64,000 nt of DNA from Deltaproteobacteria bacterium (GTDB lineage Bacteria; Desulfobacterota; DSM-4660; Desulfatiglandales; HGW-15), in contig JAFGPH010000433.1 in NCBI GenBank assembly GCA_016926135.1, positions 3,555-67,554 on the forward strand, given 5' to 3'. Made by a program: the position numbers and the translations under genes. Below are positions 1 to 64,000 of this stretch, piece after piece; positions within the stretch are counted from its first letter, which is position 1; each line of letters starts with the position of its first letter. Below the pieces are notes generated by a model. That model ran no database searches. It saw nothing but the letters and a program-made list of their open reading frames with translations, and was not told the DNA's origin.

Positions 1-1
1 A

Positions 2-106
2 CTAGGCAACGAGCTGAGTTTCTTCATGAGCTACTACAAATCATCTGACCGGGCTTTGGTCCATTTCAACTTCGGACATTCCGTCCCTTATACCGGCGAT
101 GATTAG
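2..106 (+). CDS. 3' end of an unidentified protein (5' truncated by window)
   Basis: An open frame runs from the window edge to TAG at 104-106 and gives about 34 residues ending HFNFGHSVPYTGDD. The residues are rich in aromatic and alternating polar/hydrophobic positions, as in a terminal beta-strand, but this is too short to assign a family. No other frame is open here. The frame could also be open by chance; I rate it a little better than even that it is a real gene end. Confidence 0.4.
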   Translation, partial: LGNELSFFMSYYKSSDRALVHFNFGHSVPYTGDD

Positions 107-536
107 AAATTGAAATGCCGTGAGAGAAGGATCCTCCCATAACGGGCATAGAAACCCATGGAGGTCGAGATCATGTCACGAAGAATTCATGTTTACAACC
201 CGGATCCGGGACCTGGTGCTTCAGCGAAAAATCTTTGAAATAAGGGGATTATCACCAGATCTTGTGACGGTCCTGAACAGACCGCCTTGTTCTGCAACAC
301 CTTGTAATTACATCCCAATCCCGATTTAACCAATTTCTCATTTGACCCGCATAATCCGCTAATAGAGCAGGGTGAAATTGGAAACTCGAAATTGGAAATT
401 TGGGGAGGACGAAGGGATGAAAAGCGTGGATTCCTCAATGGGAGAGAGAATGGCGCAAGATGGTGACTCCTGAAACAAGTCTGGTTCTTCTGTCGAATTT
501 CCAATATCCAATTTCCAGTTTCAAACACCAACCCGG
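107..536. other. Intergenic stretch without a supported gene
   Basis: Only short overlapping frames with no recognisable domain are present. The main content is an inverted pair of GAAATTGGAAA-type words (374-401 and 495-526), described separately. No terminator or promoter is convincing. Confidence 0.5.
374..526. repeat. Inverted pair of GAAATTGGAAATT word repeats
   Basis: Positions 374-401 read as two copies of GAAATTGGAAA; 495-526 carry the reverse-complement words (AATTTCCAATATCCAATTTCC). The same word recurs downstream of the porin gene near 25340-25361. It looks like a dispersed intergenic repeat rather than a coding signal. Confidence 0.6.
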
Positions 537-545
537 ATGGGTGCC

Positions 546-743
546 ATGAGAGTTGAGAAGATTTTCAGGGAAGACAGCGGCATGTTGAACAGCCACCCCA
601 ATCCGGGGGTAGAGAAGCTCTGGCGCCTGACCGAGGTGCTGAGAGGCCTGGCTGAGGACAAGTTCACGGGGTACATCAAGGTGAACTACAGCCAGGGGGC
701 GATTGGAAGGGTCGAGAAGTTTGAGGAGATAATGAAGAAGTAG
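546..743 (+). CDS. Small protein, possibly YezD/DUF2292-like
   Basis: A 65-residue protein from ATG 546; an in-frame ATG at 537 and another at 582 are alternatives. GGGTG lies close before 546 but no start has a clear ribosome binding site. The C-terminal half (FTGYIKVNYSQGAIGRVEKF) resembles the short beta-hairpin pattern of YezD/DUF2292 small proteins, where a GSVEI-type strand is followed by a V-x-x-I/V-E-K strand. The N-terminal half would be a helix (LWRLTEVLRGLAED). Function is unknown. It stands alone, followed by repeat-rich spacer and a possible terminator at 1129-1186. The family assignment is from memory of the pattern and is tentative. Confidence 0.5.
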   Translation: MRVEKIFREDSGMLNSHPNPGVEKLWRLTEVLRGLAEDKFTGYIKVNYSQGAIGRVEKFEEIMKK

Positions 744-879
744 GTTCGAGAGGTTCGAGGTTCAGGGTTGAAGACGACAGGAACAGAATACATTAGACAG
801 CCTTTCCGTGCAGCCTCGTGGTTGGCACAACACAATGGTCCCAGCAAGAGATGATAGATCATGAAGCGGTTGAGCTTCG

Positions 880-950
880 CTTGTTGCCTTCCGGCCAGTC
901 AGTGGAAGGCAACAGAGAAATAGGCTCTGCGCCTCTGCGGTGAATCCCGG
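880..950. repeat. Stem-loop repeat, copy 1
   Basis: A perfect 10-bp inverted repeat, GTTGCCTTCC (883-892) and GGAAGGCAAC (904-913), is followed by AGAAATAGGCTCTGCGCCTC and TGCGGTGA. A second copy with the same stem and the same downstream block is at 9836-9916, before the TpsA gene. Two copies with conserved stem and flank mark a dispersed element. Confidence 0.75.
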
Positions 951-1016
951 GTTTAACGGACTTTTCATTTCCGGCTAATATGCATCAAATAGATGGAGGA
1001 TAGAACATAGCACAAG

Positions 1017-1090
1017 ATGATCAACGGTCAATGATCGATGCCCAATGATAAATGATCGATGATCAATGTTAAATGATCAATGTTAGATGA
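1017..1090. repeat. Degenerate tandem AATGATCAATG words
   Basis: Seven or so variants of (A)ATGATCAATG / ATGATCGATG follow each other without regular spacers. Related words occur near 25413-25452 and 53634-53655. The lack of constant repeat length and of unique spacers excludes a CRISPR array. Confidence 0.65.
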
Positions 1091-1128
1091 CCAGGGTCCT
1101 TTGCTGACCTGACCAACATCAGGCCCCA

Positions 1129-1186
1129 GAAAGCCCGGATCGAGAGCGAGAGGTTTCATACGTTCTTGATTCGGGCTTTTTGTTTT
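1129..1186 (+). terminator. Probable rho-independent terminator
   Basis: AAAGCCCGGATC (from about 1130) pairs with GATTCGGGCTTT (about 1168-1179), leaving a loop of about 25 bases, and is followed by TTTTGTTTTTG. The long loop makes it weaker than a classic terminator. It would end transcription from the upstream + strand. Confidence 0.5.
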
Positions 1187-1202
1187 TGATAACCCCAATC
1201 CC

Positions 1203-1256
1203 TTCCCCCTTCTCACCCTCTCCCCTGGCGGGAGAGGGCCCAGGATGAGGGGGAAA
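1203..1256. repeat. CCCTCTCCC/GGGAGAGGG palindromic repeat
   Basis: A perfect 9-bp stem, CCCTCTCCC (1216-1224) and GGGAGAGGG (1230-1238), with loop CTGGC, plus outer complementary arms TTCCCCC (from 1203) and GAGGGGGAA (to 1255). A shorter relative with the same stem is at 29242-29267. This is a dispersed extragenic palindrome type. Confidence 0.7.
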
Positions 1257-1555
1257 CAGGAAGAAAGGAGGTGATATTCAACCAGAGGTCAGAGGACAGA
1301 AGTCAGAGATCAGAAACGAAAACAACAAGACAATCACAACGAAGGAGACCTCCAGAAAAAGCCAAACCCTGGGTAACCGGGGGACGGAAAGCCAAGGATC
1401 CGGAGGAAGAAGTAGGCAGTAGCGAGTAAGCAGTAGGCAGGGATGTTTTCGATTCCACTACGGACTACGGACCACTGACTGCGGACAACATCGGACCGCC
1501 TGGCTGCCTGAGGGAGAGAAGAGGAAACCCTTTTTACCACTGGAGGTAAAGACAG

Positions 1556-2434
1556 ATGAAAAAGTTAGCAGTATTTGCACTTGCAGCCATGCTTGTTTTC
1601 GGTTTTGCCGGGCAGGCCATGGCATACAACTACGGCACGCTGGTGCAGTTCATCTACGAAGGAGACGTGGATGGGAGCGATCTCTACGAGGTGAACACGG
1701 GCCTGGGCAGCGTCAAAACCGGGGAACTCACGCCCCTGCCGAGGACCGTCACTGCGGGCCAGCCGCTCGAGGACTTGAGTCAGTTCAAAACGGACAAGTG
1801 GAGCGATCTCTTTGTCGGCTTCACCAGCCAGTACTCCTACACAGTGACGGTTGGGGCTCCTTACCAGAAAGATACCTACAAGCACGTGTTCATGACAACC
1901 AAAAGCTCTAATGTCCCCGATGTTGATGACGGTTACTTCACGTCCTTCTCAGGCAACGCCTCAGGGCTGATAGCCACTGTTCCGACACCGGTCACGTCAA
2001 AAAGCAGCCCCACCGGCGGCTCCTGGGTATCCTACTGGGAATACATGGAAGTCTACCCTGCCGGTTTCAACACGCAGGGCGCCTACACCGGTTTCAACCA
2101 CAATAGCGCGGCTGACAGCGTTGTCGAACTCGACAGCCTGGCCGATGCCAACAACAATCTGGTCGTCGGAAATTTCATCGACCTGTACCTATGGCAGTAT
2201 CTGGAGTTTGACCCGTACGTTGGCGATACCCAGAGGGGCTTTGTGGGCTACGACGGCGCGTGGGCCGACAGCCCCATCGCCAAGATCAGGATCGGCGTGA
2301 TGGCTGACGGAGACGACACAGACCTGCTGCCGGAGCTTTACACCCAGATCAACCCGGTCCCGGTTCCGGGGAGCGTGCTGCTGCTCGGTTCCGCCCTGCT
2401 GGGGCTTTTCGGGATCAGAAGGAAGAGAAGCTGA
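1556..2434 (+). CDS. VPxP/PEP-CTERM sorted secreted protein
   Basis: A 292-residue secreted protein. The start is fixed by GGAGGT about 10 bases before ATG 1556. Residues 1-23 are a Sec signal peptide (MKKLAVFALAAMLVFGFAGQAMA). The last 25 residues form an exosortase sorting tag: VPVPGSV, a hydrophobic LLLGSALLGLFGI segment, then RRKRS. The body is rich in Y, T, S, D and G with no catalytic motif seen. In this family the tag is recognised by an exosortase that removes it and releases or anchors the protein at the cell surface; the matching enzyme is probably the exosortase at 53649-55202. The VPVP motif fits the VPLPA-CTERM type better than classic PEP. The next gene starts 89 bases downstream. 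Confidence 0.85.
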   Translation: MKKLAVFALAAMLVFGFAGQAMAYNYGTLVQFIYEGDVDGSDLYEVNTGLGSVKTGELTPLPRTVTAGQPLEDLSQFKTDKWSDLFVGFTSQYSYTVTVGAPYQKDTYKHVFMTTKSSNVPDVDDGYFTSFSGNASGLIATVPTPVTSKSSPTGGSWVSYWEYMEVYPAGFNTQGAYTGFNHNSAADSVVELDSLADANNNLVVGNFIDLYLWQYLEFDPYVGDTQRGFVGYDGAWADSPIAKIRIGVMADGDDTDLLPELYTQINPVPVPGSVLLLGSALLGLFGIRRKRS

Positions 2435-2475
2435 AGGGAATGACGATTGTCGATTGACGATTGTCGAATGACACA
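2435..2475. repeat. TGACGATTGTCGA words
   Basis: The spacer reads AATGACGATTGTCGATTGAC then GATTGTCGAATGAC, i.e. three overlapping copies of a TGACGATTGTCGA word. This is one of several degenerate word families in the spacers of this window. Confidence 0.55.
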
Positions 2476-2523
2476 CTAACGGAAGACAGAATCAATAACC
2501 CTATTTGATGAAGGAGTAAGATC

Positions 2524-4164
2524 ATGATGAAGAAGTTGTTTCAAGGTGCGGTAGTCGGAGCTGCCATGCTGGGCCTCATGGGGTCGGCAAGTGCGGCGAA
2601 TCTTACACTCAACCTTTACGGGGCCTCGGCCCAGCATACGTTCTGGAATGCGGCCGTTCCGGTGTACCTGTCCACTTATCTTGGCTGCGACAGCGTGAAC
2701 ACGGATAATACGAATTCGAAGCACGGCATCTCTGTAGGCAGCCTCTGCGATCTGACAGCTACGGATGCGGATACCATCACCATCCGCTACTCGTCCAACA
2801 ACTCCTCCTTCGGTATCGGCGCAACCTGCGGTATGCAGAAATACAGCGATAATGATCCAACAGTTGACCTCACAGCAAATCCTCCCAGACCTCCTTGCCC
2901 TGCCGGACAGATCTACATGTGCGCCGCTCCGGGATCCTGCGGCACCACGGCCAGGACCTGCCAGGAGGTGCATGTGGGCGCGTCCGACGTGGAACTGACC
3001 TCTTTTACTCAGACTGTTGATCAGCCCAATACTTGGACCTACACCTACTCCGTACAGTGCCCTGATGCCGGCAACCAGTCTGCAGAGTTCTTGGCTGCAG
3101 GCTGCCCCGGGATCTTCCAGCTTCCAAATGGCACCGCCAAGAGCGTGGTCGTTCCTTTCGGGTTCTTTGCCAGCAATGATGTGACCAAGTGGCGCTGCAC
3201 GGCCCCGGCCCCGACCGGCCCCGCAGGCGAGCACTACGCCTATCCCCACTGGGGGTGGCAGTGTCTGGAGACGGACGAGAATGGGAACCTTTCACCGGGA
3301 AGCGGCAAGTCCACGGATTGTATCGGTTACTTCAAGTGCGTGGGCGGCGTTTGCTCGGGCGGTGCAAGGGTCGGCCAGCCATGTACATCAGGATTGGAGA
3401 AAGGCCCCTTGGGATGCCCGGATAGTTACGCCGACACCGCGTGCAAGCAAATGCCCATCGACAACCTGAGCCGGCTCATGGTTCTCCAGATCTTCAGCAA
3501 AGACAACGAAGACTGGCTGGACCGGTGGAATCAGTTCGGCCCCTGGTATCCGGATGCGGGCATCGTGCGCTGCATGCGCTGCGCCGGCTCCGGCACCCAT
3601 GCCACGCTGGACATGCAGGTCTTCCGGGGTGATGCCCTAATCATGGATGCCTCCCTGCATGGACGATTCTATCATCATGAGAGCTCAAGCGACCTGACGA
3701 AATGCGTTGACGAGAACGGCTGGCCTGCATCTTGGGGAACCCCTTCCTGGGCGACCGACCAGGATTACGGCCCGGTGAGATATGCGGTGGGCTATGCGGA
3801 TGTGGACAAGATCATCAACTCCACCTCCTACCCCAACACACACATCGTCAAGTACCAGGGCGTTGAGCCGGCCCGGGCCAAGATCGAGAACAACGAATAC
3901 AACTTCTGGGCCGCCCAGACCCTGTACTGGAATCCAACCGAGATAACCAACCTGGGGTTGGACGCGCTTCTCAATGACCCGGTAAAGGGTCTGATCGCGG
4001 CTGCTCAGAATCAGGGTTTCCTGAACGGCATCTTCCCCCAGAACATGTTCTGGACCACCAACGGCGCGATGGCCTGCCAGAAGACGCCCTTCGAGCCTGC
4101 GTACCCGACCGTGGTGTCCACTACGTCACCCTACTACCCCAACGCGTATGACGCAGCCCCTTAA
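2524..4164 (+). CDS. Secreted PstS-fold (substrate-binding-like) protein with Cys-rich insertions
   Basis: A 546-residue protein with a signal peptide ending at SASAA (about residue 25). Several elements of the phosphate-binding PstS fold can be read in order: LYGASAQHTFWNAAVPVYL, HVGASDVEL, NLSRLMVLQIFSKDNEDW, and CMRCAGSGTHATLD, equivalent to the GSGT phosphate loop region. Two cysteine-rich stretches are inserted, one near residues 120-150 and one near 255-305 (FKCVGGVCSGGARVGQPC), which are foreign to ordinary PstS and would probably be disulfide-bonded. There is no ABC permease or ATPase gene nearby, so uptake is not implied. It could be a surface or periplasmic ligand-binding protein. 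No sorting tag is seen at the C-terminus (YYPNAYDAAP). ATG 2524 is preceded by GGAGTAAG. Confidence 0.65.
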   Translation: MMKKLFQGAVVGAAMLGLMGSASAANLTLNLYGASAQHTFWNAAVPVYLSTYLGCDSVNTDNTNSKHGISVGSLCDLTATDADTITIRYSSNNSSFGIGATCGMQKYSDNDPTVDLTANPPRPPCPAGQIYMCAAPGSCGTTARTCQEVHVGASDVELTSFTQTVDQPNTWTYTYSVQCPDAGNQSAEFLAAGCPGIFQLPNGTAKSVVVPFGFFASNDVTKWRCTAPAPTGPAGEHYAYPHWGWQCLETDENGNLSPGSGKSTDCIGYFKCVGGVCSGGARVGQPCTSGLEKGPLGCPDSYADTACKQMPIDNLSRLMVLQIFSKDNEDWLDRWNQFGPWYPDAGIVRCMRCAGSGTHATLDMQVFRGDALIMDASLHGRFYHHESSSDLTKCVDENGWPASWGTPSWATDQDYGPVRYAVGYADVDKIINSTSYPNTHIVKYQGVEPARAKIENNEYNFWAAQTLYWNPTEITNLGLDALLNDPVKGLIAAAQNQGFLNGIFPQNMFWTTNGAMACQKTPFEPAYPTVVSTTSPYYPNAYDAAP

Positions 4165-4246
4165 CGAGGATGTTTGACGTTATCTGACCCCGGGAATAAC
4201 GCCAAGGCTTCGTCCCGGGCGAACAGGGATAGAAACCATTAACCCA

Positions 4247-4280
4247 GGGGAGGGCCGGACGATCCGGCCCTTCCCTTTTT
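4247..4280 (+). terminator. Strong rho-independent terminator
   Basis: GGGAGGGCCGGA (4248-4259) pairs with TCCGGCCCTTCCC (4263-4275, one bulged base) around loop CGA, followed by TTTTT (4276-4280). It closes the unit containing the PstS-fold gene. Confidence 0.85.
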
Positions 4281-4479
4281 GGGACCAAGGGCCGTGCTGC
4301 AAAATCCTGTGGTCATCGTGACACACTGCAGGAAGTCTCACTTTGGAAAGCGGATTCGGGGCTTTCAGTTTTTCCCGACAAGCCCTGAAGAACTGCCTGC
4401 CTCATGAAGAGTTAACAGGGGATTCACATTCCTCTAACAAATCCACGTCATCTTGTCGGATATGGGGAGAGGGAATCAC
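4281..4479. other. Leader of the STN-domain gene
   Basis: About 200 bases without a gene, ending in GGGGAGAGGG just before ATG 4480. I see no clear sigma-70 or sigma-54 site. Confidence 0.4.
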
Positions 4480-5391
4480 ATGGTAACAATACTCAAATGG
4501 GTGGGCGTGGCTTTGTTGCTGCTGACCCGCGTGTCCGCAGTCGCCGCGGCCACGGACGGGAAACCGCCGGGGTTGCATTACGGAAACGGTTTGGTGAGCT
4601 TGAAGGGAGGAGGAATGCAGCTCATGGAGGTCCTTGAAGGGATCTCGCGCTCTGCGGGTCTGGAGATCATCCTTTTCGACCTCCCCCGATCTTCGGCGCT
4701 ACGCGCGGAGCTGCACCAGGTACCTTTGGAAGATGCCCTGAGCAGAATACTCAGGGGATACAGCTACGCGATCATCCATCAACCGGGAAACGTGCCCGGA
4801 AACGTGCGGGTCTTTGAGAAGCCCCGCACTTTCACAAACCGTAAAGACCGAGCGGCCACGGCAGATGAGCACCAGGATATCCCGGGAACAGGAGCAGGGG
4901 GTCTGGCGCCTGAACGGGTCTCGTCCTTTCCGCCTCGGAAAGCGACCAACAGTGGGGGACGAGAGGCTGAACACAAGGTATCCGCTCCTTCTTCGGCGGC
5001 CGATCCCCAGTTCCGTTACAGCCCCTCCAGTCATGGAGGCCCTGGGTCAGCCACCCCCCTGCCCGTTACAGTATCAACCGATACAGCCGCTGAGGGCACT
5101 GAATCGCCCTCTCCCACAAGCAGTCCGGGCACAGGAGTGGCGGGGGCGCAATCCGCTTTACCGCAACAGGATGCCATGGAGACCGGCGGAGGAACGCCGG
5201 GACAGGTTGCCCCTGCTGGATACACGCGGGCCACGGGAGGAGGGAGCTACGAACAGTACCTCCAGCAGCGGATTGCCTCAGGCATTTCGGACAGGGAGTA
5301 TGAGAAATGGGCGGCGGTGCGGGGCTCGGCATACGTCATGCACGACAGGGAACGCCTGGCGAACCATCAGGCCATGATGGCGGGGCAGTGA
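4480..5391 (+). CDS. Periplasmic protein with STN/secretin-like N domain
   Basis: 303 residues from ATG 4480, chosen because GGGGAGAGGG lies 6-9 bases upstream and a signal peptide follows directly (MVTILKWVGVALLLL to about AAA). A TTG 27 bases upstream would extend it. Residues about 35-110 (LVSLKGGGMQLMEVLEGISR, then PLEDALSRILRGYSYAI) match the STN fold found at the N-terminus of TonB-dependent receptors and secretins: a short beta strand, a helix, and a LxxALxxLLxGxxL-type helix. The remaining 190 residues are P/S/T/G-rich and low complexity, with no barrel or secretin core. It is therefore a free STN domain on a flexible tail. With TonB and TPS genes nearby it may be an adaptor, but this is inference. 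Confidence 0.55.
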   Translation: MVTILKWVGVALLLLTRVSAVAAATDGKPPGLHYGNGLVSLKGGGMQLMEVLEGISRSAGLEIILFDLPRSSALRAELHQVPLEDALSRILRGYSYAIIHQPGNVPGNVRVFEKPRTFTNRKDRAATADEHQDIPGTGAGGLAPERVSSFPPRKATNSGGREAEHKVSAPSSAADPQFRYSPSSHGGPGSATPLPVTVSTDTAAEGTESPSPTSSPGTGVAGAQSALPQQDAMETGGGTPGQVAPAGYTRATGGGSYEQYLQQRIASGISDREYEKWAAVRGSAYVMHDRERLANHQAMMAGQ

Positions 5392-5539
5392 GAGTCTGTT
5401 TGTGGCAAGGCGCCTGCCGGCTACTGCCAGCCATGTGTCGATCAGTGCAAACAGCCAGCATCAATGTGAGTGCCCCGCAAGGACAAGGTCACGCCTGAAT
5501 CGCACTTCGTGGTGAGCAGTTCTAATCGGAATCTGACCG

Positions 5540-5560
5540 TTCCCTAAAGGAATCTTAAAC
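5540..5560 (+). promoter_or_regulatory. Shared upstream element, copy 1
   Basis: TTCCCTAAAGGAATCTTAAAC contains a TTCC/GGAA inverted pair around CTAAA. A near copy, AATCCGCTAAAGGATTCTGA followed by AC, lies at 7853-7874 upstream of TpsB. Both sit 90-175 bases before a start codon on the same strand. The role is unknown; a regulator site is one possibility. Confidence 0.35.
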
Positions 5561-5631
5561 CTTCCCTGCGAGAAGTGAGGGGTGATGGCGTCTTTGTGAA
5601 AACGAAAAGGTTGGAAGGGAGTCATCTATCT

Positions 5632-7722
5632 ATGAGAGCGTTTCCTCGGATATCGACAATGTGTGTAAGGCCGCTTCTACTCCTCGCCGTTTCTGCCCTT
5701 CTGGCAGGGTGCGCCGCAACCAGGGAAGCCAAGGTGATCAAACCGGGGGATCTGATGCAGGTCCACTACACCTGCCGGCTCAAGGACGGAAGAATTGTGG
5801 ACACCACCTCCGAAGACAAGGCACGTGATGAAAAGCAGGAGAAATCACGGCTCTTCAAGCCTAGCCGCCAGGGGTATCAACCGATCCTCATGCAGGCTGG
5901 AGGCTTGGTGGCAGGGGCTCCAGAGGACGACCGCCAGAAGGGCTTCAAAGATCATATCGCGGTTCTCCTGGCAGAACGGGTGGTGGGACTCAGTACAGGC
6001 AAGGCCACATCCCTTGAGCTCAAGGGCGATCTCATGTCCTCGCTGAAGGACGAGGACCGCTATCTGCAGTTGGCCAGGATCTGGCGCTATCCCAAAGGGG
6101 AGACAGTGGCAAAGAAGCAGTATGAGGAGACCTTGGGAAAGGCGCCGGAGATCGGCCATGAGATACCCTGGCGCCCTCCCTTCACAGCAAGGGTGGTAGA
6201 CGTCACGGAGCATTTCGTCAAACTCAAGATCTCCGTCCCCCCGGACACGGACATGGAAACCCCTTTTGGAACCGGAAAGATCAGGGACGCGGGAGTGCGA
6301 TGGGAAGTCGACATAGACGCACGGGAGGGCACCCTTGTAAGGTCCGGGTCTCTGCTGGGACGCATTGTGGAGGTGGGCGAGAAGACGTTCAAGGTGGACT
6401 TCGGCTATCCCTTTGGAAACGAGCCCCTTCTCTGTGAAGTCATGGCCGAACCCGCCTCGAAGCACCAGGTCGGGAAACTGGCTCAGACCTCGAGCCAAAA
6501 GGGCGGAAGGAAGGCCAAACACAAGCGCTCCGGTGACGCTCCAAGTGACACACCAGATAGGAAAGAAGCCCCGAAACGCTCTGCGATGCTGAAGGAGGAG
6601 GCGGCCGTTGAACTGACGGGAAAGGGCACGGTTGGAAGTCAGACAGGGAAGTCCGAGCCCCTGAAGGTGGAGACAGGCGATCTGGTGGAGGTCGATTACG
6701 AGGCGACCCTGGATGACGGAACCCTGGTTCAGACCACTCGCCGGGAGGCTTTCGATGATCCTGCCGCGAAGAAGCACGCCTGGTCCAGGCAGCCACAAGT
6801 CTTCGGACCCATTGAGATTATCGCAGGGGAACGAACTGTTTTTCCAGGGCTCGGTGATGCCGTGGCAGGCATGACTCGGGGCGAAAAGAAGGAGGTACCC
6901 CTTGTCCCCGACATGGCCTTCGGCCCGAAGGATCCCAAGAGGATCGTGAAATTCGACTCAATCAAGCGGTTCCCGAAAATAGGCTTCGTCAACGCAAAGG
7001 AATACACTCAGCGGTTCGGGACGTTTCCGGTCAAGGGCAAGGAAGTGCAGTTCACGCCCTACTTCAAATCCCGCGTGATCGAGGTCACCGAGAACCATGT
7101 GAAGCTTAAGGCCCTGGCCCGGCATGGCGAGCGCGTGAAGAACGACTTCGGCGGATACACCGAAACCCGGATAGAAGGGGATGAGGTCTTGCTCCAACTG
7201 ATCCCCGAAATCGGGGCGCCGTTTGAAATGGAAGGCAAGAGGGGTGTCATCAAGGCCTATGACGACAAGACCTTTACCGTGGACTACAATCACCCTCTCG
7301 CCGGAGAACCCGTGGTGCTGGAGGTTGAGGTCCTGTCAGTGATCAAGGCATCGGAGCTGAAGGCCGTGAAACTCCCATGGCTGGAGGATCATGACCAGGG
7401 GGTAGAGAGAGCACGACTTGAGGGCAAGCCGGCTTTTCTGCTCCTCTACGCAGCCTGGTGCTCCTGGAGCAAGAAGATCATGAACGAGAGCCTGGAAGAC
7501 CCGAGGCTCAAGATGATGAAAGACCAGTTCGTGTGGGTCAAGGTGAACTCCGACGAGCACAAGGACATTCACGAGCTTTATGAGCAGAAGGGGTTCCCGT
7601 TGGTGGTGGTGCTGAACCCCAAGGGCGAGGTGATCAAGAAGATCGACGGGTACAGGGACGGCGGGGCGCTGGCCAGGGAGTTGAAGGGGATGCTGGGGGA
7701 GCAGGTGGCACAAAAGAAGTGA
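5632..7722 (+). CDS. Lipoprotein with two SlyD/FKBP-like domains and a C-terminal thioredoxin-like domain
   Basis: 696 residues from ATG 5632, which has GGAAGGGAG upstream; a GTG 57 bases earlier would bury the signal. The lipobox is LLAGC near residue 24. Domain 1 (about 35-285) and domain 2 (about 345-590) each begin with an FKBP-type strand (GDLMQVHYTCRLKDG; GDLVEVDYEATLDDG). Each ends with a SlyD-type motif (VDFGYPFGNEP; VDYNHPLAGEPVVLEVEV), so both are probably peptidyl-prolyl isomerase or chaperone folds. The last 120 residues are thioredoxin-like (FLLLYAAWCSWSKKI, GFPLVVVLNPKGEV), but the second active-site Cys is Ser (CSWS), so dithiol oxidoreduction by the usual mechanism is unlikely. 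It lies just before the TPS pair and may help fold exported proteins. That role is inferred from context. Confidence 0.75.
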   Translation: MRAFPRISTMCVRPLLLLAVSALLAGCAATREAKVIKPGDLMQVHYTCRLKDGRIVDTTSEDKARDEKQEKSRLFKPSRQGYQPILMQAGGLVAGAPEDDRQKGFKDHIAVLLAERVVGLSTGKATSLELKGDLMSSLKDEDRYLQLARIWRYPKGETVAKKQYEETLGKAPEIGHEIPWRPPFTARVVDVTEHFVKLKISVPPDTDMETPFGTGKIRDAGVRWEVDIDAREGTLVRSGSLLGRIVEVGEKTFKVDFGYPFGNEPLLCEVMAEPASKHQVGKLAQTSSQKGGRKAKHKRSGDAPSDTPDRKEAPKRSAMLKEEAAVELTGKGTVGSQTGKSEPLKVETGDLVEVDYEATLDDGTLVQTTRREAFDDPAAKKHAWSRQPQVFGPIEIIAGERTVFPGLGDAVAGMTRGEKKEVPLVPDMAFGPKDPKRIVKFDSIKRFPKIGFVNAKEYTQRFGTFPVKGKEVQFTPYFKSRVIEVTENHVKLKALARHGERVKNDFGGYTETRIEGDEVLLQLIPEIGAPFEMEGKRGVIKAYDDKTFTVDYNHPLAGEPVVLEVEVLSVIKASELKAVKLPWLEDHDQGVERARLEGKPAFLLLYAAWCSWSKKIMNESLEDPRLKMMKDQFVWVKVNSDEHKDIHELYEQKGFPLVVVLNPKGEVIKKIDGYRDGGALARELKGMLGEQVAQKK

Positions 7723-8026
7723 TGTGAAGAAGATCTCTCGCAGAGCACGCAGAGGTCACAGTGAAGTGAAGGCGCTTCCTGTCACTGACCCGATCGGGAT
7801 CGGCCGTAAGCAGAAGACTATTGGCGATCCCCTACTTTAACCGAACGCAAACAATCCGCTAAAGGATTCTGAACACGCGATTGGGAAAAAGGATCCCAAA
7901 GTCAGGGTATGCGTTCATCAGTGGTGCTACTGCTGCCTTGGCGACATTTGCGCTTCACCCGCCGTTTCTGTGGCGGGCTTTGCGTGAGACACCTCCTGAT
8001 CGGCACTAAAACCAGAAACGTGAACT
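7723..8026. other. Intergenic region before TpsB
   Basis: About 300 bases. It holds a CTCGCAGAGCACGCAGAGG word (7738-7756), the second copy of the shared upstream element (7853-7874), and a small CCCGCC/GGCGGG hairpin near 7959-7978. No gene is supported. Confidence 0.5.
7853..7874 (+). promoter_or_regulatory. Shared upstream element, copy 2
   Basis: The inverted pair AATCC (7853-7857) and GGATT (7864-7868) brackets GCTAAA and is followed by CTGAAC. It closely resembles the element at 5540-5560. See that entry. Confidence 0.35.
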
Positions 8027-9661
8027 TTGAAACACGAGAACGGCAAGAGATGGGGGCTTACCAGAAGATGGATCCGGGGCCTGCTGAAGGCGGGGCTGCT
8101 CTTTGCCGTGCTCTTTGCGCCGAGGGTATTCTGTCACGCCCAGCAACAGCAGGAGCAGACGGTCACCTTCGAGATCCGGCTCTTTGAAATCAAGGGGAAC
8201 ACCCTCTTCGACGAATTCGACATCGAGCAGGTCCTGAGGCCCTTTGCGGGCCCGGAGAAGACCGCCGAGGACGTGGAAAAGGCCAGGGACGCCCTGGAGA
8301 AGCTCTACCACGAAAAGGGTTACCCCGCCGTGTTCGTGAACATCCCGGAGCAGACCGTGGAAGAAGGCACTGTGCGACTCCAGGTGATCGAGAGCCGGAT
8401 CGGTCGGGTCAAGGTCTCGGGGAACCGCTATTTCAGCAGGACCAAGATCCGCAAGAAGCTCGCCTCCCTCCAGCCCGGGGAAATCCTCTATGTGCCGGCC
8501 GTGCAGGAGGACCTCGCCATCATCAACCGGAACCCGGACCTCAAGGTGGCCCCTGTGCTCGCACCGGGGAGAGAACTGGGGCTGATCGACGTGGAACTCA
8601 AGGTGGCGGACCGGCTGCCCCTGCACGGCAGCCTGGAGCTGAACAACCGCTCCACCCATGACACCACGGATCTCAGGGCGAACGCCCTCATTCGTTATGA
8701 CAACCTCTGGCAGAAGGAGCACTCGGTTTCCGTCCAGTACCAGACCTCCCCCCAGGACATGGATGAGGTGCAGGTGATCGCAGGGTCCTACGTGCTCCCC
8801 GCCCCGTGGAACGAGGATTTCCTGGTGGCCCTCTACGGGGTATGGTCGGACAGCGAGACCGCATTCGGCGAGGGTTTCCGGGTGACGGGCAAGGGGAACA
8901 TCTTCGGGGCGCGACTGGTGATGCCCCTGCCGGGAAAAGACGCTTACAACCACAACGTGACCGCAGGCCTGGATTACAAGAACTTCGACGAGACCCTGGG
9001 GTTCCTGAGCGAGGCCGAGGGGGGGGTGAAGACGCCCATGCGATATCTGCCACTCCTCTTCTCTTATAACGGTACCCTGCAGGATTCGTGGGGCCAAACC
9101 CGCTTCAGTGGGGGCCTCAACATGGTCTTTAGGGGCCTGGTGACGGATCAGAGGCAGTTCGAGGTGAAGCGCTACCAGGCCAAGGGCAACTACCTCTTCG
9201 CCACCCTGGGCGTGGAGAGGATGCAGAAACTGCCTTTTGGCTTCGGTCTTTTCGCGAAGCTGGACGGCCAGATCGCGGACCAGCCCCTCATCTCCAACGA
9301 GCAATTCACGGCGGGCGGCATGGAGAGCGTGAGGGGGTACAAGGAGAGCGAGGTGCTGGGCGATGACGCCATCCACGGGACCATCGAGTTGCTTGGCCCT
9401 GACTTGGGGGACCTGGTGGGGCTCACGGGAAAGGTGCAGTTCCTGCCCTTCCTGTTCTACGACTTTGCCACCCTCCGCACCCAGGAGCCCCTGCCGGAAC
9501 AGGACGAGTGGCAGACCATCCAGGGCGTGGGGGTGGGGGTGAGAGGCAAGATCTCCAAGTACGTGGAATATGAGGTGTCGGCTGCAAGGGCGCTGGAGGA
9601 TACGGACAAGGTGGTGAGCGGGGATTACGAGGTGTACTTCAAGGTGAAGGCGGCGTTTTGA
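8027..9661 (+). CDS. TpsB outer-membrane transporter (ShlB/FhaC/HecB family)
   Basis: 544 residues. The start is TTG 8027: a stop codon lies just upstream in frame and there is no ATG before the signal peptide (GLLKAGLLFAVLFAPRVFCHA). The Shine-Dalgarno is poor, so expression may be low or coupled. Family features in order: POTRA 1 (FEIRLFEIKGNTLFDEFDIE, about 45-120), POTRA 2 (about 121-200; GRVKVSGNRYFSRTKIRKKL), then a 16-strand-type barrel beginning near LHGSLELNNRSTHDTTDLRA. The conserved barrel motif region is around SVRGYKESEVLGDDA. It ends in a strand with terminal Phe (YEVYFKVKAAF), as outer-membrane barrels do. It should export the large TpsA encoded 270 bases downstream. Length and domain order are normal. 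Confidence 0.93.
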   Translation: MKHENGKRWGLTRRWIRGLLKAGLLFAVLFAPRVFCHAQQQQEQTVTFEIRLFEIKGNTLFDEFDIEQVLRPFAGPEKTAEDVEKARDALEKLYHEKGYPAVFVNIPEQTVEEGTVRLQVIESRIGRVKVSGNRYFSRTKIRKKLASLQPGEILYVPAVQEDLAIINRNPDLKVAPVLAPGRELGLIDVELKVADRLPLHGSLELNNRSTHDTTDLRANALIRYDNLWQKEHSVSVQYQTSPQDMDEVQVIAGSYVLPAPWNEDFLVALYGVWSDSETAFGEGFRVTGKGNIFGARLVMPLPGKDAYNHNVTAGLDYKNFDETLGFLSEAEGGVKTPMRYLPLLFSYNGTLQDSWGQTRFSGGLNMVFRGLVTDQRQFEVKRYQAKGNYLFATLGVERMQKLPFGFGLFAKLDGQIADQPLISNEQFTAGGMESVRGYKESEVLGDDAIHGTIELLGPDLGDLVGLTGKVQFLPFLFYDFATLRTQEPLPEQDEWQTIQGVGVGVRGKISKYVEYEVSAARALEDTDKVVSGDYEVYFKVKAAF

Positions 9662-9677
9662 TGTTCACCGCCCGCTT

Positions 9678-9700
9678 CGCTAGAGACGCAGAGACCGCGG
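9678..9700. repeat. AGACGCAGAGACCGCGGAG word
   Basis: This is a member of the CGCAGAG-nn-CGCAGAG word family, also seen near 925-942, 7738-7756, 9885-9908 and 25372-25396. The copies lie in gene spacers. Confidence 0.5.
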
Positions 9701-9712
9701 AGACTATGTTTC

Positions 9713-9744
9713 TTCCCTTTGGTGGGAGATACCACCAAAGGGAA
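9713..9744. repeat. Perfect 13-bp hairpin
   Basis: TTCCCTTTGGTGG (9713-9725) and CCACCAAAGGGAA (9732-9744) are exact inverse complements around loop GAGATA. There is no U-tract, so it is not a standard terminator. It lies between tpsB and tpsA, where it could stabilise or attenuate the transcript. Confidence 0.7.
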
Positions 9745-9835
9745 AGATGTCAGCCCTTCGGGCAAGATTCACAGAGTCTCTTCTGGGAGAAGGACTCTAT
9801 CAAGGGTAAGGCGACGATCGGAAGAAGCATGAGCA

Positions 9836-9916
9836 TCCCCTTTTGCCTTCCGGCCTCTCACCGGAAGGCAACGAAGAGATAGGCTCTGCGAACTCTGCGC
9901 CTCCGCGGTGAGATTT
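9836..9916. repeat. Stem-loop repeat, copy 2
   Basis: TTGCCTTCCGG (9843-9853) pairs exactly with CCGGAAGGCAA (9861-9871), loop CCTCTCA, followed by GAGATAGGCTCTGCG and CTCCGCGGTGAGATT. It is a diverged copy of 880-950. It ends 16 bases before the chosen TpsA start. Confidence 0.75.
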
Positions 9917-9931
9917 GAAGAGGGCATGCAT

Positions 9932-12900
9932 ATGAAGAAGGCAAGAAGACTGCTCCCGGCACTAGGCATAGCTGCCTGGCTGGCATGGGTGCCTGCTCCT
10001 GCGCTTTGCGGGCCCACCATTCCCGGGCTCTACTCCAACTACACGGCGCCGCTGCCGAACGCCCTGCCCGTACCCAAAACGGGCGGGACCTTTGAGGGGA
10101 ACTGGACCAGGGACGACGCCATCAACAAGCTGACGGTGAACCAGAACAAAGAAAAGGCCGTCTTTGAATGGGACACCTTCAACATCGGGGAAAAGGCCTG
10201 GACCCACTTCAATCAGGAAAACTCCGACTGGGTGGCCCTCAACCGGATCTACGACGCCAACCCCAGCATGATTTTCGGCAAGCTCACGGCGGACGGCAAG
10301 GTCTACCTCATCAACCACAATGGCATCCTCTTCGGCCCCAGCTCCAGGGTGAATGTGCATTCCCTCATCGCCTCCTCCCTGCAGATGACCAACAAGGATT
10401 TCCTGGACGCCGTGCTCAGGTTTAAGGCGGGCGAGTATGACCGGACCACAGACACCATCGACCCCCTGAAGTCCAATCCGAATGCCGTGGTCTCCAACCA
10501 TGGGGAGATTGAAACGGACGTGCTGGGGTCAGTCTTTCTGTTGGCCCCAAGGGTAGAGAATGCGGGCAGCATCACCAGCCCTTCGGGCCAAATCGGCCTT
10601 GCGGCCGGTGAGGACATCGAAGTCAACCCGGGGAACACCGTCACAGTCAACAATGCGGGGGCGGCAGTGAATTATGCCCACAACCTGGAAACCGGCAGCT
10701 TGATCGCCGACACGGGCCTGGTCGGGATGTACGGCCGCGAGGTATGGCAGGAAGGGCTGATTCGATCCGTCACCGCCATTAAGAAGGGCGGTTCCATCGA
10801 GCTGCGGGCCTCCGACCGCGTCTATACCGGGGAAAAAAGCCTGACGACCACTGCCATCTCGAACTCCACTGAGACTGCCCATAGCTCCTTTCCCTTCGAA
10901 GGAGGCCGTATCGATATCGGGGGTCTTGCCGGCGGCACCACAGTGGGGCTCATCGAGCACTGGGGGGAAATCGTGGCGCCCGCAGGCACGGTCAATCTCC
11001 TTGGGGAGAACAGGGTATTCCTCGGTTCGGGGAGCCTGATCGACGTGAGCGGAAGCTGGGTGGATCTGCCGGCCGAGGCAGTGATCACAAGCGTGCAACT
11101 CAACAGCAATGAGCTGCGTGACGCCTTTTCCCAGAAGGGGGGGCTCCTGCAGGGAGAGAAGATTGAAGTCAACAAACTGACCGGATCGACCATCGGGGAC
11201 CTCTCCGAACACCTCGATTCAGAAGAGGTGATGGCACTGGAGCGGAGCACGTACGGCGGCAGAATCACCATAAGGGTGACGGGCGATTCCGGAGACATCA
11301 TCATGAAGGAGGGCGCTCGCATACACTTCTCTGGCGGCGGAATACGGTATGGTGAAGGGCATGTGGCGACCACGAAGCTCCTGGCTGGAAAAAGGTTGTA
11401 CGACATCAACGAGGCACCTGAGTATATGCTTTTTGACAGGATCATGGGACTTCATGAGACGTACCATCAGAGGTACGGCGTTGTGGAAAGCTTCGAAGGC
11501 CTGTACATGGGGGGTGCCTCTCCGGTGAAAGACTACTGGGCAGGCCATGTGGAGGCAAGGGACGCAGGCACCCTCATGCTGATCGCCAAGAGGATCGTCC
11601 TGGACGGCGAGATCAAGGGTAGCGTTGAGAAGGGTCTGTACCAGAAGGAGGCGTCCGAGTCCGAGGACGAAAACGAGAAACAGACCAAGGCCGGCCTGCG
11701 CGAGCCGGCGGGAGGCACCCTGATCATTGGGGATCCACTGGATGACGACGCTGCGCCTGCAAGTGGGATGCATAGATTTGTCGTGGATAGCGTCATTATC
11801 AAGGCCGATGCAACTCCTGCCGGGGATGACCTTGGTCCGGATCCCGTCTTGTTCCCTTTCCCGGAAGAACGGGAGGGGAGAACCCTGCTTTCGGCCGAAA
11901 TTTTGAATGCGGCGGGCCTCAGCAACCTGCAGATCTACACAAACGGCCTCTTTGAAACAGAGGCCGACGCCCGGGTTTCCCTGAGACCGGGGAATTGGAA
12001 AGAAGGATGGGTCGACGCAGACAACAAGCCCATCGGAAGATTCTATGCCGTGGCGGGGAGCATCCTCCATCGAGGAGAAGTGAGCGTGCCGGCCGGAACC
12101 ATCCGCATGATCGTCCGGGACACGATGACGGATTTCCCTGCGGGCGAAAAGAAAGTCGTGCTGCCGGGCGGGAGCAGGCTCAATGCAGCCGGGGAGCGGA
12201 TCGACAACAGCCTGGCAGGGCAAGGGAACTCCGACGCATCCATTCAGTCCGGGCACATACACGGGGGAAGCATCAGGATAGCGGATGAAACTGCAGGTGG
12301 GCAGGGAGTCTTCATCTTGCCTGATGCGCAGATAGACGTGAGCGGGGGGTACGAGATCAATGAAGAGGGCAAGGTGAGCGGAGGCGATGCCGGGGCACTA
12401 GAAATCGCAGGTCCAACCCTCTTTCTCCTGGGTGAAGTGAAGGGGCTTTCTCTTCCCGGCAAGCAAGGAGGAAGGCTTTCTCTGAGTCAGAATGAGTTTC
12501 TAATTATGCCTTTTGATATTTACAGCCAGTCTGTAGATCTTCTCAAAGCGGGAACCGAATTTGCGCGGCAAAACCGAGAAGACACACTAGAATTACTCAA
12601 TAGATATTTCGTCCTCAATAATATGGATCGAATTTCTACTGAACAGCTTACTGCTGCAACTGCAAATATCGAAAACAGTATTCCGTTACTTCGGAGGAAT
12701 GACCTTGTTACGGTCGGCCCCATGTTCTTTAAGCGGGATAGAGACAGTACAGGATTTGCACACATTGAACTCATGAGCCTGGGTGATTTGGTGGTAGAGC
12801 CTGGTGTGAACCTGGAACCTTCTTGGGCGAGGCTTCCCATGCCGGAAATAGGACCCAGAGCATCCTCGGGATTACCGCTCATCGTGAACCTGGTCTCTTC

Positions 12901-15900
12901 AGGCTCGGGTCTCGTCCTTGGGCCTAACGGGTATGTCTTTGTAGAACCGATGTATGCGGGAGATACCTCCATTACCCTGCTCGCCGGAAAAGTGAGGCCG
13001 TTCATCGAAGTGGATGAAGATGATTTGAATCTGGCCCGCATCACCCTCCATAGCGGTTCCCGAATAGCCGTGGCGCCCGGCGGGGAGATTCAGATGAAGG
13101 GGCCCGGCATCGATATCCAAGGGGAATTGAAGACACTTTCAGGCACAGTGTCCTTGACCGCGACATACGCGGATCTCAGACTGGGAGGCAGCAGCCGCAT
13201 TCTGGCTACAGGTTTCAACAAGCCCGAGACAACCGCTATCATGAAGGGCCTGCCAACAGGTTATGATCCCCAACCCGGCGGGGCGGTCTCCCTGACGGCC
13301 GGAAGCAGCGATGATGCCATAAGCGGGAACCTGGTTATCGAACCCGGCGCCAGCATTGACGTATCGGGTTCAGATCCTGTTGCGACCTATGTGCTCAAAC
13401 CTGAAGGCGGGTATTCCTCTCTTCAGGTGGCCGGAGCCCCTGGGAGCATCGGCCTGGCCTACAGAGGTAATCTAATCCTCCAAGGCGAACTGAGTGGCCG
13501 GGCCAAGATGGAAGGAATGAAGGGGGGGGGCTTGAGCCTCAGCCACCTGAATAACCTAGACAACAGCAGTCTCTTGAAAGTCACTGGCGAGCAGTTGATG
13601 GATTTCACGAATCGCGGATTTGACGACCTGACATTCAAGAGCGCTCAGCGGATCGCGCTCGCCGGCCCCATGGACCTGAACATCGGAAGGTGCCTTACCC
13701 TGGACGCCCCGCACATCGAAGGATTGGGTGAGGGTCTCATTCGGTTTCATGCGCCCTGGATCCGGGTAGTCAATACCAGAGGGCAGTACCTTTCCGAAGA
13801 TGAATACAACAACATCCTGAAACGCGCGGATACGATCAAGGAAGCTGGTCTTCACCTTGATGCCGGCTGGATGGATATGGAGGGAAGCGTCCTGCTCACC
13901 GGCTTCGAGTCCGTCATGCTCGAAGCGGAAAAGGACATGAGCCTGACAGAGAACTACTATCGGTTGGGCCTGGCATCCGCTGTGGACAAGTGGGAAGGGC
14001 TTCTGAAGACCACGGCCGATCTGACCCTGAAGGCGGGCCGCATCTATCCTACCACGCTCTCCGATTTCACCATCCTGGGAGGAAGCCGGGTGACCATCCT
14101 GCCTGGCGATCGACTGACCGAGGGTCCTGTCCCTTCCGCCGGGGGCAGCCTCACGATCGAAGCGGACAACATCTATCACGGCGGTCATCTGGCCGCACCC
14201 TTCGGGAGCATTGCCCTCCGCGGGGACTATGAGACCGGCGAGGTCTTGCTTCAACCTGGGAGCGCGATCGTCACGGCCGGTGAACTCCCTGTACTCTATG
14301 GGACCTTGGAGGATCTGGTGTGGCGCGTACCGGACAAGAGCGCTTCTCCGAGTGCCCTGGGTTTGGAAGTGACCGGCCTTCCGCAGAAGTCCGTCGAAAT
14401 CACCGGCCGATCAGTCCTGCTCCAGGAAGGGTCCAGGGTGGATGTATCGGGCGGGGGCATGCTTTTCAGCTACCTCTTTCAGCCCGGGCTCGATGGTTCC
14501 AGAAACCCCCTGACCAAGAAGGGGCGGTACGTCATCATGCCCGGTCTTTCCATTGTCAGACCGGGCGATGCCATGGTCCTCGAAGGGGCCGCAGGACTTC
14601 CTGCCGGGGCCTACTCCCTTCTTCCCGAGTGGTTCGCCTTTCTGCCCGGCGCCATGGTGCTGACCGACCTGGCCGAGTCCGGAGAGGGATATTCGCCGGG
14701 CAAGCGCATTTCCCGGGAGGGGTTCCCGGTGGTTCAAGGGTATGAGACCGTCATGGGCACGTCGGTGCGATCGCCGATATCCAGGGGCTTTTCTATCCGG
14801 CCTGCCTCCGATGTGATCGCAGAAGGCCACTTCACGGTGGCCGAAGCCCAGGTGGGCGCAGCAGGCAGCGTGAAGGTCCAGGGCAAGACGGCGATCCTCG
14901 ATGGGACCATCCGCATTCAATCCATGCCCGGTTATAAGGGAGGCACGATTGCCCTTGGCGCGCAGAGAATGGCCATCGGTCATCCCACGGATGAATTTCT
15001 GCCTGATCTGATTTTGGAACCCACCTTCTTTTCAGAAATGGACCTGGAGGAGATCAGAATCGGGGACAGGAATCTGGACCCATCCATCAGGACCGAGGAG
15101 GTCAGGATGTATGCCGGAGGTCTTCAGGCCCCGAAGGTGGTGGTCTCTGCAAACGGAAATGTCACTCTGATGCCCGGCGCGGAGATCCGCGCGCTCGACG
15201 AGACCAAAAGGCTCGACCACCTGATCTACCGCTACGATTACGACCCCCAGGTCGGCATCGGAATCGTTGATCTGCGGGGCATAAGAATCTCAAAAGAGTT
15301 AGGGCTCTGGCAGGCGGAAATCGGGCTGAAGGGAAGATGCGGCGTGGAGGCCCTGGAACTTGTGGGTGACGACCAATCGATCCTGAAGGTGCTTCATGAG
15401 GGTGAGACAGATCTCCCGGTGGAGATCCATCCGCCCACCTTCGTTGCGGCATGCGCGGTCGGAGGATTGGGCGAAGCCGCCTTGGCCTCCAGGGCCGGTA
15501 CGATCACGCTGAAGAGCGGCAGCTTGCTCCATGCATCTCATGAGGTGAGCCTGGACGGCAGATTCGACCTGGAGGACGGTTCAGTGGTGGAATCGGATCA
15601 CAGCACTCTGAACCTGTCAGGATCGATCATCTACTTCTATGATCCGAGCCGATATACCAAGGGTGCGGACGGGCTCTACCTGACCCAGACCATGTGGAAC
15701 AATTTGAGTTCTTTCGATGACATCACCTTGAAGAGCGAGTCTGACTTGATCTTCCTGGGGGATTATAGCCTGGCGTCTACCGGGAGACTCACGATCGATG
15801 CAGCAAGGCTCGCAGGTTCCGACGGCGACGAAACCGTCAGCATCTTTGCACCTGAGTTGAGCCTTGTGAACACGGGTTCGGCTTCTATAGCCGGGGGCCT

Positions 15901-18900
15901 GCTGAATGACGACTTGGGGGTCCTGAGCCTGAGCGGAGGTCTGCTGGAGATCGGGATCAGGTTTCAAGAGGGGAGTCCTGAACGGAAGATCACCATAGAC
16001 GGTTTCAAGAACATCGAGTTTGCGAGCGGGCGGGACCTCATCTTCAAGGGTCGGGGTGCGCTGGATACAAGCTGGAGCGGCACGCCAGGGGGAGGGGGAG
16101 ACCTTTCCGTCTCGGCAGCACGTGTAACCACCTCCCTGTATAGCAGTGGTGGTGTGGACGGAGGCACGGATTATGTTGCCACGGATATTCGGTTGGACGC
16201 GGGTGGAAGGATGCTCGCCATCGAGGGAAACGGCGGGTTGCCCCTGGTGAATGCCTCGCCCGGGGGGAGCCTGGAGCTTTCTGCCGGTACCATCAGGCTG
16301 GGGAAGACGGGCCAATTCAACCCTGCGCTTATCGAGATGCCCTCCGGCATTGTTCGGCTCAAAGCGAGCAATTCTGTGTATCTGCACGAGGGCGCCGTGA
16401 TCGCTCTGAGGGGCACTGACTACGCCCCCGGCGGCGCATTGGACCTGAGGGCAGATTCCGGAACCTTGGATCTCGCTGAAGGAAGCCTCATCGATGTGTC
16501 TGCGGGCTCACAGGGAGACGCAGGTTCCGTGGCCCTCTATGCCCCGGGCGATGGCGTCATCCTCAACGGCGAGCTTCTGGGGCACGGGAGTGAGGGCGCT
16601 GGAGGCTCGTTCAGCCTGGATGCCAATCAGATCGGGAGCTTCAACAAGATCTACAGCACGCTCGCGGCAGGAGGGTTCGATCGGGAGATCGCCATGAGGG
16701 CCAGGGCAGGTGACGTGGAACTGGGTTCGCCCCTTCTCAGTTCGCTGACCATGTCGGTGGATGCCAACAGGTTCAAGCTGGTGGCCGATGCAGGAAGCAT
16801 ACTCTTGAACCCCAATGTATTCATTGACGCCTCCGGTAAAGACAATGGAGGCAGAGTGGAACTTCACGCCAGGGACCTGGTCATGCTCCTGGACAACGGC
16901 CAGCCGGGAGGCAGAGGCGCCACAATCACCGTCGCGGGCAAGGGCGAAGGTGCTGCCGGAGGAGAAATCTCTCTGGGTTCTTCAGACAACTATGTGGTCC
17001 TCTTTGCCAACAGCCTGCTGGATGTCTCTTCAGGGGAAGGGGGCACGGGCGGCGCAGTGAACCTTCGGGCAAAACGTTATGGGAATGACGTCCTGATCCT
17101 GCCCTTGGGAGGGATCATACGGGGGGCATCGGGCATCTACGCGGAGGCTTTTGAAACCTACAGCGATACCTCCATTACGACCTCAGACATCAACTCGTGG
17201 AAGGCTCTGACCCAGACGTACATGAACAATGCGGGGACTATCGAAAACCGTCTGCTCTCGGGCATGGCGCTGCAGATAAGTGACGGCTCAACGGATTCCG
17301 CAGATAAGGTCCATCTTGTTCCTAGCATTGAGATTGAAAACGCCGCGAACCTCACGCTCACCAATACTTGGGATCTGAAGGCCTGGCGCTACGGCGATGA
17401 ACCCGGTAGGTTGACACTAAGGGCCGGAGGAAACCTGAACATCAACGCGGACATCACGGATGCCCCGTCCAGCCGTACATCCCTCTTCACCAATGTGGCC
17501 CTGCCTGACACCTGGGGCATCCGTCTTATCGCAGGGGCTGATCTTCAGGGCGCGGATCCCATGGCCATCATCACGGGGGTGGGCGATTTGACGATGGCCA
17601 ACGAGAAAGTGGTCTATACCGAAAACGCGGATATTCGATTTGCCGCGGGCAGAGATGCCGTTCTGCTCCACGGCAAGCAGGGCCGATACATGATCAACAA
17701 TTCCATGACCTACAATCTGGGGACCTACCGGGGGAGTATCTACGGCACGGTGGCCCGGGATCTGAAGATTGGGGGTACAACCAGCTTATCCTCTGATCGG
17801 AGCGGCGGGATTCAGACTGCCCTCGGCGATATCGAGATTGATGTCGGAAGGGATCTTCTCCTGATTTCCAATACGAATTCGAAGAGCGTGGGCATACGAA
17901 CAACCGGGGGGATCGGCCGGCTCGTATGGCAGGATGAATGGAAAGATCATCCGGAGCTTTGGCCAGAAGAGTATAAATCCCTTCTGTCCAGTGCTAATTC
18001 CCTTTTCATGCCTCCGTTCTACACACCGGAACAGCGAAGGAAACGGAGACAGGACTACCTTGATACAAACATCCACGGCTATTACCACATGTATGGACAG
18101 GGGAAAGAACAGGGGGGGGACATCAGACTTCGTGTCCGAGGAAACCTGCTGGCCCAAGGATTCCAGGCCTTTACATCCGAGGCATGGGATTATGCCTGCC
18201 AGGGGGGACATTGGGCGCCTGCCTACGAGCGGATCTCCGGGGGGGGCGCTATCTTGCCGAGTGCACCTGTAGGAGGTCTTGCGGCCATGGCAGGCGGGGA
18301 CCTGAGGGTCTGGGCGGGCGGCAGGTTCGAGAGTATGGCCGGCGCCTTCGGCAAGGGAGACGTGTCGGTGTTCGCGGTAAGGGACGTGGACGGAAAATTT
18401 CTGGTCAAGGAGGGCAGGGGTGATCTCACTGCCTTGGGGAATTTCGGCCTGCGTCAGAACTCGCAGAAGACCATCGAGACCTTTGATGGCGACATCGCCA
18501 TCTTTGCCCAGGGGAATGCCGTTGTCGGCAAGGCGATCAACCCCACCACCAGGGAGGGTTCCATGTTCGACAAGCAGGATCTGTTCAATAATCAGCTCAT
18601 CGAACTCCGCTATGCCCAGGATGCCTCCCTGAGGGTTAAGACGCTTCTGGGAGACGTGACCCTTCCCACCGGTGGGCTGTTCCCGCCCATACTGGACGTT
18701 GAGGCCGGAGGCAGTATCCACGTTGAAAACGCGCTGATCCTGGCTCCGTCCCGTTCCGGCCAGCTCCGCATGGTCGCCGGGGGGGATATCGATGGGCTTT
18801 ACGGGGGCGGGAATTCGCATGCGGAGATCTTCATGTCCGATATGGCTCCCGAGGCCGCCTACGCCTACTACCCCATGCCCAGCTTTGAATATACCTATCC

Positions 18901-20467
18901 GGAAGGGCACGCCAAAGCCGGTCAAAAGGAGGTTGTCACCTACCTGCCCACCCGCGCCCTGATCCAGGATAGATATCGCCACGGATTCCCTTCAAGTCGA
19001 TCGCGAGATAAGCCTGGAAATCAGGACTACTTCAGCATTTACCGAGGAATGGTGGATGGGAGCATGAGTCTGATCGCGGATGAGGATGACCGGGCCTTTC
19101 TGCAGGCTGTTTCCGGGCTTCTTTATGCCCCCGTTCATCTCGGGGAGAACACACCCATCGAGATCCGGGCCGGAGGAAGCATCCGAGACATCACCCTTAC
19201 CCTGCCGAAACAGGCTCGTATCAGCGCCGGCGGTTCGATTCGCGACATATTCTATCTGGGTCAGAACAACAGCGTCATGGATCTTTCCACAATCCAGGCA
19301 AAGGGAGACATCGTTTTCCAGAAAGAGGATCTTTTGGCCAACTACCTGGTGGGTATCGAACAGGCCGGTCCGGGGTTTCTCGCTGTTCAGGCAGGCAACA
19401 ACATCGACCTGGGCGAGACCCGGGGCATCAAGAGCATCGGGGATGTCTTTAACGGTTACTTGGGCGATCAGGGGAGCTCGCTGATCGTCATGTCAGGCAT
19501 GCATGGCGAACTTGAGAAGGAGGCTCTTGCCCAGGATGTTGCCGCCCTCTTCCAGGAACTGAGGACAGCGGGCGTGGAATTCAGCAAGATGCTGGCCCAA
19601 GGAAGGACCAACGAGGCCAGGCGATTCATCGATGCGGCGAGGCAGACTGTGGTTGGCCCGTTCCTGGAAGGGTACGTCCCGGGAAAGGGGGAAATCAACA
19701 TGATCACCTCCCAGATCGGGTCAGACGCCAAGGACACGGAACTCTTTATCCTGGCAAGGGGAGAAATCAATGTGGGCAAAAGCACCTTCTTCGCTGAGGA
19801 GGAGGATCGGAGAAGCACGGGCATTTACACGGCCCTTGGCGGGGGGATCAACATTTTCTCCCGGGGAGACGTGAACGTGAACGAATCGCGGATCATGACC
19901 TACATGGGCGGTGATATCACCATCTGGAGCGATGAGGGGAACATCAACGCGGGCAAGGGCTCCAAGGCGGCTATCAACGTGGATCCGCCGAAACTTACGT
20001 GGGTCGGGGGCGTCCCTGTGGTCAAGTTCATTCCTCCGGCAGTGGGCAGCGGCATACGCTGCCTCACCTATGACCCGGATGGATATGAGGGGCCTCAGTA
20101 TCCGCCGAATCCAGGCGATATCTATCTCACTGCGCCCATGGGTATCATCGATGCCGGGGAGGCGGGGATCTCCGGAGGGAACCTCTTCCTGGGGGCAACA
20201 CAGGTCCTGAACGCCCAGAACATCGAAGCGGTGGGGGTGAGCGTCGGCGTGCCCACGACTACGGGCAGCGCAAACCTGGGGGCCCTGTCCGGGGCCGGGG
20301 AACTTGCGGATGCGGGCAAGATGTCGGAGCAGAGCTCGGCCCTGGCCTCGTCCAGGGCCGAGGCTGCAGCCCAGGCCGCGAAGCTTGCCGAGGAGTTCAT
20401 GGCCAAGTGGGTGGAGGTGCGGGTCGTGGCCTTTGACACGGGGGTGGGGGAGGACAAGGAAGACTAG
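9932..20467 (+). CDS. TpsA: giant filamentous-haemagglutinin-type exoprotein
   Basis: 3,511 residues from ATG 9932, chosen for AGAGGG 7-8 bases upstream and the signal peptide that follows (KKARRLLPALGIAAWLAWVPAPALC). The two-partner secretion domain occupies about residues 30-260: NKLTVNQNKEKAVFEWDTFN, then NRIYDANPSMIFGKLTADG and VYLINHNGILFGPSSRVNVH match the haemagglutination-activity domain. The body is mostly repeated GG, IDVSG, LTAGS and related turns typical of a right-handed beta-helix. The C-terminus is helical and ends KWVEVRVVAFDTGVGEDKED, resembling the DUF3739 region of FHA-family proteins. It is exported by the adjacent TpsB and should form a surface or released fibre. Residues about 850-950 are lower in GC and predicted helical, breaking the beta-helix pattern. 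No LPXTG, CTERM or barrel anchor is seen. Confidence 0.93.
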   Translation: MKKARRLLPALGIAAWLAWVPAPALCGPTIPGLYSNYTAPLPNALPVPKTGGTFEGNWTRDDAINKLTVNQNKEKAVFEWDTFNIGEKAWTHFNQENSDWVALNRIYDANPSMIFGKLTADGKVYLINHNGILFGPSSRVNVHSLIASSLQMTNKDFLDAVLRFKAGEYDRTTDTIDPLKSNPNAVVSNHGEIETDVLGSVFLLAPRVENAGSITSPSGQIGLAAGEDIEVNPGNTVTVNNAGAAVNYAHNLETGSLIADTGLVGMYGREVWQEGLIRSVTAIKKGGSIELRASDRVYTGEKSLTTTAISNSTETAHSSFPFEGGRIDIGGLAGGTTVGLIEHWGEIVAPAGTVNLLGENRVFLGSGSLIDVSGSWVDLPAEAVITSVQLNSNELRDAFSQKGGLLQGEKIEVNKLTGSTIGDLSEHLDSEEVMALERSTYGGRITIRVTGDSGDIIMKEGARIHFSGGGIRYGEGHVATTKLLAGKRLYDINEAPEYMLFDRIMGLHETYHQRYGVVESFEGLYMGGASPVKDYWAGHVEARDAGTLMLIAKRIVLDGEIKGSVEKGLYQKEASESEDENEKQTKAGLREPAGGTLIIGDPLDDDAAPASGMHRFVVDSVIIKADATPAGDDLGPDPVLFPFPEEREGRTLLSAEILNAAGLSNLQIYTNGLFETEADARVSLRPGNWKEGWVDADNKPIGRFYAVAGSILHRGEVSVPAGTIRMIVRDTMTDFPAGEKKVVLPGGSRLNAAGERIDNSLAGQGNSDASIQSGHIHGGSIRIADETAGGQGVFILPDAQIDVSGGYEINEEGKVSGGDAGALEIAGPTLFLLGEVKGLSLPGKQGGRLSLSQNEFLIMPFDIYSQSVDLLKAGTEFARQNREDTLELLNRYFVLNNMDRISTEQLTAATANIENSIPLLRRNDLVTVGPMFFKRDRDSTGFAHIELMSLGDLVVEPGVNLEPSWARLPMPEIGPRASSGLPLIVNLVSSGSGLVLGPNGYVFVEPMYAGDTSITLLAGKVRPFIEVDEDDLNLARITLHSGSRIAVAPGGEIQMKGPGIDIQGELKTLSGTVSLTATYADLRLGGSSRILATGFNKPETTAIMKGLPTGYDPQPGGAVSLTAGSSDDAISGNLVIEPGASIDVSGSDPVATYVLKPEGGYSSLQVAGAPGSIGLAYRGNLILQGELSGRAKMEGMKGGGLSLSHLNNLDNSSLLKVTGEQLMDFTNRGFDDLTFKSAQRIALAGPMDLNIGRCLTLDAPHIEGLGEGLIRFHAPWIRVVNTRGQYLSEDEYNNILKRADTIKEAGLHLDAGWMDMEGSVLLTGFESVMLEAEKDMSLTENYYRLGLASAVDKWEGLLKTTADLTLKAGRIYPTTLSDFTILGGSRVTILPGDRLTEGPVPSAGGSLTIEADNIYHGGHLAAPFGSIALRGDYETGEVLLQPGSAIVTAGELPVLYGTLEDLVWRVPDKSASPSALGLEVTGLPQKSVEITGRSVLLQEGSRVDVSGGGMLFSYLFQPGLDGSRNPLTKKGRYVIMPGLSIVRPGDAMVLEGAAGLPAGAYSLLPEWFAFLPGAMVLTDLAESGEGYSPGKRISREGFPVVQGYETVMGTSVRSPISRGFSIRPASDVIAEGHFTVAEAQVGAAGSVKVQGKTAILDGTIRIQSMPGYKGGTIALGAQRMAIGHPTDEFLPDLILEPTFFSEMDLEEIRIGDRNLDPSIRTEEVRMYAGGLQAPKVVVSANGNVTLMPGAEIRALDETKRLDHLIYRYDYDPQVGIGIVDLRGIRISKELGLWQAEIGLKGRCGVEALELVGDDQSILKVLHEGETDLPVEIHPPTFVAACAVGGLGEAALASRAGTITLKSGSLLHASHEVSLDGRFDLEDGSVVESDHSTLNLSGSIIYFYDPSRYTKGADGLYLTQTMWNNLSSFDDITLKSESDLIFLGDYSLASTGRLTIDAARLAGSDGDETVSIFAPELSLVNTGSASIAGGLLNDDLGVLSLSGGLLEIGIRFQEGSPERKITIDGFKNIEFASGRDLIFKGRGALDTSWSGTPGGGGDLSVSAARVTTSLYSSGGVDGGTDYVATDIRLDAGGRMLAIEGNGGLPLVNASPGGSLELSAGTIRLGKTGQFNPALIEMPSGIVRLKASNSVYLHEGAVIALRGTDYAPGGALDLRADSGTLDLAEGSLIDVSAGSQGDAGSVALYAPGDGVILNGELLGHGSEGAGGSFSLDANQIGSFNKIYSTLAAGGFDREIAMRARAGDVELGSPLLSSLTMSVDANRFKLVADAGSILLNPNVFIDASGKDNGGRVELHARDLVMLLDNGQPGGRGATITVAGKGEGAAGGEISLGSSDNYVVLFANSLLDVSSGEGGTGGAVNLRAKRYGNDVLILPLGGIIRGASGIYAEAFETYSDTSITTSDINSWKALTQTYMNNAGTIENRLLSGMALQISDGSTDSADKVHLVPSIEIENAANLTLTNTWDLKAWRYGDEPGRLTLRAGGNLNINADITDAPSSRTSLFTNVALPDTWGIRLIAGADLQGADPMAIITGVGDLTMANEKVVYTENADIRFAAGRDAVLLHGKQGRYMINNSMTYNLGTYRGSIYGTVARDLKIGGTTSLSSDRSGGIQTALGDIEIDVGRDLLLISNTNSKSVGIRTTGGIGRLVWQDEWKDHPELWPEEYKSLLSSANSLFMPPFYTPEQRRKRRQDYLDTNIHGYYHMYGQGKEQGGDIRLRVRGNLLAQGFQAFTSEAWDYACQGGHWAPAYERISGGGAILPSAPVGGLAAMAGGDLRVWAGGRFESMAGAFGKGDVSVFAVRDVDGKFLVKEGRGDLTALGNFGLRQNSQKTIETFDGDIAIFAQGNAVVGKAINPTTREGSMFDKQDLFNNQLIELRYAQDASLRVKTLLGDVTLPTGGLFPPILDVEAGGSIHVENALILAPSRSGQLRMVAGGDIDGLYGGGNSHAEIFMSDMAPEAAYAYYPMPSFEYTYPEGHAKAGQKEVVTYLPTRALIQDRYRHGFPSSRSRDKPGNQDYFSIYRGMVDGSMSLIADEDDRAFLQAVSGLLYAPVHLGENTPIEIRAGGSIRDITLTLPKQARISAGGSIRDIFYLGQNNSVMDLSTIQAKGDIVFQKEDLLANYLVGIEQAGPGFLAVQAGNNIDLGETRGIKSIGDVFNGYLGDQGSSLIVMSGMHGELEKEALAQDVAALFQELRTAGVEFSKMLAQGRTNEARRFIDAARQTVVGPFLEGYVPGKGEINMITSQIGSDAKDTELFILARGEINVGKSTFFAEEEDRRSTGIYTALGGGINIFSRGDVNVNESRIMTYMGGDITIWSDEGNINAGKGSKAAINVDPPKLTWVGGVPVVKFIPPAVGSGIRCLTYDPDGYEGPQYPPNPGDIYLTAPMGIIDAGEAGISGGNLFLGATQVLNAQNIEAVGVSVGVPTTTGSANLGALSGAGELADAGKMSEQSSALASSRAEAAAQAAKLAEEFMAKWVEVRVVAFDTGVGEDKED

Positions 20468-20617
20468 GTGAAAGGCGCAAGGCCCAAGGTGCAGGGAAGC
20501 GACGGGACATCTCGGAATGCTGCAATAGTGGAAGACTCGAATGGTGAATTACTCTGTGCGCACTGCGGTTCTGCGCTGCATGGGAGTCGACAAAGGACAA
20601 CGGACTACGGAATTGGA

Positions 20618-22402
20618 ATGAAATACGCAACACGGATTTGCATCATCGGATTGCTCGCAAGCGCGTGGCTGCTCCTGTGCGCGACGCCGGCCTTGGCGTG
20701 GTGGAACGATAAGTGGCAGTACCGGAAGAAGATCACCTTCGACACCTCGCTGGCCGGGGCGGACATCAAGGAGAACCTGACCGACGCGCCGGTCCTGATC
20801 CGGCTCCACGCCGGCAATTTCAACTTCGGCAACGCCAAGCAGGACGGCTCGGACATCCGCTTTGTCCAGAACGACGACAAGACCCAGTTGAAGCACCACA
20901 TCGAGCGCTTCGACCCCCTGGACGGCATGGCCCTCCTCTGGGTGAAGGTGCCCCAACTGGCCGGCGGCTCCAACACGAACGCCATCTACATGTACTACGG
21001 CAACCAGGCGGCCATGGGAGGCCAAGACCCGGGCGCCACATACGACGTGAACTACGCCGGGATCTACCACGTGGCCGAGATGCAGGGGCCGCCCAAGGAC
21101 ACCACCAACTACGGAAACCACGCCGCGGAGTTCACTGGCGGGCAGGGCCTGCCCTCCCTGATCGGGAACGGCATCACCCTCACCGGCGCGGGCAGCAGGA
21201 TGGTGCTTCCCAAGTCGCCCTCCATCAACCTCTCGGAGGGGTTCACCCTCTCCACCTGGATCAAGCTCGCGGAGCCCCAGAACGACGCCTACCTCTTCTC
21301 CATGCAGGGCCAGGGGGAGACCCCGGCCCTGGTGGTGGCCATCCGGGGAACCAAGGTGGTCTGCACATTGGCCGCGGGAGAGGGCCAGGCGGTGACCACC
21401 GAGGAGGTGGTAGACCTCCCCCTGAACACCTGGCGGCATCTGTCCGTCACCGGAGAACCCCGGAAGCGGGTGGCCATCTTTCAGGATGGCCTGGAAATGA
21501 CCTGGAAGCAGATCACGGGGCCCCTCCCCAAACTGGACGTCAGCCTGATCATCGGCGGTTCAGCGGACGGGCAACACCCCTTGGTGGGAGACCTGGACGA
21601 GATCCGGATCTCCAAAAGCATTCGAAACGTAGGCCTCATCCGTTTGGGATTCAAGTCCGAAGGGCCTGACGGCAATTTCTCGGTTTACGGCAATGAAGAA
21701 GCGGGGGAGACCTCGGGCGGCCTGCCCATCTTCTACCTCAAGACCATCGTGAAGAACATCAGCCTGGACGGCTGGGTGATCATCGGCCTGCTGGTCCTCT
21801 TCTCGGGCTTTAGCTGGCTCATCTTCTTCACCAAGACCTTCACTTTCATCCTGATCGGCCGGGAAAACCGGGCCTTCGCCGGGGCCTTCGCAGAGTCCGG
21901 GGACCTCTTTGCCGTGGAGAACGAAGAGATGGAGAACTCCTCCCTCTTTCGGTCGTACATGGCCGGGTTGGGGGCTATCAGGGACCGCATGGGGAACCCC
22001 GGGCACGAGGAGGGGAAGAGGCTCTCCCCCAGGGACATGAGCGCGGTGCGGGCCGCCCTCGACAGGACCTATGTAGAGGAGACCCAGAGGCTGAACGCCT
22101 GGCTCGTGGTGCTCACCATGGCCATTGCCGGCGGGCCTTTCCTGGGGCTTCTGGGCACGGTCTGGGGGGTCATGAACACCTTTGCCGCCATGGCCGAGGC
22201 GGGCGAGGCCAACATCATGGCCATTGCCCCCGGTGTGGCATCGGCCCTCTCCACCACGGTCTTCGGGCTCATTGTGGCCATCCCGGCCCTCTTTGCTTAC
22301 AACTATCTGACGAGCAGGATCAGGGGCTTTATCGCAGAGCTCACGGTGTTCATGGACCAGTTCCTGTTCAAGGTGGAAGAGTCCCTGGGAGGTGAGGAAT
22401 GA
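20618..22402 (+). CDS. ExbB/TolQ-type proton channel with periplasmic DUF2341-LamG domain
   Basis: 594 residues from ATG 20618. A GTG at 20468 would add 50 residues of spacer-like repeat sequence, so it is rejected. Signal peptide 1-27 (LLCATPALA). Residues about 28-140 are DUF2341 (WWNDKWQYRKKITFD, APVLIRLHAGNFNF, YMYYGNQ). About 165-370 is a LamG/concanavalin-like domain (GITLTGAGSRMVLPKSPSIN, FTLSTWIKL, DEIRISKSIR). The C-terminal 200 residues carry three membrane segments with ExbB signatures (GGPFLGLLGTVWGVMNTFAA; APGVASALSTTVFGLIVAIP). It should couple the proton gradient to TonB with the ExbD and TonB encoded directly downstream; the next start overlaps its stop (ATGA). The periplasmic domain may bind glycan or peptidoglycan. 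Confidence 0.88.
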   Translation: MKYATRICIIGLLASAWLLLCATPALAWWNDKWQYRKKITFDTSLAGADIKENLTDAPVLIRLHAGNFNFGNAKQDGSDIRFVQNDDKTQLKHHIERFDPLDGMALLWVKVPQLAGGSNTNAIYMYYGNQAAMGGQDPGATYDVNYAGIYHVAEMQGPPKDTTNYGNHAAEFTGGQGLPSLIGNGITLTGAGSRMVLPKSPSINLSEGFTLSTWIKLAEPQNDAYLFSMQGQGETPALVVAIRGTKVVCTLAAGEGQAVTTEEVVDLPLNTWRHLSVTGEPRKRVAIFQDGLEMTWKQITGPLPKLDVSLIIGGSADGQHPLVGDLDEIRISKSIRNVGLIRLGFKSEGPDGNFSVYGNEEAGETSGGLPIFYLKTIVKNISLDGWVIIGLLVLFSGFSWLIFFTKTFTFILIGRENRAFAGAFAESGDLFAVENEEMENSSLFRSYMAGLGAIRDRMGNPGHEEGKRLSPRDMSAVRAALDRTYVEETQRLNAWLVVLTMAIAGGPFLGLLGTVWGVMNTFAAMAEAGEANIMAIAPGVASALSTTVFGLIVAIPALFAYNYLTSRIRGFIAELTVFMDQFLFKVEESLGGEE

Positions 22403-22806
22403 GACGCGATCTCTTTGATTCGAAGATGATGGACGAGATCAACGTAACGCCCTTGCTGGATCTCGCCTGGACATTGCTGGTGGTCTTCATCATTGCGGTC
22501 ACCGCGGCCATTCAGGGCATCAAGGTGAATCTTCCCAAGGCGAGCGCCGCGCCCACGCTTCAGAAGCCCAAGACCAAGGCCATCACCGTTGCCGCTACCG
22601 GCCAGATCTATCTGGACACCTTCCCGGTGACCATGCAGGAACTGGAGCTGAGGCTGCGGGCTTACAAGGCCGCGGACCCGGACCTGCCCGTGGTGATCAA
22701 GGGGGATGAGTTGATCTATTACAAGAGTATCATCGAGATCCTGGACCTGCTCCAGAGGCTGGAGATCTCGCAGTTGGGGCTGGTGACGCAGAAGCTGGTG
22801 AAATGA
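22399..22806 (+). CDS. ExbD/TolR-type protein
   Basis: 135 residues, starting at the ATGA overlap with the preceding stop. The N-terminal cytoplasmic stub (RRDLFDSKMMDEINVTPLLD) leads to a single membrane helix (LAWTLLVVFIIAVTAAIQ). In it the conserved membrane Asp (LLDLAWTLL) that carries protons in ExbD/TolR is retained. The periplasmic domain follows the family pattern (KAITVAATGQIYLDTFPVTM; ADPDLPVVIKGDELIYYKSI). It forms the stator with the upstream ExbB and works with the TonB-like protein 4 bases downstream. Length is normal. Confidence 0.93.
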   Translation: MRRDLFDSKMMDEINVTPLLDLAWTLLVVFIIAVTAAIQGIKVNLPKASAAPTLQKPKTKAITVAATGQIYLDTFPVTMQELELRLRAYKAADPDLPVVIKGDELIYYKSIIEILDLLQRLEISQLGLVTQKLVK

Positions 22807-22810
22807 GCTC

Positions 22811-23506
22811 ATGACCGATCACAAAAAGAAACGGGCCTCTCCCAAACTCATCTGGATCGCCTCCGGGGGCATCGCGGTGCTCCTCATCGTCGTGGGGGTG
22901 GTGGTGGTCAAGATGCTCATCTCCGACGACGCGGCCAAGAGGAGACAGATGATCCAGATGGTGACCCTGATCAAGCCCCCACCTCCGCCTCCTCCACCGG
23001 AGAAGCCGCCCGAGCCCGAAATCAAGAAACAGGAGGTCATCGAGGAAAAGCCCGACAAGCCCGAGCCCGAAGAGAGCAAGGACAGCCAGGATGACAAACC
23101 CGCAGGGGACCAACTCGGCCTGGATGCGGATGGCACCGCTGGTTCGGACGGCTTTGGCCTGGTCGGGAAAAAGGGCGGAAGGGCACTGATCGGCGGGGAC
23201 ATGGGAAGCCAGTCCCTTCTCAGGAGGTACGCCTGGTACACCCAGATCCTGCAGGATGAGATCCGCCAGAAGGTGAAGAAGAGACTGGATGAGGCCGGCG
23301 GCATCCCCAAGGGCAAGTTTCAGACCCTGGTGCGAATCGTGCTGGACGAGCAGGGAAGTATCCTCAGCTTCGACATTGTGGGCTCCTCGGGCAATCACAA
23401 GATGGATGATGCGGTGAAGGAGACCCTCGCCTCCGCGCGCGTTCAGGAGCCCCCGCCCGAGGGCATGCCCAAGGCCATGAAGCTTCGGATCAGCTCGCAA
23501 GGATGA
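22811..23506 (+). CDS. TonB-family energy transducer
   Basis: 231 residues. One N-terminal membrane helix (about 14-38, LIWIASGGIAVLLIVVGVVVV) is followed by a proline-rich rod with eight consecutive Pro and EKPPEPE repeats (about 58-100). A Gly/Asp-rich linker and a C-terminal TonB domain (about 140-231) follow: SLLRRYAWYTQILQDEIRQK, RIVLDEQGSILSFDIVGSSG, ALASARVQEPPPEGMP-type ending. It transmits force from ExbB-ExbD to an outer-membrane partner. No classic TonB-dependent receptor gene is present in the window, so its partner is open; candidates nearby are the STN-domain protein and the porin. It is co-transcribed with exbB-exbD by spacing. Confidence 0.9.
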   Translation: MTDHKKKRASPKLIWIASGGIAVLLIVVGVVVVKMLISDDAAKRRQMIQMVTLIKPPPPPPPPEKPPEPEIKKQEVIEEKPDKPEPEESKDSQDDKPAGDQLGLDADGTAGSDGFGLVGKKGGRALIGGDMGSQSLLRRYAWYTQILQDEIRQKVKKRLDEAGGIPKGKFQTLVRIVLDEQGSILSFDIVGSSGNHKMDDAVKETLASARVQEPPPEGMPKAMKLRISSQG

Positions 23507-23510
23507 CAGG

Positions 23511-23684
23511 ATTGAATCGGAACGATTGTGGAATGGTGGAATGCTGGAATTGTGGAATTGAGAGATCTTGCAGAGGCGTTCTTCTCAGCCCCTGCGGCCC
23601 CGCAATAGCCTGCGGGACAAGCGGGGTCTTCGATCTGCAGGGAATGGGATTCAACCGCTGACAACAAACCATGGACAGCACAGT
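23511..23684. repeat. Spacer with TGGAAT words
   Basis: GTGGAATGGTGGAATGCTGG continuing AATTGTGGAATTG (about 23528-23559) is a degenerate 8-9 base word repeat, followed by a GCAGAGGCG word. The porin gene begins at 23685. Confidence 0.5.
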
Positions 23685-25328
23685 ATGACTAGACCAACGA
23701 GCTTCATGATCACGATGTCTTTCCTCTGCCTCCTGCTCTGCTCCACCGCGGCGTGGGCCAAGGAAAGCGAACCCTCCTTCGACAGTATCGAGGCCCTGGT
23801 GGAGATCCTCCAGCAGAAGGGCGTCATGAGCAGGGAGGAGGCCCAGCGGTTCGTGGACCGATACAGGAAGCACGGTGGCCCCCCGCCCGGCAGGGTGGTG
23901 AGGCTCATCCCCGAAGAAAAGGAGATGGAACTGGCCGAGAGGATCGCCCAGGACGTGACGGCTCGGGTGACGGAAGACCTCAAGAAGGTGAAAGCGGACC
24001 TTCATTACGCGTCGGACGATCTCATGCAGCGCTCCCGGAACACCAACCTGCGAGTGGAGCAACTGGAGAAAAAAGTGACCGAGGATGTGGAGGCAAAGCT
24101 CAGAAAATCCTCCTGGGCCCAGAGGATCCGTTGGGGCGGGGACATCCGGCTTCGGTACCAGGCCGACTACTTTGACGAAAACAACGCAGACCTTCTGAAA
24201 CCGGACAACCCCACGGAGCTCATGAACACCAAGGAGGACAGGAAGCGCTACCGGGGCCGTCTCCGCCTCGCAGCGGTCGCCACGCTCCTTGAGGACCGGG
24301 AGGTCAATGTGGGCAAGGTAGAGGTCGGGGTGGGCATTGCCACGGGCAACGAGAAGGACCCGGTTTCCACCAACGACACCTTCGGCGACTATTACAACAA
24401 GGACGGCATCATGCTGGACCTGGCCTACCTCAAGTGGACCTACAAGCCCGAACTTCCCATATGGGACAAGATCCCGGAGATCTCGCTCATCGGCGGCCGT
24501 ATGCCCAACCCCTTCTACTCCACCGACCTGGTGTGGGACCAGGATCTCCGGCTAGAGGGCTTTGCCCTGGGTTTGAAGACCGACACCCTGGACTCCAACC
24601 CCTGGAAGGGCCACCTGACCCTGGGCGCCTTTCCCCTCCAAGAGGAGGAGTTCACACAGGACGACAAATGGCTCTATGCCGGGCAGGCAGGGGTTGCATA
24701 CAGGCAGGCCATGGGGCTGAGCTTCAAATTGGGTGTAGCGCTTTACGACTACAAGAATATTGTGGGCATGGCCAATGACCCGTTCCGGCCGAACCTGCTG
24801 AACTGGACTGCGCCGCAATTCCAACAGAAGGGAAACACCCTCTTCGATATCGATCCGACCGCCGGGATCAGGACGGCCCTGGCATCCGAGTACAAGCTTC
24901 TGAACGTGACCGGGATCCTGGACTACGACTACTGGTTCCCCATTCACATCATGCTGACCGGAGACTATGTGAAAAACAGGGGTTTTGACGTGAACGACGT
25001 CTCCCGCCGGACCGGCAACCCCAACGTGAAGGAGGAGACGACGGGTTACCAGGTCGGTTTGACCGTGGGGTATCCCCAGACTACGGCCTTCGGGGAATGG
25101 AACCTCTCCTTGTTCTACAAGTACCTGGAGGCGGACGCGGTGCTGGACGCCTTCACGGATTCGGATTTCCACCTGGGCGGCACCAATGCCGAGGGGTGGA
25201 TCCTGGGGGGACAACTCGGGGTGTACAAGAACGTGTGGCTGAGGATGCGCTGGTTCGGCACCGATGAGATCGAGGGGCCGCCCCTGGCGATCGACACGCT
25301 GCAGGTGGATCTGAACGCCAAGTTCTAG
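23685..25328 (+). CDS. Putative porin with N-terminal coiled coil
   Basis: 547 residues from ATG 23685; ATG at 23706 and 23715 are alternatives. Signal peptide ends at AAWA. Residues about 30-70 form a short helical domain (IEALVEILQQKGVMSREEAQ, as in Porin_5-type proteins), followed by a coiled coil (about 90-150). The barrel starts at WAQRIRWGGDIRLRYQADYF. Typical barrel strands include KVEVGVGIATGNEKDP, YLKWTYKPELPIWDKIPEIS and GRMPNPFYSTDLVWDQDLRL. It ends DTLQVDLNAKF with terminal Phe. This matches the putative-porin family (PF16930-like) with the SLH-like helical pair. It lies just after TonB and could be the energised outer-membrane partner, though porins are not normally TonB-dependent. 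Confidence 0.85.
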   Translation: MTRPTSFMITMSFLCLLLCSTAAWAKESEPSFDSIEALVEILQQKGVMSREEAQRFVDRYRKHGGPPPGRVVRLIPEEKEMELAERIAQDVTARVTEDLKKVKADLHYASDDLMQRSRNTNLRVEQLEKKVTEDVEAKLRKSSWAQRIRWGGDIRLRYQADYFDENNADLLKPDNPTELMNTKEDRKRYRGRLRLAAVATLLEDREVNVGKVEVGVGIATGNEKDPVSTNDTFGDYYNKDGIMLDLAYLKWTYKPELPIWDKIPEISLIGGRMPNPFYSTDLVWDQDLRLEGFALGLKTDTLDSNPWKGHLTLGAFPLQEEEFTQDDKWLYAGQAGVAYRQAMGLSFKLGVALYDYKNIVGMANDPFRPNLLNWTAPQFQQKGNTLFDIDPTAGIRTALASEYKLLNVTGILDYDYWFPIHIMLTGDYVKNRGFDVNDVSRRTGNPNVKEETTGYQVGLTVGYPQTTAFGEWNLSLFYKYLEADAVLDAFTDSDFHLGGTNAEGWILGGQLGVYKNVWLRMRWFGTDEIEGPPLAIDTLQVDLNAKF

Positions 25329-25337
25329 GAATGGGCA

Positions 25338-25455
25338 AGATGAAACTTGAAATTGGAAATTCGGGAGCCTCTCGCAGAGCCCGCAGAGGGCGCAGGGGTT
25401 CCTACGGTTCTCAATGATCAATCATCAATCGCCAATCGCCAATCGTCATTCAAGA
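25338..25455. repeat. Cluster of word repeats
   Basis: Three word families lie end to end: GAAACTTGAAATTGGAAATT (about 25342-25361), CTCGCAGAGCCCGCAGAGGG (25373-25392), and ATCAATCATCAATCGCCAAT continuing CGCCAATCGTCATTC (about 25417-25451). None is coding in a supported frame. Confidence 0.55.
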
Positions 25456-25478
25456 GGCCACGGACAACGGACCCCTGC

Positions 25479-26198
25479 ATGAAGAATGCGCTCAAAGTTC
25501 TTCTGATCATCGCCGTCGGGCTTTCCGTCGGCCTCGCCCTCGGGTATCTCAGGCTCCGCCAGGAGCGGGCCGTGAGCGCCGAGAAGATCCTCAAGCTCGA
25601 GCAGCGGGCCGATCTCCTCCACAAGCGCTACACGGAACAGAAGGCCCTGGAGGCCTCGCTTCTCCGCACCAAGGTGATGCTGGAAGGCCAGAAGCGGGCG
25701 GTCCAGGGTGAAATGGACAAACTGGAAGAGGAGAAGAAGGTCATTCTGGAGGAGAAGGCCCGGCTTGCGGAGATGAGCAGTGGGCTCCAGGCCAGGATCT
25801 CCGGCCTGGAGCAAAGACTCAAGGACGCCCAGGACCGTCACGCCGGGATCAAGGCGGAAAAGGAGACCCTGGATAAGATGCACCGCAAGGCCCTGGAGGA
25901 CCACAAGAACCAAATGGCCAAGCTCAATGCGCAAAAGAAAGGGATGGAGAACGACTTCAAAGCCGCTCTGAGCGAAAAGGAGCAGAAACTCGGCCGCTGT
26001 GCCTCCCACAACCAGAAGCTCTCGGCCGCTGCGGAAGAATTGCTCCAGCGATACGAAAACAAGGGGGTTTTCACCTCTGTGCTCCAGAGAGAACCGTTCA
26101 CCCAGATTCGAAGGGTGGAGATCGAGAACCTGATCGACGAGTACCGGACCAGGATCGAGGACAACAGGCTGGAGAAGAAGGCCAGGAAGTCAGAGTAG
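25479..26198 (+). CDS. Single-span membrane protein with long periplasmic coiled coil
   Basis: 239 residues from ATG 25479. A membrane helix at about 5-24 (ALKVLLIIAVGLSVGLALGY) is followed by about 180 residues of heptad-rich, K/E/L-dominated helix (LEQRADLLHKRYTEQKALEA, LARISGLEQRL-like, LDKMHRKALEDHKNQMAKLN). A short folded tail (FTQIRRVEIENLIDEYRTRI) ends it. No enzymatic motif is seen. It follows the porin and TonB genes on the same strand and could span the periplasm as a scaffold for the envelope system. The function is not known. Confidence 0.65.
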   Translation: MKNALKVLLIIAVGLSVGLALGYLRLRQERAVSAEKILKLEQRADLLHKRYTEQKALEASLLRTKVMLEGQKRAVQGEMDKLEEEKKVILEEKARLAEMSSGLQARISGLEQRLKDAQDRHAGIKAEKETLDKMHRKALEDHKNQMAKLNAQKKGMENDFKAALSEKEQKLGRCASHNQKLSAAAEELLQRYENKGVFTSVLQREPFTQIRRVEIENLIDEYRTRIEDNRLEKKARKSE

Positions 26199-26468
26199 CC
26201 ATATTTCTCTGAGAATTGGAGGATCGCTCGCACTCAACTGATATCACTCACATTCCCGCGGGCGCCGGTCTTTTCACCAAGAAACAACCTGGAGTCCAAG
26301 CTCAGGCAGCCCTGGAGGCAGGGTATGGCAGGGACCTTGGCCGGAGCCATCGGCAGCGATTCAACAACACCCTCCTGCTCACCATTTTTTATTGGAGCGC
26401 TAATGATTCGCAAACACTCGCAGGTCAATGTGACTGTCAAATCCCTGCAGAAAAAGGGGACCAGAGCG

Positions 26469-27269
26469 ATGAAGCGACAGACCACCATAAAGGCTGCCCT
26501 TTTGCTTGGCGTCACATGGCTGTGCCTCCATCTTGGGGCCGACGCGGGCCGCGCCTTCACCTTTGTGACCTACGCTGATCCTTCATACGTGAGCATGGCG
26601 CGGGTGCAGTTAGGGATCGAATCAACGCTCGATTACAACAATGCGCCCTTTGCCGATGCCTACGCGGCATCGGGGGGTTCATGGGGCCGCAGTCGGCGGG
26701 GCTCGGGTTACGCAATCTCCAACGGTTACCAGGTTGACCAGGATGGCACGAGATACTCCCGTGTTCTCTTTTCCCAGGATGGCCTCACGCAAGGGTATCT
26801 CGCCGGTTCTCCGGGCTTCCTGTACGCCCAGGCATCCTCTCTGGCAGACTACACCCTCATGCTCATCGGCGGCCAGGGTGCGGCGCAGGTGAATCTTGCT
26901 GTTTCTACCGGCAGCAACTACCTCATCGACCAAATCCATTCCATCAAGATCTATGATGGAATCGTGGATGGAGACGGAAACCTTCTGCCGGAGGCGCTGT
27001 GGCGCGATATTTTTTCCTGGGATGACGGAAACACACCCTCCGGGGTTCTGAGCCTGGCTTTTAACAGCCCGTTTCTTGTGCGCACGGAGTCAGGGGTCAA
27101 CGTAGCCCGCACATCTCTCGGGAGTGTCGATTACCAGTCCACCTTGAACTTCACCATCGACGTTGCAGAGACGCTTGTGCCGGTTCCCCTTCCATCGACA
27201 CTTGTTCTCATGTTTTTTGCCATGGGTGCTGGTCTTTGGGGCAGAAACTGGGCCATACGGACCCGGTGA
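26469..27269 (+). CDS. VPxP/PEP-CTERM-like secreted protein
   Basis: 266 residues from ATG 26469, with AAGGGG about 12 bases upstream; ATG 26403 is an alternative. Signal peptide about 1-30 (ALLLGVTWLCLHLGADAGRA). The body is beta-rich and resembles other surface CTERM proteins without a catalytic motif. The C-terminus has the sorting tag VPVPLPSTLVLMFFAMGAGL followed by WGRNWAIRTR, i.e. motif, hydrophobic segment and basic end. It is the second probable substrate in this window for the exosortase at 53649-55202. A U-rich run (CTCTTTTTGCAC) follows the stop, but I see no strong terminator stem. Confidence 0.75.
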   Translation: MKRQTTIKAALLLGVTWLCLHLGADAGRAFTFVTYADPSYVSMARVQLGIESTLDYNNAPFADAYAASGGSWGRSRRGSGYAISNGYQVDQDGTRYSRVLFSQDGLTQGYLAGSPGFLYAQASSLADYTLMLIGGQGAAQVNLAVSTGSNYLIDQIHSIKIYDGIVDGDGNLLPEALWRDIFSWDDGNTPSGVLSLAFNSPFLVRTESGVNVARTSLGSVDYQSTLNFTIDVAETLVPVPLPSTLVLMFFAMGAGLWGRNWAIRTR

Positions 27270-27361
27270 ACGCCTCTTTTTGCACAAGCTTCTAACCTGT
27301 TCACAATAAACCCCAAACCCCACTGTTCAATATTAGAGCAAAACATAGGAGGGAATATGAC

Positions 27362-27646
27362 ATGGAAAAAAGAAGACATGTGGAAAAGGCCCTGTCCATT
27401 TTTCAGTTGACCATAAGGGATGCCTTGTGCCTGCATGAGACCGTGAAAACGGGAATCATGATGCTCTATGACAGGGCGAGCAACCACAGGGAATTCACTG
27501 TGCTGAACCGATCCATACCGTCCGAACTGAGCGGGCGGATCGTTTCCTGGTTGGAACAACAAACCGATGTAGACGACATCCTCTGGGGCCTGAAATCAAA
27601 TAAAATGGACGCAGACCAGGCCGCTTCTCATAAAAGGGGCTGTTAG
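27362..27646 (+). CDS. Small protein of unknown function
   Basis: 94 residues. ATG 27362 has AGGAGGG at ideal spacing (8 bases), which supports it as a real gene. The sequence is soluble and mostly helical (VEKALSIFQLTIRDALCLHE, SELSGRIVSWLEQQTDVDDI) and has three cysteines, one at the very end. I do not recognise the family. It lies between a CTERM protein gene and the transglutaminase-like lipoprotein, all on the same strand. Confidence 0.55.
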   Translation: MEKRRHVEKALSIFQLTIRDALCLHETVKTGIMMLYDRASNHREFTVLNRSIPSELSGRIVSWLEQQTDVDDILWGLKSNKMDADQAASHKRGC

Positions 27647-27810
27647 TCCTCGTTTCCTGCATTCCCGACTCGCCTCGCGATCAACTTTTCCCGGACACCA
27701 TTGCCTTCCATTGCCAAGTCCCCACTCAAGAGTATCCCTTTCCGTGCCGATAGTGATCGTGGGAAGGCGATGCCCTCCCCTAATCTCTGAAGTTCCGGGA
27801 GGCCTTCTTC

Positions 27811-28380
27811 TTGCGATACGCCCGCAAAGGTTTCTGCACGGTTGGAAGCTTTGTTTTGCTGCTGTTCCTCCTGAGCGCCTGCCAGACCCCGAGGGGTGTC
27901 TCAGGGAACACAACGGGTGACCTCTACTATCAAAAGATCAGGGAATGGCAGAACCGCATCCAACGGGAAGGGTGGACCGTAGGTCGCCTGGATGACGTCC
28001 TGGGAGAGGCCCTCGGGTTCGTGATCTACCGTCTGGAAATCGACGATCACTGGGACACGCCCCACGAGTTTATTCACCGAGGCTTCCAGGGGGACTGCGA
28101 GGACATCGCAGTCTTCATGATGGGTACCCTCAGATACCTGCGCTATCCGCACCGCGTCAGGGTGCTGGCGGTGCAGGGGGTGTTTACCGGCCATGCCCTC
28201 CTGAAAGTGGAGATGCCGGACGGTCTTTGGAGGATCTACGAGACATCAGGCCCGGCCCTGAGAGGCGTCAACCCTAACCGCCTGCGCGTCCTCGTGGAAT
28301 TCGATGAAAGGGAAATCCTCTATCCGGAGCATTCTGAACAAAACGCCAAGGCCATGCTGGCCTCTAATCCGTATCCCTGA
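27811..28380 (+). CDS. Transglutaminase-like cysteine peptidase (lipoprotein)
   Basis: 189 residues. TTG 27811 is supported by GGGAGG 8 bases upstream. A lipobox (LLSAC) near residue 24 predicts a lipoprotein. Catalytic elements of the bacterial transglutaminase-like/LapG (BTLCP) fold can be read: Cys in GDCEDIAVFMMG, His in FTGHALLKVEM. The third residue is less clear, since the usual Asp/Asn position reads YETSG. In LapG systems such a protease releases a large surface adhesin, so a role in processing the nearby 3,511-residue TpsA is possible. No LapD partner is in the window. Its 3' end overlaps by 17 bases the end of the convergent response regulator. Confidence 0.7.
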   Translation: MRYARKGFCTVGSFVLLLFLLSACQTPRGVSGNTTGDLYYQKIREWQNRIQREGWTVGRLDDVLGEALGFVIYRLEIDDHWDTPHEFIHRGFQGDCEDIAVFMMGTLRYLRYPHRVRVLAVQGVFTGHALLKVEMPDGLWRIYETSGPALRGVNPNRLRVLVEFDEREILYPEHSEQNAKAMLASNPYP

Positions 28381-29059
28381 GCCGGTAACCGATGCCCCGC
28401 ACCGTCTCGATGTTCTTCCCCGCGGTGCCGAGTTTCCTCCTGAGCCCCACGATCTGGACGTCCACGGATCGATCCGTGACGGCATAGTCCGTGCCCCGGA
28501 TACCGTCGATGATCTGAGATCGGGTGAACACCCACCCCGGCCGGCGGGCCAGGAAATTCAGGATGGCGAATTCGGTTAGGGTCAGAATAATTCTTTTGCC
28601 GTTTACCCGGACCTCCTGCCGTTTGGGGTCGATGACAATGTCGTGCAGCGCTACCCTCGGCTCCCCTTCCGCCGGCGCCGCCGCCGGCTTTCTCCGGAGC
28701 ACCGCCTTGATCCTTGAAATGAGGACCTTCACGCTGAAGGGCTTGGGGATGTAGTCGTCTGCCCCGAGTTCCAGACCGGCCACGATGTCCGTGTCCTCGC
28801 CCTTGGCCGTCAGCATCACGATCGGGACATCCCTGGTGGAAGGATCGGTTTTCAGCCGCCGTGTCACCTCGAAACCGTCAATCCCGGGCATCATGAGATC
28901 CAGCAGGATAAGGGAATAGGTGTTCGACTGAACCGCCTGGAGCGCCTCCTCGCCGCTGGCGGCGCAAGTGACCTTGAAGCCCTCTCGGGTCAGGTGATAG
29001 GTGAGCAGTTCGAGAATGTCTTCTTCGTCGTCAACCACCAGTAGCTTGGATTTGTCCAT
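28364..29059 (-). CDS. PhoB/OmpR-family response regulator
   Basis: 231 residues. The receiver domain (1-120) has the acidic pair (VVDDEED), phospho-acceptor Asp54 in LILLDLMMPG, Thr in VMLTAKG and Lys in DDYIPKPF. The winged-helix DNA-binding domain (about 135-231) has the recognition-helix region TDRSVDVQIVGLRRKLG and ends VRGIGYRLRD. It is the only transcriptional regulator in the window and is divergent from the polysaccharide operon that starts 430 bases away, so control of that operon or of the TPS cluster is plausible. No histidine kinase gene is adjacent; it is an orphan here. Confidence 0.95.
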   Translation of the reverse strand: MDKSKLLVVDDEEDILELLTYHLTREGFKVTCAASGEEALQAVQSNTYSLILLDLMMPGIDGFEVTRRLKTDPSTRDVPIVMLTAKGEDTDIVAGLELGADDYIPKPFSVKVLISRIKAVLRRKPAAAPAEGEPRVALHDIVIDPKRQEVRVNGKRIILTLTEFAILNFLARRPGWVFTRSQIIDGIRGTDYAVTDRSVDVQIVGLRRKLGTAGKNIETVRGIGYRLRDTD

Positions 29060-29486
29060 TCCGCGATCCTCGGTTCGGCCATTCTCTTCCCTGCGAAATA
29101 CAACCCCCTTTTGTTAGGCTTCTATGAACATTGTCTGAGGATTTCATTAGAATGCGCCCAAAGCCCCGCACAGAGGCCATGGCCGATTCCGGTCGCAAAC
29201 GCTCATGATCGCCCTTACGATCACCCCCGCAGACAAAAATCCCTCTCCACCAGGCGGGGGAGAGGGCAAGGTTTAGGGGGGTCCATTTTCACGGTAAACC
29301 GATCGGCAAACCGAGGTCCGAAGGGATTTGAGGGGTGCTCAGAACGCCATCGTATTTCTGAAGGCACGAGCTTAGCGAGAATCTCACCATACGCTAACCA
29401 AATGCCAACAAAGCCACCCAATAATGCGATTTTTTACCCCATGTGGTGCGGGGATGTCGATCCGAATTCTGAACGGCGGGAAGTTC
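29060..29486. other. Divergent intergenic region
   Basis: About 430 bases between the response regulator (-) and the export gene (+). It holds one CCCTCTCC/GGAGAGGG palindrome (29242-29267) and a CGGTAAACCGATCGGCAAAC string near 29291-29310. The promoters of both units should lie here, but no strong consensus site is visible. Confidence 0.45.
29242..29267. repeat. CCCTCTCC/GGAGAGGG palindrome, copy 2
   Basis: CCCTCTCC (29242-29249) and GGAGAGGG (29260-29267) pair exactly around a loop with CAGGCGG. It is related to the copy at 1216-1238. Confidence 0.6.
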
Positions 29487-30062
29487 ATGACCTACGCGTA
29501 TTTCTTTCGATTTTTGCTGGGCCTGGTCTTTATCGGGATCACGGGAGCGCTCCACAGCGTATCCTTTGCCCAGCAGGAGGACCTCTACCGGATCGGGCCA
29601 AAAGATACCCTCATCGTGTCGGTGTGGAAGGATGAAAACCTTACCAGGCAGATCGTGGTCCCCCCGGACGGGGTGATCTCCTTCCCCCTGGTCGATGACA
29701 TCAAGGCCAAAGACATGACCGTTTCGGAACTCCGTAAAGTCTTGACGGAAAGGCTCTCGGAGTTCATCCCCGACCCTACGGTGAACGTCATGCTCATGAC
29801 CGCCAACAGCATGACCGCCTTCGTGATCGGTAAGGTCATGAAACCGGGCGAGTTCCCTATCGGCATGGAGAGCAACGTCATGCAGATCCTGGCCATGGCG
29901 GGGGGCCTCAACCCTTTTGCAGCATCCACCATGATCCTCATTCTCCGACAGGCCGGGGGGACAACGGTCAAGGTCCCCTTCAATTACGAGAAGGTGGTCA
30001 AGGGGGAGGAGATCGAGCAAAACATCCTCCTCAGGCGGGGAGATGTGGTGGTGGTGCCGTGA
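29487..30062 (+). CDS. Polysaccharide export outer-membrane protein (Wza/BexD-like)
   Basis: 191 residues from ATG 29487 with GGCGGGAAG upstream; upstream ATGs at 29424 and 29454 would add residues before the signal peptide. Signal peptide ends at SFA (about 29); unlike Wza there is no lipobox Cys. The Poly_export domain follows (YRIGPKDTLIVSVWKDENLT, VPPDGVISFPLVDDI), then a SLBB-like domain (AFVIGKVMKPGEFPIG, ILAMAGGLNPFA, LLRRGDVVVVP). It is the short form typical of exosortase-linked loci. It heads the export operon, with the next start overlapping its stop (GTGATA). Confidence 0.92.
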   Translation: MTYAYFFRFLLGLVFIGITGALHSVSFAQQEDLYRIGPKDTLIVSVWKDENLTRQIVVPPDGVISFPLVDDIKAKDMTVSELRKVLTERLSEFIPDPTVNVMLMTANSMTAFVIGKVMKPGEFPIGMESNVMQILAMAGGLNPFAASTMILILRQAGGTTVKVPFNYEKVVKGEEIEQNILLRRGDVVVVP

Positions 30063-31288
30063 TATGGCGGTCGATCCTGACCTGGTTCGCCGTCCTGGGC
30101 ATCCTCTGCCTGTGTTTCGCCCCGAAGATCCAGGCGGCAGACATCACCCTCGTCCCGGAACTGGACGTGAGGACCGAATGGAACGACAACGTGGACATGG
30201 GCCGATCCGACGAGAGAAGCGACATCATTGCCACCCTGACGCCGTCTGTAAGCGTCCAGGCCGAGACCGAGCGTTTTAGTCTGAACTCCAGGGTCGGCCT
30301 CGGACTGATGCGCTATGCCCATGAGGAGGAAAGGAACACGGAATACCTGCGCCTCTCTGCAAACGCCAGGCACTGGGCATATGAGAGACTCCAATTCTCG
30401 GCCAATGCCGGCATCACCGAAGACGAGGCCCTTCAGACCGAACTGGAGGAGACCGGCCTCATTGTGCGAGGGGTCGACCGCCGGCGTTACAATGGGGGAG
30501 CGGGGTGCCTGTACGATCTGACCCCCTATTCCACGCTGGGGTTGGACGGGAGTCGTCAGAGAACGGAGTACAGCGGGGAAGGGTACGTAGACTCCACGCA
30601 GGACTCGCTGAGCCTCACCTACCGGCGAACCCTGTCCGATCAGGTGAACGGGATCCTGTTCCAGCCCTACTACAGTCGTTACGATTCGGAACGGAGCCAA
30701 ACGGACAACTACGGGCTTTCCGCGGGATGGACAAGGTCCTGGACCCAGACCCTCACTTCACAGGCCGTGCTGGGAGTCCGACACACGCGGACCCAATACA
30801 GCGTGCTTCAACAAAACGCGGTCTTTGACCCCACCCTGCTGCCCGCCTTCCCCTACCGGTTCACGGTCGATGAGTTGAAGCTGGAGGAGAGCAACTGGGG
30901 CGGGGTGGCGGACATCTCCATGAGTATGAAAGGGGAAAGCCACAGCCTTTCCGCGGGCTACAAGCGGGACCTGGGCTTTTCCGCGGAAGGGCAGGCCATC
31001 GTAGAGGACAGGCTCTACTGGAGCGTGAACCGCGCCTTCAGCGAAAGGCTCAGTGCAGGCTTTTCCACCGCGCTCTCCCATTCGGAGTCCGAGGGTGAAA
31101 GAAGCCGTACGGACGACTGGTATTTCCAAATGACCCCTTCCCTCAGTTGGAGAATCACCCGGGACCACGTGCTGACCGCCGGCTACGGCTATTCCCGGTC
31201 ATGGGACGAGGCATCCACCGATGACCGGAGCGCCCGGCGCCACCGAATCTGGGCAGGCGTGACTATGAGGTTTCCCCGCAAATGGTGA
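30059..31288 (+). CDS. Outer-membrane beta-barrel protein of the exosortase/EPS locus
   Basis: 409 residues from GTG 30059, overlapping the previous stop. Signal peptide ends at IQAA (about 27). The rest is a run of amphipathic strands with alternating polar and aromatic residues (ITLVPELDVRTEWNDNV, DSLSLTYRRTLSDQVNGILF, HVLTAGYGYSRSWDEASTDD) and a terminal strand RHRIWAGVTMRFPRKW. The pattern matches the PEP-CTERM-associated outer-membrane protein family (TIGR03016-like). It probably forms a channel or docking barrel for the exported polymer. Translational coupling on both sides supports an operon with the export and chain-length genes. Confidence 0.8.
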   Translation: MIWRSILTWFAVLGILCLCFAPKIQAADITLVPELDVRTEWNDNVDMGRSDERSDIIATLTPSVSVQAETERFSLNSRVGLGLMRYAHEEERNTEYLRLSANARHWAYERLQFSANAGITEDEALQTELEETGLIVRGVDRRRYNGGAGCLYDLTPYSTLGLDGSRQRTEYSGEGYVDSTQDSLSLTYRRTLSDQVNGILFQPYYSRYDSERSQTDNYGLSAGWTRSWTQTLTSQAVLGVRHTRTQYSVLQQNAVFDPTLLPAFPYRFTVDELKLEESNWGGVADISMSMKGESHSLSAGYKRDLGFSAEGQAIVEDRLYWSVNRAFSERLSAGFSTALSHSESEGERSRTDDWYFQMTPSLSWRITRDHVLTAGYGYSRSWDEASTDDRSARRHRIWAGVTMRFPRKW

Positions 31289-33090
31289 CCCATCCTACGT
31301 GGCCCGAACCGGCATCCGGGGACCCCGTGACTCCAGGCAGGGACCTCGCCTATTTCAACTCCATCATCAGGCGGAGAAGGAGAAGCTTTCTCCTGACCTT
31401 CAGCATCCTGTTCATCGCCGGCTTGCTGGTTGCCTTTTTGCTCCCCCCTGTCTTCCTTTCCAGGTCAACGATCCTTATCGAGAGCCAGCAGATCCCGCCC
31501 GAATACGTCAAGACCTCCATCACGAGCCTGGTGGAGGAACGCCTGCACGCCATTACCCAGCAAATCATGAGCCGGACCAGGCTGACGGAGATAATCAGGC
31601 GCTTCAACCTCTATGAGGACATGAGGGAGCGATTCACCACGGAAGAAATCGTCGAGAAGATGAGAGACGACATCAAGTTCAAGACGATCAGCACCGACGT
31701 CTTGAGCAGAAAAGGGGGCAGGGCCGCGGCCGAGGCGGTCACCGTGGCCTTCACCCTCTCCTACGAGGGCAAAAACCCAGGGGTGGTCCAGAAGGTGGCC
31801 AATGTGCTCGCATCCCTCTACCTGGAGGAGAACCTGAAGGTGAGGGAGCAGCGGGCCTCCAACACCACGGCCTTCCTGCAGCAGGAGATGGAGCAGCTCA
31901 AGGCGGAAATCGGGGAGATCCAGAACAGGATGAGCCAATTCAAGGAGGCGCATCTCCAGGAACTCCCCGAGTTCACGCCGTCCAATCTGCAGACCATCTC
32001 CCGCCTGCAGATGAGCCTGGATCAGATCCAGATGCAGATCAACACCCTTAAAGAGCGCAAGATCCTCCTGGAAGGCCAGATCATGAACGTGGACCCCCTG
32101 ACCCCCCTGGTGGATGAACAGGGCAAGACCATGATGAACCCGGCGGAACGCCTGAAGTACCTGCGCCTCCAGCTTGTGGTGCTTCAGGGCAGCCTTTCCG
32201 ACAAGCACCCGGACGTGAGGAAACTCCGGAAGGAGATCGCGGAACTGGAGGCACAGGGGTACGAGACCGGGGCAGATGTGAACAAGGTGAAAAAGCTGGA
32301 GGACCTGAAGCAGAAGGAGGCATCCATCGAGGCGACCCACGCTCCGACCCATCCGGATGCGGCCAGGCTTTCCAGGGAGGTGGAAGCCCTGAGCAAGGAA
32401 CTGGAGAGCCAGGACAAGGAAGTCTCCCCGAAAGAGAAGTCCGATCAGAAGCCGGACAACCCGGTGTACATCAGTCTGAAGACCCAGATCGCCTCCGCAG
32501 ATCTGGAGATCGCTGCCCTGACCGAACAGGCCCGACATATCAAGGAAGAGATCGCGAGGGTCCAGGCTCGAATCGATCGTGCCCCCATGGTGGAAAAGGA
32601 GTACACCATGTTGCTCAGCGACTACCAGAACGCCCGGGCCAAATACAGCGAGATCACAAGCAAGTACCTGGAGGCCAAGGTGGCCCAGGGCATGGAGGAA
32701 ACCCAGCGTGGGGAGCGCTTCACCATCATCGACCCCGCCCAATTGCCAGAAAAGCCCCACAAGCCCAACCGCATCGCCATCGCGGTGATCAGTCTTGTCC
32801 TTGCGCTGGGCGCAGGGGTCGGAATGGCCGCCGTCAGGGAGTTCGCCGACACCTCCATCAAGACCGGGGAGCAATTCACGGCCATCTCTGGACTTCCCGT
32901 GCTGGCCGTGATCTCCCTGGTCGTGAGCCGGGAGGAGATCAGGGAGCGTCGGGTCAAATGGGCACTGGCCCTGTTGGGGGCGGCCGTCCTCCTCTGCGCA
33001 ACCCTTTTTGTCGTAGACCAGTTCTTGATGCCCCTGGATGTGCTCTGGGCGCGGGCGGAGCGAAAGCTTTTGAAAGTCACGGCGTTCTGA
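31282..33090 (+). CDS. Wzz/Wzc-type chain-length determinant (no kinase domain)
   Basis: 602 residues; ATG 31282 overlaps the end of the previous gene. The Wzz domain has an N-terminal membrane helix (about 32-55, FLLTFSILFIAGLLVAFLLP), a periplasmic region with two long coiled coils (about 185-250 and 320-450), and a GNVR-like end. The second helix (about 495-515) is followed by a third hydrophobic segment near 560-582 (WALALLGAAVLLCATLFVV). Proline-rich motif near the second helix (AQLPEKPHKPNR) fits the family. It sets polymer length and bridges to the export channel. The cognate ATPase is a separate gene 18 bases downstream, as in Gram-positive and exosortase-type systems. Confidence 0.93.
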   Translation: MVTHPTWPEPASGDPVTPGRDLAYFNSIIRRRRRSFLLTFSILFIAGLLVAFLLPPVFLSRSTILIESQQIPPEYVKTSITSLVEERLHAITQQIMSRTRLTEIIRRFNLYEDMRERFTTEEIVEKMRDDIKFKTISTDVLSRKGGRAAAEAVTVAFTLSYEGKNPGVVQKVANVLASLYLEENLKVREQRASNTTAFLQQEMEQLKAEIGEIQNRMSQFKEAHLQELPEFTPSNLQTISRLQMSLDQIQMQINTLKERKILLEGQIMNVDPLTPLVDEQGKTMMNPAERLKYLRLQLVVLQGSLSDKHPDVRKLRKEIAELEAQGYETGADVNKVKKLEDLKQKEASIEATHAPTHPDAARLSREVEALSKELESQDKEVSPKEKSDQKPDNPVYISLKTQIASADLEIAALTEQARHIKEEIARVQARIDRAPMVEKEYTMLLSDYQNARAKYSEITSKYLEAKVAQGMEETQRGERFTIIDPAQLPEKPHKPNRIAIAVISLVLALGAGVGMAAVREFADTSIKTGEQFTAISGLPVLAVISLVVSREEIRERRVKWALALLGAAVLLCATLFVVDQFLMPLDVLWARAERKLLKVTAF

Positions 33091-33108
33091 GCGCCAGGAC
33101 CGGCGGAG

Positions 33109-33888
33109 ATGAACAAACCGGAAGAGGCCATGCAAAGGACCAAGGAAGAGAAGAGAAACGGGGGTGGGGAGAGGATGCCTCTTGAGGCTCGAGATGTCTC
33201 ACCCACCTACTCGTGCACAAGGGTGAGCCTCGTTGACCCAGCCCGCCTCAGAAAGAACAAGATCGTCTCCCTCTTTCCCGAAGAGGCCCTGGCCGACCAG
33301 ATGAAGATCCTTCACATCCAGGTCCTTAACAAGATGGAGGAAATCGGAGGTAACAGCCTGTTGGTGGCGAGCCCGAACCCCGCTGAAGGGAAAACCTGGA
33401 CGGCCATCAACCTGGCCCTCAGCATGTCTCAGAAGCTGGACCAGACCGTGCTCCTGGTGGATGCCAACGTCCGGGCGCCTGCTGTTCATCGCTTTTTGGG
33501 GATGGATTGCCCCAGGGGGCTCTCGGACTACCTGCTGCACCAGGCTGAAATCCCCGACCTCCTCGTAAACCCCGGGATTGAAAAACTGGTGCTGCTTCCG
33601 GCCGGGAGTTCGCTCACCAACTCGGTGGAACTCCTGGGCTCCCCCCGTATGGAGGCACTGGTGAAGGAAATGAAGGAGCGTTACAGGGACCGCTTTCTCA
33701 TCTTCGACACCCCGCCTCTTCTCTCCTCGGCCGACGCCCTGGTGCTCTCCAGGTTCATGGACGCGGTTCTGCTGGTCGTAGAGTCGGAGAAAACCAGAAT
33801 CAAGGATGTCGTTCAGGCCATCGAAATGCTGAAACACCGGCAGATGATCGGGGCCGTAGTCAACAGGGCCAAAGGCCCCATGCGCTGA
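33109..33888 (+). CDS. CpsD/BY-kinase-like ATPase of the EPS system
   Basis: 259 residues. P-loop ATPase with a Walker A of BY-kinase form (VASPNPAEGKTWTAINLALS), Walker A' (VLLVDANVRAPAVHRF) and Walker B (RFLIFDTPPLLSSADAL). It partners the chain-length protein just upstream. The C-terminus (IGAVVNRAKGPMR) has no tyrosine cluster, which in true BY-kinases is the autophosphorylation site. It may therefore act as an ATPase switch without a tyrosine tail. The exosortase-associated autokinase family is the closest match. Confidence 0.88.
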   Translation: MNKPEEAMQRTKEEKRNGGGERMPLEARDVSPTYSCTRVSLVDPARLRKNKIVSLFPEEALADQMKILHIQVLNKMEEIGGNSLLVASPNPAEGKTWTAINLALSMSQKLDQTVLLVDANVRAPAVHRFLGMDCPRGLSDYLLHQAEIPDLLVNPGIEKLVLLPAGSSLTNSVELLGSPRMEALVKEMKERYRDRFLIFDTPPLLSSADALVLSRFMDAVLLVVESEKTRIKDVVQAIEMLKHRQMIGAVVNRAKGPMR

Positions 33889-33996
33889 ATTAGCCGAAAT
33901 CTCATCCTCCTCAAATGGAATCTTAACAGACCAACCCCTATTCTGGCCCATCCCAAAGGGGTTTGGGGTATGGTTCCCCAAGGGGAAGACCTCCTC

Positions 33997-35022
33997 ATGG
34001 TCATGGAGCATAAAAAGATGAGTTTCGAGGATGTTATCACGAGTTCGGGCCTGCCCCGAAGGGGGCGGAGCCTGTCCGAGGCCTTTTCCCGCCTCGCGGC
34101 CGCTGCTGTTGGTCTTGTCCTGCTCGCGGCCGGCATCATGAAGGCCACGGACATGGGGCTCTTTATCCGGCAGATCACGGCCTACGGGCTACTGACCCAT
34201 CCGGTCCTCGTGACCTGGGGCGCATGGCTCATGATCGGGGTCCAATTCGGCCTCGGGATAGCGCTTGTCCTGTTCTATCGGCCCAGAGCGACCCTGGCCC
34301 TGACTTCGCTGCTCTGGGCGGGGCTCGCATGCCTGACGTCGTGGGCCTGGCTGAGCGGGGCGACCGATGAGTGCGGCTGCTACGGGGCATGGCTGAAGAC
34401 CACCCCCGCGCAGGCCCTGATCGAGAATCTGGTCTTTTTCGCCCTTACGCTGGCGTCCTGGAAGACCTATCGTCCGAAGCTGCATCAAAACGGCAAGAAG
34501 CTGGCCTGGGCCGTGTCAGTCGCATGCGCCGTGGGTCTCGTCCTCCCCATGTTGTCGGGCTTCCCCATATCCGCCATGGTCCGGCCGGAAAGCAGCGACA
34601 TCATGGTGGAGCGCGTCAAGGAGGTGCATGTGTCCGGTCTCAGGGATGTTGATCTGTCTCGGGGAGACTATCTGGTCGTCCTCATAGGAACGGACTGTGC
34701 CCACTGTAAGGAACTGCTCCCCCAACTGGATGAGCTGGCGGCCCAAAAGGACCTGCCCCCCATGATTGCCTTGGGCAAGAACAGCGAGGTGGAGATTCGC
34801 AGGTTCATGGATGAATTCGAACCCTCCTTTTCCATCGGCCGAATCGACGAAAAGGAGTTCTGGCGGCTGCTGGGAAACGGCCAGATGCCCAGAATCCTTC
34901 TCGTGCAGGAAGGCAAGGTCCTGAAGGCTTGGGATCGGATCGTGCCACAAAAGGAGATGATCAAATCCACCGCCCTCTCGCAGAAAGACAAAACAAAGTC
35001 TCTTGCAGAGAAAAGATGCTAG
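33997..35022 (+). CDS. MauE/DoxX-type membrane protein fused to a thioredoxin-like domain
   Basis: 341 residues from ATG 33997, which has AAGGGGA about 9 bases upstream; ATG 33970 is an alternative. Four membrane helices span about 35-155 (LAAAAVGLVLLAAGIMKAT, WLMIGVQFGLGIALVLF, ALTSLLWAGLACLTSWAWL, ALIENLVFFALTLASW). A CGC pair occurs in TDECGCYGAW, as in MauE-family redox membrane proteins. After a fifth hydrophobic segment comes a periplasmic thioredoxin-like domain (YLVVLIGTDCAHCKELLPQL; CxxC = CAHC; GQMPRILLVQEGKV). It probably passes reducing or oxidising equivalents across the membrane to an exported protein. Its place in the EPS operon suggests a disulfide substrate among surface proteins, but that is inferred. 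Confidence 0.82.
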   Translation: MVMEHKKMSFEDVITSSGLPRRGRSLSEAFSRLAAAAVGLVLLAAGIMKATDMGLFIRQITAYGLLTHPVLVTWGAWLMIGVQFGLGIALVLFYRPRATLALTSLLWAGLACLTSWAWLSGATDECGCYGAWLKTTPAQALIENLVFFALTLASWKTYRPKLHQNGKKLAWAVSVACAVGLVLPMLSGFPISAMVRPESSDIMVERVKEVHVSGLRDVDLSRGDYLVVLIGTDCAHCKELLPQLDELAAQKDLPPMIALGKNSEVEIRRFMDEFEPSFSIGRIDEKEFWRLLGNGQMPRILLVQEGKVLKAWDRIVPQKEMIKSTALSQKDKTKSLAEKRC

Positions 35023-35141
35023 GGTAACAGTATAGAAAAGCACCTCCCTCCCGCCGCCAGTCGGGCCGGTCCGCAAGGGGCGGATAGATCTGAGGATATG
35101 GATCCACTTCTAAGCTCTAAAAACCACGCAGGAGCAATTTC

Positions 35142-35192
35142 TTGACAATTTTAAAGCACGGGTTTGACAATTTTAAAGTCTTGCTATAAAAT
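35142..35192 (+). promoter_or_regulatory. Promoter with duplicated TTGACAATTTTAAAG box
   Basis: TTGACAATTTTAAAG occurs twice, at 35142-35156 and 35164-35178. The second provides a consensus -35 (TTGACA, 35164-35169), with TAAAAT at 35187-35192 after a 17-base spacer (TATAAA at 35185-35190 after 15 is an alternative). The predicted start is about 35199-35201, at the ATG of the next gene, so the mRNA may be leaderless. The first copy may be an operator. Confidence 0.65.
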
Positions 35193-35200
35193 CCTCGTTC

Positions 35201-36394
35201 ATGTGGATAGAACGAGAAATCGCATCCGAAATCAGAAAAGCCTCGTTGGGATTTCCGGTTGTCGCCCTGGTCGGCCCCAGGCAGATTGGAAAGACATCCC
35301 TTCTGGAGCGGTTGTTTCCCGATTACGGCTATGTCACCCTGGATGTCGCGTCGAATGCCGAGGCAGCGGAAACCAGGCCTCAGGAGTTTCTTGAGAGGCA
35401 CCCTCCGCCGCTTCTGATAGACGAGGTTCAGTATGCTCCCTCCTTCTTCCGCCATATCAAATCCTATGTGGATTCAGAAAAAGGCCGGAGGGGTCTCTTC
35501 ATGATCACGGGGTCTCAGAATTTCCTGCTCATGGAAAACCTGGCCGAAAGCCTGGCAGGACGTGCCGCTGTCATTCCATTCCTGGGGCTTTCGGGAAAGG
35601 AGTGGAGATCGGCTGCCGCCGCAAGCACAGGGCAAAGTTGGCAGGAGTTCCTCTGGAAGGGCGGCTTTCCCGCCCTTTGGTCAGATCCGGGAGCAGGACC
35701 GACGCGGGAGCGGTGGTATCAGGGATACGTGAGCACCTATCTCGAACGGGACGTGCGCAACCTCCTCAATGTGGGCAGTCTTCGGGATTTCGAGCGTTTT
35801 CTGAGAGCCTGCGCCGCCCGTTGCGGACAAACATTGAATCTATCGGAGTTGGGCAGGGATGTGGGCATCTCCACCCCAACCGCAAAGCAGTGGGTCAGCG
35901 TCCTTCAGGCCTCCAACCAGGTATTTCTTCTGGAACCCTATTATCGCTCCTTGGGCAAACGCATTTCAAAAACCCCAAAACTTTATTTTACCGATACCGG
36001 CTTGGCAGCCTACCTGATGGGCTTTACTTCGGCCGATGGGCTTTGGGCTTCACGGGAAGCTGGCGCGCTATGGGAAAGTTACGTGGTCGGGCAGTGGTTG
36101 AGATGGAGGGACTGGCACGAGCCGTCTCTCATGCTCTGGTACTGGCGTGACCAAGGTGGAAACGAGGTGGACCTGCTCATCGAGCGGAATCAGATGCTGT
36201 TTCCCGTGGAATGCAAAATCAAAGACCGCCCCGGAAAAGAGGATACTCAGGGGATTGAGCGGCTGCGGAAATTCTACGGAAAGGATCATGTGCCTCAGGC
36301 TTACGTGGCATGCCCCACCGAGGCGTCCTTTGATCTCGAACCAGGAATCACGGCTGTGTCCGGATGGGAGATCTGGTCCCTTCAGGTTCCATAA
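35201..36394 (+). CDS. AAA-family ATPase with DUF4143
   Basis: 397 residues. The N-terminal P-loop is VALVGPRQIGKTSLLERLF, with Walker B PPLLIDEVQYAPSFF and sensor-type GLFMITGSQNFLL. The middle has a winged-helix-like segment (LNLSELGRDVGISTPTAKQW). The C-terminal DUF4143/nuclease-like part is PKLYFTDTGLAAYLMG followed by GNEVDLLIERNQMLFPVECK, a PD-(D/E)xK-like E-x-D...E-x-K pattern. Proteins of this family are widespread singletons of unclear role, often near mobile or defence genes. It interrupts the polysaccharide locus and has its own promoter, so it is likely an independent insertion. Confidence 0.9.
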   Translation: MWIEREIASEIRKASLGFPVVALVGPRQIGKTSLLERLFPDYGYVTLDVASNAEAAETRPQEFLERHPPPLLIDEVQYAPSFFRHIKSYVDSEKGRRGLFMITGSQNFLLMENLAESLAGRAAVIPFLGLSGKEWRSAAAASTGQSWQEFLWKGGFPALWSDPGAGPTRERWYQGYVSTYLERDVRNLLNVGSLRDFERFLRACAARCGQTLNLSELGRDVGISTPTAKQWVSVLQASNQVFLLEPYYRSLGKRISKTPKLYFTDTGLAAYLMGFTSADGLWASREAGALWESYVVGQWLRWRDWHEPSLMLWYWRDQGGNEVDLLIERNQMLFPVECKIKDRPGKEDTQGIERLRKFYGKDHVPQAYVACPTEASFDLEPGITAVSGWEIWSLQVP

Positions 36395-37005
36395 AGCCCC
36401 CAACGACTGCCTCATCGACATGAAATCCATCCTGGGCCCGGAGGAAGTGCGATTGTCGGGCACGCCTTTCTGAAGACTGTAGACTTTAAGATGGTGCACG
36501 GCGCACGCGGCACGGTCAACTCCAAAACCATCGCGAACGTCATGCACGGCCCGCCACAGGTTCAGGCCTAAGAATAAGGCCCTTTGTTGGTGGCCAGTCG
36601 TTTTCATATGTTTTCCCACCTTGCCACGGACAATGCTTGCCCGTCCGCCAAAGGCGGATAAACCTCAGGCGGGGACCACCGACATCAAGCTGTACTTTGC
36701 CCATTCTGTAGAAAATCACAATTTGAGGAGCGTCCCCCTTTGTTCTCAAGGACATCTTGTCGGGCCGGGGATACGGCCTTGAGGATGCCCGGCTCTCCAT
36801 CAAGACCGTCTCTTAGTTGAGAAATCTGAAAGCGGGCGGTATTCATCCGGAGCATACGAATCCTTTCTTTCTGAGGACGCCCATTTGACGGCGGAGCGGC
36901 AATTTTTTCGTAACTTCCGGGTCACCCTCCACTCTCGCGGAGATCTATGGCAGTTGCTCCGGTCCGTTCCAGTCTTCGTGATCATCAAAGTGAAGGGAGG
37001 GGAAT
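36395..37005. other. Gene debris region at left edge of the cassette
   Basis: About 610 bases without an intact gene. Short in-frame fragments look like relics of coding sequence: DCLIDMKSILGPEEVRLSG (before 36470), TVNSKTIANVMHGPPQVQA (before 36570) and VLKDILSGRGYGLEDARLSI (before 36815). I cannot assign them to families. A TCCGCC/GGCGGA mini-palindrome is near 36645-36659. This fits a junction where genes were lost. Confidence 0.4.
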
Positions 37006-37461
37006 ATGTATCTTACGAAACGCACCATCCGTCTCATAAGGATGGCTTTTACTGTCATTCACCTTTTTAAGAATTGGCCTACTGCCTTTGTCGTTTGGGC
37101 ATGGGGACGTGGGGACACAATTACTCTTGGTGAAAGTCAATCTGGCAATCATAGTATGTTTGGTTCCGGAAACAGAAAAGCGCTAATCGATGTCGTGTCT
37201 CCGGAGGATGTTTTCACGGAGAATGCAATATCATCATGTGAGGTGTTGAAAATGGACTGTGAAGGCGCGGAGTTTGAGATCCTGTATTCGACTCCTACAG
37301 GCGTATACAATTTGATTCAAACGATTGCGCTTGAGGTCCATGCATCTCGTGCAGTCGCTAATGTGATAGAGCTAAAGAAATTCCTAGGTGATAAAGGCTT
37401 TATGACTGGCATTAGCAAGGTGAATAATGGGTACGGATACATATATGCATCTAAGAGATAG
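37006..37461 (+). pseudogene. FkbM-family methyltransferase, N-terminally truncated
   Basis: The readable frame gives 151 residues. The C-terminal 115 match FkbM methyltransferases: IDVVSPEDVFTEN, then the diagnostic VLKMDCEGAEFEILYST, and a tail GFMTGISKVNNGYGYIYASK. The SAM-binding first part (normally D-x-G-x-N-x-G) is absent; the first 30 residues are unrelated to the fold. It is probably a remnant left at the cassette boundary. If translated it should be inactive. Base composition is AT-richer than the genes before 36.4 kb. Confidence 0.7.
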
Positions 37462-37508
37462 GAATAGATCACATCGTCCCGCTTATTGATTTCTTCTGGA
37501 ATCGGCTT

Positions 37509-38837
37509 ATGAGTCTATTGCGCAAAAGCATCCTATCGGCCGGGGGGACTGTTATTTGTGCGGCCCTGGGGATTATCACCCAGATGATCCTCTCACGAAA
37601 GCTGGGCCCTGACGGCATGGGACAATATCAATTGCTATTGAGCACCTCAACACTCGCTGTGGCAGTCGCCACTCTGGGGATCGGGCAGGCAAATGTCTAT
37701 TTCTTGAATCACTTCAACTCGCCAAAAGCGGCTGTTGTGATGAATTCCGTGTACTGGTGGGCAGTGGCGGGCACTGTTTTGTTCGTGGGATATGTTGGTG
37801 CGGTAAAGGAGTTCGTCAACTATTTCGGGCGAGTACCGATCGAGGCCCTGCTGATCTTTGGTGTCGGCCTGCTGGGCGTCCTGCTGGTCAATCTCCTGCG
37901 GCCTGTATTAGTGGCCGAGCTGCTGATGAGAGAGGCTGTGTTGGTGACAGTGGCGGCTCCCTCTGCATATCTTGTCACAGTTGCCTGCCTTGCCGCTACG
38001 ACCCGCTTGAGCGTGGTGCAAGCAATCATAGCAATGGCGGTGGGCAACGCAGCCGGCGCTTTGGTATGCATCTGGTTTGTGCGAGACGGGTTGAAATGGC
38101 ATGAACGGTTTGACGCAAGATTCTTCTGGAAGTTGCTGCCCCATGGAATGCAACTTGCGTCTAGCAACATCGTCCAGCTAGCAAGCGCAACCATGGGTAT
38201 CTTGCTGCTTCGGCATTTCATGCACGAAAGTTTTTCGGAGGTGGGGTATTACGGTCGAGCGATTGCAGTGTGCGGTCTTATGCAGCTTTTGAGCGCTTCC
38301 GCGACGCCGCTTTTGTATTCCAAGTGGTCAAGCGTCAACCAGGCGGAGCGAACTGCACAGGTTGAGCGCGCAACCCGCATTCAAACGGCGATGGGAATAG
38401 GGATCGTTTTCTTCCTCCTCGTGTTTGGGCGCTATTTGATCATTTTATTGTACGGGCACAGCTTTCTTGCAGCCGTGCAACCTTTGTATCTCTTATCATT
38501 TGCTCATTTGATCAAGGGACCCACAAACATTTTTACCAATTTGTTTGCCGGCGCAGGGCAGCCCTCGCTGAATTCCTTAATATGGGGGATCTCGCTGCCT
38601 TTCTTGGTCCTTTTTTCTTTTTTGCTGGTGCCCCGATTCGGCATTGCGGGCGCAGCCATTGCTGAGATCTGTTCCTCGTCTGCCAGCCTGCTTGCGGCTG
38701 CGTGCGTTGCAGGCCACCGGTATGGAGTTGATTTAAGCCAGTCCTTCGTCTTTAAGGGGTCTGACTTGCGTTACATCTGCCGCAATATCTTGAGCAGCAA
38801 GACAACCGTGCGCCATGCGAACGGGGGTGCTGAGTAA
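37509..38837 (+). CDS. Wzx-type oligosaccharide flippase
   Basis: 442 residues of a MATE-like polysaccharide transporter with about 12-14 hydrophobic segments. The start (LRKSILSAGGTVICAALGII) is the typical beginning of O-antigen/teichoic-acid flippases, followed by SRKLGPDGMGQYQLLLS, a classical motif after helix 1. It should move undecaprenyl-PP-linked oligosaccharide to the periplasm for the polymerase encoded at 41595. The start is ATG 37509 without a strong ribosome site. It is the first intact gene of the lower-GC cassette. Confidence 0.92.
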   Translation: MSLLRKSILSAGGTVICAALGIITQMILSRKLGPDGMGQYQLLLSTSTLAVAVATLGIGQANVYFLNHFNSPKAAVVMNSVYWWAVAGTVLFVGYVGAVKEFVNYFGRVPIEALLIFGVGLLGVLLVNLLRPVLVAELLMREAVLVTVAAPSAYLVTVACLAATTRLSVVQAIIAMAVGNAAGALVCIWFVRDGLKWHERFDARFFWKLLPHGMQLASSNIVQLASATMGILLLRHFMHESFSEVGYYGRAIAVCGLMQLLSASATPLLYSKWSSVNQAERTAQVERATRIQTAMGIGIVFFLLVFGRYLIILLYGHSFLAAVQPLYLLSFAHLIKGPTNIFTNLFAGAGQPSLNSLIWGISLPFLVLFSFLLVPRFGIAGAAIAEICSSSASLLAAACVAGHRYGVDLSQSFVFKGSDLRYICRNILSSKTTVRHANGGAE

Positions 38838-39023
38838 TCGATCGGTCCTTAACCAGATGTGGGCTTAACTAATATTTCGGTCTGTTATCCCACGTCTCGC
38901 GTGGGTATGATCGTCTGCAATGGAGAGCGACCACAGACTTATGAAAATGACCATACAATATACCATATTTGCGATAGAGGACGGACCCGCCGTAGGGTTA
39001 TCTTGATGACCGGGAGAGGAGAG

Positions 39024-40376
39024 ATGCAGAGCAAGGAACCGAGTGAAATAGACCCAAGTATTATCCTGCTGACCAATCTGGATGTCTGGATGCTCACTGG
39101 CGATGTGAATAGAGCAGGAATAGGAAATCAATCATTATACAACACCTTGCTCGGGTATGCGCAGCATGGTTACTCAGTACACATGCTCACAACCAGTTTT
39201 GCGCTTAAGGATATGACCCAGATCCATCCCCGGGTCTACATCTATCGACATCAGCTTCAGTCTTACGAAGCATTAAATCGGCTGCGCAGGATGGTTGGTG
39301 CAATCCCCGGTATTTCTGCGAATGGCAATAACTGTAAGGAAAGCAGGATCACACCCGTCAAATCCTTAAAGCCCCAGTCTTTGGGGATGCGAGTATATGC
39401 GAGGGTGTTTAGCTGGGAGATGGTTCAAACGGCACGACACTTGATCCAGCAGAAAGGGCTCCAGCCTGCCTTCATTTATGGCCATGAGATCATCGGTGTA
39501 CATGCTGCCTCTCGCCTGGCACGACAGACAGGGTTGCCATTGATTACCCGTTTTCAGGGAACTGAACTGAGTCAATTCCTGGACCGTCCTGACCGCGTAT
39601 TTAGCTACACTGTCCACACCGGTGCCTTGCGCGCACCTGCGGATCTTGTAATCATGGCCAACGATGGCACGCAGGGAGATAAGATCCTGGATTTATTGGG
39701 CGTGGAGAAGGAGCGATACAGGTTCTATATGAACGGGGTTCAAAGAGACATCGTGTACCGCCCTAATGTGGATCGAGCAAAAATACGTCAAGCACTCGGC
39801 ATCCATGATGGGCAGGGGTTCCTGCTTTATACCGGCAGGTTTTTTTACTGGAAACGAATTGACCGGCATCTGCACGTGCTCAGGCGCGTTCGCGATGCCG
39901 GGATCGAATTCAAGGCCGTATTCATAGGCGACGGACCTGAAAGACGGAGTTCACAGGAACTCGCCAAGAGTCTCGATCTGAATTCCTGTGTTCTCTTCCT
40001 GGATCCAAGGCCTCATACCGAGGTCATGGACTACATGAACGCTTGCGATATCTATATTTCCTTTCAGGACCTCACTAATCTTGGAAACCCTGCGATCGAA
40101 GCCTGCATTTGCGGGAAATGCATCGTCACTACAGCAGTTGGTGGAACCACCGATCTTTTGAGCCACAATGTCAACGCTCTCGTGATAGAGGACAAGGATG
40201 ACCTTGAAGCAATTGCAGCCGCACTGGAGCATGTGATCAGAAATCCTGAAGAGCGGATGCGTTTGGCCAAGGGTGCCCGAGAGCGGGGTAAGGAGCTGAA
40301 GTCCTGGACGGAACGTATGGACATGGAGATAGAGGAGGTGGAGGCTGTTCTTGCCAGGAAGAAGGCATCCGGATGA
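39024..40376 (+). CDS. GT4-family glycosyltransferase
   Basis: 450 residues from ATG 39024, chosen for GGGAGAGGAG directly upstream; ATG 39006 and a far upstream frame are less likely. The N-terminal domain has an acceptor-side Rossmann start (IILLTNLDVWMLTGDVNRAG) and the C-terminal donor domain has GFLLYTGRFFYWKRIDRHLH, AVFIGDGPERRSSQELAKSL and GNPAIEACICGKCIVTTAVG, i.e. the E-x7-E region of GT-B retaining transferases. It should add one sugar in the cytoplasm. The donor is not predictable. It precedes the next transferase by 4 bases. Confidence 0.88.
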   Translation: MQSKEPSEIDPSIILLTNLDVWMLTGDVNRAGIGNQSLYNTLLGYAQHGYSVHMLTTSFALKDMTQIHPRVYIYRHQLQSYEALNRLRRMVGAIPGISANGNNCKESRITPVKSLKPQSLGMRVYARVFSWEMVQTARHLIQQKGLQPAFIYGHEIIGVHAASRLARQTGLPLITRFQGTELSQFLDRPDRVFSYTVHTGALRAPADLVIMANDGTQGDKILDLLGVEKERYRFYMNGVQRDIVYRPNVDRAKIRQALGIHDGQGFLLYTGRFFYWKRIDRHLHVLRRVRDAGIEFKAVFIGDGPERRSSQELAKSLDLNSCVLFLDPRPHTEVMDYMNACDIYISFQDLTNLGNPAIEACICGKCIVTTAVGGTTDLLSHNVNALVIEDKDDLEAIAAALEHVIRNPEERMRLAKGARERGKELKSWTERMDMEIEEVEAVLARKKASG

Positions 40377-40380
40377 TCCC

Positions 40381-41613
40381 ATGGCAAGTCAGAATGAACG
40401 GTTCAAAGTGTCGGTCTGCGACCTGGTCACTAGCTTCGGCGGCGTGCAGAGGGTGATGGTCAACCTGTTGCCTGAATTGGCCAGGCAGTTTGAAATCCAG
40501 GTTGTCGACCCATATGCGAATCCTGAGTACAGACGTTCGCTTGAGCGTTTGGGGATCGGCTGCCGTTTTGGGGAACAGGTCTTCAGGAAGCCATATATCG
40601 GAGGTCGATGTCCAAGCGGGCGTGCGGTGAAGCTCTTGCGGGCCCTCCCCAGAATACTGAAGATCAGAAGCATGCTGGCCCGGGCCATCTGTGAGATCCA
40701 GCCTCATTGTGTCTACATGAATCAGCTCCCTGTTCTGAGATTGATGGGGTCAGTTCATGCGGACCGGCGCATACCCATGATCTACCACGCTCACGGTTTT
40801 TCCAGGCCGTCCGACATTGGCAGCCTTACCGTCCGTTTCATAAACGCTCGTGTAGGCAGGGTCATCGCGGTGTCAAGATCAACGGCGCGGATTCTCATGG
40901 AAGCAGGCATTAAAAAGGAGTTGATTGAGGTATGCTATAACTCGGTGCCTGTGGAGGAAATAGAGAGATACTCGAAAATCCCGCCTGAAAAACCACTGCC
41001 GCAAAGGCCTGGGAGTGGAACCGTTTTCTTGCTGCCGGCCTCGATTCAGGAGACCAAAGGCCAGCATTTGGCCATAAAGGCTATGGCCGAACTGGAAAAA
41101 GAGGGCATGGAGGCGTCCCTCTGGCTTGCCGGTGACGTTCCGGCAGGCGGGAGCAAGGAGTATTTCGAGATGCTTCATAGGCTGGTCCAGGACTCAGATC
41201 TGAACGGGCACGTGCAATTCCTCGGCTGGCGTGAGGATATGTATGGGGTCATGGCTGCTGCAGACGTCGTGATGCTTTGTTCTAAGAGTGAGAGTTTTGG
41301 CATGGCACTGGCGGAAGCCATGGTCCTGGGCAAGCCGTGTATAGGCGCGAGAATTGGTGGCATGCCGGAGGTCATCGAAAACGAAAAAACCGGCCTCCTG
41401 TTTGACCCCGGTTCCCTGGAATCCCTGCGGAGTGCCATGGCCTGGCTGTCGGAAAACAGGGAATTACGCGAACGGTATGGCAGGGCCGGCATGCAGAAGG
41501 TAAGGGAGATGTTTGCTGTCGAAGTTCAGGCGGAAAGAGTCTCAGCCATTGTAAGAGATGTGGCAAGGCCGGCCGAAAAAAGGATGTATCGGAATTGTAT
41601 CTTGCATTCCTGA
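40381..41613 (+). CDS. GT4-family glycosyltransferase
   Basis: 410 residues from ATG 40381, four bases after the previous stop. Acceptor domain: CDLVTSFGGVQRVMVNLLPE (glycine-rich start), IYHAHGFSRPSD, IAVSRSTARILMEAG. Donor domain: VFLLPASIQETKGQHLAIKA, FLGWREDMYGVMAAADVVML, SESFGMALAEAMVLGKPCIG (E-x7-E) and GGMPEVIENEKTGLLF. This is a standard GT1/GT4 retaining enzyme of the EPS cassette. Its 3' end overlaps the start of the membrane protein that follows by 19 bases. Confidence 0.92.
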   Translation: MASQNERFKVSVCDLVTSFGGVQRVMVNLLPELARQFEIQVVDPYANPEYRRSLERLGIGCRFGEQVFRKPYIGGRCPSGRAVKLLRALPRILKIRSMLARAICEIQPHCVYMNQLPVLRLMGSVHADRRIPMIYHAHGFSRPSDIGSLTVRFINARVGRVIAVSRSTARILMEAGIKKELIEVCYNSVPVEEIERYSKIPPEKPLPQRPGSGTVFLLPASIQETKGQHLAIKAMAELEKEGMEASLWLAGDVPAGGSKEYFEMLHRLVQDSDLNGHVQFLGWREDMYGVMAAADVVMLCSKSESFGMALAEAMVLGKPCIGARIGGMPEVIENEKTGLLFDPGSLESLRSAMAWLSENRELRERYGRAGMQKVREMFAVEVQAERVSAIVRDVARPAEKRMYRNCILHS

Positions 41614-42863
41614 GTTCAGCGGCTTTAGTTGCATTTTTCCTCATCATATTCGCTACCAAATTATCTTGCAGATCATTATGGCTGGTACTGTTTTGTTATC
41701 CCCATGCATCGGTCGCGAATTTGCTCCCTATGAATGCGGGTGCGGATGATCTGTACATCCTTGTCCTCGGTTTGGTTTTACTTTTCAAGAGATATTTTAA
41801 GGGTCAAGTAGAATTTGGATTTGCCACAGTCGCCGGCCTGGGATACTGGGCAATAAACAGTCTCGGTGAATTTACAGGGGCTTTGACCGGTCCTGATTAC
41901 CTGATGCCAAATGCCGTCAAAGTCACTCTGAAAGGCGCCGTCTATGTGACGTTCGGATTTATCATGGACAACAGCATGGATGACCTCTCCGACGTTCGGA
42001 AGATGTTGAAATGGTTCATTCTCGCAGGAATTTTGGGCAGTTTCACGGCAGCAGGCCAGGCATTGTACGAGCCGCTATTCAGGGTATTCACTCTGTACAG
42101 GCCAGAGCCCTGGCAAGTGCAGGATGTGCGGGGGGGCGGCGCATTTTTAAACCCCAATGCCGCGGGAATGATGATCATTGTTTTCACGGTGTTTTGTATG
42201 TCAAGCCTCGGGATTGATGGCTCTTTCGGTCATAAACCGCTTATTGGGGGAGCCGTCCTTTTCCTCCTCATTGCGCTGGTTTTGACGCGATCGCGCAGCG
42301 CATGGGCAGGCTTCGCAGCTTCGATTTTTCTTTTGATGCTTTTCAGCCCCCTTAGAAGGTATGCGTTTCTGACTGCCATCATAGGGGCGGCGGGCTACTT
42401 CGCGAGTGAGTTCACCCAGATGGTCCTTGCCGGCAGGGTGGGTGAAGGCGCATCCTCGGCCCTGGGCAGAATGGAAATCTGGAAAATAATCATTAGGAAT
42501 CCAAGCATTTACATCCTTTTTTGCGGAAGGGGCGTGGCCGCCGAATTTGTCAGGTTGAATGCCACACCTCACAACAGCTACTTACACATTGCCTTCGAAA
42601 CAGGGCTGTTCGGGGTCGTCTGGGCCCTGTGGTTCTTTGGAAGACTTATCAATAGCGCACGATACCTCATGAAGAGCGCCGATGGATTCATCCGGTCTCT
42701 TGGTATATGGGTGGTTTTCAGCCTGGCCGGGCTGGCCGTCTGTGGTATGGCTCTCGAGCTATTTTTCAATACGTTTCTCATTTACACCTTCTTCTTCATG
42801 GCCGCGTTGGTTCATCGTGTAAGGTCCTCCATCACAATCGACGGTCCATATACAGCCCGATGA
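41595..42863 (+). CDS. O-antigen polymerase/ligase-like membrane protein (Wzy/WaaL type)
   Basis: 422 residues from TTG 41595, overlapping the previous gene; no better start precedes the first hydrophobic segment. About 11 membrane helices are seen, with the family's periplasmic loop between late helices (GEGASSALGRMEIWKIIIR, RLNATPHNSYLHIAFETGLF). The HNSYLH motif fits the Wzy_C/O-antigen ligase domain, where the His is important. It should polymerise the repeat unit flipped by the Wzx encoded at 37509. It is the only polymerase candidate in the window. Confidence 0.85.
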   Translation: MYLAFLSSAALVAFFLIIFATKLSCRSLWLVLFCYPHASVANLLPMNAGADDLYILVLGLVLLFKRYFKGQVEFGFATVAGLGYWAINSLGEFTGALTGPDYLMPNAVKVTLKGAVYVTFGFIMDNSMDDLSDVRKMLKWFILAGILGSFTAAGQALYEPLFRVFTLYRPEPWQVQDVRGGGAFLNPNAAGMMIIVFTVFCMSSLGIDGSFGHKPLIGGAVLFLLIALVLTRSRSAWAGFAASIFLLMLFSPLRRYAFLTAIIGAAGYFASEFTQMVLAGRVGEGASSALGRMEIWKIIIRNPSIYILFCGRGVAAEFVRLNATPHNSYLHIAFETGLFGVVWALWFFGRLINSARYLMKSADGFIRSLGIWVVFSLAGLAVCGMALELFFNTFLIYTFFFMAALVHRVRSSITIDGPYTAR

Positions 42864-42944
42864 GCCGAATCTGAAAGCTATTGAGAGCCGTTGCCGCGGA
42901 TGAAACCTCTGAAAACCGATCTTGATAGAGAACAGAAGCCTTTT

Positions 42945-43874
42945 ATGGAATTTCTGGTTCGTCACCTCATCATCGTGGTTGCCTTTTCATGTGTGATCCT
43001 GAACGCGGTTCAAGCGGAACCGCAGACCATGAAAGACACTGCAAATGAGTCGGCCTCCGAGATTAAAAAAAGTCCGATCGTCATCTGGTACCACACCATA
43101 GGCAAGGATCCCAATATCCTGCGGAAGGTCCTTTCCCGCGATGTTGTCACCCATGTAATGCTGAGCGGAATGCATAAAGAGGATGTACCGGATTACTTTT
43201 CCAGAAGGGATTTCATGGAAACATACAGAATGTGCCAGAAGGCTGGTGTGGCCCTTATCTTCGAAAGATGGCTATGGCCCGGATACAATTGTGAGCGATT
43301 TAAGTTGAATGATGTTTTTTCGCCCTCCTATTACCGCGCGTGTATTCGTGCCATAAAAAAAGAAGCCGACCAGATAAAAGCGAAGAGCGCCTTTGATCTG
43401 GAACCCTATGGTCGTTCGGTTGTCAGGAAACTCCGCCAACGGGATCTGACCGAGGATGAATATGCGCGCATATCGCAGGCCGTTGCGGAGGCCGTGGAAA
43501 CCGAGGGACCGGTTGATTATGTTCTTCCGGCAGCATTTCCCTATCCGGCCCATACGAGGTTCACCAGGGGTTTCTACAGGCCTTTTTCGAGGTCGCCCGT
43601 CAACCTGGCGAGGTTTTCAATCGCTGAACACACGTATTACAATCTTGACCGTCGGCTTTTCTGCGAGGACAATGTTTACGATGTCTTCGGTGTATACCCA
43701 AAGCGGTTTCCCCCGGCTTTGCCTCCGGACAAGGCCCCGTTCTTCACAGGGACCGAAATTTACAGCCGCCGCGATCTTTGGGCCCACAAAAAAGGCCTTT
43801 GGATCTACCCTGGAGAGGGCAAGGAAGTCATGGATCTGGCCACTGAATTCTCACAATTGGGAAACCCCCGCTGA
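42945..43874 (+). CDS. Secreted protein of the EPS cassette, possible glycoside-hydrolase-like fold
   Basis: 309 residues from ATG 42945; ATG 42900 is an alternative. Signal peptide about 1-25 (LIIVVAFSCVILNAVQA). The mature part starts SPIVIWYHTIGKDPNIL and has alternating hydrophobic strands and helices, such as VTHVMLSGMHKEDVPDYF, VALIFERWLWPGY, AKSAFDLEPYGRSV and VDYVLPAAFPYPA, consistent with a TIM barrel. FDLEPYG would offer acidic residues for catalysis. I do not recognise a defined family. It could trim or cut the exported polymer, as many EPS loci encode a hydrolase. That role is inference. Confidence 0.5.
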   Translation: MEFLVRHLIIVVAFSCVILNAVQAEPQTMKDTANESASEIKKSPIVIWYHTIGKDPNILRKVLSRDVVTHVMLSGMHKEDVPDYFSRRDFMETYRMCQKAGVALIFERWLWPGYNCERFKLNDVFSPSYYRACIRAIKKEADQIKAKSAFDLEPYGRSVVRKLRQRDLTEDEYARISQAVAEAVETEGPVDYVLPAAFPYPAHTRFTRGFYRPFSRSPVNLARFSIAEHTYYNLDRRLFCEDNVYDVFGVYPKRFPPALPPDKAPFFTGTEIYSRRDLWAHKKGLWIYPGEGKEVMDLATEFSQLGNPR

Positions 43875-43897
43875 TGATCGGCCAATGCGGGCAAGCA

Positions 43898-43933
43898 ATC
43901 ACCCCACGCCACACTTTGGGGTGATCCCCAAAG
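43898..43933 (+). promoter_or_regulatory. Two mutually exclusive hairpins
   Basis: ATCACCCCA (43898-43906) pairs exactly with TGGGGTGAT (43917-43925). CTTTGGGG (43914-43921) can instead pair with CCCCAAAG (43926-43933). Both cannot form at once. They end 12 bases before the next start codon (TTG 43946), so the choice could affect initiation there or end transcription of the preceding gene. Confidence 0.5.
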
Positions 43934-43945
43934 ATCGGCAACACA

Positions 43946-45127
43946 TTGAAGCTGATTTACATTTCGGACAATTACTTCTTCAGAACCCCTGACGGCAGGC
44001 ACTGGTCGAGCACCTCTTTTCCGATCCGGTACATGCTGCAAAGGCTACCCCAGTTACAAGAGTGGACTTTCTGGGGAAGAATAATCGAGGCGAAGGATGC
44101 CGCGTCATTGTATTCTTTGCCCCAGGAAGTGAACGGGTGCAAAGTGTCTTATCTGGGGCCTTCGGTGAATAAAAAGGCCCGATGGCTGTGGGGATTATGG
44201 ATTGCAGAGAGTCTTTATTCATTTAAGCGTCGTCTGGCCCAATCAGATATCCTCTTTCTCAAAATGCCGTGCATTTTTCCGTGCCTAGCCTGCCATCTTG
44301 TCGGACAGGGGAAAGTTGTCATTTCATTACAGGTTGGGGACCCTGAACAAACCGTGCGTGTCATGTTCCCTCGAATGAGATGGTTCGGGTCGCTGATCGG
44401 GAGATACTGCCGGAGAATCAGCATCAGGGCTGACCGGGCCTTCTTTGTTTCCAATGCTCTTAGAACACTTTATGACCTCAGCAAACAGGGCATGGTGTCC
44501 AATGAAAGCCGGGTGACCATGGAGATGATCCGAACGGGTTCATCCGGTGAGGTGCACAGACCTCCGAGAATTGTCTTTGTGGGCAGGCTGAGTGCTGAAA
44601 AGGGAGTGTTTGTCTTGCTCGATGCCATTTCCAGGGTTTTAGAGACACTGCCCCTGGAGCTATGGATCATAGGATCCGGCGATTTGCGCCAGGAACTGGA
44701 AAATTCCGCAAGATCATTAGGTATATCAGAAAGCGTGAAGTGGTTGGGCTGGATGCCTTGGGGTTCTGCACTTTTTGAAAAGCTGGGCCAGGCCGACACC
44801 CTGGTTTTACCCTCTTTTTCCGAAGGCCTTCCCCTTGTATTGGCCGAAGCAATGAGCCAGGGACTGGTGGTTGTAGCAAGCGCGGTCGGCGGGATCCCTG
44901 AGATTCTCGAAAACGGGGAGGCAGGGATTCTGGTTCCGCCAGGCGACGTTAAGGCCTTGGCCAGTGCCATACGGCAATCCGTTACGGATACGGCCCTCAG
45001 AAGACCGTTCATTCAGGCAGGATTTGCGCAGGCTAAGAAAAACTGCCTGGAGGCCCAGACCGGCTTGATCATGGACGAGATTCAAAGACTGATCCAACAG
45101 AAATCGATTGCTGGTAAAAGTGTTTAG
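43946..45127 (+). CDS. GT4-family glycosyltransferase
   Basis: 393 residues from TTG 43946 (LIYISDNYFFRTPDG). The donor domain shows PRIVFVGRLSAEKGVFVLLD, ELWIIGSGDLRQELENSA, LPSFSEGLPLVLAEAMSQGL (E-x7-E) and VGGIPEILENGEAGILVPPG. The acceptor domain has three cysteines around LKMPCIFPCLACHLVG, an oddity. A standard retaining GT-B enzyme of the cassette. No ATG lies near the start and the upstream hairpin pair could control it. Confidence 0.9.
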   Translation: MKLIYISDNYFFRTPDGRHWSSTSFPIRYMLQRLPQLQEWTFWGRIIEAKDAASLYSLPQEVNGCKVSYLGPSVNKKARWLWGLWIAESLYSFKRRLAQSDILFLKMPCIFPCLACHLVGQGKVVISLQVGDPEQTVRVMFPRMRWFGSLIGRYCRRISIRADRAFFVSNALRTLYDLSKQGMVSNESRVTMEMIRTGSSGEVHRPPRIVFVGRLSAEKGVFVLLDAISRVLETLPLELWIIGSGDLRQELENSARSLGISESVKWLGWMPWGSALFEKLGQADTLVLPSFSEGLPLVLAEAMSQGLVVVASAVGGIPEILENGEAGILVPPGDVKALASAIRQSVTDTALRRPFIQAGFAQAKKNCLEAQTGLIMDEIQRLIQQKSIAGKSV

Positions 45128-45239
45128 TGTGGAAGAGTGAAAACCCATGGCCCAGGTTGTCTGCTTGTCCCACAACAGCGCCTCATTTGTATATGTCATG
45201 CTATGAGTTGAGGCGCTCTCCGAGCCGGGCCGAGTGAAA

Positions 45240-46442
45240 ATGCGCATTTCAATAGTATGCTTGGCCCGATACGGAGGAACGATGAGGTATGCGGGCAATT
45301 TGGCTGACGCCTTGGCCGATCTGGCGGATATCCGGATGATAGTATCTGCCGATTGTGACAGGCAGCTATTGCCAAGAAAGACCCAATTCGAAGCTTTCCA
45401 TACGGGGCGGAATTCACTCTACAATTTGATGTACAGCCTCAATCCGCTCTCATACAAGAAGATTTTGAGGAGAATTCGAACCTTCGCTCCTCATGCAGTC
45501 CTGTTCCCGGTAGAACATCTCTGGCACCCTCTTATTCAGTCGAACCTAAAGACATTTCCAATCGTGCAGACCATACATGATCCTCTGCGGCACCAAGGGG
45601 AGGAGAATGCCTTTTTCGATCTTATCCGCATCATGTCCCTGCTGAACGCTGATAAAGTAATCGTTCTCAGTTCAATATTCAAGCGCTCATTTGAACAGAT
45701 GGGTCTGTCACAAAAGGATGTGCATGTTATCCCTCACGGTGCGTTTGCATTTTCAGAGGGAGTCCTACGAAACGGACAATTAGCCCCTCCCTCTTTAAGA
45801 AAGTCGATTCTCTTTGTAGGCAGAATCACCCGATACAAAGGCCTGGATATCCTTCTCAAGGCCTTTGCTTCCGTCCATAAGATCCACCCCGAGGCTACTC
45901 TGACCATCGCAGGCAAAGGGGATCTTTCTCCGTACAGGCAGCTCATTGAAAACCTCGAAAATGTGAGGATATTCAATCATTATTTGTCCGAGGAAGAGCT
46001 TGCTGACCTTCATGAAGCATGTGATTTTGTTGTGGCGCCTTACATTGATGCCTCCCAAAGCGGGGTCGTTCCCATGGCTTTGGCAAACCAAAGAACGGTG
46101 ATTACCACACGTGTGGGAGGATTGCCTGAGCAGGTCGAAGACGGGCAAACGGGTACTCTTGTCCGGCCTGGTGACGTTGAAGATCTTGCCGGGGCCATGA
46201 TTCGCCTGCTGAACCATCCACACGACGTCCTGCGGATGTCGTCTTTGGCACGGGAGCGATATCTTGAGGCATTCGGTTGGGATGCCATTGCAAGAAGGAC
46301 CTATGAATCGTGCCTGAGCGCGATTGATAGCTTCAGAAGCAGGCGCGGGAAACGCCGAAAAGCAAATTTTTTGTTCAACTTCTTTCACGCGCTGAGACTG
46401 TATGCCAAAGGCATGAACGTTGCTAAATGCAACGAGACTTGA
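45240..46442 (+). CDS. GT4-family glycosyltransferase
   Basis: 400 residues from ATG 45240, with a GTG two codons upstream as alternative. Acceptor domain begins RISIVCLARYGGTMRYAGNL. Donor domain: ILFVGRITRYKGLDILLKAF, ATLTIAGKGDLSPYRQLIEN, and VAPYIDASQSGVVPMALANQ, where the usual E-x7-E reads D-A-S-Q-S-G-V-V-P-M-A, so the first Glu is replaced by Gln or Ser. This altered motif is seen in some GT4 enzymes (WsaF/Fut-like) and may mark a different donor specificity. It is followed by 700 bases of poor coding content. Confidence 0.85.
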   Translation: MRISIVCLARYGGTMRYAGNLADALADLADIRMIVSADCDRQLLPRKTQFEAFHTGRNSLYNLMYSLNPLSYKKILRRIRTFAPHAVLFPVEHLWHPLIQSNLKTFPIVQTIHDPLRHQGEENAFFDLIRIMSLLNADKVIVLSSIFKRSFEQMGLSQKDVHVIPHGAFAFSEGVLRNGQLAPPSLRKSILFVGRITRYKGLDILLKAFASVHKIHPEATLTIAGKGDLSPYRQLIENLENVRIFNHYLSEEELADLHEACDFVVAPYIDASQSGVVPMALANQRTVITTRVGGLPEQVEDGQTGTLVRPGDVEDLAGAMIRLLNHPHDVLRMSSLARERYLEAFGWDAIARRTYESCLSAIDSFRSRRGKRRKANFLFNFFHALRLYAKGMNVAKCNET

Positions 46443-47154
46443 GGAGGTGCTTGGTTCCCAGCACTCCACCACATGGCGTTACTCCCGTGAGGACAGGCAC
46501 TTAGCCGACGCGAGTACCAACCTTCCTTGGCCGATTGTCAGCAATTTGTTCATGGCATGCCGAACATCCACAGAATAGTACGGGATGGCAACAGAGGGTC
46601 GCTGACCTGAGCGGGCGGCACGCCGGGGGATGCTCACGGTCTGGTCTAAAAGCAAGTCATGCACACAGGTCAAGTCATGTCCACAAATGGACTGCTTTCG
46701 CCGCGGTTTGTGAAGGGGGCCAATGCGCGGCCATACTGCTGGGGATTCACGCCTCTGGTGGTGCCCAATCGCCTTTCTGCCCGCCATGGCCGTCGCTGCA
46801 TTTGGCAGGCCGGTCGTAAACGGCCACCATGTGTTGTCGCGCATATTGCGCTGGCACCGCGCCATATTTAACGATCTGAGGCCTGGAATGACATGTCCAG
46901 TATGCCGTTTTGAATCTTCGGAGTTGCAAGTGTCGCAATTGCGGCTGACAGATGTCGTGCGGCAACCTATTCGCTTACTGCTCCACATAGGTGACTATGT
47001 GGCCCTGCGTTTGTCCCCCAAACACCCACGCTGGTACTACGCGCTGTACCAGAGGGATTGAGGATGCGTTGTCCTGAATGACTTGAGCGGTTGAAGGGGG
47101 AATACCTAACGCACCGACTGAAAGCATGGAGGCCCACTTTCCGGAGTGATGACA
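46443..47154. other. Intergenic region without a supported gene
   Basis: About 700 bases. Several short frames exist on both strands (the longest 169 codons on the - strand, 112 on the + strand), but none shows a recognisable fold. A possible zinc-ribbon relic is split between two frames near 46890-46945 (MTCPVC, then RSCKCRNCG in a shifted frame), which could be a decayed small gene. I make no firm call. Confidence 0.4.
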
Positions 47155-48543
47155 ATGCGTGTAATACGTTCACAGCACCCTAAGAGACCTCTTCTGCTTC
47201 ATATAGTTACAGTGCCGGAAACGCTGAACAGTTTCTTTGGCGGGCAGATTCCGTATATGAAGCAGCACTTTTCTGAAGTGGCAGCGATCACTTCTCCGGG
47301 TCCGGGGGTTGAAGTGGTCTCGAATCGCGACGGCATCACCATCTACGAGGTCCCCATGCTCCGCAAACTGTCACCCGTTGCAGACATTTTTGCATTTCTG
47401 CGCCTGGTGCGGATCATCCGGAGGCTGAAACCCGTCATTGTACATGCACATACACCCAAGGCCGGCTTTCTGGGGATTGCTGCCGCATCCTTTTGCAGAG
47501 TTCCTGTCCGGGTTTTCACTCTCCACGGCCTTCGCTCCTCCGGCGGAAACGATGCGATAAAAAAACTCCTGGTTGCAGAATCGGAACGGTTCACTTGCCG
47601 GTTCAGTCAAAGGGTTTTCGTGGTCAGCCATAGCCTTCTGAAGGAAGCATCTGAACAGGGTTTGTGCTGCAAAGACAAGATGAAGGTTCTCGTCAACGGC
47701 ACCTGCAACGGAATCGATGCGAAGGGCACGTTCAATCCGGACAACTATCCATCGGATACGAGAGCAACTATCCGCCAAAAGAATCATATTCCCCTCAACG
47801 CCATTGTCCTGGGTTTTGTGGGTCGAATTGTCCGAGACAAAGGAATTGGAGAACTCATCGCAGCCTGGCAGAAGCTGCGGGATGAATTCCCCGATCTCTA
47901 TCTGTTGGTTGTGGGAGACCACGAAACGGAAGACAGAGTGGATGATCAGCTAGTCCGAGTGCTTGAACAGGACAGTAGAATCAGAAGAATCGGTTTCGTT
48001 TACAGTGTGGCGGTGTACTATCTAGGGATGGATATCGTGGTGCTTCCCACATACCGGGAAGGATTTCCATATGTTCCACTCGAAAGCGGGGCGATGGGTT
48101 TACCCATAGTAGCCTCACGGGTTTGCGGCTGTGTAGACGCCATTGAGGACGAGCGGACGGGGCTTCTGGTTCCGCCAAGAGACATTGCGAGGCTATACGC
48201 AGCGATCAAAAGGTTGATAGTCGATGAACCATTTCGTAGAGGATTAGGGCAGGCAGGAAGACAACGCGTTCTGGAAAATTTTGCTCAGGAGCGCTTATGG
48301 GAAGCACTTTTGGAGGAGTACGTCAACCTTATTCACAAAAGCCGTTCTTCCTCAAAATGGAGACCGAGCACAAAGGCCAAGAATCATTACGGGGAGCTAT
48401 CCCCAGTCGGTGATGACCAGGCAGGCCACGCTCTGGGATATTCTCATGTTCAAAACAACCTACCCCAACAAGGTTTTCGACTACATGGCGGCAGCCCGCC
48501 CGACCATCCTGGCCATCGACGGGGTGATCCGCCAGGTCGTTGA
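47155..48543 (+). CDS. GT4-family glycosyltransferase with a replaced C-terminus
   Basis: 462 residues from ATG 47155, which has GGAG 8 bases upstream. The body is a complete GT4 enzyme (LLHIVTVPETLNSFFGGQIP; PVIVHAHTPKAGFLGIAAAS; VLGFVGRIVRDKGIGELIAA; LPTYREGFPYVPLESGAMGL; VDAIEDERTGLLVPPRD), up to about EYVNLIHKSRSSSKW. The last 60 residues (from about 48358) are unlike the family. They read through the start of an unrelated glycosyltransferase tail in the wrong frame. It is therefore a chimera made at the right edge of the imported cassette. The enzyme core is intact and probably active. Confidence 0.85.
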   Translation: MRVIRSQHPKRPLLLHIVTVPETLNSFFGGQIPYMKQHFSEVAAITSPGPGVEVVSNRDGITIYEVPMLRKLSPVADIFAFLRLVRIIRRLKPVIVHAHTPKAGFLGIAAASFCRVPVRVFTLHGLRSSGGNDAIKKLLVAESERFTCRFSQRVFVVSHSLLKEASEQGLCCKDKMKVLVNGTCNGIDAKGTFNPDNYPSDTRATIRQKNHIPLNAIVLGFVGRIVRDKGIGELIAAWQKLRDEFPDLYLLVVGDHETEDRVDDQLVRVLEQDSRIRRIGFVYSVAVYYLGMDIVVLPTYREGFPYVPLESGAMGLPIVASRVCGCVDAIEDERTGLLVPPRDIARLYAAIKRLIVDEPFRRGLGQAGRQRVLENFAQERLWEALLEEYVNLIHKSRSSSKWRPSTKAKNHYGELSPVGDDQAGHALGYSHVQNNLPQQGFRLHGGSPPDHPGHRRGDPPGR

Positions 48544-48796
48544 GAAGGCGGGCGGCAGGATCTTTGTGCCTCCGGGAAATGCCCAGGCCCTTGCCGATGC
48601 AGTCCTCACCCTGGAAAGGGACAGGGAACGGGCCAAGGCCATGGGGGAGGCGGAAAGGGATTTTTTGGTGAAGCACTTCGACCGCGAGAAACAGGCGATG
48701 GAGTTCGTGGCGCTTCTGACGGCATTGGCCGAACCGAGAAAAGCTTTTCACCGCGGATCAGAACCCAAAGAGCGACAGGCTGCTAGAAAGCTGTAA
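48395..48796 (+). pseudogene. C-terminal remnant of a second glycosyltransferase
   Basis: In the frame two bases off the preceding gene, from about 48430, the sequence reads DILMFKTTYPNKVFDYMAA, then RPTILAIDGVIRQVVEKAG, GRIFVPPGNAQALADAVLTL and a final HFDREKQAMEF. This is the donor-domain end of a WbuB-like GT4 enzyme. All upstream parts are missing, so it is a truncated relic. Its composition matches the high-GC genes to its right, so it belonged to the older locus. Confidence 0.8.
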
Positions 48797-48950
48797 AGCT
48801 GAAGAAGTCAGACTGGATGAAGTAGACTCACAAGATTTGTTCGACTTGAAGGATTTGAACGAATTTGACGGCTTCTTCGATTTATATCCTGCTGATCCAT
48901 TCCAATGAAAATCACCTGTTCATCCTGTCTGACGTTAGTTCTGTCCTGCA
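48797..48950. other. Spacer with word repeats
   Basis: It holds AGAAAGCTGTAAAGCTG-like words at the start and a CACCTGTTCATCCTGTC string near 48913-48930, whose complement family (CAGGATAACAGGATTTTCAG) is at 50061-50080. No gene is supported. Confidence 0.45.
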
Positions 48951-50033
48951 ATGAAAATCCTTCACATCGTCGGGGCGAGGCCCAACTTCATGAAGGCGGC
49001 GCCCGTCATGAGGGCGATCGCCGGAAAGGACTCGGCGGTGCAGATCCTTGTCCACACGGGACAGCACTATGACAGCAACATGTCCGAGGTTTTCTTCAAG
49101 CAGTTGGGCCTGCCCGAGCCGGACAGGGACCTCGATGTGGGCTCAAATTCTCATGCCGTCCAGACCGCCCAGATCATGATGCGCATGGAGGAGGTCTTGC
49201 TCCAGGAGAAGCCGGACCTGGTCCTCGTTTACGGAGACGTGAACTCCACCATGGCAGGAGCCGTGGTCTGTGCCAAGCTCATGATCCCGGTGGGCCACGT
49301 GGAGGCAGGTCTCCGCTCCTTTGATCGGACCATGCCGGAAGAGATCAACCGGTTGATCACTGACCAAATCTCGGACCTGCTCTTCACCCCTTCCGAGGAC
49401 GGGAACGTCAACCTCCTTTACGAAGGGGTAGCCGGGGAAAGGATCCACCTGGTGGGCAACGTGATGATCGACACGCTGATTGGGCTGCTGCCCGCTGCCC
49501 TAGACTTGTGGAAAAGTATCTCGCGAGACATGCAGATCCTGAAGAAGGACTACGCCCTGGTCACGCTTCACAGGCCCTCGAACGTGGACGATCCTTCCGT
49601 GCTGAGCCGAATCATAGCGGTGCTTCAGGAGTTGAGCATGGAGGTGCCTGTCATCTTCCCGGTCCACCCGCGCACGAGAAGACACCTTTCACCGGCCGGA
49701 TTCCCGGCTGCGAGCAAGGGACTGAGTCTGGTCGACCCTCTGGGGTATCTCGAATTCCTGAGCCTTCAGGCAAACGCATCGGCGGTGATCACGGATTCAG
49801 GGGGTATTCAGGAGGAAACCACCTTCCTGGGAGTTCCCTGCCTGACGGTTCGTGAAAACACGGAGCGGCCGGTGACCGTGGACATGGGAACTAACACGTT
49901 GGTGGGTCGAGACATGGATCGGCTCAAGAAGGAGATCGAGAACATACTCGACGGCCATGGGAAGGGGGGACGGGTTCCGCCACTTTGGGACGGCAGGGCG
50001 GCGGAGAGGATCGCAGACATCGTGACAAAATGA
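48951..50033 (+). CDS. wecB: UDP-N-acetylglucosamine 2-epimerase (non-hydrolysing)
   Basis: 360 residues of normal length. It interconverts UDP-GlcNAc and UDP-ManNAc. Signature motifs in order: KILHIVGARPNFMKAAPVMR, ILVHTGQHYDSNMSEVFF, LVLVYGDVNSTMAGAVV, HVEAGLRSFDRTMPEEINR (catalytic Asp/Glu), ALVTLHRPSNVDD, and ITDSGGIQEETTFLGVPCLT for nucleotide binding. It supplies ManNAc for the polymer. It lies at the high-GC side of the cassette boundary. Confidence 0.95.
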   Translation: MKILHIVGARPNFMKAAPVMRAIAGKDSAVQILVHTGQHYDSNMSEVFFKQLGLPEPDRDLDVGSNSHAVQTAQIMMRMEEVLLQEKPDLVLVYGDVNSTMAGAVVCAKLMIPVGHVEAGLRSFDRTMPEEINRLITDQISDLLFTPSEDGNVNLLYEGVAGERIHLVGNVMIDTLIGLLPAALDLWKSISRDMQILKKDYALVTLHRPSNVDDPSVLSRIIAVLQELSMEVPVIFPVHPRTRRHLSPAGFPAASKGLSLVDPLGYLEFLSLQANASAVITDSGGIQEETTFLGVPCLTVRENTERPVTVDMGTNTLVGRDMDRLKKEIENILDGHGKGGRVPPLWDGRAAERIADIVTK

Positions 50034-50185
50034 ACCGCGGAGAGGAAAGAGATCAAGACAGGATAACAGGATTTTCAGGATTCAAAGAAACCCAAAAGCG
50101 GATGGCCGGTTCTTGGTTTTAGGCACTTTAGCTGAAAGCCCTGAGCATTGTCGAAGGGGCATTTTGGCCATTTTAGGCTCTTCTC
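50034..50185. repeat. Spacer of three dispersed repeat words
   Basis: It contains GACAGGATAACAGGATTTTC followed by AGGATT (50058-50083), and CCCTGAGCATTGTCGAAGGG (50140-50159). Both word types are known from spacers of many bacterial genomes. No promoter is distinct. Confidence 0.5.
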
Positions 50186-50809
50186 ATGAAAAGGCTCTTT
50201 GATCTGCTGCTTGTGGTGGCGTCGTTGATCATGGTTCTGCCGTTTCTTGGTGTCCTGGCACTGCTTGTCCGGATATCCATGGGAAGCCCTGTCCTTTTCG
50301 TCCAAACCAGGCCGGGATTTCATGGGAGGCCGTTCAGGATCTACAAGTTCCGGACAATGAGAAATGCCGCGGACGCAGCCGGGAAATCCCTTCCGGATGC
50401 CGAGAGGCTGACCAGGCTGGGCCGGTTTCTGCGCGCCACCTCTCTTGATGAATTGCCAGAGCTCTTCAACGTGCTCAAAGGCGACATGAGCTTGGTGGGC
50501 CCCAGGCCGCTTCTCATGCGGTACGTTGACCGGTACACCGCGGAGCAGGCGCGTAGGAACGAGGTGAAGCCGGGGCTGACGGGGTATGCCCAGGTGAACG
50601 GACGCAATGCGATTACCTGGGAAGAGAAGTTCAAGCTGGATGTGTGGTACGTGGACAACCGGAACCTGTGGCTGGACCTCAAGATCATCGCCATGACCGT
50701 GCTGAAGGTGTTGAAAAGGGAAGGGATCAGCGGGGGGGGGGAGGCGACCATGTCCGAATTCAATCCTCAGATTACGCAGATTGACGCAGAGAGGGCAGAA
50801 GGTGTTTAG
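50186..50809 (+). CDS. PglC-like initiating sugar-1-phosphate transferase
   Basis: 207 residues, the short monotopic form. One N-terminal membrane re-entrant helix (about 3-28, LFDLLLVVASLIMVLPFLGV) is followed by the bacterial sugar transferase core: FVQTRPGFHGRPFRIYKFRT, SLDELPELFNVLKGDMSLVG and GPRPLLMRYVDRYTAEQAR. The core has the catalytic Asp-Glu pair (LDELPE) and Pro-rich GPRP motif. It should load a UDP-sugar phosphate onto undecaprenyl phosphate. With PglD, PglE and PglF-like genes next door, the sugar is probably di-N-acetylbacillosamine. The last 15 residues (NPQITQIDAERAEGV) are encoded by a GATTACGCAGATTGACGCAG repeat word and are not part of the family. Confidence 0.92.
   Translation: MKRLFDLLLVVASLIMVLPFLGVLALLVRISMGSPVLFVQTRPGFHGRPFRIYKFRTMRNAADAAGKSLPDAERLTRLGRFLRATSLDELPELFNVLKGDMSLVGPRPLLMRYVDRYTAEQARRNEVKPGLTGYAQVNGRNAITWEEKFKLDVWYVDNRNLWLDLKIIAMTVLKVLKREGISGGGEATMSEFNPQITQIDAERAEGV
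50760..50800. repeat. Word repeat inside the 3' end of the sugar transferase gene
   Basis: TCAGATTACGCAGATTGACG followed by CAGAGAGGGCAGAAGG has the same CGCAGA-based words as the spacers, but here it is translated as the C-terminal tail. Confidence 0.55.
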
Positions 50810-50824
50810 GGCAGGACAGGTGAA

Positions 50825-51514
50825 TTGAGACTCGAAGTCCCATTGAAGAGGATTGCCGTGGTCGGTGCCGGTGGGTTCGGACGGGAGGTGGCCTGGCTTA
50901 TCAGGGAAATCAATGAGCTTGAGAGTTCCGCGTGGGATATGGTCGGGTTCATCGACGAAGACTCTGCCCTGAGGAACAGGATAATCAACGGGCACCCCGT
51001 GCTCGGCGGTCTGGAAACCCTCGAAGGGATGCCCGGCATCAGCCTGGCCCTTGCATTGGGCAGCCCTTCCGACCGCATGGGGGTGGTGGACCGGATCTCG
51101 AAATGCGATGTGCGCTACCCCAACCTGATCCACCCCTCGGCGACCATTGGACAGGAAAACTCGCTGGGCTTCGGGAACATCTTGTGCGCAGGCGTCATCC
51201 TCACAGTGAACATACGGGTCGGGAACTTCTGCCATCTGAACCTGAAGACATCCTTGGGCCATGACTGCGTGCTTGAGGATTTCGCCACCACCGCGTGCGG
51301 GGTGGACTTTGCCGGCTTCAGTCACATAGGCCAGGGATGCTATTTCGGCAATCACGCCACGGTGCTTCCCTCTGTCCGGGTAGGTGCCTGGGCCGTCATC
51401 GGCGCCGGCGCGGTCGTGAATCGAGATGTGGAGGCGGGTTCGGTGTGCGTGGGCGTTCCTGCGAGACCCATCAAGATGAATTCAGCCCTTCGGAAGACCA
51501 AGAAGCAGGCATGA
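50825..51514 (+). CDS. PglD/NeuD-family sugar O/N-acyltransferase
   Basis: 229 residues from TTG 50825, 15 bases after the previous stop. The N-terminal Rossmann-like sugar-nucleotide domain starts KRIAVVGAGGFGREVAWLIR. The C-terminal left-handed beta-helix of hexapeptides (about 110-215) contains the catalytic His in LKTSLGHDCVLEDFATTACG and ends with VIGAGAVVNRDVEAGS and VGVPARPIK. In PglD this enzyme acetylates the 4-amino group of UDP-4-amino-4,6-dideoxy-GlcNAc with acetyl-CoA, giving UDP-diNAc-bacillosamine. The flanking genes support that reaction here. Confidence 0.93.
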   Translation: MRLEVPLKRIAVVGAGGFGREVAWLIREINELESSAWDMVGFIDEDSALRNRIINGHPVLGGLETLEGMPGISLALALGSPSDRMGVVDRISKCDVRYPNLIHPSATIGQENSLGFGNILCAGVILTVNIRVGNFCHLNLKTSLGHDCVLEDFATTACGVDFAGFSHIGQGCYFGNHATVLPSVRVGAWAVIGAGAVVNRDVEAGSVCVGVPARPIKMNSALRKTKKQA

Positions 51515-51524
51515 CAGCGTGACC

Positions 51525-53594
51525 ATGACTGCAATCCTCAGTAGGATCCTCCTTTTTGCCGCCCATAACAGCCTCGCAACCCGACTCAAGGGATGGGTGA
51601 AGGCCCACCGCTTCGGGCTCAACGTGGCGGCTCACGGTCTTCTCTTTGCACTCAGCTATGGCTTCAGCCTGATTATGCTGGAGGACTCTTTTCTGCCGGG
51701 GGAGGCATGGTCCCTTTTCGGGCGCACTCTCCCTTTCCTGGTCCCGATTCGGGTTGCCGTGTTCTGGTACCACGACCTCTACGAGGGGCTCTGGGTGTAC
51801 GTGAGCTTTGCGGACGCGGTCAACATCATCCGCGCCGCCGTCATCAGCACCCTGGCCTTTGCCCTCCCGGGAGTCTTTCTGGAGTCCTTGCGTGTTCCGG
51901 AGAAGCTCCTGATCCTGGACACGTTCTTCTGCATCATGACCGTTTACGGAGTCCGTCTGGTCGCTCGAACCCTTCATGAAGGCGTCCTTATCAAATCCGG
52001 GGCCTACCGGGGGCAGGAGATCCTGCTCATTGGTCCCTTGAACCGAGTCCAGACACTGGCCGGGGAAATGCTAAGCGATCCCCTAGCATATTACAAGCCG
52101 GCCGCCATCGTGGACATCTCTCAAGGGAAGAGGGGCCACCGCCAGCGCATCAGCGATTTACCGGTTCTCACCGTGGAAGAGTGCGTGTCCCGCAGGGATC
52201 GATTCGGCAAGGTGCGCCACATCGTCCTATGCTGGCCGAACGCCTCCGAGGGAGAGCTCGACCGACTGGTGGAAGACCTCAAACCGCTGGAGATCCCTTT
52301 CACCACCCTGCCCTACCTGGACGAACTCCTTCCCCCGGAAACCGAAGCCAAAGGGGAGTCTCCTACCGGTCTGAGGCAGGTCACAACGGATTCCGCCGCT
52401 TTCGCCCCGGCGGATCCCCCGAGGATAAGGAAGCGGGTCTTTCTCTCCCCTCCCCACATGAGCGGTCTGGAGCAGGAGTACGTTCGCCGCGCCTTCCGTA
52501 GCAATTTCATCGCCCCTCTCGGTCCCATGGTGGATGGCTTTGAAAAGGAATTCTCTGAAATGACCGGTATCCCCCATGCCGTGGCCCTGACTTCAGGCAC
52601 CGCAGCCATTCACCTGGTCTTGAAGACCCTTGGGATCGGCCCGGGGGATACTGTGATCGCCTCTACCCTGACTTTCATCGGCAGCGTGACGCCTATTCTC
52701 TTCCAGGGAGCGACGGCTATGCTCGTGGACTGCGACCGCAAGACCTGGACGATGGACATAGATCTGCTGACATCGACTTTGAGGGAATGCGCGGATTCAG
52801 GCCAGCCGCCCAAGGCGGTTCTTCCCACCGACCTCTACGGGCAATGCTCGGATTACGCTGCCCTCTCCAAGGTCTGCAAGACCTACGGCGTTCCCCTGAT
52901 CGTGGATGCGGCCGAGGCCATGGGCGCCACCTGTAACGGCGGACATGCAGGAAGCGGCGCCATGGCCGCCGTCTTCTCCTTCAACGGCAACAAGATCATC
53001 ACCACCTCCGGAGGCGGGATGCTTGCCTCTTGGGACAAGGCCCTCGTGGATCAGGCCCGTTTCCTCTCCCAACAGGCCCGTGACCCGTTCCCCCACTACG
53101 AGCACACCCGGATCGGCTACAACTATCGGATGAGCAACATCCTTGCCGCCATCGGCCTGGCCCAGTTGAAGGTGCTGGAAGACCGCGTTAGGAGAAAGCG
53201 GGAGATATTCGATCATTACCGCAGCAGGCTCGGAGACACGCCGGGAATCGAATTCATGCCCGAGGCTTCTTATGGCCGCTCCAACCGGTGGTTGACGGTG
53301 ATCCTCATCACGCCGGAGGCGTTCGGCGCGGACCGTGAAACGGTGAGGCTGGCCTTGGAGGCGGAGAACATCGAATCGAGGCCCGTCTGGAAACCCATGC
53401 ACATGCAACCCGTATTCAAGCTCAAAGCTCAAAGCTCAAAGCTCAAAGGAGGAGAGCGATACGAAGTCGAGGTGGTTGGCGGCGAGGTGTCGGAGGACCT
53501 TTTCAAGCGGGGGCTCTGCCTGCCCTCGGGTACCGCCATGACCCGGGAGGATCTCAACAGGGTTGTCGAGGTGATCCTGGGCTGCCGCAGGTGA
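51525..53594 (+). CDS. DegT/PglE-type aminotransferase fused to a membrane module
   Basis: 689 residues from ATG 51525 (GTG 51519 possible). Residues about 20-270 form a membrane module with several helices and a Rossmann-like part (EILLIGPLNRVQTLAGEML; HIVLCWPNASEGELDRLVEDL). It is paralogous to the N-terminus of the dehydratase at 55199-57217 (ILVVGPLNRVQPLVKDLMGD; AIVICWPEAGKKQLEKVVEDL). Residues about 298-689 are a DegT/DnrJ/EryC1/StrS aminotransferase: ALTSGTAAIHLVLKTLGI, DLYGQCSDYAALSKV, VDAAEAMGATCNG, and the PLP lysine K490 in FSFNGNKIITTSGGG. It should transfer an amino group to the 4-keto product of the dehydratase. Such a membrane-anchored aminotransferase is unusual. A CTCAAAG tandem repeat lies in its last third. 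Confidence 0.9.
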   Translation: MTAILSRILLFAAHNSLATRLKGWVKAHRFGLNVAAHGLLFALSYGFSLIMLEDSFLPGEAWSLFGRTLPFLVPIRVAVFWYHDLYEGLWVYVSFADAVNIIRAAVISTLAFALPGVFLESLRVPEKLLILDTFFCIMTVYGVRLVARTLHEGVLIKSGAYRGQEILLIGPLNRVQTLAGEMLSDPLAYYKPAAIVDISQGKRGHRQRISDLPVLTVEECVSRRDRFGKVRHIVLCWPNASEGELDRLVEDLKPLEIPFTTLPYLDELLPPETEAKGESPTGLRQVTTDSAAFAPADPPRIRKRVFLSPPHMSGLEQEYVRRAFRSNFIAPLGPMVDGFEKEFSEMTGIPHAVALTSGTAAIHLVLKTLGIGPGDTVIASTLTFIGSVTPILFQGATAMLVDCDRKTWTMDIDLLTSTLRECADSGQPPKAVLPTDLYGQCSDYAALSKVCKTYGVPLIVDAAEAMGATCNGGHAGSGAMAAVFSFNGNKIITTSGGGMLASWDKALVDQARFLSQQARDPFPHYEHTRIGYNYRMSNILAAIGLAQLKVLEDRVRRKREIFDHYRSRLGDTPGIEFMPEASYGRSNRWLTVILITPEAFGADRETVRLALEAENIESRPVWKPMHMQPVFKLKAQSSKLKGGERYEVEVVGGEVSEDLFKRGLCLPSGTAMTREDLNRVVEVILGCRR
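53421..53448 (+). repeat. Heptanucleotide tandem repeat (CTCAAAG x4) inside a gene
   Basis: CTCAAAG occurs four times without interruption at 53421-53448, in frame with the aminotransferase. It encodes the insertion KLKAQSSKLKG between family-conserved QPVF and VSEDLFKRGLCLPSG. A unit of seven bases shifts the frame when copies are gained or lost, so the gene could be phase-variable. Confidence 0.8.
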
Positions 53595-53648
53595 CCGCCC
53601 GGTTTTCGAATGCCACGGACTACTGACTTTTCAAATGATCAATGAAAA

Positions 53649-55202
53649 ATGATTGGTGCTAAATTGCATAAGGCTTCCCCCTGGTGGCTGCCAGCCCTGC
53701 TGGTAGCCGGATCCCTCACCTTTGCTTACTGGGACACCATTCAAGCCCTGGTAAACCAATGGTTCCATGATGACGATTACTCCCACGGCTTCCTGGTCGT
53801 GCCCATCGCCGTCTATCTTGCCTGGCAGAGGCGGTACCGGTTGAAGGGGATTGAGATCGGAACCGACTGGCGCGCCCTGCCCCTGCTGCTGTTTGCCGTA
53901 GCGGTTTTCGTCGTGGGTGAACTGGGCGCTGAGCTTTTCACCACTCGCGTGTCCATGCTCGTCTTCGTCATCGGGTTGACTTGGTTTCTCTTCGGCGCTT
54001 CGGTTGTCAAGAACCTTGCATTTCCCCTGGCCTTTCTCTTCCTCATGTTGCCCCTACCCGGTTTCATTTACCGCAACATCACGTTCCCCCTTCAGCTCAT
54101 CGCCTCCGTCGGTGCCGTGAACCTGCTCCAGACCCTGGGCATCACCGCCTTCAGGGAAGGCAATGTGATCGACGTGGGTTTCATGCAACTCCAGGTGGTG
54201 GAGGCATGCAGCGGGCTTCGCTACATCCTGCCCCTCCTGACCTTCGGGGTCCTGTTCGCCTACTTCGGCCAGAAGGTATTCTGGAAACGCCTGATCCTGG
54301 TGCTGGCGACCGTCCCTGCGGCCATTGTGGCCAACATCTCTCGAGTGGCCGGGACCGGCTGGATCGGCACCTATTGGGGCAGCGAGGCGGCGGAGGGTTT
54401 CTTCCATTCCTTTTCCGGCTGGGTCGTGTTCATGTTCTGCATCGCCCTATTCTCCAGTTTGAACCTGCTGCTGCGCCCTCTGCCGGGGAAAGGCCGGATG
54501 GAGAAGCCGCCGACGGCACCCCTGGCAAGCGTCGTGCCAACCGCGAGGGTGTCATGGCTTGCAGCGGTCATCGGCATGCTCGTGATCCTGGTCAGCCCCT
54601 CCGTCGTAAGCTCCCTCGGCAATGTGCCCCCTGTTCCTCTCACTCGCCCCTTGAACGCCTTTCCCTTGGACTTCCAGGGATGGGTCGGTCAACGTTCCGA
54701 GATAGATTCGAAGGTGTGGAATGCCGTGGGCGGTCAGGACTACGTGCTCATCGACTACCGAAAGGCAAACCGGGGCCTGATCAATTTCTATGTGGCCTAC
54801 TACGAATACCAGCGCAAGGCCGGCGACTTTGTCCACTCCCCCAGGCTCTGCCTGCCCGGCGCCGGATGGTTCATTGAGATGAATCATGTACGTATCCTGC
54901 GAGCACACACCGCTGTCAGGGGGCAGAGCGTGGATGTGCATCTCAATGAACTGGTGATCGAGAAGGGGGGGGCGCGTCAACTGGTCTATTTCTGGTATCA
55001 GGGCCGTGGGAGGAATTTCACCAGTGAGTTCGCCGCCAAATTCTACATGGTGTGGGACGGGATCTGGCGCCGCAGGACGGACGGGGCCCTGGTGCGGCTG
55101 GTCATGCCCCTCCATGGCGGCCTCACGCTGGTGGAAAGCCGTCGCATCCTGGACAGCTTCGCCATGGCTGCGCGCATTACCCTGGAGGACTATCTGCCTT
55201 GA
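53649..55202 (+). CDS. Exosortase fused to EpsI domain (XrtD-like)
   Basis: 517 residues. Residues about 10-280 are the exosortase, with 7-8 membrane helices. The catalytic residues are Cys187 in VVEACSGLRYILPL, Arg232 in VANISRVAG and His253 in FFHSFSGW. The C-terminal 220 residues are an EpsI domain with a CLPGAGW motif and VYFWYQGRGRNFTSE. Exosortases with fused EpsI and VPxP-type substrates fit the XrtD class. It should cleave the tags of the proteins encoded at 1556 and 26469. Its stop overlaps the TTG start of the dehydratase gene, so the sorting enzyme and glycan genes are translationally coupled. Confidence 0.93.
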   Translation: MIGAKLHKASPWWLPALLVAGSLTFAYWDTIQALVNQWFHDDDYSHGFLVVPIAVYLAWQRRYRLKGIEIGTDWRALPLLLFAVAVFVVGELGAELFTTRVSMLVFVIGLTWFLFGASVVKNLAFPLAFLFLMLPLPGFIYRNITFPLQLIASVGAVNLLQTLGITAFREGNVIDVGFMQLQVVEACSGLRYILPLLTFGVLFAYFGQKVFWKRLILVLATVPAAIVANISRVAGTGWIGTYWGSEAAEGFFHSFSGWVVFMFCIALFSSLNLLLRPLPGKGRMEKPPTAPLASVVPTARVSWLAAVIGMLVILVSPSVVSSLGNVPPVPLTRPLNAFPLDFQGWVGQRSEIDSKVWNAVGGQDYVLIDYRKANRGLINFYVAYYEYQRKAGDFVHSPRLCLPGAGWFIEMNHVRILRAHTAVRGQSVDVHLNELVIEKGGARQLVYFWYQGRGRNFTSEFAAKFYMVWDGIWRRRTDGALVRLVMPLHGGLTLVESRRILDSFAMAARITLEDYLP

Positions 55203-57217
55203 AGATCAATCCTACCACCTGGTTCTACCAGAGGCTCTTCCGCGCCCTGACCCACCCCATAGTGAAAGGGCTGTCGGAGAGGATTCTCCCCCATCGCCTC
55301 TGGATCATCCTGGGAGCGCATCTCTTCCTGTTCACCGTCAGTTATGCGGTCAGCATCAGGGTCCTGGACGAGGGACTGCCGCAGGGAGAGGCCCTTTTCT
55401 ACCGTACCCTTGCTCCCCTCGTTGTCCTGCGACTCGTCGCCTTCTGGTGGCACGACCTCTTCCAGGGGCTCTGGCGATACGTGAGTTTCCAGGACCTCCT
55501 GAACATCATCCGGGCGAGTTTTCTGAGCTCCATCGTATTCATCCTTGTGGGATTCCTGTGGGGCCCTCTCCGGGTCCCGGAGAGGCTGGCTCTGCTGGAT
55601 CTCACCTTCTGCATCTTCTTCACCGGCGGCATCCGCTTCGTGGTCAGGAACATCCGGGAGAACTTTCTCCAGGCCCACCCTGTGCAGTCGATCAAGAACA
55701 TCCTGGTGGTGGGGCCTCTGAACCGGGTCCAGCCTCTTGTAAAGGATCTCATGGGCGACCCGGACAGGCACTACATCCCTTACGCGGTGCTGGATCCTAC
55801 AAGACACGACCGGATCTTCCGGTCGCGAATCAACGACGTGCCCGTCCTCACCCCTCCCCAGCTCCTGGAGCAGCGGCCGACCCTCCGCAGCCTGGAGGCC
55901 ATCGTCATCTGCTGGCCCGAGGCCGGTAAGAAGCAACTTGAAAAGGTGGTGGAAGACCTCAAATCCCTTCAGGTTCCCTTCAAGATCATCCCCCAGGTGG
56001 AAGACATCCTCACCGACAAGGTGAGCATCAGCGATATCCGGAACGTGGAGATCGAAGACCTCCTGGAGCGAAAACCCGTCCGGATCGAGATGGAACGGAT
56101 CAGGGACTACCTGAAGGGCAAGACGATCATGGTGACCGGCGGAGGGGGCTCCATCGGATCGGAACTCTGCCGCCAGATCGCCCAGTTCCGGCCCAAGGGT
56201 CTGGTGGTGGTGGAGCGGTCCGAGAGCAGCCTGTATGACCTGAGGATGGAACTCTCAAAGGGCTTTCCTGAGCTTCCCCTCTTCGCCTCCATCTCCAGCA
56301 TCAATGACGCCGCCGGTATCCTTGCCCTTATGAAGCGTTTCGAGGTGGAAGTGGTCTTCCACGCCGCAGCCTACAAGCACGTACCCCTCATGGAGGTGGC
56401 GCCCGTGGAGTCCGCCTACAACAATGTGCTGGGAACGTACAACGTTGCGCAGGCCGCGGTGAAAGCCGGCGTGAGACGCTTCGTGATGATCTCCACCGAC
56501 AAGGCGGTCAACCCGGCCAACGTGATGGGGGTCACCAAGCGAATCGCCGAGATGGTGATCCAGGGTCTCCAGGGAGCAGGTGGGACCCGATTCATGGTGG
56601 TCCGTTTCGGCAACGTGCTGGGGAGCGCAGGCAGTGTGATCCCCATCTTCAAGAGACAGATCCAGGAGGGAGGACCGGTGACCGTCACCCACCCGGACAT
56701 CGAGCGCTATTTTATGACCATCCCGGAGGCCGTTCAACTCGTGCTCCAGGCAGGCTGCATGGGCAAGGGGGGTGAGATTTTCGTGCTGGACATGGGAAGC
56801 CCCATGAAGATCGTGACCCTGGCCGAAAGACTCATCACCCTCTCCGGGAAGCGTCCGCACAAAGACATTGAGATCCGGTTTACCGGACTGCGACCGGGGG
56901 AGAAGATGTTTGAAGAGCTCCTGAACCGGGGGGAGGAACACGCGGAAACCACCCACCCTCAGATCCTTGTGGCCCTGTCCGGTTCCGCGGAGAGGGCGTT
57001 CATGGAGAGACAGATCGCCGAGATCCGCCAACGGGTATTGGCCCATGATGAGAAAGGGCTGATGGAGAGACTTATGGACCTTGTGCCGGGGTATCCCTTT
57101 CAGGGCGATGAAACGGAGAGAGAGCTTGGGCCGGGCAGCCGCCTTTGCGCACGGGCGCTGGGAGGGACAAAGAGTTGGAGTGATGGAGTGATGGAGTACC
57201 GGAAACAAAGGGTTTAA
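55199..57217 (+). CDS. PglF/CapD-type UDP-GlcNAc 4,6-dehydratase with membrane module
   Basis: 672 residues from TTG 55199; a longer frame would overlap the exosortase by 150 bases. The N-terminal membrane module (about 25-290) is paralogous to that of the aminotransferase. The extended SDR domain starts IMVTGGGGSIGSELCRQIAQ (about residue 312) and has VFHAAAYKHVPLME, the catalytic STDKAVNPANVMGVTK region and FTGLRPGEKMFEELL. It converts UDP-GlcNAc to UDP-4-keto-6-deoxy sugar. Both module copies carry GPLNRVQ where the family usually has a Gly-rich nucleotide loop. The last 17 residues (GTKSWSDGVMEYRKQRV) come from a GGAGTGATGGAGTGATGGAG repeat and are probably not functional. Confidence 0.92.
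   Translation: MKINPTTWFYQRLFRALTHPIVKGLSERILPHRLWIILGAHLFLFTVSYAVSIRVLDEGLPQGEALFYRTLAPLVVLRLVAFWWHDLFQGLWRYVSFQDLLNIIRASFLSSIVFILVGFLWGPLRVPERLALLDLTFCIFFTGGIRFVVRNIRENFLQAHPVQSIKNILVVGPLNRVQPLVKDLMGDPDRHYIPYAVLDPTRHDRIFRSRINDVPVLTPPQLLEQRPTLRSLEAIVICWPEAGKKQLEKVVEDLKSLQVPFKIIPQVEDILTDKVSISDIRNVEIEDLLERKPVRIEMERIRDYLKGKTIMVTGGGGSIGSELCRQIAQFRPKGLVVVERSESSLYDLRMELSKGFPELPLFASISSINDAAGILALMKRFEVEVVFHAAAYKHVPLMEVAPVESAYNNVLGTYNVAQAAVKAGVRRFVMISTDKAVNPANVMGVTKRIAEMVIQGLQGAGGTRFMVVRFGNVLGSAGSVIPIFKRQIQEGGPVTVTHPDIERYFMTIPEAVQLVLQAGCMGKGGEIFVLDMGSPMKIVTLAERLITLSGKRPHKDIEIRFTGLRPGEKMFEELLNRGEEHAETTHPQILVALSGSAERAFMERQIAEIRQRVLAHDEKGLMERLMDLVPGYPFQGDETERELGPGSRLCARALGGTKSWSDGVMEYRKQRV
57172..57196. 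repeat. GGAGTGAT word repeat inside the 3' end of the dehydratase gene
   Basis: TTGGAGTGATGGAGTGATGG followed by AGTAC is a tandem 8-base word that is translated as part of the C-terminal tail. It resembles the spacer word families, so the stop codon may have been lost to it. Confidence 0.6.
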
Positions 57218-57285
57218 AGGTTCGGGGTTCAGGGTTGACCTCTGAACCGGCGGAGCCGTATGAACCTCTGAACCTTCTTTAACCT
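57209..57285. repeat. AGGTTCGGGGTTCAGGGTT / TCTGAACC inverted repeat
   Basis: GGTTCAG (57226-57232) pairs with CTGAACC (57242-57248), and the block is bracketed by TTTAAAGGTTC and GAACCTTCTTTAA. The word is shared with 745-770. It separates the dehydratase gene from the TPR lipoprotein gene. Confidence 0.5.
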
Positions 57286-57302
57286 ACTATGGAGGAACCA
57301 CC

Positions 57303-59705
57303 ATGAGGATTTTCGGAAGAATCTTGCTTCTCACTGCGGTTGTGGCTGCCGCGTCCCTTCTGTGGGCATGCGGGAGTCCCGAGCAGAAGAAGATGAAGTT
57401 CTATAACCGGGGTAAGGATCTCTTCGATCAGGGAGAGATCAAGAAGGCGCGGCTGGAATTCAAGAACGCCCTTCAGATCGACCCCAAGTTCGCCAGGGCC
57501 TACCACATGCTCGGGCAGGTGGAGTTCAAGGAAAGGAACTTCAAGAACGCATATGGGCTGTTCTCCAAGGCGGCCGAACTGGACCCGGACCTGCTGGATG
57601 CGCAAACGGCCCTTGGCAGCTTGTTCATGGCGGCGGGGGAGAGGGAGAAAGCCAGGGAAAAGGCCGATCTCGTGCTCTCCAAAGAACCGGAGCACGAAGA
57701 CGCCCTTATCCTGATGGCGGCTCTCCTCATGGCCGAAGAGAGGGAGGCGGAGGCCGAGCAGTTCATTGCCAGGGTCACCCGGAAGAACCCTAAGAAGCCG
57801 GACCCCTACCTCATGCTGGCCGCCATGAGCCTCAAGAAGAAAGACACGGACGCTACCGCCCGGCACCTGAGGGACCTGCTGGCCCAGGACGAGAAGCACC
57901 AGCGGGCCCGGCTCATGCTGGCGGAGATCCTGGAGCGAAAGGGGGATGTGGAGGGGGCGGAGCGGGAGATTCAGGCCCTCATGGCCCAGGACCCGGAGAA
58001 AGAAGAGAGGAGGCTTCTCCTTGCAGGCCTCTATGAACGGGCCGGACGGAGCGGCGAGGCGGAGAAGGTCCTGAAGGATCTGATCGCCGGCCACCCGGAG
58101 AAAGACAACTACCGTCTGGCCCTGGCCCGGTATCATGGCGGAAAGAAGAATTTCGAGGCCATGAAGTCGGTGCTGGAGCAGGCTATCAAGGACCTGCCCG
58201 AGAAGTACGGTCCTTACGAGATGCTGGCAAGGCAGTATCTGGCCGAGAAGGAGAGCTCCCGTGCCCTGGGGTTGCTGGATCAGTTCATGGGCAAGATCGG
58301 CGCCGGACCGGACTACCTCAGGGCCAAACTCTTCAAGGCGGCCGTGCTCTTCCAGGAGAGAAAGGCCGAAGAGGCCCTGATGCTGGTGGAGGAGATCCTC
58401 AAGGACAACCCCAAGGACGTGGGAGCGCATGCACTCAAAGGGGACATCCTGATGGCCATGCGTGACTTCCCGGGTGCGGTTGCGGAGTATCGGGCGGTTC
58501 ACAACGAAGAGCCGCAGAACATCGGCACTGCCCTGATGCTCGCCCGGGCTCATCTCATGAACAACGAACCCGGCCTCGCCGAAGAGGCCTACAAGAAGAT
58601 CCTCTCCCTGGACCCCAAGGTTCGGCAGGCGCGGTTCGGCCTGGCCGATATCTACAGGAGAAAGGGGAATGCGGAGCTCGCCCGGCAAGAGATCCGGAAG
58701 ATGATCGAGTCTGCCCCGGAAGACCGCGAAGCCCTGGCGGCCATGGTCGATCTGGCCCTTGCAGCCAAGGATCTGGAGGGGGCACGGCAGCATCTTCTCA
58801 AGCTCTCGTCCCTGGTTCCCGACTCCCCGGTGATTCCCTATCGCCTCGGCCTCTTGGACGTTGCGGAGAAGAAGGACCGGGAGGCGGTCTCCCGTCTGGA
58901 GAAGGCACTGGAGATCAACCCCGATTTTGCCCCTGCCTTGAATCAGATCCTGGGACTGCTGGCGAGAGACAAGAAGCTCGACCAGGCCATGGCGCGCTGC
59001 GAGGAACAGGTCAGCAAGCGACCGGAAAACAGCACCTACCGCGTCGCCCTGGGAAGGCTCTACGCCCTGAAGAAGGAAGACGACCAGGCCCGCAGGCAAT
59101 TCGAGAAGGCCCTTGAGATGAATCCCGACAGCGAGGAGGCATTGCTGGCCCTGGCCCAGTTGGAGCAGAGCCTGGGATCCTTGGACGCTGCCATCGAGAA
59201 GTACCGGAGGATCCGCGAGAAGAACCCCGGGAACCTCAACATCGGCATGCTCCTGGCCACCCTTCTGCACCAGAAGGGAGACATGAAGCAGGCCAAAACC
59301 ATCTACGAGGATATTCTCGAGCGAAGACCGGATTCGGCCGTGGCGGTCAACAACCTGGCCTACTACTACGCGGAACACGAGCCTACGAAGGAGAACCTGA
59401 CCAAGGCGGCCGGCATGATCGAGCCGCTCCTCGAAAAGCACAAGGACGTCCCTACCCTCATAGACACGGGCGCATGGATCTTCTATCGCCTTGGTGACTA
59501 CCAGAAGGCTCGGGACCTGCTCCTTTCGGTCAGGGACAAGGATCCGGACAACCCGATCCTGGACTACCATCTGGGCATGGCCTACCTGAGACTCGGGGAG
59601 AAAGGAAAGGCGAGGGATCACCTGCAGCGCTCCCTCCGTCAGGAGCGGGAATTCCCGGAGAAGAAGGCGGCCCGGGAGGCCCTCAGGACCCTGGACCTCG
59701 GATGA
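57303..59705 (+). CDS. prsT: TPR-repeat lipoprotein of the exosortase system (PrsT-like)
   Basis: 800 residues. ATG 57303 has GGAGG 8 bases upstream. The lipobox is LLWAC at about residue 23. The rest is a long array of tetratricopeptide repeats, easily seen as A-x3-Y/F, ALQIDPKFARAY, AAELDPDLLDAQ, ALEINPDFAPALNQILGL and ALEMNPDSEEALLAL units, about 20 in all. The family (PEP-CTERM system TPR lipoprotein) co-occurs with exosortases and EPS and probably scaffolds their machinery at the inner face of the outer membrane. Length is close to the usual 850-900. Confidence 0.9.
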   Translation: MRIFGRILLLTAVVAAASLLWACGSPEQKKMKFYNRGKDLFDQGEIKKARLEFKNALQIDPKFARAYHMLGQVEFKERNFKNAYGLFSKAAELDPDLLDAQTALGSLFMAAGEREKAREKADLVLSKEPEHEDALILMAALLMAEEREAEAEQFIARVTRKNPKKPDPYLMLAAMSLKKKDTDATARHLRDLLAQDEKHQRARLMLAEILERKGDVEGAEREIQALMAQDPEKEERRLLLAGLYERAGRSGEAEKVLKDLIAGHPEKDNYRLALARYHGGKKNFEAMKSVLEQAIKDLPEKYGPYEMLARQYLAEKESSRALGLLDQFMGKIGAGPDYLRAKLFKAAVLFQERKAEEALMLVEEILKDNPKDVGAHALKGDILMAMRDFPGAVAEYRAVHNEEPQNIGTALMLARAHLMNNEPGLAEEAYKKILSLDPKVRQARFGLADIYRRKGNAELARQEIRKMIESAPEDREALAAMVDLALAAKDLEGARQHLLKLSSLVPDSPVIPYRLGLLDVAEKKDREAVSRLEKALEINPDFAPALNQILGLLARDKKLDQAMARCEEQVSKRPENSTYRVALGRLYALKKEDDQARRQFEKALEMNPDSEEALLALAQLEQSLGSLDAAIEKYRRIREKNPGNLNIGMLLATLLHQKGDMKQAKTIYEDILERRPDSAVAVNNLAYYYAEHEPTKENLTKAAGMIEPLLEKHKDVPTLIDTGAWIFYRLGDYQKARDLLLSVRDKDPDNPILDYHLGMAYLRLGEKGKARDHLQRSLRQEREFPEKKAAREALRTLDLG

Positions 59706-59986
59706 AGCCCCGCCTTAACAGAAACCTCATGATGCCCTAACCCTTTGTCAACACGCCCTGGATAGTGATGGGCACGATCGAATGAATCATTCGTGCTGGG
59801 CTATGGAAGGGCGGGTAGGGTAAGCGTTCAGTTCATGCCTCCATACCTCGGCATGAACGGCGAGAGCCGCTGGATTGCGCAGGTCACATCATGTGAGGTC
59901 CTAGATGGAAAGGGGGGCAGGTCTCCAAGGGTCCTGCCCTTTCCTCTTCCCGGCAGGGACGAAGACCTGCATCCGAAGGTGGGCGG
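59706..59986. other. Intergenic region before the type II secretion genes
   Basis: About 280 bases. It contains a perfect 9-bp inverted repeat at 59831-59858 and a likely promoter for gspC, but no clear -35/-10 pair could be picked. Confidence 0.4.
59831..59858. promoter_or_regulatory. Inverted repeat, possible operator
   Basis: GTTCATGCC (59831-59839) and GGCATGAAC (59850-59858) are exact inverse complements around TCCATACCTC. It lies 129 bases before gspC. There is no U-tract, so a protein-binding site is more likely than a terminator. Confidence 0.45.
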
Positions 59987-60586
59987 ATGAAGCTCAAGAG
60001 AGTGCTCTTTTTCCTGAACCTCCTGCTTGTAGGTCTGGCCGTCCTGGCCGGGGTGAGGCTCGCCGAGGGCCTCTTTTACTACAAGCCCGGGGAGGTGTCG
60101 CGAGAGGCAAACCCCGAGAGAAAGGGGTCTCCCGCCAAGCCCCTCTTCACAGGGTCGGGGAAGGCGAAGGATCCGGCGATCATCATCCAGAAGGACATCT
60201 TCGGCACCAGCAGCGCGGAGCGGGCCGCTCCCGGCAGGGCCGAGGAGAAGATCAAGCCCACCAGTCTCGGGCTGCTCCTGAAAGGCACGGTGTTGGGGGA
60301 AAACCAGGCATCCTTTGCCATCATAACGGATCGAGAGACGAACCTGCAGGATGTCTACGGCGTCAACGACTTCGTACAGGGGGCCCGGGTCGTGGATATC
60401 GGGAAAGACCGGGTCATTCTGAGTGTGAAAGGGAGCCGGGAGGCCCTGCTCATGGCCGACGAAACCGGATCCCCGGCCCCGAAGACGCTGGCCAAGACGC
60501 CGCCGCGACCCAGACCCCCCGCAAGGCTGCCTGCGAGAGTGAGGACGACCCCACCGCAGGCCCCTGGGAGTCGGCCCTCCTCATGA
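59987..60586 (+). CDS. gspC: Type II secretion protein GspC
   Basis: 199 residues. One N-terminal membrane helix (about 5-25, VLFFLNLLLVGLAVLAGVRL) is followed by a linker and the homology region (about 85-160; TSLGLLLKGTVLGENQASFA, QDVYGVNDFVQGARVVDIGK), which contacts the secretin. No PDZ domain follows; instead there is a Pro/Arg-rich tail. This is the short form seen in some deltaproteobacteria. GspC links the inner-membrane platform with GspD. Its stop overlaps the next start (ATGA). Confidence 0.85.
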   Translation: MKLKRVLFFLNLLLVGLAVLAGVRLAEGLFYYKPGEVSREANPERKGSPAKPLFTGSGKAKDPAIIIQKDIFGTSSAERAAPGRAEEKIKPTSLGLLLKGTVLGENQASFAIITDRETNLQDVYGVNDFVQGARVVDIGKDRVILSVKGSREALLMADETGSPAPKTLAKTPPRPRPPARLPARVRTTPPQAPGSRPSS

Positions 60587-62586
60587 GGCGAAGGAACATG
60601 TGTAAAGGCTTTGCAAAGACGAGGCTCTTCCTGTTTGCGCTCCTGCTGATGCTCGCAGTCGCTCTGCCTTCCTTTGCGGAAGAACCGGACAAGACCGACC
60701 CGTCCGTCACCTCGCAGCAGGGGAAGAAGTACATCACCATGAACTTCAGGGATGTGGATCTCACCACCCTGATCAAGTTCATCAGCGACCTCACGGGCAG
60801 GAACTTCCTGGTGGACCCGGCGGTCAAGGGACAGGTGACCATCCTCTCCCCCTCGAAGGTGACCATGGACGAAGCCTACAGGGTATTCCTCTCCGTCCTG
60901 GAGGTCCATGGCTTCACCATCGTGGAAGCAGGGAAGGTCACCAAGATCATCCCCTCCGCCGCCGCCAGGACCAAGGGCATGGGGATGCAGACCGGGAGTG
61001 GTCCGGACGCCCGGGAGGACAGGATCATCACCCAGCTCGTGCCCCTCAAGGTGGCGGATCCCGATTTCCTCGCCAAGATCCTCACCCCCCTCGTCGAGAA
61101 AACAGGCGTCATCCTTCCCTACCCAGAAACAAGGACCCTGATCCTCATCGACACCCAATCCAACGTGAGCCGCCTGCTCAGGATCATCCGGGAACTCGAC
61201 GTGCCGGGGGACGAGGACATCCGGGTCTTCCAACTCCAGAACGCAGGCGCCGAAGACCTGGCCAAGCAGCTCCTCACCCTCTTTGAGGAGAAGGGCAAGC
61301 AGGCCAAGGACTCCACCCAAAGAATGAAGATGGTGGCCGACCCCAGGACCAACTCCGTGGTGGTGAGGGCCGGGGCATCCGACATGGCGGGTATCCGCAT
61401 GCTGGTGGAGACACTCGACCTGGCCAAGGTCACCCCCCGTGAAAACGTTCACCTCTATCACCTGCAGCACGCCGAGGCCGAAACCCTGGCCAAGGTGCTC
61501 ACCGAACTGCCCTCCAAGGCGGCCAAGGATTCCAAGGACAAGGCAGCCACCCCCTCCCCCTTTTCCAAGGACATCCAGATCTACGCGGACAAGGCCACCA
61601 ACAACCTCATCATTGTGGCCAAGCCCGAGGAGTACCAGGTGCTGGAGGAGATCATCCGAAAACTCGACATGCCCCGAACCATGGTTTACGTGGAGGCCCT
61701 CATCATGGAGGTGTCGGCCACCAAGGCCTTGGATCTCGGTGTGGAGTGGAGGGTGGGCAACATCTATGACGGCGGATACGGCGCAGGCAAGGACGGCGGG
61801 GTCTGGTTCGGGGGTTCAACGAGGGGAAGCGGCTCTTCGAGCGGGGGCGGCGACCTGGACGGCATCTCAAGCGGCAAGGTTTCCCCCGGCTTCGTCGCCG
61901 GGGTGATCGGCAGGGGCATCACCCTGGGAAACATCGTCTTCCCCACTGTAGCCGCCTTCGTGAAGGCGGTGAGGACCGACAGCGACTTCAACGTGATCTC
62001 CACCCCCCAGATCCTCACCCTGGACAACGAGGAGGCCTCCATAGAGGTGGGTCAGAACATCCCCTTTGTGAGCCGTGTGGATCAGGGCACCTCCACCACG
62101 GACCGGGCCATCCAGTCCTTCCAGTACAAGGATGTGGGGGTCACCCTGAAGGTGACCCCCCAGATCAGCCACGCTGGCACGGTCAGGCTGAAGGTGGAGG
62201 AGAGCGTAAAGTCGGTGATTTCCCAGACTGCCGAGGGAGGGTATCTGGCTCCCACCACCACCTACCGCACGGCCAAGACCACCATCTCCATCAAGGACGG
62301 GGAGACCGCTGTGATCGGGGGCCTCATCGAGAACCGTTTGAACAGGGGTTCTTCCCAGACCCCCTGCCTGGGGGGAATACCCGGCCTGGGGTGGCTCTTC
62401 AAAAGCGTGTCCGACCAGGACGACAAGACCAATCTCCTGGTCTTCCTGACCCCTCATATCGTGGAGAGCCCTGAGGAGGCCGAGGCCATCTACCGCAAGA
62501 AGAGAGAAGGAATCGACCGGGAAGCGGGAAGGGCCGAAGAGAAACGGGAAAAGGATTTCCTGAGAAAGAAAGGGTTCGAGGAATGA
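60583..62586 (+). CDS. gspD: Type II secretion secretin GspD
   Basis: 667 residues from ATG 60583, overlapping the gspC stop; ATG 60598 is an alternative. Signal peptide ends at PSFA. The N0 domain (YITMNFRDVDLTTLIKFISD) and the N1-N3 ring domains (RVFQLQNAGAEDLAKQLLTL, LYHLQHAEAETLAKVLTELP) are followed by the secretin core, with RTDSDFNVISTPQILTLDNE and GETAVIGGLIENRLNRGSSQ as core motifs. It forms the outer-membrane channel. The tail is charged and helical and ends RKKGFEE. Its stop overlaps the next start (ATGA). Confidence 0.95.
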   Translation: MRRRNMCKGFAKTRLFLFALLLMLAVALPSFAEEPDKTDPSVTSQQGKKYITMNFRDVDLTTLIKFISDLTGRNFLVDPAVKGQVTILSPSKVTMDEAYRVFLSVLEVHGFTIVEAGKVTKIIPSAAARTKGMGMQTGSGPDAREDRIITQLVPLKVADPDFLAKILTPLVEKTGVILPYPETRTLILIDTQSNVSRLLRIIRELDVPGDEDIRVFQLQNAGAEDLAKQLLTLFEEKGKQAKDSTQRMKMVADPRTNSVVVRAGASDMAGIRMLVETLDLAKVTPRENVHLYHLQHAEAETLAKVLTELPSKAAKDSKDKAATPSPFSKDIQIYADKATNNLIIVAKPEEYQVLEEIIRKLDMPRTMVYVEALIMEVSATKALDLGVEWRVGNIYDGGYGAGKDGGVWFGGSTRGSGSSSGGGDLDGISSGKVSPGFVAGVIGRGITLGNIVFPTVAAFVKAVRTDSDFNVISTPQILTLDNEEASIEVGQNIPFVSRVDQGTSTTDRAIQSFQYKDVGVTLKVTPQISHAGTVRLKVEESVKSVISQTAEGGYLAPTTTYRTAKTTISIKDGETAVIGGLIENRLNRGSSQTPCLGGIPGLGWLFKSVSDQDDKTNLLVFLTPHIVESPEEAEAIYRKKREGIDREAGRAEEKREKDFLRKKGFEE

Positions 62587-64000
62587 CGGGCCAAAAACCG
62601 GAATGTGACCAGCTCTCTGAGCTCTCGGAACGCCTGGGCGTCCCCTTCCGGAGGAACATCCTGGAAGAGCTGGACATGGATGAGCGGCTCCCCATCCCGA
62701 TCCAGTACCTGAAACGGGCGGGCCTCGTCCCCCTCAGGTCCCGGGAGGGAGAGCTGACCGTGGCGGTCCACGACCCGGGGAGCTACCTGGCCGCGGACGA
62801 CCTGGCACGCCAGATGGGCTGCACTTCCCTGAAGCTGGTCCTCAGCCCCCTCGGGGAAATCCATTCGGCCATCAGCCTCCTCTACGACCAGTCGCCGGAC
62901 GAGGCGGACCAGGTGGTGGAGGACCTGGAAACCTATCAGTCCGAAAGCCTGGTGCTGTGCGAACTGGAGGAACTGGAGGACCTGATGGACGCCACCCACG
63001 AGGCGCCCATCATCCGCCTGGTGAACGTCATGCTCACCCGCGCCCTGCGCCTGGGGGCGAGCGACGTGCACATCGAACCCTACGAGCGGGAGATCAAGGT
63101 GAGGCTCCGCGTGGACGGGGTCCTCTACGAGATCTTTTCCCTGCCCAGGCGTTTTCACGCCCCCGTGGTCTCCAGGCTGAAGGTCATGGCCCAGCTCGAC
63201 ATCGCCGAGAAGCGGGTCCCCCAGGACGGCAGGATGAGGATCAAGGTGGCCAGCAAGACGGTGGACATACGGGTCTCGGTCATCCCCATGGCCTTTGGGG
63301 AGCGCATGGTCCTGCGGCTGCTGGACAAGGGCGTCTCTCTGGTGGGTCTGGAGGAGATGGGGATGCGGCCGGGGGGGCTGGCCGCCTTCGAGAAATTGAT
63401 CCACAAGAACAACGGAATCCTGCTGGTCACGGGGCCCACGGGCAGCGGCAAGACCACCACCCTCTACGCGGCCATCAACCGGATCAACAGCCGGGAGAAG
63501 AACATTATCACCATTGAGGACCCGGTCGAGTATGAACTCTCCGGGGTGGGCCAGATCCAGGTCAATCCCAAGACCGACCTCACCTTTGCCAGGGCACTGC
63601 GATCCGTGCTGCGCCACGACCCGGACATCATCATGGTGGGAGAGATACGGGACCGGGAGACCGCGGAGATCGCCATTCAGGCCTCCCTCACCGGGCACCT
63701 GGTGTTCAGCACCCTGCACACCAACGATGCCGCCAGCGCCCTGACGAGGCTCGTGGACATGGGGGTGGAGCCTTTCCTGATCGCATCCTCCCTGCTGGCC
63801 GTGCTGGCCCAGAGGCTGGTGCGAAGGATCTGTCCCGACTGCAGGGAGGCGGTGATCCCGCCCCAGGCCCTGCAGGCCGAGCTTTTCCTTCCCCGGGATC
63901 AGCCCTTCTTCCACGGGCGGGGATGCGGCGCCTGCATGGAGAGCGGGTTCCGGGGGAGGACGGGAATCTTCGAACTCCTGGTCATGGAGAACGAGATCCG
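62583..64000 (+). CDS. gspE: Type II secretion ATPase GspE (3' truncated by window)
   Basis: 472 codons are visible before the window ends. ATG 62583 overlaps the gspD stop. The N1E-like domain (about 1-130) precedes the ATPase: Walker A LLVTGPTGSGKTTTLYAAIN (about residue 283), Asp box IEDPVEYEL, Walker B PDIIMVGEIRDRET, and His box LVFSTLHTND. The CPDC...CGAC tetracysteine zinc site, present in most GspE proteins, is complete. It powers pseudopilus assembly and secretion. The gene order gspC-gspD-gspE is the expected operon. Other gsp genes should follow beyond the window. Confidence 0.95.
   Translation, partial: MTGQKPECDQLSELSERLGVPFRRNILEELDMDERLPIPIQYLKRAGLVPLRSREGELTVAVHDPGSYLAADDLARQMGCTSLKLVLSPLGEIHSAISLLYDQSPDEADQVVEDLETYQSESLVLCELEELEDLMDATHEAPIIRLVNVMLTRALRLGASDVHIEPYEREIKVRLRVDGVLYEIFSLPRRFHAPVVSRLKVMAQLDIAEKRVPQDGRMRIKVASKTVDIRVSVIPMAFGERMVLRLLDKGVSLVGLEEMGMRPGGLAAFEKLIHKNNGILLVTGPTGSGKTTTLYAAINRINSREKNIITIEDPVEYELSGVGQIQVNPKTDLTFARALRSVLRHDPDIIMVGEIRDRETAEIAIQASLTGHLVFSTLHTNDAASALTRLVDMGVEPFLIASSLLAVLAQRLVRRICPDCREAVIPPQALQAELFLPRDQPFFHGRGCGACMESGFRGRTGIFELLVMENEI

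Follow-up and report, generated by a model that had tools for sequence, protein, structure and literature searches.

A dehydratase-type membrane module on a PglE-like aminotransferase encoded beside a PglF-like dehydratase in a deltaproteobacterial gene cluster

UDP-N,N'-diacetylbacillosamine is reported to be made by PglF, PglE, and PglD, and in the exopolysaccharide operon of Bacillus subtilis the proteins EpsC, EpsN, and EpsM have been proposed as counterparts of PglF, PglE, and PglD, with EpsL as the transferase (PMC10653937). The same source describes the use of an active PglF from which 130 residues are missing (PMC10653937), which implies that catalysis does not require the whole N-terminal membrane module of this dehydratase. 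A sequence-only reading of the locus described here had supposed that, in known Pgl pathways, the module is confined to the dehydratase; the dehydratase is not its sole known bearer, given that large monotopic phosphoglycosyl transferases of the WbaP type also have it (PMC10942596). In WbaP and WcaJ (PF13727, TIGR03025), it comprises four helices and a Rossmann-like domain. The structural account of WbaP reports that uridine nucleotides stabilize the soluble part of the module, that UMP inhibits the enzyme, and that most contacts in the homodimer lie in the soluble domain of the module and are made almost entirely via a beta-hairpin; its authors suggest a common feedback on transferases and PglF-like dehydratases and regard the sharing of one module by transferases and dehydratases of unrelated function as puzzling (PMC10942596). 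Bifunctional monotopic phosphoglycosyl transferases likewise join a pathway enzyme to a membrane element, which in their case is the transferase itself (PMC10942596).

Here, we describe a third enzyme class with this module, an aminotransferase that appears to have taken it from its own pathway neighbor. The window is a 64,000-nucleotide stretch of contig JAFGPH010000433.1 (assembly GCA_016926135.1, Deltaproteobacteria bacterium), and we refer to its PglE-like aminotransferase as A and to its PglF-like dehydratase as D. Genes for WecB, the PglC-like transferase, NeuD/PglD, A, XrtD-EpsI, D, and a TPR protein follow one another on the plus strand (Table 1). The genes upstream of this cluster include those for an outer-membrane barrel, a chain-length type protein (GNVR), an AAA_31 ATPase, a Wzx-like flippase (Polysacc_synt), a Wzy_C protein, and glycosyltransferases. 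Pfam and NCBI models and solved structures agree with the earlier proposal of a bacillosamine-type enzyme set, with PglF-, PglE-, PglD-, and PglC-like genes in one cluster. The end of the acetyltransferase gene is separated by 4 bases from the GTG and by 10 from the ATG at which A could start. In the three loci of L001 to L009 for which the TPR relative is not counted, the contigs stop within or just past the dehydratase gene.

Table 1. Features of the cluster in the window (aa, amino acids).
Feature	Positions	Strand	Evidence or remark
UDP-GlcNAc 2-epimerase WecB	48951..50033	+	TIGR00236, 332.1 bits (cutoff, 210.15)
Small PglC-like monotopic phosphoglycosyl transferase, 207 aa, without module	50186..50809	+	PF02397, E 5.6e-66; DELPE motif
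PglD/NeuD-type sugar acetyltransferase	50825..51514	+	TIGR03570, 192.2 bits (cutoff, 160.8)
A, N-terminal membrane module, residues 28-272	51600..52334	+	43% identity to D module; AF2 model; hydropathy
A, linker from module to aminotransferase	52335..52433	+	pLDDT < 50 at residues 265-301; no in-frame ATG/GTG/TTG
A, PglE-like DegT aminotransferase domain, motif SFNGNK	52434..53594	+	PF01041, E 8.5e-89; matches to 1o61 and 4ztc
Exosortase XrtD with C-terminal EpsI domain, between A and D	53649..55202	+	TIGR04152, 447.9 bits (cutoff, 400)
D, N-terminal membrane module, residues 30-271	55286..56011	+	A-D alignment; predicted model
D, PglF-like UDP-GlcNAc 4,6-dehydratase domain	56105..57217	+	PF02719, E 1.8e-118; best match 5bju
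TPR protein	57303..59705	+	Relative 3' of dehydratase in 6/9 loci L001-L009

Elsewhere in the window, the proteins encoded at 1556-2434 and 26325-27269 have PEP-CTERM/VPLPA-like tails and are possible substrates of the exosortase XrtD; PF07589 scores 20.3 on the former, just below the cutoff of 20.7, and the latter has no Pfam match at 0.001. Among the glycosyltransferase genes, positions 46479-47145 hold no clear plus-strand gene, and the frame at 48281-48796, by eye the end of a glycosyltransferase, overlaps the gene at 47146-48543 in another frame and is possibly a decayed gene.

Residues 317 to 686 of A match the family DegT_DnrJ_EryC1 with 298.7 bits. Compared with solved structures, the enzyme domain finds 1o61 and then 4ztc by sequence, and 4ztc, the PglE of Campylobacter jejuni, by fold. 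A contains the motif SFNGNK, which we take to be the PLP-lysine motif. By its DegT fold, this motif, and PglE as the closest solved structure, A is predicted to be a PglE-type aminotransferase. It scores below the NCBI cutoffs for the LegC family (TIGR04181; 338 versus 420 bits) and for PseC (230.9 versus 423.5 bits), so these models do not fix its substrate, and the exact sugar, substrate, and product that we assign to A are putative. D has the features of the PglF type, namely, a Polysacc_synt_2 domain (residues 310 to 592), the motifs GGGGSIG and STDKA, and an N-terminal membrane module, and its best match by both sequence and fold is C. jejuni PglF (5bju). D is thus one of the PglF/CapD-type membrane UDP-GlcNAc 4,6-dehydratases; A has the same N-terminal module but bears an aminotransferase where these enzymes have the dehydratase domain. 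C. jejuni PglE, with the same catalytic domain as A, has no membrane module (the 4ztc chain has 386 aa), and B. subtilis EpsN, with a catalytic domain of the same kind, is a free-standing enzyme that is not known to carry one.

A occupies one open frame from 51519 (GTG) or 51525 (ATG) to 53594, and D occupies one from 55199 (TTG) to 57217, neither with an internal stop; the start codon of D is uncertain, its TTG overlapping the end of the exosortase gene. BLASTP aligns residues 30 to 271 of A with residues 32 to 271 of D (103/242 identities [43%], 154 positives, E 3e-62), and 57% of the aligned positions differ. The first 290 residues of the two proteins give a gapped local score of 520, far above that of 500 shuffles (mean, 34.5; standard deviation, 5.2; maximum, 56), whereas the catalytic parts score 38 against 200 shuffles with a mean of 35.7 and a maximum of 52 and thus show no similarity. 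The sequence-only reading had called the N-terminal 250 or so residues of A and D similar, and this is borne out: the motifs that it cited are all present in the translations, and no stop separates the module from the aminotransferase in A.

The AF2 model of A (mean pLDDT, 78.9; pTM, 0.56; 28 rows) has helices at residues 31-53, 62-84, 97-120, and 128-159, then a Rossmann-like domain and the aminotransferase fold, with a linker between the two domains that is predicted to be disordered. Short stretches of the aminotransferase domain also have pLDDT values below 50, and the PLP lysine lies in one such stretch (490-497). In the model of D (mean pLDDT, 80.1; pTM, 0.62; 14 rows), the same module elements occur in the same order at nearly the same residues. 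Four membrane helices and a Rossmann-like domain are therefore found in the predicted models of both proteins, in keeping with the membrane anchor that had been foreseen for the aminotransferase. By hydropathy, the second helix of A is weak (1.25), while three module peaks pass 1.4; in the 13 full-length fusions described below, each of the four helix positions has a hydrophobic stretch (best 19-residue windows, 1.2 to 2.5), and the linkers, of 23 to 34 residues, are unalike by eye. PF13727 scores 18.8 bits on the module of A and 24.1 bits on that of D, both below the Pfam cutoff of 25, and residues 61 to 271 of A match the N-terminal part of TIGR03025 (E 1.6e-11). A sequence search of solved structures with the module profile found 3nkl at E 2.5e-4 and two more at E 0.4, and WbaP was not found by this search. 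The glycine-rich loop of the module reads GP in every one of the 33 modules of the A/D lineage and in none of the 54 others among 87 rows; 51 of those others have GAG, and the remaining three have GAD, GAS, and GTG. A and D both read GPLNRVQ in the loop, without GAG. Compared with WbaP/WcaJ, then, A has GP for GAG, lacks the transferase domain, and has no hairpin that we could see after the module.

That sequencing, assembly, or frame reading merged two genes could be read from the protein database entry for the window's own aminotransferase (P0019), which has 389 aa, no module, and an ATA codon at its beginning. However, in-frame ATG, GTG, and TTG codons are absent from A between codon 52332 and position 52458, the ATG of the conserved LSPPHM motif, so the aminotransferase is without the usual separate start. 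The same architecture is found in 12 full-length relatives, which come from several sources (one on a 239,962-base contig) and group together in trees, although some are near-copies of each other (P0008/P0009). Because these 12 read through as a single protein, we take the 389-aa gene call to be wrong, and we reject an artefactual fusion as scarcely credible.

These relatives were found in a search with the module region, in which 7,997 candidates were scored and which returned 15 proteins, including 10 full-length module-aminotransferase fusions, and in a profile search that added 2; with A there are 13, besides the partial fusions P0013 and P0018. PF13727 is in the database listing for 6 of the 10. 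Identity to A is 49 to 77% for the modules of the relatives and 69 to 86% for their enzyme parts. Any part of the module was present on 14 of the best 120 of 7,993 aminotransferase profile matches. The fusion is unusual, but it is not unique to the window. Most aminotransferase relatives among the matches listed have no module, so the anchor is not generally needed. A unites well-known parts in a new combination of domains, which conservation and trees support. We found no description of a module-aminotransferase fusion in the paper titles and abstract openings listed, which does not establish its absence from print, and a literature query for PF13727 with PF01041 had no match.

A 300-residue module query for a free-standing module protein gave P0010 only. 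Spread by viruses was considered and rejected, as none of the 63 stretches of viral contigs that matched the search pattern encodes a relative; the two plasmid records that matched are both annotated as epimerase/dehydratase. A pattern-based scan of genome contigs, which diverged copies can escape, gave 37 loci with a module relative and no module-aminotransferase fusion. Group searches covered 257, 395, 340, 291, 194, 8, and 29 genomes, which with 9 more make 1,523 genome scans; the sets overlap, and several are samples of larger groups. In 34 of the 34 loci from the group searches (L048 to L081, a count that does not include L047, a second match in G008), the frame that bears the module matches the dehydratase as well. 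The sets of 8 and 29 genomes had no match at the strict limit, without a positive control.

In a tree of 82 aminotransferase domains (which drew on P0020 and P0022 to P0079 within a length limit and covered part of the 120 listed proteins), the fusions fall into a single group (support, 100/99) among free-standing enzymes, adjoining P0027 (95/87). Inside this group is the truncated P0020, a fragment of 386 aa that lacks the LSPPHM start and comes from a contig of 1,247 bases. In a tree of 87 modules (84 different, given identical pairs; P0013 was too short and was left out), the modules of the fusions cluster with that of P0010 in a single clade (100/100), which joins 12 dehydratases of the window's operon type (100/100) on a long branch from all others. 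A joint clade of the fusions and the 12 dehydratase modules of this type is also found (100/99) in a 39-row module tree, the only one with P0016 and P0017, which were found after the larger tree. In the 39-row tree, P0010 again falls into one clade with the fusion modules (100/100), positions of the fusion modules inside and beside the dehydratase modules are not separated (p-AU 0.355), and the same is true of P0010 inside and beside the aminotransferase fusions (p-AU 0.439). Syntenic loci bear on the ancestral state: in 7 of the 7 with a readable aminotransferase gene (L002, L003, and L005 to L009), that gene, which is followed by exosortase and dehydratase genes, has no module. L001 and L004 hold no aminotransferase and are outside this count, the aminotransferase of L007 matches two overlapping frames, and in L002, L003, and L008 extra in-frame starts lie as far as 121 residues ahead of the motif, where the sequence has no module. 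Because the fusions are one group among free-standing enzymes and the genes of these seven loci lack the module, it most likely joined an already existing gene in a single event; because the fusion modules group with the operon-type dehydratases, the source would be that dehydratase or near kin, and the event would be old. To judge from these trees and loci, the enzyme of the next pathway step probably received its dehydratase-type anchor in a single, ancient copying event. Recent copying within the window's own lineage was also considered and is rejected, because in the 39-row tree A is nearer to the other fusions than to D.

Membrane co-localization of A is the best reading of these observations. 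We hold with moderate confidence that A is a membrane-anchored PglE, a free-standing enzyme onto which a dehydratase-type anchor was copied, and that amination takes place near D. In an ancestor, the four-helix-plus-Rossmann anchor of an operon-type dehydratase or close kin would have been copied before a free-standing aminotransferase, and the fusion would have been kept since then. The anchor would place A at the inner face of the cytoplasmic membrane, beside the PglC-like transferase and beside D, which has the same anchor; the UDP-4-keto sugar from D would be aminated by A close to its production site, PglD would acetylate it, and it would then be transferred to the lipid carrier for exopolysaccharide. 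The module of A and D would serve for anchoring rather than for the nucleotide sensing suggested for WbaP, and we read it in this way because GP replaces GAG in the glycine-rich loop. We infer from this replacement that nucleotide sensing may have been lost and anchoring retained in the A/D lineage.

A regulatory role, in which the module keeps a pocket for a nucleotide or nucleotide sugar and A and D respond jointly to by-products such as UMP, would fit the stabilization of the WbaP domain by uridine nucleotides and the common feedback suggested by the WbaP authors (PMC10942596). The uniform presence of GP in the 33 modules of the lineage weighs against it, with the need of the loop for binding presumed, and we consider such a role improbable. 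The module might instead be a harmless leftover of a rearrangement, with A working like any PglE and its location irrelevant. The low count of module-bearing proteins among the best aminotransferase matches is in line with such a leftover, as is the faster evolution of the module than of the enzyme; yet the 12 relatives, even where module identity is as low as 49%, retain the soluble part and the hydrophobic helix positions, and the G+C content by codon position of the module is like that of the enzyme part, which makes a passive fusion quite improbable to us.

A specific assembly goes further than co-localization: the modules of A and D would pair as in the WbaP homodimer, giving a two-enzyme complex with channeling of the 4-keto sugar. 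The common ancestry of the two modules, the consecutive pathway steps in one operon, and the location of most WbaP homodimer contacts in the soluble domain of the same module (PMC10942596) all speak for such pairing. On the other hand, the WbaP contacts are reported to come from the beta-hairpin (PMC10942596), for which we see no counterpart by eye after residue 272 of A, where a variable, low-confidence linker follows, and the two modules differ at more than half of their aligned positions. With so loose a linker and no hairpin in view, contact in the WbaP mode is disfavored, and a specific complex of A and D seems doubtful. Also rather doubtful is a broader conjecture, that the module is a general docking piece of pathways for polyprenol-linked glycans, whose copies from the dehydratase on the aminotransferase and on the acetyltransferase P0010 build a membrane relay, with successive UDP-bacillosamine enzymes placed next to the phosphoglycosyl transferase through like-with-like contacts. 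The membrane-anchored PglE that we favor would still have consequences for the module family, in that the changed nucleotide loop of the A/D lineage would separate anchoring from nucleotide sensing, and A and D offer a natural case for asking whether the module gathers consecutive enzymes at the membrane.

Additional combinations came to light in the searches. In Nitrospirota/Omnitrophota, Glycos_transf_4 (WecA-like) proteins bear the same module family at the C terminus, with GAG kept and a polytopic partner; there are six such loci (L019, L022, L025, L027, L029, and L030), five of which (all but L025) were checked with Pfam. P0010 (524 aa, on a 2,075-base contig) is a PglD acetyltransferase with the same module as A at its C terminus, that is, in the same PglD-module order as in the window with the reading frames joined differently; in the 39-row tree its module is beside those of the fusions P0011/P0017 (82/55, a weak value), and as one sequence only, it may be the product of a frameshift. 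Among the aminotransferase matches, P0021 (623 aa) combines a hexapeptide transferase with the aminotransferase, P0087 (829 aa) has two aminotransferase domains in tandem, and P0118 (566 aa) has a PIN domain before the aminotransferase. A frame of 1,034 residues (L016:8618-11719) has approximately 460 residues ahead of a module-dehydratase, and this front part, which has no listed Pfam match, may be untranslated, as the frame was read from stop to stop. Finally, the AF2 model of A matched two giant-virus proteins of approximately 570 residues in BFVD (A0A3G5AKE8 and A0A3G5AH14), which align beyond the aminotransferase domain of A with high rmsd (16.0 and 11.2, respectively); one of them is named after the PglD N-terminal domain, and they are perhaps soluble Rossmann-aminotransferase fusions.
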